Source: Sorangiineae bacterium NIC37A_2 (GTDB lineage Bacteria > Myxococcota_A > Polyangia > Polyangiales > Polyangiaceae). Taken from it: a DNA stretch of 38,538 nt. The first letter of the stretch is position 1, and each line of letters opens with the position of its first letter. The DNA lies in the NCBI GenBank assembly GCA_002085155.1, contig NASX01000033.1, forward strand, positions 14,241-52,778. Reading direction: 5' to 3'. The translations under genes and the position numbers were made by a program. The notes below the pieces were generated by a model. That model made no database searches. It had not been told where the DNA came from and worked only from the letters and a program-made list of their open reading frames with translations. This document shows positions 1-38,538 of this stretch, piece after piece.

Positions 1-2
1 CC

Positions 3-1070
3 CGCCGCTTCGGAGGTCTCGGCCTCGGTCTCGCCCTCGTCCGACATTTCGTGGAAGCCCACGGCGGCAGCGTTTCCGCCGAGAGCGACGGAACCGGCGA
101 AGGCGCGACCTTCCGCGTGCGCGTCCCGATGCAGGCGGTCCTTCAGCCCACCTCTCCGTCCGACCGACCTTCCCCGGACCGCAGCTTCGCCGTCTCTCCT
201 CAGAACAGCGACCTCTCCGGGATCCGCGTGTTAGTCGTCGATGATGAGACGGACGCCCGAGATCTCGTCGCGACGGTCCTCCGAGGCAGAGGCGCCGACG
301 TGCGGCTGGCAGGAGACGCCGACGAAGCACTCACCGAGCTCGGCAAAGAGATGCCCGACGTGCTCCTCAGCGACGTGGGCATGCCGAAAGTGAGCGGCTA
401 CGATCTCATCAAGCGGATCCGAAGCGAGTTCGGCGCCGAGGGCGCCGAGCTGCCCGCGATTGCGCTCACCGCCTACGCCCGCGAAGAAGATCGCCGGTTG
501 GCCGTCGAAGCCGGCTTCCACGACCATATTCCGAAGCCCGTCGAACCCGCGGACATGATCCGCATCGTCGCGACCTCGGCGCGCGCTCGTCCGAATCCCT
601 CCCGCGCCGCCCCCGAGGCAGGTCCGAGAGCGGATATCCTGTTCAAAGCTTCCCAGATCCTTCAGGTCGGCGGCGTCTCCGAGTTCCTGAAGTTCATCAA
701 TAGCCGCACGGCCCACCGCTACACGGCTATTTGTCGCTTCAAGGGCTCGGTCCTCGAAGGGCTCCACCTCTATGATGCCGAGACCCTCTCGCTCCGAGAC
801 GGAGCAACGATGCATCTTCCCGATACGTACTGCTCGATCGTCGGCGAGACCGATCGCTCGTTTACGACCGCCGACACTCGGCGTGACGAGCGCCTTCGCA
901 AGCACGGAGCCCGAGACGCCGTCGTCTCCTACTGTGGCGTGCCAATTCGCGCGACGACAGGCGAACCTCTCGGTACCTTGTGTCACTTCGATCTCATTCC
1001 CTGTGACGTCCCGACCGTCGAGATCCCTCTCATGGAAGCGACAGCTCGCCTGCTCACTCCTTATCTCTAA
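3..1070 (+). CDS. Hybrid sensor histidine kinase, C-terminal part (HATPase end - REC - GAF), 5' end outside window
   Basis: The reading frame is already open at base 3, so the start lies upstream. The first visible residues contain the G2 box GLGLGLALVRHFVEAHGG, the last ATP-binding motif of a histidine kinase HATPase domain. A receiver domain follows after a Pro/Ser-rich linker: acidic pair in VLVVDDE, phosphoacceptor Asp in LLSDVGMP, and the conserved Lys in IPKPV. The last ~150 residues read as a GAF-type sensor domain (YTAICRF, YCSIVGE, VSYCGVPIR, GTLCHFD). A hybrid kinase normally places GAF/PAS sensors before the catalytic core; here a GAF domain is last, after REC. It is probably a cytoplasmic phosphorelay protein. 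Ligand and partner are unknown. Family assignment is secure; the full architecture cannot be judged because the N-terminus is missing. Confidence 0.9.
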   Translation, partial: RRFGGLGLGLALVRHFVEAHGGSVSAESDGTGEGATFRVRVPMQAVLQPTSPSDRPSPDRSFAVSPQNSDLSGIRVLVVDDETDARDLVATVLRGRGADVRLAGDADEALTELGKEMPDVLLSDVGMPKVSGYDLIKRIRSEFGAEGAELPAIALTAYAREEDRRLAVEAGFHDHIPKPVEPADMIRIVATSARARPNPSRAAPEAGPRADILFKASQILQVGGVSEFLKFINSRTAHRYTAICRFKGSVLEGLHLYDAETLSLRDGATMHLPDTYCSIVGETDRSFTTADTRRDERLRKHGARDAVVSYCGVPIRATTGEPLGTLCHFDLIPCDVPTVEIPLMEATARLLTPYL

Positions 1071-1194
1071 GATTGCGGCCCCACTCGCCGTAGCTCTGAG
1101 TATTGAGAGCCGCGGCGCACCTCAAGAAATCTCGACGTGACGCGCCGGGGCCGCTGTCGTGATTCCTGTGGCGGCTCTCCAATCGCGAGCCATG

Positions 1195-1950
1195 TATCGA
1201 GGGAACGAGAGGGTCTGTTGGCCGCAGGGCACCTTGCTGTTGCGCCGATGGATTCATCGTCCGAAGGACGTCAGCACGCTTTCCCGATTCGCCCTGCTCT
1301 TTCTCTTCGTTCTCCCTGCCTGCACGCCGCGAACCAAGAGCGCCTCGACGCAACATGATCAGAACTTGAACACGTTCGACATCCATTGCGGCTTCTTGGA
1401 CGTATGCCGCAGCGAGGCTCCGCCGCCTTTGTCCGCGCGGCTACGATACCCTCTCCGAAGACTCGGGGTCTTCGACTCGAGTGGATCCCGGAACTGGCAC
1501 AACACCGGCGGCGGCCCCTCGACAAGAGCCGAGCTGGTGGTTCGCTCGGCCTGAGTCACGGCTGCGAGTGCGCTGTCGCTAGAGCCATATTTCGCGAGAA
1601 TCTGCTACCGGCTGCTCGCGCGCGCCGTCTTCTCGACCGCTGGAAGAGAGCGGCAGCGTTCAGCGACCTCGCGCTCACTTTGGCACAAGCTGGCACAGGC
1701 TGACGTTCCTGTCGATGCATTCTGTCAGGAGACCGGGGCCCTTGCTCGTCCCTCTCTAGAGCTTTTTGCGCTCCAAGGCTTCGCCGGAAGCTCGTTTTCG
1801 GCCTTTCTCCTTCTCGGCCGAGCGCCCCTGCTGCCCGCCGCCTTCAGCGACCCGCCTGGCCCAGCTCTTGCTCTGGGGGCAGCGCGTGATGACTTCGTGA
1901 AAGGAACATCATCAAAGACCCCTTCGCGGGGAAGTCATTTCAGAAAATGA
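1195..1950 (+). pseudogene. Possible degraded lipoprotein gene (frame broken)
   Basis: This is the only sign of coding in the ~1 kb between the sensor kinase and the next lipoprotein. Frame 1 from an ATG at 1195 gives a basic stretch, then a hydrophobic run ending in a lipobox (FALLFLFVLPAC), as in an exported lipoprotein. The frame meets TGA at 1552-1554. The same frame then stays open to TGA at 1948-1950 with coding-like composition (for example PVDAFCQETGALARPS). A second frame from 1386 is open to 1703, so a frameshift plus a nonsense change is possible. No family was recognised. It may be a decayed gene, a short lipoprotein ending at 1554, or chance. The rest of 1071-2064 shows nothing else. 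Confidence 0.35.
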
Positions 1951-2064
1951 GCGAGGTCGCCGCAACAATGGGCGGCTCGTAACACTGATGAGGGAGCAAA
2001 GGGATGCGACGGTGTTCCCGTGGAGAACGCCCAAGGAGAACTTTGTCCGCCGGAAGGAGAAACC

Positions 2065-3213
2065 ATGAATCATAGAAATATCGACCCCAGATGTAGAGCG
2101 ATGCACACTGAATGGTCCCACTCGCGTCGGCGATCCGTGCTTCGGACGCCATGGATGCTCATCCCCGCCGCAGCCCTTTTTGCCTGTGGTCCCGTCGGGG
2201 GAGTCGACGGTTCCTACGATGACTACGCGGACGACGATTATGGCGACGACTATGAAGGCGGCGTAGGTGGCCGTCCCGTCGGTGCGGGAGGTGGCCTTGA
2301 TCCGGGAGTCGGAGGCCGCCCGGTAGGACCCGGAACAGGTGCAACGACCGGGACTGGAGGCGCAGATGACCCGGGCCCGGCCGGAGGCGCGGGTAATTCC
2401 TGCGCCGTCGTTCAGCCCCAACAGACCTATATCTGCAACGGCTGGGGCTACGAAGATGAAACGGCCGGCGCAGCCTCACTCACTGTCATCACTGAGTATT
2501 GCGCCGACTACGGAGGAACCGGCGGTGTCGGTACCGGAGGAGCTGGCGTCGGAGGCGGGTTCCCCGCAACCGGCGGCGTAGGGACTGGCGGCTGGCTCCC
2601 TGCGACCGGCGGCGTAGGCACCGGCGGGCTAGAAGGGATCGGTGGAGCCGCGTGCACCGGGCGGGCATGTGACGACGAGCCGCTTCGTCGCCGAGGACCT
2701 CGCGATAGAAACGACCGAGGTGTAGGAGGCGAAGGCTACGGCGGGTATCCCGAAGAGGGTTCCGGCGGAGTCGGCGTCGGCGGTACCGGCTACGGCGGTT
2801 ACCCTGAAGAAGGGTCCGGCGGATTCCCCTCAGCCGGTGGAGGATTCGGCGTGGGAGGCGGCCCGTCCAACCCGACGCGTCCGACTTGGTGCTCGGTGGA
2901 TGGTCCCGGCGTGGTCACCGGCGGAATCTCCTTCGCCGTAGGCTCCTGCCAAGACGTCGACGTAGCTCTCCCGCTTCAATTCCGGGAACCTCACGGTGAG
3001 TATGAGCTCACAATCTACGGCTCCTATTCAGCCTGCGATCGTGCCTATCCGATCACGACCGCGGCGGGCATCGGCACCGGAGAGGTTCTCGAGATTCCGT
3101 TCCTGGTCCAGGACTTCACCTTCATCTCGGTCGAGGTGAAGACCGATCCCTACTCGGACTTCAGCGTTCGCCTCCGCGATCGTCCGCGTGTCGTTCCGAC
3201 TGGCGAGCCCTAA
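2065..3213 (+). CDS. Gly-rich repeat lipoprotein
   Basis: The start at 2065 was chosen over an in-frame upstream ATG at 2020 because it has a strong ribosome binding site (GGAAGGAGA, 2052-2060) five bases upstream. The 382-aa product has a long basic N-region, then a hydrophobic stretch with a lipobox (LIPAAALFAC) at about residues 33-42, so it should be a lipid-anchored envelope protein. After an Asp/Tyr-rich segment, residues ~60-270 are low-complexity Gly/Thr/Val repeats with units such as GGVGTGG and GYGGYPEEGSGG (the latter twice). The last ~110 residues are a non-repetitive, probably beta-rich domain starting at CSVDGPGVVTGG. Such Gly/Thr linkers are common in secreted proteins of Polyangia. 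The gene is followed by a hairpin and two further exported proteins on the same strand. The molecular function is unknown. Confidence 0.8.
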   Translation: MNHRNIDPRCRAMHTEWSHSRRRSVLRTPWMLIPAAALFACGPVGGVDGSYDDYADDDYGDDYEGGVGGRPVGAGGGLDPGVGGRPVGPGTGATTGTGGADDPGPAGGAGNSCAVVQPQQTYICNGWGYEDETAGAASLTVITEYCADYGGTGGVGTGGAGVGGGFPATGGVGTGGWLPATGGVGTGGLEGIGGAACTGRACDDEPLRRRGPRDRNDRGVGGEGYGGYPEEGSGGVGVGGTGYGGYPEEGSGGFPSAGGGFGVGGGPSNPTRPTWCSVDGPGVVTGGISFAVGSCQDVDVALPLQFREPHGEYELTIYGSYSACDRAYPITTAAGIGTGEVLEIPFLVQDFTFISVEVKTDPYSDFSVRLRDRPRVVPTGEP

Positions 3214-3231
3214 GCGCGCTTTCTCGCCTGA

Positions 3232-3287
3232 GCTTCGGTCTCGCTCGTCCTTGGAAGGAGCGCGGGTGGGACCGAAGCGGGCATTTT
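3232..3287 (+). terminator. Putative terminator after the Gly-rich lipoprotein gene
   Basis: GCTTCGGTC (3232-3240) pairs perfectly with GACCGAAGC (3270-3278). An inner TCCTT/AAGGA pair lengthens the hairpin, and TTTT lies at 3284-3287. It begins about 20 bases after the lipoprotein stop codon. The T-run is short, so termination is plausible rather than certain. Confidence 0.45.
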
Positions 3288-3367
3288 CGCTCTTAAGGTA
3301 GCTTTCTAGCGGGAAGCGGTTTCTCCCCGCCCCGTGCGTCCTGTGCTCATGATGATATCCTGCTTCC

Positions 3368-5209
3368 ATGAGCGTTGAGCCTCCCGCGTGCGAATGTGCT
3401 CCCTCGCGCGGACAGTTTCGCCGTCATTGGCTGCGAGCACCGAGCTACGCGGCCGTCGCGGCCGCCCTTTCCTTCGGGTGTGCAGAAGCACACCTCGTCG
3501 GTGGAGATGACGAACTCTGGCCCTCTTTTGGTGATGGCAGTCCCTCGGATGGCGGTCCCTCCCCCGGAGGCCCAAACGGCTCCGGCACTGGAACCGGCGG
3601 CAGCGGAAATGTCGTCACAGGCGGCACCGGAAGCTCGACAGGAGCGGACGGGAAAGCCCCCCTGAACTGCGCGGACGACGCTGTTTACGTGGGAAGAGCC
3701 CCGCTCCGGCGGCTCACCCGCTTTGAATACAATAAGAGCGTCGAAGCTCTGCTCGACGATACTTCCTCTCCTGGGAACTCGCTGCCCCCTGAACTTCAGG
3801 GCAACGGTTTCGGCAATGACGCCGACCAGCAGCCGATCTCGAGCTTCCTCGCCGAACAGTACGGAATCATCGCTGAAGCCGCCGCTGCCAAGGCGATGAA
3901 GAATGACGAACTCTTGAAGCGCTACGCGCCATGCATCACGACAGCGCAAAGCGGTGACGAGGCGAGCTGCGGGCGCACCTTCCTCGAAAATTTCGCCCGC
4001 AAGGCTTACAGAAGGCCTCTTGAGGCGGGAGAACTCGACAGCCTCATGGATCTCTACGAGGCGGTCCGAACCAACTACAACTTCCGCGACAGCCTCGCGG
4101 CGGTCGTCGAAGCTATCCTGCAAACGCCGGATTTCCTGTACCGCGTCGAGTTCGGAAAGACCGATGACAAAGGTCGACGGCGCCCGACAGGATACGAGAT
4201 GGCGAGCCGTCTCTCCTATTTTTTCTGGGGCGCACCGCCCGACGAAGAGCTCGAGCAGGCCGCAAACGATGGCTCTCTCGAAGATCCGAGCAAGGTCCTG
4301 AGCCAGGCGCAAAGGCTCCTCGACGACGAGAGAGCTCGCCCCGTCATCCTCTTCTTCTTTAGCCGCTTCCTGCCGATCGAAGGACTCACGGATCTCGCGC
4401 GAGACCCTGAGAAGTACCCGACGTTCACACCCCAGATCGGCGCTCTCATGAGGAAGGAGACGGAGACCTTCCTTGAGTACGAGATCTTCGAAGGCTCCGG
4501 GAACTGGAAGTCGATCCTCACGGCTCCCTATAGCTTCATGAACGGTACGCTCGCCGCTTACTATGGCATCCCAGGCGTTACCGGCGACGAGTTCCGAAAG
4601 GTCGAGACCGACCCGACCCAGCGACTCGGTCTTCTGACCCAAGGCAGCATCCTCACGGGCACGACCGTTTCGAACTTCACGAACCCGGTCCGCCGCGGAA
4701 CCTTCCTCCTGCGCAACATGATGTGCGAAGAGCTCCCCGAGCCTCCTGCGTCAGTGGCCGCCTCCATCGTCCCGCCGAACCCTGAATCCGCCAAGACCGG
4801 ACGCCAGCGCTACGCCGCTCACTCGGAAATCGGAGTGTGCGCGGAGTGTCACCAGGTCATGGATCCGCCGGGCTTCGCCCTCGAAAACTTCGACGCTGTC
4901 GGCCTCTGGCGCGATCAAGAGAACGGCGAGCCGATCGACGCCTCGGGAGAGCTCGAGTTGTTCCCCGAGCCCTTCAGCGGTCCCCTCGAGCTCGTCCAGC
5001 TCATCGCAGAGAGCCCGCGCACCCACGCCTGCTTCGCCGAGAAATGGCTCACATTCGCGAGCGGACGAAGCCTCAGCGAAGAGGACGCCTGTCTCGCTCA
5101 GAAGCTCGAACACAAGTTCGTCGAGTCCGGCTACAACGTGAAACAACTCCTGCTCGAGATCACTCAAACCGACGCATTCCTCTCCTTGCCCCCAAAGGAG
5201 GCGCAATAA
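3368..5209 (+). CDS. DUF1592-family (DUF1587/1595/1592/1588/1585) exported protein with CxxCH motif
   Basis: This 613-aa protein carries the domain series known from Planctomycetes and Myxococcota. DUF1587-like RLTRFEYNKSV is at ~115-125, DUF1595-like ARKAYRRPLEAGE is near 210, DUF1592-like ASRLSYFFWGAPPDEEL is near 280, DUF1588-like RRGTFLLRNMMCEELPEPP precedes CAECHQVMDPPGF, and DUF1585-like FAEKWLTFASGR is at the end. C491, C494 and H495 form a CxxCH motif that could bind heme c. The N-terminus has a hydrophobic stretch ending in Cys (LSFGC), a possible but non-ideal lipobox, followed by a Gly/Ser/Thr-rich linker (~55-95), so it is probably exported. No clear Shine-Dalgarno precedes the ATG. 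It lies directly before a DUF1552 gene, the usual pairing in Myxococcota. The biochemical function of the family is not established. Confidence 0.88.
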   Translation: MSVEPPACECAPSRGQFRRHWLRAPSYAAVAAALSFGCAEAHLVGGDDELWPSFGDGSPSDGGPSPGGPNGSGTGTGGSGNVVTGGTGSSTGADGKAPLNCADDAVYVGRAPLRRLTRFEYNKSVEALLDDTSSPGNSLPPELQGNGFGNDADQQPISSFLAEQYGIIAEAAAAKAMKNDELLKRYAPCITTAQSGDEASCGRTFLENFARKAYRRPLEAGELDSLMDLYEAVRTNYNFRDSLAAVVEAILQTPDFLYRVEFGKTDDKGRRRPTGYEMASRLSYFFWGAPPDEELEQAANDGSLEDPSKVLSQAQRLLDDERARPVILFFFSRFLPIEGLTDLARDPEKYPTFTPQIGALMRKETETFLEYEIFEGSGNWKSILTAPYSFMNGTLAAYYGIPGVTGDEFRKVETDPTQRLGLLTQGSILTGTTVSNFTNPVRRGTFLLRNMMCEELPEPPASVAASIVPPNPESAKTGRQRYAAHSEIGVCAECHQVMDPPGFALENFDAVGLWRDQENGEPIDASGELELFPEPFSGPLELVQLIAESPRTHACFAEKWLTFASGRSLSEEDACLAQKLEHKFVESGYNVKQLLLEITQTDAFLSLPPKEAQ

Positions 5210-5211
5210 CA

Positions 5212-6573
5212 ATGACCTCGCTTCGCTTGAGTCGTCGCACTCTGCTCCGCGGCGCCGGATCCATCGCGATCGCCCTCCCTTGGCTGGAGGCGATGGGCGA
5301 CGTTCGAACCGCCCACGCGCAATCCATGCCCGCGCGGCGTTTCATCGCCGTGTACCAGCCCGGAGGCACTGTCTTGGACAAGTGGCACCCGGGCGGCAAC
5401 GGCGGCGCCCTTCAGCTCACGCCAATTCTTTCGCCTCTCGAAGAGGTCAAAGACGAGCTGCTCGTCCTGAGCGGTCTCGACATGAAGTGCGCGCAAGGTG
5501 AACAGCACCAAGCGGGCATCGTGGGCCTCCTCACCGGAATGGCGCAGGGACAGTCCGGCCGCTACGTCACTGGTCCCTCCCTCGATCAGGTCATCGCCTC
5601 CGTCGCCTCCCAAGGGAAAAACCGCAAGAGCATCGAGATCGCGGTGCGCTGGGCCACAGGAAAGTCCCATGGCCTTCTCCATCCGATCAACTCGATGACC
5701 TTCGCGGACGATGGAAAGGCGAGCCCGATCCCGCCGCGCATCGACCCCCAGAGCATCTTCGACACGCTCTTCGGAAGCGCAGGACCCGACGGCGACGCAG
5801 CGAAACAGCTCGCGCGGAAGAAGTCGATCCTCGATTTCCTCGATCGACGTTACGTCACGCTGTCTCAGAAGCTCGGCGCCCAAGATCGAAGCAAGCTCGA
5901 GGAACACCTCGACCGCATCCGCGACATGGAAAAGGGCCTCGAAGATCTCGAGGGAGGCAAAGCTTGTGTTGCGCCGATGCGCGTCGACACCTCCGACTAC
6001 AACCCCACCGCGGGCCTCGGAGCCGACGACAATGGTGCGATCAAGGATGTTTCCTCCGACCGAGCCATCCCCAAGGTCGGCAAGCTGATGATGGACATGC
6101 TCGTCACGGCCCTCGCCTGCGACATGACGGCCGTCGGCACGCTCCAGTGGTCCGATACGGAAGCCAAACACACCTTCCCCTGGCTCAATCTCTCCGAGCA
6201 TCACCACTACTACCAGCACGACGGCGGCTTCCGTCCGGCTGAGTGCCAGAAGATCGGCACCTGGTACTCGGAGCAACACGCCTATCTCTTGAAGTCCATG
6301 GCCGCCATCGACATGGGCGGACATTCGCTGCTCGATGAGAGCGTCGTCTTCTTCGGTTCGGAGCTCGCCGATCCTCCTACGCACACCAAGAACAACATGC
6401 CGCTCATGGTCGCGGGAGGCGGTGGAGGTCTCAAAGGTGGTCGCCACCTCAAGTTCCAAGGCCGCTCCCATAGCGACCTGCTCCTCGGCCTGTTGAAGCT
6501 CTTCGATCCCGAGCGCACGACCTTCGGGGACGCGCGCTTCCTGACCGGTGAGCTCCCGGGGCTCCGGGGTTAA
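5212..6573 (+). CDS. DUF1552 family protein, Tat-exported
   Basis: The start at 5212 sits two bases after the previous stop and has AAAGGAGG about eight bases upstream. A longer in-frame opening from 4837 only shadows the preceding gene. The 453-aa product begins with a twin-arginine signal (SRRTLLRGAGSIAIALPWLEAM, read in two parts as SRRTLLRG and SIAIALPWLEAM), followed by a likely cleavage region AHAQS. The mature part has DUF1552 hallmarks: RRFIAVYQPGG near the start, ELLVLSGLDMK, LTGM, PSLDQVIA, an LDFLDRRY/LEEHLDRIRDMEK helical region, and C-terminal HSDLLLGLLKLF. Full-length for the family. Together with the DUF1592-family gene it forms a two-gene unit for two exported proteins whose role is unknown. 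Tat export suggests folding or cofactor loading before transport; no cofactor motif was identified. The stop codon overlaps the stop of a decayed minus-strand gene. Confidence 0.88.
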   Translation: MTSLRLSRRTLLRGAGSIAIALPWLEAMGDVRTAHAQSMPARRFIAVYQPGGTVLDKWHPGGNGGALQLTPILSPLEEVKDELLVLSGLDMKCAQGEQHQAGIVGLLTGMAQGQSGRYVTGPSLDQVIASVASQGKNRKSIEIAVRWATGKSHGLLHPINSMTFADDGKASPIPPRIDPQSIFDTLFGSAGPDGDAAKQLARKKSILDFLDRRYVTLSQKLGAQDRSKLEEHLDRIRDMEKGLEDLEGGKACVAPMRVDTSDYNPTAGLGADDNGAIKDVSSDRAIPKVGKLMMDMLVTALACDMTAVGTLQWSDTEAKHTFPWLNLSEHHHYYQHDGGFRPAECQKIGTWYSEQHAYLLKSMAAIDMGGHSLLDESVVFFGSELADPPTHTKNNMPLMVAGGGGGLKGGRHLKFQGRSHSDLLLGLLKLFDPERTTFGDARFLTGELPGLRG

Positions 6574-6718
6574 GACGCCGCGAAGGACGACAAGGCCGAG
6601 TTCCAGACGAGCTCCCAGAGGCGACCGTCCGGACCTTGGAAGTAAACCCGAGGAGCGACCCGAGACGTGTCGTGAGGCGGTGCTTCACGATGGTCGCTCC
6701 CGCTTCTTCGCGAAAGAC
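6570..6718 (-). pseudogene. Frameshifted C-terminal remnant of a VOC/glyoxalase-fold protein
   Basis: Read on the minus strand, 6718 to ~6680 encodes VFREEAGATIVK. The adjacent frame from ~6672 to the stop at 6572-6570 encodes RVYFQGPDGRLWELVWNSA. Together they match the end of vicinal-oxygen-chelate (glyoxalase/bleomycin-resistance) proteins, typically EAGA.(I/L)VK ... YF.DPDGHLWE(L/V).WNP, whose Glu is a metal ligand. The two parts are in different frames, so at least one indel lies between them, and no N-terminal half was found upstream. The TAA stop on this strand overlaps the TAA of the DUF1552 gene in TTAA, as expected of an old convergent gene pair. Family identity is inferred from motifs only. 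Confidence 0.55.
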
Positions 6719-6789
6719 GGGGCCGAGTCGACCTCTCCTCTTGAGGAGAGGTTGGGCAGCTCAGCTGATGTTGGGCGGCTCGGCCCTTG

Positions 6790-6868
6790 GGCTCTTGTGG
6801 TCCGGGCTCTTGGGGGGCTCGGCTCTTGGGCTCTTGTCGCCCGGGAGAGGCTCTTGTCGCCCGGGAGA
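6790..6868. repeat. GGCTCTTG repeat cluster with a perfect 20-bp tandem duplication
   Basis: GGCTCTTG occurs at 6790, 6805, 6821, 6829 and 6849. The unit GGCTCTTGTCGCCCGGGAGA is present twice, head to tail, at 6829-6848 and 6849-6868. The cluster lies in the non-coding stretch between the glyoxalase remnant and tRNA-Thr, downstream of the tRNA on its own strand. No reading frame there looks coding. Confidence 0.8.
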
Positions 6869-6928
6869 TAGCTCTCGGGATTTTGCGGCGCATCGCGTGG
6901 CTTTGGCGAGCGCCCTTGGGATTCTCTG

Positions 6929-7001
6929 AGCCAACTATCGGATTTGAACCGATGACCTGCGCGTTACGAATGCGCTGCTCTACCAGCTGAGCTAAGTTGG
7001 C
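6929..7001 (-). tRNA. tRNA-Thr(CGT)
   Basis: On the minus strand a 73-nt cloverleaf can be drawn: acceptor GCCAACT/AGTTGGC, D-arm GCTCAGCTGGTAGAGC, anticodon loop TTCGTAA, variable AGGTC and T-arm ATCGGTTCGAATCCGAT. Anticodon CGT reads the Thr codon ACG. The last pair of the anticodon stem is A-C rather than Watson-Crick. CCA is not encoded. A short palindrome (CTGGAGGG/CCCTCCAG, 7013-7031) lies just upstream of the tRNA. Confidence 0.95.
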
Positions 7002-7106
7002 GGAAAGGTTCGCTGGAGGGGGGCCCTCCAGTTGGGGGCGGGACGCTAGCAACTTTCCGTCGGGGTTCAAGACATATCGGAGGACCTGAAGCAGGTCCGG
7101 CCTGCT

Positions 7107-8321
7107 ATGGTGCGCGCCATGAAAATCCCTGGCTTCCGCTTCTCGGCAGTCGCCGCCGGTATCAAAAAACACGGGGGGCCTGACCTCGCGCTCCTCGCTG
7201 CGGACGAACCGGTCCCGACCGCTGGCATGTTCACCCGGAACATCATTCGGGCCGCCCCGGTTCAGATCACCGAGCGTCGAGTGCAAGCGGGCCACCTGCG
7301 CGCCATCCTCGTCAACTCCGGGAACGCCAACGCCTTCACGGGCGCAGCGGGGACGATGGCTGCGGAGCGTTCCAGCGCCGCTCTCGCCGAGGCTCTCGGC
7401 TGTCCTGAAGCAGAGATCGGTCTCTGCTCGACGGGCGTGATTGGTCAGGTTCTCCCCGCGGAGAAGATCGTCGCCAAAGCAAAAGATCTCGTCGCCGGTC
7501 TCGACGAAGACGGCATGACCGTCTTTGCCGACGCGATCCTGACAACCGACAGGTTCCGCAAGACCAGCGAACTGAAGCTCGGCACGAGCGACAAACCCGT
7601 GCATTTTGCGGGGATTTGTAAGGGCGCGGGCATGATCCACCCGGACCTTGGCGGAGCCGGAAAACTGCCGCGGGCCGCCGATGCACCTCACGCCACGATG
7701 CTCGCCTTCATTGTGACGGACGCTGTCGCCTCGAAGGAACTTCTCACGGTCTGTCTCGAGCGCGCCGTGAGCGCAACCTTCAACGCAGTGAGCGTCGATG
7801 GAGACACGAGTACCAACGATACAGTCCTCGTAATGGCTTCGGGTCGCTCCGGCGTCTCGCTCTGCGAGGACGAACTCACTGACGCGCTCACTCGCATTGC
7901 GCGCCCCCTCGCCCGGGCCATGGTGGAAGATGGAGAAGGTGCCGAACACCTCGTCGACATCACGGTCCGAGGTCTCAAGACCAACGACGAGTGTCGGACC
8001 GTGGCTCGGACCATCGCGACCTCTCCGCTCGTGAAGACCGCCCTGGCCGGTAAGGACGCCAACTGGGGTCGGCTCGTCGCCGCCGCTGGTCGGTCCGGGG
8101 TCGACTTTGACGCCGCCGCCATCGAGGTCCGCGTCGGGGGCATCGTCCTCTATCAGGACGGGGCGCCCCGCCCTGAAAACGACGCCGCCGCGAACGAAAA
8201 GATGCGCGAAGCGAGCTACGAAATTGAGCTCCGGCTCGGCCCAGGTTCCGGTTCGTTCACCTACACGACCTGTGATCTCGGGCACAAATACATCGATGTG
8301 AACGCCGGTTACCGCTCATAA
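7107..8321 (+). CDS. argJ: Glutamate N-acetyltransferase / amino-acid acetyltransferase (ArgJ)
   Basis: ArgJ moves the acetyl group from N-acetylornithine to glutamate in the cyclic arginine pathway; bifunctional forms also use acetyl-CoA. The 404-aa length is typical. Family motifs are clear: AGMFTRN, ILVNSGNANAFTG, EIGLCSTGVIG, GICKGAGMIHP, and HATMLAFIVTDA around Thr197. That Thr is the autocleavage site and nucleophile separating the alpha and beta chains. SVDGDTSTNDTV and GKDANWGR follow, and the C-terminus is intact (YIDVNAGYRS). The second ATG (7119, MKIPGF) is an equally good start; neither has a strong Shine-Dalgarno. No other arg gene lies nearby. The enzyme is cytoplasmic. Whether it is mono- or bifunctional cannot be told from sequence. 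Confidence 0.95.
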   Translation: MVRAMKIPGFRFSAVAAGIKKHGGPDLALLAADEPVPTAGMFTRNIIRAAPVQITERRVQAGHLRAILVNSGNANAFTGAAGTMAAERSSAALAEALGCPEAEIGLCSTGVIGQVLPAEKIVAKAKDLVAGLDEDGMTVFADAILTTDRFRKTSELKLGTSDKPVHFAGICKGAGMIHPDLGGAGKLPRAADAPHATMLAFIVTDAVASKELLTVCLERAVSATFNAVSVDGDTSTNDTVLVMASGRSGVSLCEDELTDALTRIARPLARAMVEDGEGAEHLVDITVRGLKTNDECRTVARTIATSPLVKTALAGKDANWGRLVAAAGRSGVDFDAAAIEVRVGGIVLYQDGAPRPENDAAANEKMREASYEIELRLGPGSGSFTYTTCDLGHKYIDVNAGYRS

Positions 8322-8342
8322 CAGGGGCTTTTCACGCATCCC

Positions 8343-8391
8343 CGCCGTGAGGGGGCGTGCTGCGTAGGCCAAAGCCCCCTCCCTCACGGCG
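8343..8391 (+). other. Perfect 11-bp inverted repeat between argJ and metK
   Basis: CGCCGTGAGGG (8343-8353) pairs with CCCTCACGGCG (8381-8391) around a 27-nt loop that also has G- and C-runs able to pair. No T-run follows. It could be a weak argJ terminator or a structured part of a metK leader. It does not match any SAM riboswitch consensus I can recognise. Confidence 0.5.
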
Positions 8392-8487
8392 CTCCCCTTC
8401 ACCTTCACCTTCACCCCTCCCCCGAAATGTGCGGGAGACCGGGGCTCCCCCCGGGGGGCCCGGCCCTTTCCCTCCTCCGGAAAGTTC

Positions 8488-8493
8488 TATAAA
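8488..8493 (+). promoter_or_regulatory. Possible -10 box for metK
   Basis: TATAAA lies 22 bases before the metK ATG in an otherwise very GC-rich leader. No convincing -35 hexamer is at the right distance, and the implied 5' leader would be very short. Confidence 0.25.
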
Positions 8494-8514
8494 AGCCACG
8501 CGAAAGTTTGCGCC

Positions 8515-9750
8515 ATGAAAAACTACGTCTTCACCTCAGAGTCGGTCACCGAAGGGCATCCCGACAAGATCTGCGACAACATCTCCGATGCCGTCTTGGA
8601 CGCGGCGCTTGCGCAGGACAAGTACAGCCGGGTGGCTTGTGAGACCGCCATTAAGACGGGGTTCGTGCTCCTCGCTGGAGAGATCACGAGCAAGGCCGTG
8701 ATCCCCTACCACGAGATCGTGCGAAAGACTGTCGCGGACATCGGCTACACGTCGAGCGACATGGGCTTCGATGCTGCGACCTGCGGTATCCTCATGGCCG
8801 TCGAACAACAATCTCCTGACATTTCTCAGGGCGTGACCGCCGGTAAGGGCCTCTTCAAGGAGCAGGGCGCCGGTGACCAAGGTCTGATGTTCGGATTCGC
8901 AACGCGCGAGACTCCCGAGCTCATGCCGGCACCGATCATGTACTCGCACAAGCTCGCTGAGCAGCTCACGGCCGTGCGCAAGAAGAAGCAGGTCGACTTC
9001 CTCCGCCCTGACGGCAAGAGCCAGGTCACCGTGGAATACGAGGGCGGCAAGCCGAAGCGCATCGATTCGGTCGTCGTTTCGACGCAGCACTCCGAGTCTG
9101 TGAAGCACAAAGACCTCACGGAAGCTGTCATGGAGCTCGTCGTCAAGAAGGCGCTCCCCGCGAACCTGCTCGACAAGAACACCAAGTACTTCATCAACCC
9201 GACGGGCCGCTTCGTCATCGGTGGCCCCTGTGGCGACGCCGGCCTCACCGGTCGCAAGATCATCGTCGACACCTACGGCGGCATGGGTCGTCACGGCGGC
9301 GGCGCATTCAGCGGTAAGGATCCCACGAAGGTCGACCGCTCGGCTTGTTACTACGCGCGCTACGTGGCCAAGAACATCGTGGCCTCGGGCGTCGCCGACA
9401 GGTGCGAGGTCCAGGTTGCTTACGCGATCGGCGTCGCCAGGCCGATGGGCGTCTTCGTCGATACCTTCGGCACCGGCAAGGTCGAAGACGACCGCCTCGC
9501 CGATTACATCGAGAGGACCTTCGACTTCCGCCCCGCCGCGCTCATCGAAGAGCTCGATCTGCTCCGTCCCGGCTACCGCCGTACGGCCTCCTACGGTCAC
9601 TTCGGCCGCAAGGAGTTCACCTGGGAGAGCACCCACCGCGCCGCTCAAATCGCGGCCGACCTCCTCGGCGTTCCCCTTCCGAAGAACGCTGGCAAGAAGG
9701 CCCCCGCGGCCAAGGCTCAGCCTGCGAAGAAGGCGGCCAAGAAGCGCTAA
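8515..9750 (+). CDS. metK: S-adenosylmethionine synthase (MetK)
   Basis: This enzyme makes S-adenosylmethionine from methionine and ATP in the cytoplasm. Signature motifs are present: [12 protein letters not shown] near the N-terminus (His of the active site), [14 protein letters not shown], the hexapeptide [24 protein letters not shown], and the phosphate-binding [16 protein letters not shown]. The enzyme core is full length (~390 aa). Unusually, the protein ends in a ~20-residue Lys/Ala/Pro tail ([19 protein letters not shown] followed by KKR) resembling a histone H1-like basic tail, absent from the usual family. The 193-bp leader holds an 11-bp inverted repeat. A strong intrinsic terminator follows, so the gene is probably monocistronic. 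Confidence 0.97.
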
Positions 9751-9776
9751 GAAAACCTCGCTTCGGTGAGGGACAG

Positions 9777-9815
9777 GCGGGTCGAGGGTTTCCTCGACCC
9801 GCTTTTTCTTTTTTT
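9777..9815 (+). terminator. Intrinsic terminator of metK
   Basis: GCGGGTCGAGG (9777-9787) and CCTCGACCCGC (9792-9802) form a perfect 11-bp stem with a 4-nt loop, directly followed by TTTTTCTTTTTTT. It starts 26 bases after the metK stop. Confidence 0.93.
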
Positions 9816-10147
9816 CGGGGGTCATCGAAGCCTGAGCGAGGGCTCGCCTCGTCATGGCCTGAGCGGGCCCCCCCGAACCCCAAAGCCCCGGAGCGCACCC
9901 CGGGCCGAACGCCCGGGGCGCGCGGGGACACAAAAGCGAAAAGGGGACGTCGCTCACGACGTCCCCTCCCGCGGGACCAGAAACTCAAGAAGGAGCGCCG
10001 CCTTCGCCCGCTCCTCGGCACGGGCAAGGGCGTGAGCGGAAAGGTGCGCTTTTTGGATGCCAGGAAGCTTCCAGACGCAGGCTCGCGCCCAGACTCACCG
10101 CAGCCAATAGCCGGCGGCGAGCCCCAGACCCCAAAGAGCAGACGAGC
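9816..10147. other. Intergenic region between metK and the PII gene
   Basis: About 330 bases between two convergent genes. Apart from the terminator at 9933-9967 it holds a GC-rich hairpin (CCCCGGGC 9898-9905 with GCCCGGGG 9911-9918) without a T-run. Open frames through it have no recognisable protein features. Confidence 0.6.
9933..9967 (-). terminator. Intrinsic terminator of the PII gene
   Basis: AGGGGACGTCG (9942-9952) pairs perfectly with CGACGTCCCCT (9957-9967) over a 4-nt loop. On the minus strand the stem is followed by a T-rich tract (TTTTCGCTTTTG), so it faces the PII gene, about 180 bases downstream of its stop. Confidence 0.8.
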
Positions 10148-10486
<339 letters not shown>

Positions 10487-10828
10487 CTAGGTTGTCTCCC
10501 AACGATTGTCCCGGGCAAGCCGGGGTCATGTTACGTCCCACTTTCGCGGAAACGGCTAAGCGCCACTGCCGTGGCCTCCGATGGCGGGGCAATCCCGCCG
10601 TACGCTTCATTGCATACCGGGCCCAACGTTTCCCGAATGTTTCGTGGTGAATTCGCGGGCAAAAAGAGCCACCCCGAGTGCATTCCCCTGCCCAACTGGA
10701 CATCATCACTGCAATTTTTCACCAGGGTGAACATGGGGTCGTTCTGAGCGCCGAGAAGGCTCGTAAAGAAGCAGCAAAGGGTTCCCCGATGGACGGTGAC
10801 GGCCTACTGTTCGAATCTGAATCGCGCG
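10487..10828. other. Divergent intergenic region between the PII gene and the kinase gene
   Basis: It must carry the promoters of both divergent genes. A small hairpin (GGCGGG/CCCGCC) lies near 10582-10600. Two GG...GC pairs resemble sigma-54 elements, but their spacing is 11 rather than 10 bases. No convincing promoter or coding frame is visible. Confidence 0.5.
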
Positions 10829-13246
10829 ATGAGTGCAAGCGATCCTTCTCAGGTACCCATCGGCACGATTTTGGAGGGGAAATTCCGTCTCACCCGAGAG
10901 GTCGGACGGGGCGGCATGGCGAGCGTCTACGAAGCCGTGAACGTCGACATCGGCAAGCGCGTCGCCGTAAAAATACTCTCCGCTGAGCTCATCACGTCCC
11001 GGGTCGTCCGCGAGCGCTTCATGCGCGAGGCTCGAGCCGCGGCCGCGATTCACTCCCCTTACATTTGCGAGGTCTACGACCTCGGCATGTTCCAAGAGCG
11101 CCCATTTTTGGTCATGGAGCTGCTCGAGGGGGAGAGCCTCTATGAGCGCATGACCCGCGTCCGGCAGATGCCGGTGCTCGGTATGCTCCACGTGATCCGT
11201 CAGGTCGCGCGCGGGCTCGCCAAGGCCCATGAAGCGGGCGTCGTTCACCGCGATCTGAAGCCCGAAAACATCTTCCTCGCGCGGAACCCCGACGGGCACG
11301 TGGTCGCCAAGATCGTCGATTTTGGTCTCGCGAAGTTTTACGAAGGCAGCGCTGCCAGCGATAACGTACGACTCACACGTGAAGGCGCGCTTTTCGGAAC
11401 GCCCGCCTATATGAGCCCGGAGCAGGCCAAAGGTCAGGGGGAAGTCGACTATCGCGCCGATCTCTGGGCTCTCGGCTGTATCGTCTATGAGTGCCTCACG
11501 GGTGCCACGGTCTGGGAAGTCCAGCACGGACTCGCCATGATCTTGGCCCAGATCGCCCGCGGCGAGCTTCCAGACCCGCGCACCATTCGACCGGACCTCC
11601 CCGAGAGCTTCACCGCTTGGTTTCGCAAGGCTTTGAACCCGATCCTCACTGAGCGCTTTCAGTCCGCGGGCGAGTTCGTCGCGGCTCTGGAGAGCTCACT
11701 CGGAGAGTCCCCGGCCCATCCTTCTCGCCCGGACACTTCTGAGCTCTTCAGCTCCCCGGCCCTCGACCCCGCGCCGCTTCCTCCGGGCGTCGCCGCAGAG
11801 GTCCCTGAAGAGCCGCCCCTCTTGCCCCGAAGAAAGCCGTGGAAGTTCGTCGCCCTCGGTATGGCGATGGTCGCCGCGCTGGCCGCGGGAGCGTGGTTTT
11901 TTGCGCCGGCCGAATGGCTACCCGAGGGGCTGCCGCACGTCAGCGCTTCCTTCGGGGTTGAACCGCGTCCCCCGATCGAAAAGGGCCCCGGAGCCGAAGC
12001 CATCAATCAGGCCCAAGCTCTCTTCAAGAATGATGAGACCCGCGAAGCGCTCAAGCTCCTCGCGGACGCGCGGGGCGAAAACCCGAACGTCGCCGGCTCT
12101 TTGATCGCACACGCAGAGGTCGCTCTCGATCCCAAAGGACCCTGTCAGCTCGCGGCTCTCGGACGGCCTCGTCCTTTTGAGGTCGTAGCCCCCGCGAGCA
12201 GTCCGCGCATCGCCCTCGGCACCCAGGGGCTCGTCGTCGCTTGGTCCGATGGACACCTCGATCCCAAACGTCGCAACATTCACCTCGCTACCGTTGATGA
12301 TGCTCTCAGGCGAGTCACGCCTCTGTTGAACGTCTCACCGGAATCCGAGATGGCGATCTCGCCGCTGCTCGAGCGCACGAAGTCGGGCTTTGCTCTCTTT
12401 TATTGGGACTCCGGGAGCCAGCCTGGCGTCTACGCGCGGCAGCTCGGTGACGACGGGCGCATTTTGTCGAAGCCGGTCCTCCTCTCCGATCGAAAGAAGG
12501 ATAAGTACTTCCCTACCGTCGTGCCCAAGGGAGACGGCGGCTTCTGGGCCCTTTGGAGCGAGCTGACCTCGGTCGGTCGCCAGATCGCAGCCATCGAGGT
12601 CGGCCCCGACCTCAGCCCGGTCGGAAACACTCGCCTGCTCACCGCCCACGAACAAGGCGACGCCACCGAACCCACCGGCACCATCTCCGGCGGGCGCCTC
12701 TTCGTGACCTATCAGCTCCGCCAGAAAAAGGGCGACTCGAAGATCATCCTGCTCCGCATTCCGCTCACCGCTCAGGAGCTCGCGTCCGGCGTCGAACCTC
12801 GCCCCTCCACGGACGTCACCGCAGGTGAGATGATCGTTCTGCGCGATTCGCCCAAGCAGGCAGAACCGTCGGCGATCTGTGACGACGCGGGCTGTATCGT
12901 CGTGTGGGACGACGAGACCAGCGGGGCTTTTTCGGCCTTTGTCCCCCACAACGCGAAGGCTCCCCTCTGGCACAACGAATTCTCCTCGAAAGGGAAGCGC
13001 CCGACGATTGCTCGTGCGAGCGACGGGCGCGCCCTCATCGCGTACTTCGCGGGGGATCGTCTGATCGTGCAAGGCGCCGATCACAATGGCCTCGGTGCGC
13101 CGAGTGTCATCAGTCGCGTCAGCGGCTTCCAGCCCAGTCCACACTTGATCGCCGGCAAGTCCCGAGGCGAGTGGCTGATGACCTGGCGCGATTTTGAGGC
13201 GGGGCATCTCGAGGTATTCGTCGCACGAGCGATGTGCAAACCTTGA
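10829..13246 (+). CDS. Membrane Ser/Thr protein kinase with C-terminal repeat-type sensor domain
   Basis: Start taken at 10829 (MSASDPSQVP), the ATG closest to the kinase domain; an in-frame ATG at 10796 adds only 11 residues. Of 805 aa, residues ~18-290 are a complete Hanks-type kinase: Gly loop GRGGMASVYEA, Lys48 in VAVKIL, catalytic HRDLKPEN (Asp142), DFG (Asp164), and GTPAYMSPEQ. A Pro-rich juxtamembrane linker precedes one transmembrane helix (~339-359). Outside are ~45 helical residues (EAINQAQALFKNDETREALKLL, read as a TPR-like hairpin), then ~370 residues with recurring strands (LVVAWSDG, FALFYWDSG, FWALWSEL, CIVVWDD, ALIAYFAG) that suggest a beta-propeller. It probably senses an envelope signal and phosphorylates cytoplasmic targets. 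A histidine kinase gene starts nine bases downstream. Confidence 0.9.
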   Translation: MSASDPSQVPIGTILEGKFRLTREVGRGGMASVYEAVNVDIGKRVAVKILSAELITSRVVRERFMREARAAAAIHSPYICEVYDLGMFQERPFLVMELLEGESLYERMTRVRQMPVLGMLHVIRQVARGLAKAHEAGVVHRDLKPENIFLARNPDGHVVAKIVDFGLAKFYEGSAASDNVRLTREGALFGTPAYMSPEQAKGQGEVDYRADLWALGCIVYECLTGATVWEVQHGLAMILAQIARGELPDPRTIRPDLPESFTAWFRKALNPILTERFQSAGEFVAALESSLGESPAHPSRPDTSELFSSPALDPAPLPPGVAAEVPEEPPLLPRRKPWKFVALGMAMVAALAAGAWFFAPAEWLPEGLPHVSASFGVEPRPPIEKGPGAEAINQAQALFKNDETREALKLLADARGENPNVAGSLIAHAEVALDPKGPCQLAALGRPRPFEVVAPASSPRIALGTQGLVVAWSDGHLDPKRRNIHLATVDDALRRVTPLLNVSPESEMAISPLLERTKSGFALFYWDSGSQPGVYARQLGDDGRILSKPVLLSDRKKDKYFPTVVPKGDGGFWALWSELTSVGRQIAAIEVGPDLSPVGNTRLLTAHEQGDATEPTGTISGGRLFVTYQLRQKKGDSKIILLRIPLTAQELASGVEPRPSTDVTAGEMIVLRDSPKQAEPSAICDDAGCIVVWDDETSGAFSAFVPHNAKAPLWHNEFSSKGKRPTIARASDGRALIAYFAGDRLIVQGADHNGLGAPSVISRVSGFQPSPHLIAGKSRGEWLMTWRDFEAGHLEVFVARAMCKP

Positions 13247-13255
13247 GCCCGGAAC

Positions 13256-14776
13256 ATGAAGCGCTTCGAGGCACGTCGCTCTCGGACGGAAACGAAGGTC
13301 CCCTTCGTCTTCGTCGCGCCCGCCGTCGTGTTTCTGCTCGGAACCTTGGTCGTGGTGGCGCTCGGTGCGCTCGGCTACCGGGAGCTCCACGAGTGGGCAT
13401 CCATCGCTAGCTCCAGGCGCGCCGCCCTCGTGGCCCGCTCGGTGCAAAGTGAGCTCGAGCGCACGCCCGGCAGCGCCCGCGAGGCCAAGCTCGACGAGCT
13501 CGCTCAGAGAACAGGCGCTATTTTGGTCATCGAAGATAGCGAGGGTGAGCCTCTTCTTCGAGCCACACCCAAGCGCCCGCCCGCTTCGACCTTAACCCAC
13601 GTGGAGCCCTTCGGCCGCGACGGCTCCAAGCTGGTTGTTCTCTCGCCGCCTTACGATCCTTCCGAAGCCCGCGCGACGCTGCTTGGAGCTCTGGGGCTCT
13701 TTGCGATCTTGGTCTTAGCCGCGTCCGTCTTCGTCGCCTGGACCCTCGCGCGCGACGTACAAGCGGACCTTTTGTTCCTCCGAGGCGTCGTCAAGAAGCT
13801 CGTCCAGGAAGGTACACCCGAGGCCGGCCTGATCCCGGTGCGCACCATCGATCAGGTCGGTCAGCTCACGGCCTCTTTCAACATGCTCCTCGAGCGCTTC
13901 TACGCAGCGGAGCGCGCCTACCGCGCAGATTTGGCCGGAGCGAACGCCTTCGACAAAGACAGGAGCGCCTTTTTGGCCGCGCTCAGCCACGAACTTCGCA
14001 CCCCGCTGAACGGCATCCTCGGCTTCACCGACGTGCTTCTGAGTGAGCTGGACGGACCGCTCAGCGACGAGGCTCGCGAGAACCTGAGCATCGTGCGCAC
14101 GAGCGCCGAACACCTGCGCTCTCTCATCGACGACGTCTTGGCCTTCAGTGCTCTCGAGGCCGGTGAGTTCCGCCTGAGCCGCGAAGATCTCGACCTCTAT
14201 CTCGTCGCAAGCGACGTCGTCACCGAGGCGCGCCTCACCGCCTCCCAGAAGAACATCCAAATCGAACTCGCTAAAGACGACTCCGAAGGGCCCACCTTCG
14301 CCCAAGCGGACCGAAGGCGCATGCGCCAAGTCCTTCAGAACGTCGTCTCGAACGCCATCAAGTTCACCTCCCAAGGAAAAGTGCGCGTCGAGGTGAAGCG
14401 CAAAGGCTCCGAGGTCCACTGCATCATCACCGACACTGGTCCCGGCATCCCGAAGGCCGACCTCGAGACGATCTTCCGCGAGTTCGAGCAATCCTCCGCC
14501 GGCGCCGCCCAACGCACCGGAACCGGACTCGGCCTCGCCATCACCCGGCGCCTCACCGACCTCCACTCAGGACGCGTGGAAGTCGAGAGCGAACCCGGCC
14601 ATGGCGCAAAATTCACCATCGCGATCCCGGTTGTCGCTCCCGTCGATATTTCTATCCCGCCGCACCCGCGCCTCAGCCAAGCGCCCTCCCCCGAGCTCGC
14701 CGCCCTCGACGAGACCCCCGGAGCGCCCCCGCTGGAGGCACCCGTGCCCCCCGAAGCCCTGAAAGAGCCGGAATAG
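13256..14776 (+). CDS. Membrane sensor histidine kinase
   Basis: The 506-aa protein has two transmembrane helices (~16-40 and ~141-164) enclosing a ~100-aa extracytoplasmic sensor. A HAMP-like segment follows (ARDVQADLLFLRG ... DQVGQLTASFNMLLERF). The HisKA domain has the phosphoacceptor His245 in FLAALSHELRTPLNG. The HATPase domain has the N-box (QNVVSNAIKFTS), G1 (DTGPGIP), the F-box region (IFREFEQ), and G2 (GTGLGLAITRRL). The C-terminal ~45 residues are a Pro/Glu/Ala-rich tail. No receiver domain is fused and no response regulator lies next to it, so it is an orphan kinase. It begins 9 nt after the Ser/Thr kinase stop codon and is very likely co-transcribed with it, suggesting the two kinases act on a shared signal or on each other. 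Confidence 0.93.
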   Translation: MKRFEARRSRTETKVPFVFVAPAVVFLLGTLVVVALGALGYRELHEWASIASSRRAALVARSVQSELERTPGSAREAKLDELAQRTGAILVIEDSEGEPLLRATPKRPPASTLTHVEPFGRDGSKLVVLSPPYDPSEARATLLGALGLFAILVLAASVFVAWTLARDVQADLLFLRGVVKKLVQEGTPEAGLIPVRTIDQVGQLTASFNMLLERFYAAERAYRADLAGANAFDKDRSAFLAALSHELRTPLNGILGFTDVLLSELDGPLSDEARENLSIVRTSAEHLRSLIDDVLAFSALEAGEFRLSREDLDLYLVASDVVTEARLTASQKNIQIELAKDDSEGPTFAQADRRRMRQVLQNVVSNAIKFTSQGKVRVEVKRKGSEVHCIITDTGPGIPKADLETIFREFEQSSAGAAQRTGTGLGLAITRRLTDLHSGRVEVESEPGHGAKFTIAIPVVAPVDISIPPHPRLSQAPSPELAALDETPGAPPLEAPVPPEALKEPE

Positions 14777-14827
14777 GCAGAGGACTCGGGCGAGAGTCCC
14801 GAGTTTCAGGTATGGTCCCGCCGCATC

Positions 14828-15892
14828 ATGAAGGCGAGTGGAGCTTCCTCGAATCCGGAAAACCGGATCGTCGATCCCGCAGGGTCCGGCGAAGACAGTT
14901 CCTTCGACCGCGTCTTCAGACCGTCACACCTCGCGGAGTTTGTCGGCCAGGAGAAGCACAAGGAGAACCTCTCGGTCTACCTGGAAGCGGCGCGGAAGCG
15001 CGGCGAACCCCTCGACCATATTCTCCTGTCGGGTCCGCCCGGTCTCGGCAAGACCACCCTCGCCCATATTCTCGCGACCGAGATGGGCAGTCAGCTCCAC
15101 GTGACGAGCGGCCCCTCCCTCGAGCACAAGGGTGTCCTCACGGGCATTTTGACCCGCCTAGAGAAGAACGATGTCCTGTTCATCGACGAGATCCATCGCA
15201 TGACAGCGACCGTCGAAGAGGCCCTCTACCCGGCCATCGAGGATTTTCGCATCAACGTCATGATGGGCGAAGGGGCCTTCGCCGAGAGCATCCCGCTCAA
15301 CCTGCGTCCGTTTACCCTCGTCGGCGCGACGACCCGGACGGGACTCTTGACGAAACCGCTCCAGGAGCGATTCGGCGTCACGCTGCGCCTCGACTTTTAT
15401 CCTCCCGAAGACCTCGCGCGCATCATCGAGCGCAGCGCGAAATTGCTCGGCGCCCCGATCGCCCCCGAAGGCGCGCTCGCGCTGGCGGAGCGCTCCCGCG
15501 GTACGCCCCGCGTCGCAAACCGCTTGATCCGGAGGGCCCGAGACTTCGCCGATGTCCGAGGCAGCGGCACCATCTCCCGCGAGATCGTCGAGCTGACCTG
15601 TGAACGTCTCGAGATCGATAGCGCTGGTCTCGACGCAATGGACCGGCGTCTGCTCGAGATTGTGATCGATTTCTACGACGGTGGCCCGGTCGGCGTGGAG
15701 ACCTTAGCCGCGGCCATGGCGGAACCCCGCGATACCATCGAAGACGTCTACGAGCCCTTCCTCCTCCAGCAAGGTTTCCTCGCGCGGACTCCCCGCGGAC
15801 GCGTCGCGACAAGGCGCGCCTATAGCCACCTCGCTCGCCCTTGGGTCGACCGGAACCCGTCCCCCCAAGGCAACCTCTTCGACGGACAATGA
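14828..15892 (+). CDS. ruvB: Holliday junction branch migration helicase RuvB
   Basis: RuvB is the hexameric AAA+ motor that, with RuvA, drives branch migration at Holliday junctions. The 354-aa protein shows EFVGQEKHKENL, Walker A GPPGLGKTT (~69-77), Walker B VLFIDEIHRM (~116-125), the RuvB-specific YPAIEDFRI, sensor 1 VGATTR, arginine finger region LLTKPLQERFG, RGTPRVANRLIRRARDFA, and the winged-helix end EDVYEPFLLQQGFLARTPRGRVATRRAY. All key residues are present. ruvA and ruvC are not adjacent. A short hairpin (ACTCGGG/CCCGAGT, 14784-14804) separates it from the histidine kinase gene. Its stop codon overlaps the start of the next gene (ATGA), so that gene is translationally coupled. Confidence 0.97.
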   Translation: MKASGASSNPENRIVDPAGSGEDSSFDRVFRPSHLAEFVGQEKHKENLSVYLEAARKRGEPLDHILLSGPPGLGKTTLAHILATEMGSQLHVTSGPSLEHKGVLTGILTRLEKNDVLFIDEIHRMTATVEEALYPAIEDFRINVMMGEGAFAESIPLNLRPFTLVGATTRTGLLTKPLQERFGVTLRLDFYPPEDLARIIERSAKLLGAPIAPEGALALAERSRGTPRVANRLIRRARDFADVRGSGTISREIVELTCERLEIDSAGLDAMDRRLLEIVIDFYDGGPVGVETLAAAMAEPRDTIEDVYEPFLLQQGFLARTPRGRVATRRAYSHLARPWVDRNPSPQGNLFDGQ

Positions 15893-17649
15893 GAGTTTTC
15901 GCGCTCGCCGTTCGGGACAGCCGCGCGAGCGCCATTGGGCGCGTCGAGCTCGAGTGTACGCCGCCCGGGCTCGTCATCGGCTTCTCCCAAGTCGCCGCGT
16001 ACACAGAAGGCTATCTCCCTGGCGCGACGACGAACGGCACCCGCGTCCTGGTCCCCTACGGTCAGATCAAAGAAGCGCGCATCGAAGGAGAACAGATCCA
16101 CCTCGCCTTCGAGTCGGACACGATCCCTCACGATCGCATGACCCTTTCCCGCTTCGCTGCGGGCCCGGGTGTACCGCTGCAAGAGCTCCGCAAGCGTCGC
16201 TTGATCCTCCATCTCGGGGCGCTCGGCGTCGCGACCATCTTCGCGCTCGTCGTGCTCGTCTTGACCCGAGCTGAAAACAGCGGCCCCTTCGGATGGTCCC
16301 CGATCCAAAGTGCGCTCGGCTATGGCGGACTCGCCGCTGGATTGATCCTCGCCCTCGGCTACGGCCTCGACCAGCGCTTTTTCCTCCGCGATCCGAGAGA
16401 AGACGAAGTCCGCCGCATGTTCGCGGCCGACCTCGCAACGCCCCTCCCCTCTCTTCAGAGCGGGGAGCCGCCGAGCCCCGCTTCGCCGAAGGAGTGGATC
16501 GAGCGGCTCGCTGAGCTGCTCCCGAGCTCGGTAACGGTCACTGCGGCCACGCTCGCCGCCGCTCTCTTGACCGCTCTGTTCACCGGGACACGCCTGCTCC
16601 GCCGCGAGAGCGCCCTCGAGGCACGCCGAGAACGAGCCGAAACCTACGCCATGCGCGCCGAGCCCGAGAACCGAGCCGCGCCAGCTCCCACGGCTCCGGT
16701 CCCCCGCGACACGCCCAAGGACGATGCCCCCCAAGAGCCGCTCTCCCCGAGCGATGAGCCGCCCGAAGACTCAGCTCCGAGCGCCAAGGCGGGGGAGCTC
16801 TCGCCGGAGAGAAACTGCGTGTGCGACCGCGCAGACTCGCCCCTTTGGGACGAGCCGCTGCCGCGCCTGAGCGCTTTGCTCCTCGATAGCCGCGTCATCC
16901 CCCGCGAGACACACAATCGCCTCGAGGTGGACGTGGCCGTCGTCAACAACGGCGACGAGCCGATCTCTGAGCTCACCTTACACGTCGTGTTCAGCGAGAA
17001 ACGCGGGACCCAGAACGAGCGCACCAAAGAGCGCCCCCTCTATTTCGAGGGACCGCTCGGCCCTGGAAAGGCCATTAAGTGGACTACGGAAGCTCGGGGC
17101 GATTCCTTCCGCATCCTGGCGCCGGATTTCGGAAAACTCGGTCAAAATGGCGAAGGAGCGGCGAGCAGAGAAGCCTTCCATGAGCTGCTCGATGCGCGCA
17201 ATCGCCCCGTCCGGCTCCACGCGGTGCGCGTCATGAGCTACCTCGGAGACCCTCGAGCTCACGCCGAGGCCCTCAAGCTGAAGGATGCCTACCGGGCGCG
17301 CGAGGCGCCGTTCCTCCGTCGCGTCCTCGCCGCGACCGGAGAGCTTCGCGTCTGCGACCTCGAGGTCAAGACCGCTCCGGAGCCGAGCGTGGGCGTCTGT
17401 GTTCACAACGCGAGCTCCGAGACGAAGACCGATCTCGGGATCGTGGTGGGTGAGCTCGATCAGAAGTTCGATCCTGCGCAGCCCCTCGCGAACCCACCCC
17501 AGCTCGAGGCTGAGTACAAGTGGAAAATCAGCGGTAGCCTCGGACCTGACTCTGGGAAGTACGTACGAGCGCCCGTCCCGCCGGGCTTCGCTTCGAAACC
17601 CGGTCACGCTGTCGAAGTCATGGCCGATCGCTTCGACTTGCTCGAATAG
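15889..17649 (+). CDS. Uncharacterised membrane protein coupled to ruvB
   Basis: The start at 15889 forms an ATGA overlap with the ruvB stop; a longer in-frame opening at 15841 lies inside ruvB. The 586-aa product was not recognised. Residues 1-100 form a soluble, beta-rich region (ECTPPGLVIGF, VLVPYGQIKEARIEG), somewhat like a PH-type domain. Three hydrophobic segments follow: ~104-125 (LILHLGALGVATIFALVVLV), ~143-160 (GYGGLAAGLILALGYGL) and ~221-240 (AATLAAALLTALFTG). A long Ala/Pro/Glu-rich linker (~255-305) leads to a soluble domain holding CVCDRADSPLWDEPLPRL and beta-strand patterns typical of immunoglobulin-like folds (LEVDVAVVNNGDEPISELTLHVVF). A link to RuvB function is not implied by sequence; the coupling may only reflect operon packing. 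Confidence 0.75.
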   Translation: MRVFALAVRDSRASAIGRVELECTPPGLVIGFSQVAAYTEGYLPGATTNGTRVLVPYGQIKEARIEGEQIHLAFESDTIPHDRMTLSRFAAGPGVPLQELRKRRLILHLGALGVATIFALVVLVLTRAENSGPFGWSPIQSALGYGGLAAGLILALGYGLDQRFFLRDPREDEVRRMFAADLATPLPSLQSGEPPSPASPKEWIERLAELLPSSVTVTAATLAAALLTALFTGTRLLRRESALEARRERAETYAMRAEPENRAAPAPTAPVPRDTPKDDAPQEPLSPSDEPPEDSAPSAKAGELSPERNCVCDRADSPLWDEPLPRLSALLLDSRVIPRETHNRLEVDVAVVNNGDEPISELTLHVVFSEKRGTQNERTKERPLYFEGPLGPGKAIKWTTEARGDSFRILAPDFGKLGQNGEGAASREAFHELLDARNRPVRLHAVRVMSYLGDPRAHAEALKLKDAYRAREAPFLRRVLAATGELRVCDLEVKTAPEPSVGVCVHNASSETKTDLGIVVGELDQKFDPAQPLANPPQLEAEYKWKISGSLGPDSGKYVRAPVPPGFASKPGHAVEVMADRFDLLE

Positions 17650-17653
17650 CCGC

Positions 17654-18829
17654 TTACTTCTCTTTCGGGACGTAGAGCGCTTGATGCGTCTCGTTCAAGA
17701 GGGCGCGGATGTCGATGCCCGGCGGAGCCTTCTCGGCGCGCACCTTCTCGACGCGATCCGGCGTGGCGAAGGCTCCGGGAAACCAGTGCCCTTTGTCTTC
17801 AAACATGTTGTACCGGTACTTCCCGAAGGCCTCCATATCGTAACACTTGAGCATCTTTCGGAACCTGAGCACCTCGGGGATGTTGATCCCGCTCGGGTCA
17901 TCTAAGAACTCAAAGCCCTCGTAGGCAGAGATCGGGTCCATCGCGATCTGGGCATCCATGCGCACGAGCGCGTCCAGATCTTGTCGAGAGAGAGGCACCG
18001 AGGTCGGGAAGACGCCGAGCATCTCTTCAACATGGCTCGGCTGGGTCATGCCGAAGGAGAGAGTGTGAACGAAGGGCAACCTGAGGCAAAAGCGCGCGTT
18101 CCACTGGATCGGGGTCGCCGGCGCGACGAGCTTTTTGACCTTTTCTGATGCGTTCCAAAGCTGACCGCCCTTGTCGTTGGGCGAGATGATGAACACGCCC
18201 ATGTCGCGCTCCGCCGCGAGCAAGAGGGCGCCGAAATTTCGCTGGAAGAAGTAATAATAGTGGAGGTTCACGAAGTCGAAGCGCCCGCTCACAATCGCGC
18301 GAGCGATCACGTCGGGGGTCGCGTGGCTCGAAAACCCGAGGTTCCCGATGACACCTTGCGCCTGGTACTCGGAGAGCACGTCGAGCGCCCCGCTCTCCAT
18401 GGCCATCCGAAACCGCTCAGGGTTATTCAGCCCATGCCAAGCGTAGAGATCGATCCGGTCGGTACGGAGCCCCTTGAGCTGTTCTTCGAGCATCCGGTGG
18501 GCCGCCTCGGGACTGTCCGGATCACCTTTGGTCATCAAGAAGTAGTCCGAGCGGCGCACGCCCACCTCCTCGAGCGCTTGGCCATAACAGTACTCGGAGC
18601 GACTGTAGCCGTAGGCGGTCTCGACGTGATTGATGCCGGCGGCGAAGGCGCGTCTGAGCATGTCGACGGCTTGATCGATCATGGCGCGGGTCGGCGTCTC
18701 TCTCGGCTTGCTCCAGCCGTCGATGTAACGCATCCCCCCCAGGGTGATCACACTCAAGGCCTTTTCGGTCTTCCCGAAACGCCGATATTCCATGGGGGCT
18801 CGTTCGCCGCGTCGCTCTAGCTCGGTCAT
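17654..18829 (-). CDS. Aldo/keto reductase family oxidoreductase
   Basis: The protein begins MEYRRFGKTEKALSVITLGG, a typical aldo/keto reductase strand. It holds HVETAYGYSRSE with the catalytic Tyr, LMTKGD with the Lys, and DLYAWHGLNN with the His; the usual Asp position is occupied by the Glu of HVET. GVIGNLGFSSHA and the NADPH-side segment ISPNDKGGQLW follow. Members reduce carbonyls with NADPH. The C-terminal ~100 residues (LDALVRMDAQIAM ... CYDMEAFGKYRYNMFEDKGHWFPGAF) are longer than the minimal barrel. Three Met starts are possible (18874, 18829, 18793) with no good Shine-Dalgarno. I chose the middle one; the fold needs only the last. It sits 15 bases after the PilT-like gene on the same strand. 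The substrate is unknown. It converges with the ruvB-linked gene, the stop codons being 4 bases apart. Confidence 0.88.
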   Translation of the reverse strand: MTELERRGERAPMEYRRFGKTEKALSVITLGGMRYIDGWSKPRETPTRAMIDQAVDMLRRAFAAGINHVETAYGYSRSEYCYGQALEEVGVRRSDYFLMTKGDPDSPEAAHRMLEEQLKGLRTDRIDLYAWHGLNNPERFRMAMESGALDVLSEYQAQGVIGNLGFSSHATPDVIARAIVSGRFDFVNLHYYYFFQRNFGALLLAAERDMGVFIISPNDKGGQLWNASEKVKKLVAPATPIQWNARFCLRLPFVHTLSFGMTQPSHVEEMLGVFPTSVPLSRQDLDALVRMDAQIAMDPISAYEGFEFLDDPSGINIPEVLRFRKMLKCYDMEAFGKYRYNMFEDKGHWFPGAFATPDRVEKVRAEKAPPGIDIRALLNETHQALYVPKEK

Positions 18830-18889
18830 CGCTGCTCTCGCGGCGATGATAGTCGGCGAGCCCGAGCCCCCCAAGTCGACTGGGCTCGA

Positions 18890-20497
18890 TTACGCCGTGG
18901 CCGAGAAAGACACGCCCGCCTGACGGAACATCGTCATCAAAGTCGCTTTATCGTTCGATTTTGAGAGAGCTTCGTCCGGCTCGACCTTCCCAGCCTTGAC
19001 CAGCTCGAAGAGGCTATCGTTCATCAGGCGCATGCCGATGTTGCGCGAGGTCTGCATCACCGACGGGATCTGGAAGATCTTGCCCTCACGGATCAGGTTG
19101 GCGATCGCCGGCACACCCATCATGACCTCCAGCGCAGCGACGCGCCCTCCGCCCTTCTTCTTACAGAGCATCTGGGCGATGACGCCCTTGAGGCTACCTG
19201 AAAGCATGGTGCGGACCTGGTTCTGCTGATTGGTCGGGAACTGGTCGATGATGCGGTCGATGGTGCTCGGCGCCGAGGAGGTGTGGAGCGTACCGAACAC
19301 AAGGTGCCCGGTTTCCGCTGTCTCGATCGCGATTGAGATCGTCTCGAGGTCTCGCATCTCACCGAGCAAGACGATGTCCGGATCTTCGCGAAGGGCGGCG
19401 CGCAGGGCCGCCTTGAAGCTCTTTGTATGTTCGCCGACCTGCCTCTGGTTCAGGAGAGACTGCTGGTTCTGGTGGACGAACTCGACCGGGTCTTCGATCG
19501 TGATGATGTGAGCTTTGCGGGTCCGGTTGATGTAGTCGATCAGCGCGGCGAGCGTGGTCGATTTACCTGAGCCGGTCGGCCCCGTCACGACAACGAGCCC
19601 CTTCGCCAAGTTGCAGAGCGAGAGCAGCTCCGTCGGCAAGCCGAGCTGTTCCACCGTCAGAATCTTCGAGGGGATGACGCGGAAGACCGCGCCCATGCCG
19701 CGCAGGTCGAGGAAGACGTTCGAGCGAAAGCGGGCGAGCCCCGGAATCTCGTGAGCGAAGTCGGTGTCCTTGACCTCCTCGAACTCGCGACGATTGCGCT
19801 CGGGCACGATGGGCCAGAGGATCTGAGGTACGTCGTTCTCCGAGAGCGGCCGTTCATCGGCCATCGGCACCATGTCTCCATCGAGGCGCAACATGGGCGG
19901 CGATCCCACGCACAAATGGAGATCGGAGGCCCTCAGGTCGACCATCTTTCGGAGCAATCGATTGATCGGGTCCGGGCTGTCACCAGCCTCCGCAACGAGA
20001 CGAGAATAGGGCGACGGACTGTCCACCTTCTGCAGAGAAGGCTGGGTCGGCTTCTGGGGAACGGGGATCCCGCCTGTTCCTTCTTCGCGCGCGCGACCGA
20101 GACTGGTCACGCTGTGGATCGTGGGCGAAGGCGCCGCAGGCCTTTGGGGCGGAGCCGTCGGCTCGAGGCCGCTCGCTTCGAGATCCGCAGGCAAGGTGAG
20201 ATCGAAGGTCGCCTGCACCAGGCCCATCTTGAGCTCCGCCACCGCGCGCACCGGTCCGTGTTCGGGCAAGTCGAAGGTCCACTCTGCAAACCCCGTCGAG
20301 AGCGAGCGCCGTGCTTCGTTCGTGAGCACACTCTCGAGCATCGCGTTGATGCGCTCGGGGGTCTGAGGATCGCCACGAACCTCATTTTCGCCCGCGGGTG
20401 TGATGACGATCGTCCGGCGGCCCGGAATCAGCTTCACTTCGCTCGCTCCCACCATGAGAGCCCGCTTCAACAGATCCTTCACGCTGATTTTGACCAA
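18890..20497 (-). CDS. PilT-like type IV pilus retraction ATPase with extra N-terminal domain
   Basis: Residues ~175-535 are a complete PilT/GspE-type ATPase: N-terminal RASDLHLCVGSPPMLRLDG, Walker A GPTGSGKST (~306-314), Asp box ITIEDPVEFVH, Walker B DIVLLGEMRD (~375-383), and the His box TGHLVFGTLHTSSA. This motor retracts type IV pili in twitching or social motility. PilT is usually ~350 aa; this one has 535. The extra residues 1-100 (LKRALMVGASEVKLIPGRRT ... FAEWTFDLPEHGPVRAVAELK) align by eye with the PilT N-terminal domain itself (MVDLRASDLHLCVGS ... TDFAHEIPGLARFRSNVFLD), so the domain looks duplicated. A Pro-rich linker joins the two. It is probably a paralogue with altered regulation. 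No other pilus gene is in the window. Confidence 0.9.
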   Translation of the reverse strand: MVKISVKDLLKRALMVGASEVKLIPGRRTIVITPAGENEVRGDPQTPERINAMLESVLTNEARRSLSTGFAEWTFDLPEHGPVRAVAELKMGLVQATFDLTLPADLEASGLEPTAPPQRPAAPSPTIHSVTSLGRAREEGTGGIPVPQKPTQPSLQKVDSPSPYSRLVAEAGDSPDPINRLLRKMVDLRASDLHLCVGSPPMLRLDGDMVPMADERPLSENDVPQILWPIVPERNRREFEEVKDTDFAHEIPGLARFRSNVFLDLRGMGAVFRVIPSKILTVEQLGLPTELLSLCNLAKGLVVVTGPTGSGKSTTLAALIDYINRTRKAHIITIEDPVEFVHQNQQSLLNQRQVGEHTKSFKAALRAALREDPDIVLLGEMRDLETISIAIETAETGHLVFGTLHTSSAPSTIDRIIDQFPTNQQNQVRTMLSGSLKGVIAQMLCKKKGGGRVAALEVMMGVPAIANLIREGKIFQIPSVMQTSRNIGMRLMNDSLFELVKAGKVEPDEALSKSNDKATLMTMFRQAGVSFSATA

Positions 20498-20646
20498 GTC
20501 CGTCCTCCGTTCGCCCTCTAGGAGGAACCTCCACGCCCATGCCCGGTCAGGCTGTCCGCCGCGCGGCGAAGGGTCACCCTAGATTTGCCCCCACACTACA
20601 GCAGATCTCGAAGGCTCAGGGAAACATCTAGCGTCCTAACGGGACG

Positions 20647-22206
20647 TCAGGGGCGGACAATCACCACAGTGCCGCGCTCCTTATTCAAGACGGCGTGCCA
20701 GTCGGGCGGCACCTGAGGGTCGGTCCACTCGAAGAGAAAAGCCGCATCCCGAGGCGCAAGGTTGACGCAGCCGTGGCTCCGCGCACGTCCGAATTCATCA
20801 TGCCAATAAGCGCCGTGCAGAGCGAAGCCCTTATGGAAGTACTGTACGAAAGGCACATCGCGTAGGTCGAAGGAATCGGTCCTGTCTTCTTCCCCATCCA
20901 TCGTGCTCGAGACCGACTTCTCATAGATCATGAAAGTCCCTTGCACTGTCGCTTGGTCTCGGTCCGGATCGCCCACCCCGCCGCGCCCCGTGCTCACGAG
21001 AGTTGCGAAAACAGGGCGCCTCCCTTCGTAGGCGACGAGCATTTGATCGCGGATCGATACATCGATCCACTTTCGATTCCCGACTGCCACACTGGGAAAA
21101 CTCTTTCGCTCAGGAACCATCTTGAGCGCCGAACGCGCTACCCAGAGCCCCTCACTCGTCTCGATGAGCTCCCGCTCCTTTTGACCCGTGAGAAGGTAGC
21201 CGCGTTTGCCGTGCTCATCGCGGACCGGGCGAAATTGACCGCTGTCGCTCCGCGACCAGAGGGAAACGCTCCCGCGCAGAAGGAACCCCGCGCGCAGGGG
21301 CATCTCCGCGTTCGCCCGCACCCCTTCAAAGGTCGTCTCCTGCACGAGCTTCACGCGATCGAGCGGCAGCAGGTCCATATCCGTCGTCAAACCAAAAGCC
21401 CGCCCCTCACTTTCTACAAAGTTCAGGAAGGCGAAGCCGCTGTCCTTGCGCGCCTGCCCCGCGTGAACCTGGGTGCGGAGACCGATATCAACGCCATATG
21501 GTTTCGTGAGAGGCTCCAGTAGAAAGTCGGGGATCTCTTGGCTCAAAGGGAGGTGCTCTGCGAGCTTCGATTCCCGCGCGCGAGCCAGCCAAGAGGCACC
21601 GCGGTCCAGCCCCTTCTGTCCTTCGACCGCAAGCATCTGCTTTTGTGTCGGCAGCTTGAAGTACCGATAAGGAGACGGGTCCTGGCTGAGCGCGTAGGTA
21701 TAAGGAGCCCCCTCTCCTCGCGTCGGCCGCCGCGCTGCCTGACGCACGATCGGATGGTTGAGATCGAGGGATGCCCCGAGGCCGATGCAGACGAACCCGC
21801 GCGGATTGATGCGGTACCATCCGCCGCGACATCCGTCGTTCAGAATCGCCGGACCGCGCGCATCCACCACCGCCCCCGCGCGAAGATACCCGAGCCGGGT
21901 GCGGGAGGGACCCGTGTCCGTGTAGATCCAGGTCCTGACCGCCGTACTCACAAGGCGCTCCCCTGTAGGTTCGAAGGGGGCATCGTCGTGGATCGTCCCG
22001 AGCTCAGCAGGAGGCTCCGCCTCTTGTGTCGCCTCGAAGGTGCCGTGTTCGATGACGAGTCGACTCTCCCCATCCTCCGTCTCAAACGGAAGTGGCCGAG
22101 GGTCGCAGGCTAGAGTGAAGCTCGCGCTCAAAAGAGAGCCCACAGACACTCGGAGAGCCTCCCCCACGGTTCCCCTCGGTCGTCTCCTCTTCACATTCTC
22201 TCGCAT
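20647..22206 (-). CDS. L,D-transpeptidase (YkuD family) lipoprotein
   Basis: Start taken at 22206 (MRENVKRRR), giving a basic N-region, a hydrophobic stretch and a lipobox-like LLSASFTLAC; an in-frame ATG at 22290 would place 28 unlikely residues in front. The 519-aa protein ends in a YkuD catalytic domain: KWIDVSIRDQMLVAYEGRRPV at its start and HGAYWHDEFGRARSHGCVN with the catalytic Cys and His. These enzymes form 3-3 cross-links in peptidoglycan or attach proteins to it. The ~330 residues before it contain an SH3-like segment (VSTAVRTWIYTDTGPSRTRLGYL ... GGWYRINPRGFVCIG, read in parts) and further beta-rich segments including LRAGFLLRGSVSLWSRS. This is longer than most family members. Likely location is the periplasmic face of an envelope membrane. 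Confidence 0.9.
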   Translation of the reverse strand: MRENVKRRRPRGTVGEALRVSVGSLLSASFTLACDPRPLPFETEDGESRLVIEHGTFEATQEAEPPAELGTIHDDAPFEPTGERLVSTAVRTWIYTDTGPSRTRLGYLRAGAVVDARGPAILNDGCRGGWYRINPRGFVCIGLGASLDLNHPIVRQAARRPTRGEGAPYTYALSQDPSPYRYFKLPTQKQMLAVEGQKGLDRGASWLARARESKLAEHLPLSQEIPDFLLEPLTKPYGVDIGLRTQVHAGQARKDSGFAFLNFVESEGRAFGLTTDMDLLPLDRVKLVQETTFEGVRANAEMPLRAGFLLRGSVSLWSRSDSGQFRPVRDEHGKRGYLLTGQKERELIETSEGLWVARSALKMVPERKSFPSVAVGNRKWIDVSIRDQMLVAYEGRRPVFATLVSTGRGGVGDPDRDQATVQGTFMIYEKSVSSTMDGEEDRTDSFDLRDVPFVQYFHKGFALHGAYWHDEFGRARSHGCVNLAPRDAAFLFEWTDPQVPPDWHAVLNKERGTVVIVRP

Positions 22207-22382
22207 GGGGTTCTCTCGGTCCGTCGGGGTGCCCCGAGGTCTTTCCAAAGGGCCCGCGCGCATGACCGCGCCGGGCGCGGGGAATACCACAAGGGGCGAG
22301 CTGACAGATCCAGCGAAAGGTCAACCCGCGCTCCGGTCAGCACTTCCCGACGATCCACACCTCAGGCATCCTCCGGCTCGAC

Positions 22383-22847
22383 ATGCGACTCCCCCGCGGA
22401 CTCTGGAAACTCCTGAAGGAGATCCTTCGACATCTCCTGCGCCGGCCGGTGGCGGGACTCATGGTGCTGGCTCGGGATCCTGAAGGAAAGATCTTGCTGG
22501 TGAGGCGGGCGGACTCAGGGTCCTGGGCGCTCCCAGGTGGGACTGTGGAGTGGGGTGAGACCTTTCGTACGACAGCGGTGCGTGAACTCCGAGAGGAGGC
22601 GGGAGCCCATGTCGTGTCGCTCGGAGCGCTCCGGGGCGCGTTCTCCGAGCCAACCCGCGATCCGCGTTTTCATGCGGTCACGGTCGTCGTCGAAGCCCAG
22701 GTCGCCCCTCAGCTGGACGGTCCCGATAACCCTCTCGAGATCCGCGAAGCCGTTTTTTTCGCTGAGGGTGAATTACCGGCAGACTTCAGTCACGGCACGG
22801 GTGACATTCTCCGACAGATTTTAGCCAGCCCTTCGGTCTGGGAATGA
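22383..22847 (+). CDS. NUDIX hydrolase
   Basis: The 154-aa protein has an intact Nudix box at residues 53-75 following G-x5-E-x7-RE-U-xx-EE-x-G-U: Gly53, Glu59, Arg67, Glu68, Glu71, Glu72 and Gly74 are all present. VAGLMVLARDPEGKILLVRR starts the fold, and the LREEAGA helix carries the Mg-binding Glu residues. NUDIX enzymes hydrolyse nucleoside diphosphates linked to another group. There are no motifs giving the substrate. It has a ~20-residue basic helix at the N-terminus and is divergent from the L,D-transpeptidase gene. It is followed ~60 bases later by the c-di-GMP genes, but shared transcription is uncertain. Confidence 0.9.
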   Translation: MRLPRGLWKLLKEILRHLLRRPVAGLMVLARDPEGKILLVRRADSGSWALPGGTVEWGETFRTTAVRELREEAGAHVVSLGALRGAFSEPTRDPRFHAVTVVVEAQVAPQLDGPDNPLEIREAVFFAEGELPADFSHGTGDILRQILASPSVWE

Positions 22848-22904
22848 GCTCCAGCGACAAAATGGGGCTCATGTTCCTCCCCCCATTGGCCGTTTGAATC
22901 GAAC

Positions 22905-24206
22905 ATGATGGAAAACGTGGGCCGTACCGTGTCGCTCGAGCCCTTAGGCGACGAGCGGTCCGTGTCACACGTACCCATGAGCTCCGCCACGCAGTCGGGG
23001 ACGCACCCGATCACGAGCAGCAGCGGACCGCGCTCCTCGGGAGGGGACAAGGAGCATTTGGAAGGACCTGCTCGGATCCTCATCGTCGACGACGACCATG
23101 AAACGGCGCGCGGCATGTCGCGCATCCTGTCGCGGGCTGGCTCCGAAGTTCACGTCGTCACGAGCGGCCGGGCGGCCCTCGAAGCCCTCGGCCAGACGAT
23201 CTTCGATGTCATCTTGAGCGACATCGGTATGCCTGAGATGGACGGGTTTGACCTGATCCACGCCATTCGCGACATCAACGCCGAGGTCCCGATTGTCTTG
23301 CTCACAGGGGAGCCGACCGTGGGCACCGCGGCCCGCGCCCTCGAAGTCGGAGCCTTCCGATATATCACCAAGCCTACCTCGCCGACCGAGTTGATGAACG
23401 TCGTCGAGAAAGCGAGCCAGATGCACCGCATGGCTCGCGTCAAAGAGCAGGCTCGCGAGATCCTCGGGCGCGAGTCGCGCCTCGGAGATCGGGAGGCTCT
23501 CTCCAGGAATTTCGATCGCTCGATCGATCAACTCTGGGTCGCGTTCCAACCGATCGTCGACGCCCGCACCCACGAGATCTATGGTTACGAAGCGCTCATG
23601 CGCAGTCGGGAGCCCTCCCTGCCCCATCCGGGGGCCATTCTCGACGCCGCCGAGACCCTCGGTCGCCTCGACGAGCTCGGCCGCCGCATCCGCGAGCTCA
23701 CCGCCTTGTCCATCCCGAACGCGCTGGGCAAGCCATCGTTTTTCGTCAACCTGCACGTCCGCGACCTCCTCGATCCGAGCCTTACCAGCCCCAAGTCGCC
23801 GCTCTTGCCCTTCGCCTCGCAAGTCGTCCTCGAGGTCACCGAGCGCGCCAGTTTGACCGAGGTGCCTGACGTTCGGCAGCGCATCTTCAGGCTGCGCGAA
23901 GCAGGATTCCGCATCGCCGTCGACGACCTCGGCGCCGGCTACGCAGGTCTCACGAGTTTTGCCTTGCTTGAGCCCGAAATCGTCAAGCTCGACATGAGCC
24001 TCATTCGTGACGTTCATGTGAGCCCGACCAAACGTAAGGTGGTCCGCTCCATGGCCAACCTGGCCCAAGACATGGGCATGTTGGTCGTCGCCGAGGGCAT
24101 CGAAACGATCGAAGAGCGAGACGCTGTCGTGGCGCTCGGCTGCGACTTCCTGCAGGGTTACCTGCTCGCTCGTCCCGCTCCCCCCTTCCCGGAGGTCTCC
24201 TGGTGA
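22905..24206 (+). CDS. Response regulator with EAL domain (c-di-GMP phosphodiesterase)
   Basis: Residues ~55-175 are a receiver domain: acidic cluster IVDDDHE, phosphoacceptor Asp106 in VILSDIGMPEMDG, and Lys156 in YITKPTS. A coiled linker (VKEQAREILGRE) leads to an EAL domain (~205-430). Catalytic signatures are intact: YGYEALMR (EAL at 229-231), the Asn of FFVNLH, the Glu of LEVTER, VDDLGAGYAGL, VKLDMSLIR, VVAEGIET and LQGYLLARP. It should therefore hydrolyse c-di-GMP to pGpG, with activity set by phosphorylation from an unknown kinase. The ~50-residue N-terminus is Ser-rich and disordered. A closer in-frame ATG at 22977 (MSSATQ) is a possible alternative start. Its stop codon overlaps the GTG start of a diguanylate cyclase gene (GTGA), so both proteins are likely made in fixed proportion. 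Confidence 0.93.
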   Translation: MMENVGRTVSLEPLGDERSVSHVPMSSATQSGTHPITSSSGPRSSGGDKEHLEGPARILIVDDDHETARGMSRILSRAGSEVHVVTSGRAALEALGQTIFDVILSDIGMPEMDGFDLIHAIRDINAEVPIVLLTGEPTVGTAARALEVGAFRYITKPTSPTELMNVVEKASQMHRMARVKEQAREILGRESRLGDREALSRNFDRSIDQLWVAFQPIVDARTHEIYGYEALMRSREPSLPHPGAILDAAETLGRLDELGRRIRELTALSIPNALGKPSFFVNLHVRDLLDPSLTSPKSPLLPFASQVVLEVTERASLTEVPDVRQRIFRLREAGFRIAVDDLGAGYAGLTSFALLEPEIVKLDMSLIRDVHVSPTKRKVVRSMANLAQDMGMLVVAEGIETIEERDAVVALGCDFLQGYLLARPAPPFPEVSW

Positions 24207-25303
24207 ACCGGGGGCTGACTTCCCCGGTCTCGCCCCAGATCGAAGAGGCGAGCGAGCCTGAATCTGTGGCGGCTTGGTCCGGCGTCGTCGGCGCTCGGCA
24301 CCGTCCGTCCATCGAACCTCCCGCAGCCACAGTCCCCGCTCGGGCCTGGCCGCCGCCGCCTGCCGCCTCGATTCCGCCCCGCGGCGCGCTGATCAGCTTC
24401 GGCGACGTCGAGCCCATCACCGAGCGAGGAAGAGTCACCGACTACGGCTCGATCCCTGCCCCGGTCGAGATCCGAGACCGCGCGGTTTTTCTCCGCATGG
24501 ACGGTGTCCACGCGGGCCAGGTCATTTCGCTGTGCGACGGAGAGATGACGATCGGGCGCGCCCCCGGTTCCGACATCGTGATCGACGATACAAGCGTCAG
24601 CCGCAATCATGCGCGACTCAAGAAGGTCGCGAAGGATGTCTTCCTGGTCGATGTGAGCGCCAAAAACGGCACCTTGGTTCAGGGAGAGCCGCTCCTCGGT
24701 CAAGTTCAGCTCCGGGACGGCGACTACATCCAGCTCGGACCGCGCGTCGCGTTTCGCTTCTCCTTGGTCGACGAGAAGCAAGAAACTCTCCTGCATCGTC
24801 TCTACGAGTCGTCCAATCGTGACTCGCTCACGAACGCCTACAACCGAAAGCACTTCGACGAACGCCTCGCGAGCGAGATCGCCTATGCGCACCGTCACAA
24901 CGGCGTGCTCGGCCTGATCGTCTTCGATATCGACTTCTTCAAGCGGGTCAACGACACCAAAGGGCACGCCGCCGGAGACGCCGTCCTCAAGCACGTAGCC
25001 GGACTCGCCATGAGCCGCCTCCGCTCCGAAGACCTGTTCGCCCGCATCGGCGGCGAGGAGTTTGCGATCCTGCTCCGGGGCGTCAGCCTCTCGTCGACTG
25101 CCCGCCTGGCCGAGCGGCTCCGCACCATGATCTCGGCGAGTCCAGTGCTCTTCGATGGGCATTACGTCCCCGTCACGATCAGCCTCGGCTGCGCCTCGCT
25201 CAACGAGCTCGACAATGCCGGCGGCGAGGACCTCGTCCGACTGGCCGACGAGCGTCTCTACCGAGCAAAGACCAGCGGTCGAAACCGAGTTTGTTCGACC
25301 TAA
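24203..25303 (+). CDS. FHA-GGDEF protein (diguanylate cyclase)
   Basis: The GTG at 24203 overlaps the upstream stop as GTGA. The 366-aa protein has a Pro-rich N-terminus (1-90), an FHA domain (~93-186; TIGRAPGSDIVIDD, SVSRNHARLKK, VSAKNGTLVQG), a short coiled linker, and a GGDEF domain (~200-362) with RDSLTNAYNRKHFDERL, FDIDFFKRVND, and active-site GGEEF at 283-287. An RxxD inhibitory site (RSED, 274-277) lies five residues upstream of it, so product inhibition is likely. It should make c-di-GMP from two GTP. FHA domains bind phosphothreonine, so activity is probably controlled by a Ser/Thr kinase; two such kinases lie in this window. No membrane segment is present. Confidence 0.93.
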   Translation: MNRGLTSPVSPQIEEASEPESVAAWSGVVGARHRPSIEPPAATVPARAWPPPPAASIPPRGALISFGDVEPITERGRVTDYGSIPAPVEIRDRAVFLRMDGVHAGQVISLCDGEMTIGRAPGSDIVIDDTSVSRNHARLKKVAKDVFLVDVSAKNGTLVQGEPLLGQVQLRDGDYIQLGPRVAFRFSLVDEKQETLLHRLYESSNRDSLTNAYNRKHFDERLASEIAYAHRHNGVLGLIVFDIDFFKRVNDTKGHAAGDAVLKHVAGLAMSRLRSEDLFARIGGEEFAILLRGVSLSSTARLAERLRTMISASPVLFDGHYVPVTISLGCASLNELDNAGGEDLVRLADERLYRAKTSGRNRVCST

Positions 25304-25342
25304 CGAATTGTGGTCTGCTCCGGGCCCCAAAAGGAGAACCCG

Positions 25343-25567
25343 GTGTCGATTGCAGTTGATGTATTGAAGGCTGAACGAGAGAACCTGAAGGAACTCTTGA
25401 GGACCATCGAGGCTGAGCAGCGGAAGGTCGAGGCTGAGCTCAAGGCCGTTCGGCAGCGCGAGCTGCGCACGAAGCGTGAAATCGAGGCGCTCTCGACGCT
25501 CATTGAGCTCGCGGAATCCGCCAGCAAAGAGGGCGGCGAAAAGAGCGAAGCTTCCGAGGGGAGCTGA
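25343..25567 (+). CDS. Small coiled-coil protein
   Basis: Start set at GTG 25343 because AAGGAG (25331-25336) lies six bases upstream; the more distant ATG-like opening at 25310 has none. The 74-aa product (MSIAVDVLKAERENLKELL...) is nearly all charged helix with heptad spacing (LKAERENLKELLRTIEAEQ, then VEAELKAVRQRELRTKREIEAL) and a Ser/Glu-rich tail. It resembles short dimeric coiled-coil proteins and has no enzymatic motif. It starts 40 bases after the diguanylate cyclase and is probably in the same transcript, so it might be a partner of it. No family was recognised. Confidence 0.75.
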   Translation: MSIAVDVLKAERENLKELLRTIEAEQRKVEAELKAVRQRELRTKREIEALSTLIELAESASKEGGEKSEASEGS

Positions 25568-25587
25568 CCGGGAGACGCGCCCGTCAG
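25564..25587. terminator. Possible bidirectional hairpin between convergent genes
   Basis: CTGAC...GGG pairs with CCC...GTCAG, with one bulged C, over the 16-bp gap between the coiled-coil gene and the EVE gene. It overlaps both gene ends. There is no T-run, so function as a terminator is uncertain. Confidence 0.3.
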
Positions 25588-26024
25588 AGCTTCGTCCCCG
25601 ACATCTCGAGGATCTTCTTGAACTCGGCGGGCGTCACCGGCTGGACGCTGAGGCGGGCGCGCTTCACAAGAGCCATGTCCTGAAGCTCAGGTTCGGCCTT
25701 GACCTCCTTGAGGCTGATCTTGCGCGCCATAGGCTTGATCGGCGCGACCTCAACCGCGCTCCAGTCCCCCGCCTTTGCGGTCGGATCGGGGAAGTGTTCC
25801 CGAACGATCTTCATGATGCCGACGATCTCTTTGCCCTCGTTCGAGTGGTAAAAGAAGGCGTAATCGTCGAGCTGCATCGCTCGCAGGTGATTGCGCGCGG
25901 TGAAGTTCCGTACGCCGTCCCAGGTCCCTCGCCCGTCCGCCACGAGCTTATCCCACGAGTACACGTAGGGTTCGCTCTTCATGAGCCAATAGTTTCGCGC
26001 CACGCAAAGGAGAGCAGAATCCAA
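25584..26024 (-). CDS. EVE domain protein
   Basis: The ~146-aa protein matches the EVE/thymocyte-nuclear-protein-1 type over its length: NYWLMKSEPYVYSWDKL, TWDGVRNFTARNHLRAM, DDYAFFYHSNEGKEIVGI, and WSAVEVAPIKPM. EVE domains have a PUA-like fold with an aromatic pocket that recognises modified bases in DNA or RNA. In bacteria some are coupled to restriction of modified DNA, but stand-alone copies like this are common in Proteobacteria and Myxococcota. Family members usually begin near NYWLMKSEP, so the GTG at 26003 (VARNYW) may be the true start. No restriction gene lies alongside. It is convergent with the coiled-coil gene. Confidence 0.9.
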   Translation of the reverse strand: MDSALLCVARNYWLMKSEPYVYSWDKLVADGRGTWDGVRNFTARNHLRAMQLDDYAFFYHSNEGKEIVGIMKIVREHFPDPTAKAGDWSAVEVAPIKPMARKISLKEVKAEPELQDMALVKRARLSVQPVTPAEFKKILEMSGTKL

Positions 26025-26103
26025 TCGCGCCGAGAGATCAAGCGCGCCGCTCCTCGAGCGCGCCCTCAGGACCTCGGGGGACGTCGGGCCGCGAGGGCAT
26101 AGA

Positions 26104-26146
26104 CAAAAGCAAACTCGCGCTCGCGGAGGTCCGTCGAGCGCGAGCT
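26104..26146 (-). terminator. Intrinsic terminator of ftsH
   Basis: CTCGCGCTCG (26114-26123) pairs perfectly with CGAGCGCGAG (26135-26144). On the minus strand the stem is followed by TTTGCTTTTG. It begins about 30 bases after the ftsH stop and could also slow transcription from the other side (CTTTTGG). Confidence 0.75.
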
Positions 26147-26175
26147 TTTGGGGCGCGAAAGGGCGCGTCAGTCGG

Positions 26176-28155
26176 TCAGTGCACCGAATCGCTATCGGTC
26201 GCGGTCCGGGCCTTCACCGCCGGACCCAAGAGCACGGCCAGGTCCGCCTTCTCGACCGTCTCCTTCTCGAGCAAGAAGTCGCGCAGAGCTTCCAGGTTCG
26301 AGCGGTGCTCAGCCAAGATGTTCTGAGCTTCGGCGAGGGCGGCGATCAGGATGCGCCGGGCCTCTTCCTCGATGGTGTGGATGGTGCGATCCGAAGTACC
26401 GCCATCGGTCGCCACCCGCTGTCCCAGGAACGGGTGTTCCGTACGGTGCTCATGGTAGACGGGGCCGATCTCGTCGCTCATGCCAAAGTGAGCCACCATG
26501 CGGAAGGCGATCTCACTGGCTCGCTTCAGATCATTCTCCGCCCCGGAGCTGTTGTCTCCGAGCAGAAGCTTTTCGGCAGCATAACCGCCCATGAGGACCC
26601 GGAGACGCGCTTCGAGCTCCGGCCGCGTCATCATGTGCCGCTCACCAACGGGAGTCTGCTGGGTCACGCCGAGGGCCATTCCTCGCGGGATGATCGTCAC
26701 GCGCTGTAGCGGCTCGGCGTGGGGGGAGAAATGGGCCACAACGGCGTGTCCGGCTTCGTGGATCGCGACGCGACGCTTCTCCTCGGGATCGAGCTTCGAT
26801 TCGCGAAGCTCACCGAGCACGATCTTGTCGTAAGCGGCCCGGAAATCAGCGTCCGTCACCTCATCAGCGCCGCGACGCGTCGCTCCGAGCGCCGCCTCGT
26901 TGCAGAGGTTCGCGAGATCGGCACCGGAGAATCCGGGGGTGTCCGCAGCGAGCTGGTCGATGTCGACGTCGGCGGCCAGGGGCTTGTCGCGCGTGTGCAC
27001 CCCGAGGATCGCCTTGCGCGCGGCGAGCTCAGGTCGGTCGACGACAACTCGACGATCGAAGCGTCCGGGACGGAGCAGGGCCGGATCGAGCACGTCCGGT
27101 CGGTTCGTCGCAGCGATCACGATCGTCAAGTCGTTGCGCGAGAAGCCGTCCATCTCGCTCAAGAGCTGGTTCAAGGTTTGTTCGCGCTCATCGTGGCCAC
27201 CCCCGAGCCCCGCGCCGCGGGAGCGACCGACCGCATCGATCTCATCGATGAATACGATCGAGGGCGAGACCTTTTTCGCCTCCTCAAACAGCTCTCGAAC
27301 GCGCGCCGCGCCGACGCCGACGAACATCTCGATGAACTCGGAGCCGTTGATGGAGAAGAAGGGGACGCCCGCCTCGCCAGCCACCGCGCGCGCGAGCAGC
27401 GTCTTACCGGTACCGGGAGGACCCACGAGGAGCACACCGCGAGGTACCTTACCGCCCAGGCGCCGATATTTCTCCGGCGAACGCAGGAAATCCACGATCT
27501 CTTCGAGGTCGCGCTTCGCCGCTTTCTGGCCGGCGACGTCCGCAAAAGTCACGCGCACCTGCGACTCTTTCTCGAAGCGCTTGACGCGGCCTTTCATGAT
27601 GCCGGCGAAAGGTCCGCCCATCATCTTGGCGTTCCGGCGCGACATCCACGCGAAGAACCCGAGCACCAAGAAGAACGGCGCGAAGTTCAAGAGCGTGTAC
27701 ATGAACAGGCCAGGCTCGTCGCTCTCAGCCGTGATCGTCACACCTTTATCACGCAGCAGAGGCATCAGCCTCTCGTCGTGAATCGGCGGCAGGTTGGTCC
27801 GAAACTTCTTCGTTTCCTGACCGGAGACGTTACGCGCCTCCTCGAACTCGCCCGACACAGTCAGCCCCGTGATCTCGATCGACTTGACGCGATTCGACTC
27901 GACAGCCGTTACGAACTCCGAGTAGGGGATGGTCGGCTCAGCGCGCATCTTGGCGCCGCCGATGCTCCAAATCAGATAGAATGCCAGAAACAGCCCGGGC
28001 ACGAGCCAGTTCCGAAACGGTCCCGGATTCTCTCCGCCCGGTCCCATTCCGCTCGGACCATTTCCTCCCGACTCATCTCTTTCCTTCTGCCCTAAAGACG
28101 GAATCGGAAATCGAGAGGGCGAGCGCGAAGGGCGCGGACGGTTATCTTCGGTCAT
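26176..28155 (-). CDS. ftsH: ATP-dependent zinc metalloprotease FtsH
   Basis: FtsH is the hexameric membrane AAA+ protease that degrades membrane and short-lived cytosolic proteins. The 659-aa protein has a disordered N-terminal extension (~1-45, Gly/Pro-rich) before the first transmembrane helix (~50-67), a periplasmic domain (~68-148), a second helix (~150-171), Walker A GPPGTGKT (245-252), the pore loop [11 protein letters not shown], Walker [12 protein letters not shown], the second-region-of-homology segment [20 protein letters not shown], and the zinc site HEAGH (466-470) with a downstream Glu/Asp ligand in the peptidase domain. All key residues are present. The extension before the first helix is longer than in E. 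coli FtsH. An intrinsic terminator follows. Confidence 0.97.
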
Positions 28156-28244
28156 GTCGTTTCTCAGGGGGCGGCGAGACTCTCAGGTTCGCTCCCCCGA
28201 GTGCTCTAGCACGGTCTCTGGGAAAAACTCCCACTTGAGAGCCG

Positions 28245-29612
28245 TTATTCCTCAATGGTTCCGCCGCCACTGCTGGAGACGTCGAGGCAGGCCAGGACCT
28301 CAAGATGGTGCGTCTGTGGAAACATATCCAGGGGTGTCACATCGAGCAGACGCGCCCCGCGGTCGAGCAGGAAGCGAAGATCCCGCGCGAACGTGGGAGG
28401 ATCGCAGCTTACGAGCAAGATTGCCTTCTTTGCGAGGCCGAGCGCGGCCTGAAGCGCCGGGAGCGCCCCTTTGCGGGGAGGATCCAAGATGACGACATCT
28501 GCGCTACGGCCCGAAGAAAGGAGCTGTTTCGCAACGATCGGGACGTCGCCCGGGACGAACTCGCCCCCTCTGAGCCCTTGAGCCTCCGCCGCGCGCCGCG
28601 CGGCCTCCACGGACTCAGCTTGGACCTCCACGAGGGTCCCCGAGAGGCCCCGGCGAAGCAGCGGAAGCGTGAAGTTTCCGGCCCCTCCGTACAAGTCGAA
28701 AAATGTCTCGGCATTGGCTGCCCGGGCCCTCTCGAGAACTAGCTCGATGAGACGTTCGTTCACCGCCAGGTTGACCTGATTGAACGCAAAGGGCGCGAGC
28801 AGCACATAGGTCTCGGGTTCTACCCAGAGTTTCTGAAAAGTCTCGGGATGCGCCGGCCGCGCGCGCCCTCGCAGAGGAACGACGCGCACGACGCCGAGCC
28901 CCTCGAGAGGGCCCACGGTCTGGGCGAGCGCCTTTTCGGCCTCGCGAGAGTCTTCTTTGACCAGCAAAGAAACGGCTCGCGCCCCGCCCGGTGTGTCCCG
29001 ATCCGCAAGGACCCGAAGCTCGACAGCTTCGAGAAAACTGGGAGCCCCCGAAAGGCGCTCCCTCGTCGCCCGAAGAAGATCGTTCAGCTCGCTCGAGGCG
29101 ATCTTACAGTCATGAACGCGCACCCAATCGTGGCTCTTTTCGCGAAAGAATCCGAGATGCCCGCTCCGGTGCTGCATGCGGAGGCGATTGCGGTATCCGA
29201 GCGCCCCGCCCACCGAATGGAGCGGACGGACAAGCCGAAGCTCCGCCTCGGACAGGCGAGCGAGCCGCGTGAGCGACTGGCGCAGCATCGACTCTTTCGC
29301 CCGAGCTTGCGCCTCCGCTGACAATTTCATGAGCGGACAGCCGCCACATTGATCGACAATGGGACAAGGAGCCTCGACCCGATCGGGACTCGGCGTCACA
29401 AGGGAGATGACACGCGCAAAGACGTGACTCCCCTTGTCCGCTTCGACCTCGATTTCAACGCTATCGCCGGGCAATCCACCGCGCACGAACGCGATGCGTC
29501 CGTCCGGAAGCCTCCCGAGGCCATCACCGCCGGGAACCAGGTCCGAGATGACTAAGGTCCACCGCTCAGCCGCAGACCTCGGAGCCGCGGCGCGACGAGG
29601 AGCACCCCGCAC
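28245..29612 (-). CDS. 23S rRNA (uracil-C5)-methyltransferase, TrmA/RlmD family
   Basis: The 455-aa protein begins with a TRAM RNA-binding domain (LVISDLVPGGDGLGRL ... AFVRGGLPGDSVEIEV). It then has a 4Fe-4S cluster motif: C83, C89, C92 in CPIVDQCGGCPL, with a fourth Cys in VHDCKI. The methyltransferase domain has FFDLYGGAGNFTLPL for S-adenosylmethionine, VILDPPRKG, the catalytic Cys in LVSCDPPTFARDL, and TPLDMFPQTHHLE with the general base Glu. This is the layout of RlmD/RumA, which makes m5U in 23S rRNA; related enzymes with the same domains act on other positions, so the exact site is not assigned. It lies ~90 bases upstream of ftsH on the same strand. Confidence 0.93.
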   Translation of the reverse strand: MRGAPRRAAAPRSAAERWTLVISDLVPGGDGLGRLPDGRIAFVRGGLPGDSVEIEVEADKGSHVFARVISLVTPSPDRVEAPCPIVDQCGGCPLMKLSAEAQARAKESMLRQSLTRLARLSEAELRLVRPLHSVGGALGYRNRLRMQHRSGHLGFFREKSHDWVRVHDCKIASSELNDLLRATRERLSGAPSFLEAVELRVLADRDTPGGARAVSLLVKEDSREAEKALAQTVGPLEGLGVVRVVPLRGRARPAHPETFQKLWVEPETYVLLAPFAFNQVNLAVNERLIELVLERARAANAETFFDLYGGAGNFTLPLLRRGLSGTLVEVQAESVEAARRAAEAQGLRGGEFVPGDVPIVAKQLLSSGRSADVVILDPPRKGALPALQAALGLAKKAILLVSCDPPTFARDLRFLLDRGARLLDVTPLDMFPQTHHLEVLACLDVSSSGGGTIEE

Positions 29613-29613
29613 G

Positions 29614-31014
29614 CTACCTTCCTAAGACGCGGAACTCGATGCGACGATTCTTTTCGCGACCTTCGCGGGTCGCGTTGTCAGCGATCGGCTCGCTCGAGCC
29701 TGCGCCCCGCACAACGAGACGTTCCCGCGGGATCCCTTTGGACTCGAGGTAGGTCGCGACTGCATTCGCACGATCCTCAGACAGCTTTTGGTTCACCTCT
29801 GCCTTGCCCTCGCTGGAGGTGTGACCGGAGATTTCCATCACGATGTCCGGATACTGCGCGAGCACTTCGGCCGCCTTGTCGAGCGCCGGATAAGAAGCAG
29901 GGCTCACCTCAGACTTCCCTTGTTTGAAGCTGATGCCGGGAATTACACCTGTGAATTCCTGCACTGCCTCCGGAAGAACGTCGGGGCAGCCGTCTTCATC
30001 TTCGAATCCGTTCTTCGTCTCGGGGGCGTCGGGACACTGGTCCGCGGGCAATGGGATGCCGTCATGGTCAGCGTCCGCCAGCACACAACCGTCGTTACCC
30101 TTGATCGACCCTTCCGGACACTCGGTCGTAATCGGCTGAGGTTCTGGAGGTGGTTCATGCAGCCCATCCCCCCACTTCTCCGAGACGGGCACGGGAGAAG
30201 GCGGCGGCGGCCGATGAGCCGGAGGCTCCGGACAAGGCCGCTCAAACGTGAAAGTCGCGCCGAGCAAGACCTCGAAGGAGTTCGTCGGATCTCCCGGGTT
30301 CCCGTCTCGCTTCTGTGTCAATGTATCCCTGAGATCCAGCCTGATCCCGACGACGCGATGGACAGGCACTTTGACGCCGACGCCGAAGTGGAACGCGGGA
30401 TCCCCGTCGTTACCCATGGATTGGCTGATGCCTCCCAGCATGCCGCCGCCGACGAGTGCAAAGGGGACAACGCTCAGGATGGGAAGCTGGGCGATGAGGT
30501 GACCACGTGCCGCGTAGAGCAGGGCTGACTTGTTCGTGTTCTGGGTCGCGCTCGGGCTGACCATGGCTTCCGCTTCAACCCCAAGGAACGACAGCGGATA
30601 GTAGGCGAGCCGGCCTCCGATCACTGCGCTGACGTCGCTGTAGGGCTCACCAGGCAGCGCGGCGACCTTGAGGTTATGGTCCGGCGCGGGGAACAGGAGC
30701 CCCGTCGTCAGCCCCACCTCCCAGAGGTTCCCGGTCGGCTTGTACCGGTCCAAATAGCGCGGCTCGGCCCTCTCCGACTCATCTTTTGCCTGGGTCTCGA
30801 GCGCTGGTGTCGACTCCGGAGCGTCGAGACCGTCGTCGTGGTATTCGGCCCCGGCAATCGCGCCGCTTCCATCCGCGTCCGCCTTCCCCGAGTCGGCTCC
30901 GGCGCTCAAAGACACAGAAGCCCCCGCCTCGTCCTGTGCCCAGGCGGGACAGCTCGCCCCCAAGACAGCCAAAGAAAGGGCGCCCAGGCGCCACCCGCTG
31001 CTCACGATCGCCAT
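29614..31014 (-). CDS. OmpA-family outer membrane protein with thrombospondin type-3-like linker
   Basis: Start taken at 31014 (MAIVSSGWRL) because it gives a clean signal peptide (LGALSLAVLGASCPAWAQDE); in-frame starts further upstream add a Cys-rich stretch with no signal features. The 466-aa product has an acidic, Ser/Ala-rich segment, a ~170-residue beta-barrel-like domain (WEVGLTTGLLFPAPDHNLKV to GATFTFERPC), a Pro-rich linker, an Asp-rich calcium-binding repeat (DADHDGIPLPADQCPD, FEDEDGCPD), and a C-terminal OmpA domain (~360-464; MEISGHTSSEGKAEVNQKLS, RANAVATYLESKGI, GREKNRRIEFRVL) that binds peptidoglycan. It should link the outer membrane to the cell wall. It is divergent from the next Ser/Thr kinase gene. 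Confidence 0.92.
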   Translation of the reverse strand: MAIVSSGWRLGALSLAVLGASCPAWAQDEAGASVSLSAGADSGKADADGSGAIAGAEYHDDGLDAPESTPALETQAKDESERAEPRYLDRYKPTGNLWEVGLTTGLLFPAPDHNLKVAALPGEPYSDVSAVIGGRLAYYPLSFLGVEAEAMVSPSATQNTNKSALLYAARGHLIAQLPILSVVPFALVGGGMLGGISQSMGNDGDPAFHFGVGVKVPVHRVVGIRLDLRDTLTQKRDGNPGDPTNSFEVLLGATFTFERPCPEPPAHRPPPPSPVPVSEKWGDGLHEPPPEPQPITTECPEGSIKGNDGCVLADADHDGIPLPADQCPDAPETKNGFEDEDGCPDVLPEAVQEFTGVIPGISFKQGKSEVSPASYPALDKAAEVLAQYPDIVMEISGHTSSEGKAEVNQKLSEDRANAVATYLESKGIPRERLVVRGAGSSEPIADNATREGREKNRRIEFRVLGR

Positions 31015-31201
31015 TTCAACCGCGAGGCTACCAGAGCAGCACGCGTCCGCACAGAAATCAGCGATTGCCGCCGGCCACCGGCCGCCCTCGGACGCATTCC
31101 AGAAACACGATAATGGCCTGCCTGAGGCGCCTGACAAGAACTGACTCATGAGCCAAAGGCATCTCGTTTTTCGATGGCCCCTTTGCTAGCCTACCGCTTC
31201 A

Positions 31202-32629
31202 GTGAGCTCAGACGGACCGCGCTCTTCGTCACCTATGGGTCAGACCCTGGGTGGCACCTATCGCATCGTGCGGCAGCTCGACGAGGGGGGCATGGGCACC
31301 GTCTTTCTCGCGGAGCACATCCGCCTGAGGCGTCCCGTTGCGGTCAAGATGATGGCTCGTCACCTCAAGAGCGACGAGAGCGCCTTGGCGCGCTTCCGAC
31401 GCGAGGCCGAGATCATTAGCCGCCTCCACCACCCCCATATCGTCCAGATTCTCGACTTCGACACGACCAGCGAAGGCCAGCCCTATCTGGTCATGGAGAT
31501 GCTCACGGGCCAATCCCTCGACCGCTTGCTCGAGTCGGGGCAGAAGCTTGACGTCCGGGCGGCGCTGTCGATCGCGATCCAAGTCGCGGGTGCGCTCGGT
31601 GCCGCTCACAGTGCTGGCATCGTCCACCGTGATCTCAAGCCCGCCAATATTTTCCTGCTCGATGCCGGAGACGAGCTCTTCGTGAAGCTCCTCGACTTCG
31701 GGATCAGTAAGCGCGCCGACGACGTCACCCCCGGCCGCAAGCTCACGCTCGAGTTCGATATTCTGGGAACCCCGGACTACATGGCCCCCGAGCAGGCAAC
31801 GGGCCGCACCGCGCTCGTCGATCACCGCGGGGACCAGTACGCGCTCGGCGTGATCCTGTTCGAGATGCTGACAGGGCGAGTTCCGTTCCAAGCCACGGAA
31901 GTCATGGCGCTTCTGCAGCGGGTCATCAACGAACCTGCCCCGAAGCCAAGCAGCTTCAACCCAGAAGTCCCCAAGGATATCGACCAAGTCCTCGCGCTCG
32001 CGCTCGCCAAGAATCCCGAGGAGCGCTTCGCGAACATCGCCGCCTTTGCGGCGGCCCTGGAGGCCTGTCGAGCCGAGCTCGGGCGCCCTTCTTCCCTCCC
32101 CGAGCTCCGTTCCGACGCCCCACCTGGGCTCGTCAGTTCTGCCGGAACCGCCGAGCCGCTCCCCCTCATCACCGCGCGCATCTCGAGCAGCCCCCCTCAA
32201 TCCATCCAGCAGCGCACCTCTTGGCGCGCTGCCTCACCCACCGAGGCCGTCCGTGAGCTTGTCGAGCGCGCTCGCACAGAGCTCGGCCTCGATAACCTCG
32301 AAGTCGCGCTCTCCTGCGCCGAGTCGGCGATCGAAGTCGCCCAAGACGCTCCCGATTTCCCAGAGGCCAGCAGCATCATCCGCAAGAACGCGCGCCTCTT
32401 TCAGACGATTTTCGAACGGCGCATCGGCGACCTCAAGCGCACCTTGGAGGTCCAGCCCGCAGGCCGTCGAAGCGGCTCCCTCACCCCAGAACAGGCCTAC
32501 CTTCTCTCACGCCTCGACGGACACCTCACCGTCGAAGAAGCGATCGACCTCTCTCCCCTCTCCCGTGAGCTCACCCTGGCTCATATCGTCGCGCTCGTCC
32601 GCACCGGCCATTTGAGCTTGGCTGGCTAA
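31202..32629 (+). CDS. Soluble Ser/Thr protein kinase with C-terminal helical domain
   Basis: The frame opens at GTG 31202; an internal ATG (31235, MGQTLGGTY) is an alternative. The 475-aa protein has a complete kinase domain (~18-285): EGGMGTVFLAE loop, Lys49 in VAVKMM, catalytic HRDLKPAN (Asp144), DFG (165-167), and GTPDYMAPEQ. There is no transmembrane helix. After a Ser/Pro-rich linker comes a helical segment (AVRELVERARTELGLDNLEVAL) and a C-terminal ~55-residue domain (LTPEQAYLLSRLDGHLTVEEA, then LAHIVALVRTGHLSL). The latter resembles the DUF4388/PatA-type C-terminal domain found in myxobacterial regulators. It may be a cytoplasmic kinase controlled through that domain. It is divergent from the OmpA-family gene and precedes tRNA-Arg. 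Confidence 0.9.
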   Translation: MSSDGPRSSSPMGQTLGGTYRIVRQLDEGGMGTVFLAEHIRLRRPVAVKMMARHLKSDESALARFRREAEIISRLHHPHIVQILDFDTTSEGQPYLVMEMLTGQSLDRLLESGQKLDVRAALSIAIQVAGALGAAHSAGIVHRDLKPANIFLLDAGDELFVKLLDFGISKRADDVTPGRKLTLEFDILGTPDYMAPEQATGRTALVDHRGDQYALGVILFEMLTGRVPFQATEVMALLQRVINEPAPKPSSFNPEVPKDIDQVLALALAKNPEERFANIAAFAAALEACRAELGRPSSLPELRSDAPPGLVSSAGTAEPLPLITARISSSPPQSIQQRTSWRAASPTEAVRELVERARTELGLDNLEVALSCAESAIEVAQDAPDFPEASSIIRKNARLFQTIFERRIGDLKRTLEVQPAGRRSGSLTPEQAYLLSRLDGHLTVEEAIDLSPLSRELTLAHIVALVRTGHLSLAG

Positions 32630-32688
32630 CACGACCCGCGGCAGGAGACCTTGTCAGACGGCGCGAGCCGTGCAATCTGCAGGCCCCC

Positions 32689-32762
32689 GCCTCCGTAGCT
32701 CAGTAGGATAGAGCAGCGGCTTCCTAAGCCGAAGGTCACACGTTCGAATCGTGTCGGGGGCG
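32689..32762 (+). tRNA. tRNA-Arg(CCT), integration target of the downstream element
   Basis: The 74-nt cloverleaf has acceptor GCCTCCG/CGGGGGC with one T-G wobble, D-arm GCTCAGTAGGATAGAGC, anticodon loop TTCCTAA, variable AGGTC, and T-arm ACACGTTCGAATCGTGT. Anticodon CCT reads the rare Arg codon AGG. The outer anticodon-stem pair is G-A. Immediately upstream, GCCCCCG (32683-32689) would pair perfectly with the 3' acceptor strand. CCA is not encoded. An integrase gene follows in the same direction. Confidence 0.95.
32735..32762 (+). other. Probable attachment site (attL core) at the tRNA-Arg 3' end
   Basis: The T-arm and acceptor 3' end of tRNA-Arg(CCT) border the integrase-bearing element and would form the shared core. 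The exact core length and the matching right-hand repeat cannot be fixed, since no copy was seen near the right edge of the window. Confidence 0.5.
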
Positions 32763-32807
32763 CAAAACATCAAAGCCTGACGAAGCTGCAAAAGCGCGTC
32801 GCACGGA

Positions 32808-32842
32808 GGGACACAGCTCGGAGACATTCGACGCTGTGTCCC
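32808..32842. repeat. 10-bp inverted repeat next to the attachment site
   Basis: GGGACACAGC (32808-32817) pairs perfectly with GCTGTGTCCC (32833-32842) around a 15-nt loop, with weaker pairing in the flanks. It lies between the tRNA and the first gene of the element. It could be a recombinase or excisionase binding site or a terminator; no T-run follows. Confidence 0.5.
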
Positions 32843-32883
32843 GCTGCGTCCATCGAGGCCGCCGAGGCCGGGCGGCGCCACAA

Positions 32884-32898
32884 AAATAATTCCCCTAT
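32884..32898 (+). promoter_or_regulatory. Shared 15-bp box, copy 1
   Basis: AAATAATTCCCCTAT here differs by one base from AAATTATTCCCCTAT at 34809-34823. Each copy lies 48-75 bases upstream of the first gene of an operon of the element. The AT-rich 3' end (TATATT at 32896-32901) could serve as a -10 box, so the motif may be a promoter or an operator overlapping one. Confidence 0.5.
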
Positions 32899-32968
32899 AT
32901 TTTGCTCTCCGGTGAAAGTCACGCGGTTTGGAGATCCCTCCGGGCCCCAGATTCCTTGGAGAATTCAA

Positions 32969-33181
32969 GTGCTTGTGTCACCGGATAAAGCCCAGGAGGT
33001 GGTGGGCATGCTGCGCCAACTCGCAGACGCTCTCGAGGCCCAGCATGAACAGGCACCTTCAGAACCAAAGCCCAGGCGGCGCCCGGCACGCCGGGTCGGC
33101 GTTGCGGGTGACGAGACCGCCGCATCACCCGAGGACCGAAAGCTGGCGAGGGAGGCCTTGGAGAGAGCGGGGATTCTGTGA
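32969..33181 (+). CDS. Small basic protein preceding the integrase (possible excisionase or accessory factor)
   Basis: Start set at GTG 32969 because GGAG (32958-32961) lies seven bases upstream; an in-frame GTG at 32912 has no such site. The 70-aa product (MLVSPDKAQEVVGMLRQLADALEAQ...) has a short amphipathic helix, a basic Pro/Arg cluster (EPKPRRRPARRVG), and a C-terminal helix (SPEDRKLAREALERAGIL). It shows no classical helix-turn-helix. The stop overlaps the integrase GTG as GTGA, so both are co-translated. Its place between attL and the integrase suggests a recombination accessory role, but the family was not recognised. Confidence 0.55.
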   Translation: MLVSPDKAQEVVGMLRQLADALEAQHEQAPSEPKPRRRPARRVGVAGDETAASPEDRKLAREALERAGIL

Positions 33182-34386
33182 CCTCCTGGAGGCCTTCACC
33201 CGCAGGAAACCGTCCATCGACGAGCGTACAGCCCCAGGGCTTTGACGTAGTCCGGGGCGTGAAGGCCAAGGACGCAAAGACCCGGGAATTTTCAGCTGCG
33301 GGCCCTGGCGTGCAGCGAATCAGCGGACCAAACGGCACGCGTTATCGCATACGGTTCGCGACAGCGGCCGGCCGTAAGTCACTGACAACCAGCTCGCTGG
33401 ATGAAGCTCTCCGCATCCGGAATGCCGTTCTGGTCGAACTCGCAGCGGGTAACATGGCAGCCGCCGGGGGCATTACGATACGAGCCTACTCTCAAGAAAT
33501 TCTGGACCGTCGGGAGGCCAATGGTTACCGAAACGGCAGGACTGATCGGGGGCGTATCAAGAAGTACGTCCTACGTACTCACTACGCAGACTGGCCGCTT
33601 CGCGCTTTCTCCAGGAAGCATGCCGTCAGGTGGGTAAGGTGGCTCGGAACGCACCCCATCAAGAGGCAGACTCGGATCCATTGTGTGAACATGATGCGGG
33701 TCATCTTTGGCGAGGCGCTCAACGATGGGCTCGTGGACGAGAATCCACTGGTTGGGGTCCGCGTTCAGGGCGCAGACCCGAGGACCGAGTCGACCTGGAC
33801 CGTGCTGAGCCTGCCCGAACAGCTTCGGCTAGTCTCCGGTATTGATACGCCCGAAAAATGGATCGTGGCAGTCGCGGAAACAAGCGGACTTCGACAGGGA
33901 GAGCTTTGGGGGTTGGAGCTGTCTGATGTCCATCTGGATGCGGACGTCCCCTACATCACCGTGAGATACGGTGCTCCAGGCAGAAAGCCGACGAAATCAG
34001 GATCGATTCGGGACGTTCCGCTGATTGGGATCGGACTTGAAGGAATGAGGGAGTGGATGGCTATCCGGGACCAATGGTGCCACCGACCTCGATTGACTGA
34101 ACTTGTTTTTCCTCTGCAAAAAGGGTCCGCGCGAGACCGAAAGGCCCCACGTAATTTCCGGCGCTGGTTGAGTGATGCCGGGATTCATCGACGTGTGCGC
34201 TGGCACGATCTGCGGCACACGGCGGCGAGTTCCCTGATCTCAGGCGATTGGGGTCGCGCTTGGTCGCTCGAGGAGGTTCGGGAGATGTTGGGGCATGCGG
34301 ACATTCGCACAACCCAGCGCTATGCTCATTTTGCCAGAAAGGCCCTGTTCCGGGCAGCCGAGGAGACAAATGCCATCCACACCTAA
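33178..34386 (+). CDS. Tyrosine recombinase/integrase
   Basis: The GTG at 33178 overlaps the preceding stop as GTGA. The 402-aa protein has an AP2-like/arm-binding region near GTRYRIRFATAAGRKSL, a SAM-like core-binding region (ITIRAYSQEILDRREANG ... HAVRWVRWLGTHPIKRQT), and a complete catalytic domain. The expected residues are all visible: Arg in TSGLRQGELWGL, Lys in KPTKSGSIRDVPL, HxxR in HDLRHTAASSL, His in LGHADIRTTQ, and the nucleophilic Tyr in RYAHFARK. It should catalyse site-specific integration of the element, evidently at tRNA-Arg. The coding sequence is uninterrupted, so the element may still be mobile. Base composition is slightly less GC-rich than the flanking chromosome. Confidence 0.95.
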   Translation: MTSWRPSPAGNRPSTSVQPQGFDVVRGVKAKDAKTREFSAAGPGVQRISGPNGTRYRIRFATAAGRKSLTTSSLDEALRIRNAVLVELAAGNMAAAGGITIRAYSQEILDRREANGYRNGRTDRGRIKKYVLRTHYADWPLRAFSRKHAVRWVRWLGTHPIKRQTRIHCVNMMRVIFGEALNDGLVDENPLVGVRVQGADPRTESTWTVLSLPEQLRLVSGIDTPEKWIVAVAETSGLRQGELWGLELSDVHLDADVPYITVRYGAPGRKPTKSGSIRDVPLIGIGLEGMREWMAIRDQWCHRPRLTELVFPLQKGSARDRKAPRNFRRWLSDAGIHRRVRWHDLRHTAASSLISGDWGRAWSLEEVREMLGHADIRTTQRYAHFARKALFRAAEETNAIHT

Positions 34387-34732
34387 AAAAGGCCGACAAG
34401 CCGTCCCGCCAGGGGCGACACTGCGAGCCTACGGCGCGTATCTGTCGACTCTGGATTCGGGAGCAAGGCCGGACTACGCCGCAATTGCCCAGGCGCTCGA
34501 TGTTCGGGAAAGAACCTTGAAGAATTGGTGGACGAAGTTTCGTCGAAAGGCCCTCGCAAGGGATGAGGACTACATTGCAGTAGCTCGATGGCTCAGCAGC
34601 CCTACCCTTGAAGAACTTAAGAACATGAGGGGAACTTCGGCGAGCGAGCGACACCAAATTCAGACGCTGAAAAGCTACCCCGAATATTTGCAGCTCCGAC
34701 ACCTGATTCTTCGCGGTCACAGCGACGGTTGA
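34370..34732 (+). CDS. Small helix-turn-helix-like protein of the element
   Basis: The ATG at 34370 lies inside the end of the integrase gene (17-bp overlap); a longer in-frame opening from 34295 would overlap it much more. The 120-aa product has a helical core DYAAIAQALDVRERTLKNWW, followed by TKFRRKALARD, typical of a helix-turn-helix with a basic recognition side. A second helical part follows (DEDYIAVARWLSSPTLEELKNM). It is probably a DNA-binding regulator, perhaps of the two operons that share the 15-bp box, or an excision factor. No specific family was recognised. A strong hairpin follows 12 bases after its stop. Confidence 0.7.
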   Translation: MPSTPKKGRQAVPPGATLRAYGAYLSTLDSGARPDYAAIAQALDVRERTLKNWWTKFRRKALARDEDYIAVARWLSSPTLEELKNMRGTSASERHQIQTLKSYPEYLQLRHLILRGHSDG

Positions 34733-34743
34733 TGTTGCCCCAG

Positions 34744-34799
34744 GGTCGATGAAAAAAGGGGGTGAACCTGCTCGGGTTCACCCCCTTTTTTCATCGACC
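34744..34799. terminator. Perfect 25-bp hairpin, bidirectional terminator
   Basis: Bases 34744-34768 are the exact reverse complement of 34775-34799, with a 6-nt loop. The right arm contains TTTTTT and the left arm AAAAAA, so a U-rich stretch is produced on either strand within the stem. It separates the integrase operon from the replication operon. Confidence 0.85.
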
Positions 34800-34808
34800 T
34801 CGGTGTCG

Positions 34809-34823
34809 AAATTATTCCCCTAT
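34809..34823 (+). promoter_or_regulatory. Shared 15-bp box, copy 2
   Basis: AAATTATTCCCCTAT, one mismatch from the copy at 32884-32898. It lies just after the 25-bp hairpin and 48 bases before the start of the replication operon, a fitting position for its promoter or operator. Confidence 0.5.
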
Positions 34824-34870
34824 GGCCCCTGATGGGTATCCAACGCGGCGACGCCGCAGAAAGGTACCCA

Positions 34871-35431
34871 ATGTCACACATTCCCGAGATTCTTGCGGCG
34901 GACCGCGAAGTTCCCGACAGCACCATCGAGGTCACCCTCGTTCCCGAACGCGAAACGGCACAGCCGGAAGAGATCGCGTCGTTCGAGCGCCGTTCAGCAA
35001 ACTTAGAATCGCTCATTCGAGACGAGTTTTCAGCTGAGGGTCTCGCTCCATCAGATGACTTCGTGGGCCGGCTCGTCGGCGGTCGCATGGCGAGACGAGG
35101 ACGTTCTCGGTTCCTCGAGCACGGGAGTACAGTTTGTCACCCCGCCCGTGTGAACTTCTTTGGAGACCGCGAGATGGCGACCATCTTGGCGGACGGCTTG
35201 AAAGCGATTCGCGACGACGGTGGACGTGCTGGCGCTGCCAAACGCTATCAACAACTGATCGACAACTCTGACAACCCCGGCGAAGCCGTGGCCGCCAAGG
35301 TTCGAGAAAGGATCAAGCAGATCCGCTGGGCAATGGCCGCCGCGTTGAACGAGCAGGTGCGTCGCGAAGCCATCGAGAGTGGCAACGACCCTGAGGCAGC
35401 AACCTACTTTAAGGTGACGAGCAATGACTGA
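34871..35431 (+). CDS. Uncharacterised protein of the integrative element
   Basis: The ATG at 34871 was preferred over 34832 because GAAAGG lies about eight bases upstream. The 186-aa product was not recognised. It starts MSHIPEILAADREVPDSTIE, has an acidic first half with a conserved-looking segment LESLIRDEFSAEGLAPSDDF, a basic GGRMARRGRSRFLEHG, a segment HPARVNFFGDREMATILADG, and a helical C-terminal half rich in charged residues (RERIKQIRWAMAAALNEQVRR). There is no signal peptide or transmembrane segment. It overlaps the TOPRIM gene by 8 bases, so it may be a replication accessory or regulator made together with the primase. Confidence 0.7.
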   Translation: MSHIPEILAADREVPDSTIEVTLVPERETAQPEEIASFERRSANLESLIRDEFSAEGLAPSDDFVGRLVGGRMARRGRSRFLEHGSTVCHPARVNFFGDREMATILADGLKAIRDDGGRAGAAKRYQQLIDNSDNPGEAVAAKVRERIKQIRWAMAAALNEQVRREAIESGNDPEAATYFKVTSND

Positions 35432-36029
35432 TCCCCAACGGCTTGACCGACGGCTCCCCACCCTGCCGGAGAAAGAGAACTTGGTCCCCACCAAACCGAC
35501 CGTTGCACCAGACGCTCCGGACACACCGGATTTGGCGACCACACCGGACACAGGAGGACCTCCGAGCGAACCCAGCACTAGCACGGACGATCATCTTATC
35601 GACCGGGCCCTGGAGGGACCCGCCCCGCCCGCCCTGCGCGACTACACGGCGGACCAACTCCAAACATTCTCCGACCGCGGAATTCCTGTGGAACGCGCGC
35701 GGCACTATCGCATTTCGTCAGTCACACCCGAAGAGACAAGCCTGGCTTTGGGGTGGCGGATCAGGTCCTCTGCTCTGCGCATGCCGGTCCCGAGAAACGA
35801 CGAGGCGTCGCCCCGGTATCGCATCGACTATCCGGACGAGAATACCCCCCGATACCTGGTCGCCGCAGGCGTCAAGACACATCCGTTCGTGACCGACCTC
35901 GCCCATGATGCAAAGGCAGGTGACGTGCTGGTTGTCACTGAGGCCCCCTTGAAAGCGATCGCTCTGGAGACTGTCGGCATCAGGGCGATTGGCGCCGCAG
36001 GGGTTTGGGCGGGGTGGCGCGACTCCTAA
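35424..36029 (+). CDS. Primase-helicase, N-terminal part: TOPRIM (DUF3854-like) cut by an in-frame TAA
   Basis: The ATG overlaps the upstream gene by 8 bases. The 201-aa product has a Pro/Thr-rich N-terminus (~1-60), a segment DYTADQLQTFSDRGIPVERARHYRI (read as a helical region), RIDYPDENTPRYLVAAGVKTH, and the first half of a TOPRIM fold: VLVVTEAPLKAIALETVG with the catalytic-type Glu173, then AIGAAGVWAGWRDS. It stops at TAA 36027-36029. The same reading frame continues without another stop to 38288, and its first residues supply the Asp-x-Asp half of the fold. The gene is therefore one 955-codon frame with a single premature stop, or two genes needing read-through or reinitiation. Sequencing error is a further option. 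Confidence 0.8.
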   Translation: MTDPQRLDRRLPTLPEKENLVPTKPTVAPDAPDTPDLATTPDTGGPPSEPSTSTDDHLIDRALEGPAPPALRDYTADQLQTFSDRGIPVERARHYRISSVTPEETSLALGWRIRSSALRMPVPRNDEASPRYRIDYPDENTPRYLVAAGVKTHPFVTDLAHDAKAGDVLVVTEAPLKAIALETVGIRAIGAAGVWAGWRDS

Positions 36030-36035
36030 ACGCAC

Positions 36036-38288
36036 TTGCTACACCCAGACCTTCAGTCGGCGGTACAGAAAAGGTGCGAATTCGTCCTCTTGTTCGATTC
36101 GGACTGCTGGCTCAACAACAACGTGGCTCTGGCCATTGCGACTCTGGCTGCGCAACTACGCCAATCGGACGCCGCTTCGGTTCGATTGGCCCTGCTTCCG
36201 CACGCTCGTGACGGGAGCAAACGAGGACCCGACGACGCCTTGGTCCAGGACGGCTTCGAGGCACTCCAGGCACTGATCGACGACGCCGTTCCTTCCGACC
36301 CAATAGAATGGCTGGACACCGTTCCCGAGAGCCTCAAGGCCGTAGCTTTGCTCCGCAGTCTCCCCTTCCTGGCCTCTCTCCATCTTCTTGATGAACCCGA
36401 GTTCGATCTTCTGGTCGCGAGCTTTCGCAAGCACAAGATCCGCGTTCAAAATGTTCGTGACGCCAGGGCGGACTTCCGCAAGAAACTTGCTGCGAAGGCT
36501 CGACAGGGAACCCCCGTCCAAGATCCGCCTCGCTATGGGTTCGACAAGGTAGGGCGGAACTGCGTCATCTGCACCGAAGGCGATACGGGCAGCACCACCT
36601 ACGAACCCTTGTCCAACGTCGGCGCCAAAGTAGTGAGGGAGGAGATCCACGATGACGGCGCCGTTCAGTCACGCATCTTTGTGCTCGAAGGACAACTCGA
36701 AGACGGCACGGCGCTACCGCTTGCCGAAGTTCCCGCCGCGGACTTTTCACGAATGGACTGGGTCTACTCGAGCTGGGGGGCCCGTGCGGCCATTGTCGCC
36801 GGGTCCATGCCTAGGGAGCAGTTCCGCGAGTCCATCCAACTTTTGTCCCGTCCCGAAGTAACCACGGTGTACGGTCATACTGGTTGGCGGGAGATCGACG
36901 GTGAACCAAGCTTCCTTTTCCATGGAGGTGCAATTGGGGATCAAAGCCTTTCCGTGCGCCTCAGCGGATTCATGGAACGCTTCGTCCTGCCGTGTCACGC
37001 GTCCAAGGAACCTCTCGGAGGGGTAGAGCTCGTCTTCCAGCTGCTAGAAGTTGCTCCCCACGAAGTTACGATCCCCCTCGTCAGCGCTGCGTTTCTCGCA
37101 CCGCTCGCTTCGATCGTCTCGCCAGATTTCGCGCTGTGGCTGGTCGGCCCGACTGGCAGCTTGAAGTCAGAGATGGCGAGTCTGGCGGCCTCCTTTTTTG
37201 GCTCGTTCACGCGCCTCACAATGGGGAGCTGGTCCTCGACCGAGAACGCACTCGAGGCCCAAATGTTCGAGGCCAAGGACGTCGTCTTCGTCATCGACGA
37301 CTACGCTCCGCAACCCTCTCCCCGGGCGCGCGCGATTCTTCAAGAGAAGGCCGCGAGAACGATTCGCGGCATGGGGAACGGGTCTTCCAGAAGTCGACTT
37401 CGAGCAGATCTCACTCAGCGTCCCAATCGACCGCCACGCTGCTTGCTTATTTGCACTGGCGAAGAAATGCCTGTGGGAGCTTCGATCTTGGCACGTCTCG
37501 TTCGAATCGATTTAGACCGTGCCTCCATCGATCTGGCCAAGCTAACGGCCGTTCAGAACCAGCGTCAGCGATTGCCGGGAGTCATGGCGGACTACATTCA
37601 CCATCTTCGCCATGACCATCCCCGACTGAAAGACGAACTTCCTGAACGCAAGGTGGCTCGACGCGCGCGGTTCGTGACCCTTGGGGGGCACATGCGGCAG
37701 CCCGAGGCCTTGGCGATGCTCTCGTTGGGGTTCGAGTCTTTCCTCGAGTACGCACAGACTACGTTGGCAATCGGGCCGACTGAACGCGATGCCTGGATGG
37801 AGACCGCTGACAAAGCCCTTTGGCATCTCGGAGAAGGCAATGCGATTCGCATGCGGCAAGGTGATCCGGTGGCCGTCTTTCTGGACTCGCTTCGCGAACT
37901 CCTCGCCTCTGGCGCAGTCTGCCTGAAGCCTCACGGGATGGACTTGGATCTCTTCCCGGAACAGCATCCTATCGGCTGGCAGGATGACCTGCACGTCTAT
38001 CTGCTCATGCAGTTGGCTCACGAAGAGGTGAGCAAGTTGTGTCGCTCTGGCGGCACCTACTTCGGCACATCTGTCGATGCGCTCCGCCAATTGCTGTTCG
38101 ATGCCGGAATGTTGGTCCGACCACGGCGGGGCGACCGCCTGGAAGTTTCAGTCCGGGCCGGGTCGAAAACAATCCGGGTCACCAAGCTCATCAGCACGAA
38201 CCTGAATCTCCCAGCTTCGGACGCTGATGAAACGGCCCCGGAGCACAGTCCCGGTGGGGAAGCGGAGTTAGAGGACCTTCTCAACTAG
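36036..38288 (+). CDS. Primase-helicase, C-terminal part: TOPRIM end plus DUF927-like P-loop helicase
   Basis: This is the in-frame continuation after the TAA. The nearest start is TTG at 36036 with no Shine-Dalgarno; the next in-frame start is after the DSD motif. Of 750 aa, the beginning completes the TOPRIM domain (FVLLFDSDCWLNNNVALAIA; DSD at 21-23; later PDDAL). The middle matches DUF927-type helicases: PPRYGFDKVGRNCVI, VYGHTGWREIDGEPSFLFHG, Walker A GPTGSLKS (from 371), Walker B DVVFVIDDY (~415-423), and NRPPRCLLICTGEE (sensor region). The remainder holds helical regions and a C-terminal winged-helix-like part. It is likely the replication helicase of the element. Frame integrity after the stop argues that the break is recent or tolerated. 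Confidence 0.82.
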   Translation: MLHPDLQSAVQKRCEFVLLFDSDCWLNNNVALAIATLAAQLRQSDAASVRLALLPHARDGSKRGPDDALVQDGFEALQALIDDAVPSDPIEWLDTVPESLKAVALLRSLPFLASLHLLDEPEFDLLVASFRKHKIRVQNVRDARADFRKKLAAKARQGTPVQDPPRYGFDKVGRNCVICTEGDTGSTTYEPLSNVGAKVVREEIHDDGAVQSRIFVLEGQLEDGTALPLAEVPAADFSRMDWVYSSWGARAAIVAGSMPREQFRESIQLLSRPEVTTVYGHTGWREIDGEPSFLFHGGAIGDQSLSVRLSGFMERFVLPCHASKEPLGGVELVFQLLEVAPHEVTIPLVSAAFLAPLASIVSPDFALWLVGPTGSLKSEMASLAASFFGSFTRLTMGSWSSTENALEAQMFEAKDVVFVIDDYAPQPSPRARAILQEKAARTIRGMGNGSSRSRLRADLTQRPNRPPRCLLICTGEEMPVGASILARLVRIDLDRASIDLAKLTAVQNQRQRLPGVMADYIHHLRHDHPRLKDELPERKVARRARFVTLGGHMRQPEALAMLSLGFESFLEYAQTTLAIGPTERDAWMETADKALWHLGEGNAIRMRQGDPVAVFLDSLRELLASGAVCLKPHGMDLDLFPEQHPIGWQDDLHVYLLMQLAHEEVSKLCRSGGTYFGTSVDALRQLLFDAGMLVRPRRGDRLEVSVRAGSKTIRVTKLISTNLNLPASDADETAPEHSPGGEAELEDLLN

Positions 38289-38538
38289 ATCGACGGCCGC
38301 CCCGGCTCGAGCGCCCTGCACGAGAGATTTAGGGCACACGAATGCGGCACGCCCACCACGATTGCGCCTGAACCCTTTGGACGCATATGATTGCCTCGTT
38401 GGCGGTCTTGCCAACGACTGACCAGAGGTGGGCCGTAGTAGCAATGGGGGATGAAAGCCCAAGCTGAGTACGTGGTTCAGGCGCCGAAGGTCGCCTGATG
38501 GATTGTGTACAAGATGGCGAAAGGCACAGGAATCCCTG
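38289..38538. other. Non-coding tail with two small hairpins
   Basis: Two perfect 7-bp stems are visible: CGTTGGC/GCCAACG (38397-38416, 6-nt loop) and TCAGGCG/CGCCTGA (38477-38498, 8-nt loop). Neither has a T-run. A 64-codon minus-strand frame (38268-38462) shows no protein features. No copy of the tRNA-Arg 3' end was found, so the right end of the element lies further on. The region may hold an origin, a terminator or an RNA. Confidence 0.4.

Follow-up and report, generated by a model that had tools for sequence, protein, structure and literature searches.

An in-frame TAA codon interrupts a DUF3854-DUF927 primase-helicase gene on a genomic island of Sorangiineae bacterium NIC37A_2, probably as the result of a recent nonsense mutation

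In the stretch of 38,538 nucleotides analysed here (the window, corresponding to C23:14241-52778), a long frame that reads as a primase-helicase gene is interrupted by an in-frame TAA. This raises the question whether the codon destroys the gene, is tolerated or bypassed during translation, or is missing from the true genome. An earlier note, which was made from the sequence alone, had named a fresh nonsense mutation, stop-codon read-through, reinitiation at a nearby TTG and an assembly error, and had chosen none of them. Our analysis best supports the fresh nonsense mutation, whereas read-through is unsupported and reinitiation is possible without precedent among the homologues.

The interrupted frame and the island around it

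The frame contains one internal stop, compared to a mean of 28 and a minimum of 15 in composition shuffles of the same stretch (n = 300) and to 12-28 stops in each of the remaining five frames over 35424-38288. The GC content by codon position is 0.68/0.54/0.70 upstream of the TAA and 0.67/0.45/0.68 downstream. From the low stop count and from the GC pattern, which is alike on both sides, we conclude that the 5' and 3' pieces form one coding frame, which is not a single uninterrupted ORF. The reading frame is identical on either side of the TAA, which led us to reject a programmed frameshift. The coordinates of all features are summarized in Table 1.

Table 1. Features of the interrupted gene and of the island part located in the window.
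Feature	Position	Strand	Remarks
tRNA-Arg(CCT)	32689..32763	+	integration target; no other CCT tRNA was found in the genome
attL	32717..32763	+	47-bp 3' part of the tRNA; exact repeat at C73:18829-18875 (attR)
Tyrosine integrase	33178..34386	+	intact frame
199-aa ORF	34832..35431	+	8-base overlap with the primase-helicase start; no family found
Primase-helicase frame	35424-38288	+	ATG start 35424, TAG end 38286-38288, 954 codons
5' piece of the primase-helicase gene	35424..36029	+	N-terminus of low complexity, followed by the DUF3854/TOPRIM-like domain up to its middle (includes Glu173); last codon is the TAA
In-frame TAA, codon 202	36027..36029	+	falls between the Glu and Asp strands of the TOPRIM-like fold, in a loop that is variable and modelled with low confidence
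3' piece	36030..38288	+	remaining half of DUF3854, including D225, and a helicase of the DUF927 type with Walker A/B
TTG	36036..36038	+	sole candidate reinitiation start near the TAA

DUF3854 scored 54.1 bits on the joined frame (Pfam cut-off 23) and 19 and 28.3 bits on the pieces taken apart; C-terminal to it, DUF927 scored 32.5 bits on the joined frame (cut-off 22.6). Family membership was defined as both domains scoring above the Pfam curated cut-offs within one frame, as they do here, and we read the gene as a broken member of the DUF3854 plus DUF927 family rather than as a separate family. The central claim of the earlier note, one gene cut once by the TAA, is thus confirmed by the frame itself, the shuffles, the GC pattern and Pfam. 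The same applies to its details: the catalytic Glu and the DxD motif of TOPRIM are present as E173 5' of the TAA and D225-S-D227 3' of it, with a spacing of 52 residues between E173 and D225 (about 50 had been stated), Walker A (GPTGSLKS) and Walker B (VIDDY) are found at residues 575 and 623, and the TTG indeed lies six bases past the TAA.

Residues 61-367 were modelled with the stop read as Gln (mean pLDDT 82.8). The TAA corresponds to model residue 142, in a loop of low model confidence (136-144) that is located between the Glu strand and the Asp strand. Foldseek searches with this first-domain model returned 7t8c as the best match (E 4e-4), as well as 6n9x and 1q57, with TM-scores of 0.29-0.44. 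The predicted fold resembles the TOPRIM primase region of both Twinkle and T7 gp4, however at about 14% identity over the domain and with only these modest TM-scores, and the helicase part of both is DnaB-like, whereas that of the window gene is DUF927/AAA-like. A profile match to the solved pathogenicity-island protein 8tch was weak (E 0.0036); profile matches to repeat proteins, which were about 30 residues long, were taken as chance.

The gene follows tRNA-Arg(CCT), a tyrosine integrase gene and a 199-residue ORF, in this order. With a tRNA target, an adjoining integrase and a direct att repeat at both ends, the locus has the features of a genomic island. The window end coincides with the end of contig C23, which stops 2.5 kb past the TAA; the last 250 bases of this contig gave no informative match, and the mobile element continues beyond the window onto another contig (C73). 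From the att repeat we infer that C23 and C73 belong to one island, and further matches to the 47-bp att sequence in the genome were located in other tRNA genes or were short chance matches. Inwards from attR, the right arm (C73:18876-27373; L065:963-5102 and the adjoining L064) encodes ubiquitin-like cargo in the form of an E2-E1-JAB fusion of 731 aa, an MBL-like protein of 383 aa with weak matches to metallo-beta-lactamase-type defence proteins, an HNH protein and a WYL regulator, all of them probably defence cargo, as well as one further ORF. The known island parts amount to about 14.3 kb, not counting the gap between C23 and C73. An empty-site comparison with both same-genus genomes revealed a close tRNA match with flanks that are not syntenic. 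In one of these genomes (L073, G001:C51), the kinase gene left of tRNA-Arg is located about 6 kb away and not adjacent to it, so that this spot is variable.

Homologues across the stop codon

Relatives of the protein were matched in 33 of the 318 genomes of the class, the own genome counted. The matches spanning the TAA position numbered 24, which represent 23 distinct homologues, because L028 and L077 are one and the same contig (identical in length, 68956, and in sequence); the set takes in two viral contigs and Polyangium fumosum. None of these homologues is interrupted. The earlier note had asked whether other genomes share the stop, which is not the case in any of the 23, and it would have given up its reading if the halves were normally separate genes in homologues, which all 23 contradict by being unsplit. 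As judged from these sequences, the halves of the primase-helicase are not normally separate genes. In the homologue alignment, the residue opposite the TAA is variable and at times a gap, and nothing is conserved there.

All 23 homologues share the Glu and the first Asp, whereas the second Asp of the DxD motif, which the window gene has, is kept in only 3 of them. The normal TOPRIM fold claimed earlier is therefore only partly right. Because both DxD aspartates are retained in so few homologues, primase activity across the DUF3854 family may be questioned, and it is not certain that the TOPRIM-like domain synthesizes primers in this family. At the positions that align with D225-S-D227, most DUF3854 relatives have DAG or DSN.

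The highest identity, 43-44%, was reached by the match L026/L039 in the helicase part only; its N-terminus carries a TOPRIM of a different type. Scans of the genome-contig and viral-contig collections with the window protein gave no matches, and a DNA pattern in which the stop codon was left open retrieved no near-identical copies from the viral contigs. In the plasmid and phage collections, only distant helicase matches (25-31%) were found. Such distant helicase relatives occur on large Rhodococcus plasmids, where they are located about 8-12 kb from one record end and are annotated as 'telomere-binding protein'.

Explanations for the stop codon

We consider it likely that an island replication gene with DUF3854 and DUF927 domains has been cut by a single recent nonsense mutation. 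The earlier note had argued that more damage should be visible if the gene were decayed, which turned out to be a weak argument: random substitutions in this frame yield a second stop in about 3% of cases, so that after 20-30 substitutions the chance of seeing none is still 40-55%. The clean frame is thus a sign of a recent event and not of function. Against a loss by nonsense mutation it can be held that the helicase piece is undamaged and might still be produced in small amounts, and that there is no close homologue, the best reaching 44% in the helicase only.

An assembly, sequencing or strain-mixture artefact, with a sense codon at 36027 in the true genome, is in our view unlikely. The draft assembly has the look of a metagenome bin (5.0 Mb in 150 contigs, 98% complete, 3% contamination), the contig ends shortly after the TAA, and the damage is confined to one codon, all of which would fit an artefact. 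However, not one internal stop was seen in 64 protein-kinase and 5 integrase domains of this assembly, and from these 69 stop-free domains we conclude that the assembly is not generally error-ridden.

About equally unlikely is a two-piece gene, in which translation would stop at the TAA and restart at TTG 36036, so that the halves rebuild the TOPRIM-like fold or the helicase works alone. The break falls into a predicted disordered loop, where a split would harm least, and TOPRIM catalysis may be dispensable given that 20 of the 23 homologues lack the second Asp of DxD. The proximity of the TTG to the stop would also suit this explanation, as would an SD-like sequence upstream, for which we calculated a duplex of -9.4 kcal/mol (best 5% of the background: -9.8). 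This sequence, GGGGTGG, is however located 18-24 nt upstream of the TTG and thus beyond the usual spacing, TTG is a weak start, none of the 23 distinct homologues is split at the TAA position, and half of the fold as a separate chain is without precedent in the family. Reinitiation would therefore be possible but weak.

Programmed read-through or recoding of the stop codon, which would give the full-length protein and for which the single frame maintained on either side of the TAA could be cited, seems highly improbable and finds no support in the sequence, since the TAA has A as the next base, no stop anticodon or suppressor was present among the 45 tRNAs found (collected by Rfam search and then read by ARAGORN), no RNA structure was detected 3' of the TAA (z = +1.28), Rfam gave no match, all 23 distinct homologues do without a stop at this position, and TAA is an ordinary terminator here, for instance of the ArgJ and integrase genes.

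Following a recent nonsense mutation, translation would end at codon 202 and leave a fragment of 201 residues, which would lack the second TOPRIM half as well as the helicase, and the island would be unable to make the normal primase-helicase. If this protein replicates the excised island, the island would now be immobilised, unless a further copy supplies the function in trans; a second copy of the primase-helicase was not found in the own genome. We thus infer a loss of primase-helicase function, by which the island may have become unable to replicate. Related helicases are known from the Rep proteins of SaPIs, which replicate other islands after excision (PMC10061031). The SaPI and SCC islands (Rep, Cch) resemble the present case in that an integrated island encodes a replication helicase of the DUF927 type, whereas their primases are separate or of the AEP/PolA type, and the window gene has a fused DUF3854 TOPRIM-like domain (PMC10061031). 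An apparent premature stop has also been described in an island polymerase of Niallia nealsonii, for which the authors left undecided between a recent mutation and a sequencing error (PMC10061031). There, too, one stop codon divides a replication gene of an island while the relatives of this gene are intact, but the protein family is another one, the stop is located near the N-terminus and a frame change is involved.

The island has thus likely lost its own replication gene recently, while integrase and cargo were kept, which is a plausible first step from a mobile island to fixed chromosomal cargo. The observation is true and its explanation most likely ordinary; isolated nonsense mutations like this one occur commonly, and the gene is a further example of them and not a new principle.

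Relatives fused to DNA polymerase A

Most full-length relatives are single ORFs of 1573-1699 aa. Such long single ORFs (L043-L048, L052 and L077, e.g. L044:7390-12417 and L046:2935-7737) come from genomes of this class, among them that of Polyangium fumosum. The two long relatives that were scanned both combine DUF3854 and a DUF927-type helicase with a C-terminal DNA polymerase A (PolA), and a 3'-5' exonuclease was recognisable in one of them. At L041:5585-10068, PolA is a separate gene, which shares a few bases with the 3' end of the primase-helicase gene; this two-gene arrangement could represent either a natural fission of the long form or the unfused state. The window gene has no C-terminal 3'-5' exonuclease or PolA, its frame ending after 954 codons, and no PolA gene is present on the known island parts, the between-contig gap lying outside the sequence covered. 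The sole PolA match in the genome is a frame of 940 codons on contig C63, a length that is usual for a chromosomal enzyme.

A comparable architecture is known from the OS3173 Pol of Aquificae viruses, a primase-helicase/DNA polymerase A polyprotein of 1606 aa, with which Pfprex of Plasmodium has been compared (PMC7689252). Like the window gene and its relatives, the OS3173-type polyproteins contain a DUF927 helicase with a primase-like N-terminus, and both there and in the relatives found here the 3'-5' exonuclease/PolA part is fused or separate; the window gene, in contrast, is without a PolA part and is interrupted by a stop. The homologue set is the more generally useful result, since it documents, on bacterial islands, single chains that unite a primase-like domain with a helicase, an exonuclease and DNA polymerase A. 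The long fused relatives also recall the apicoplast PREX.
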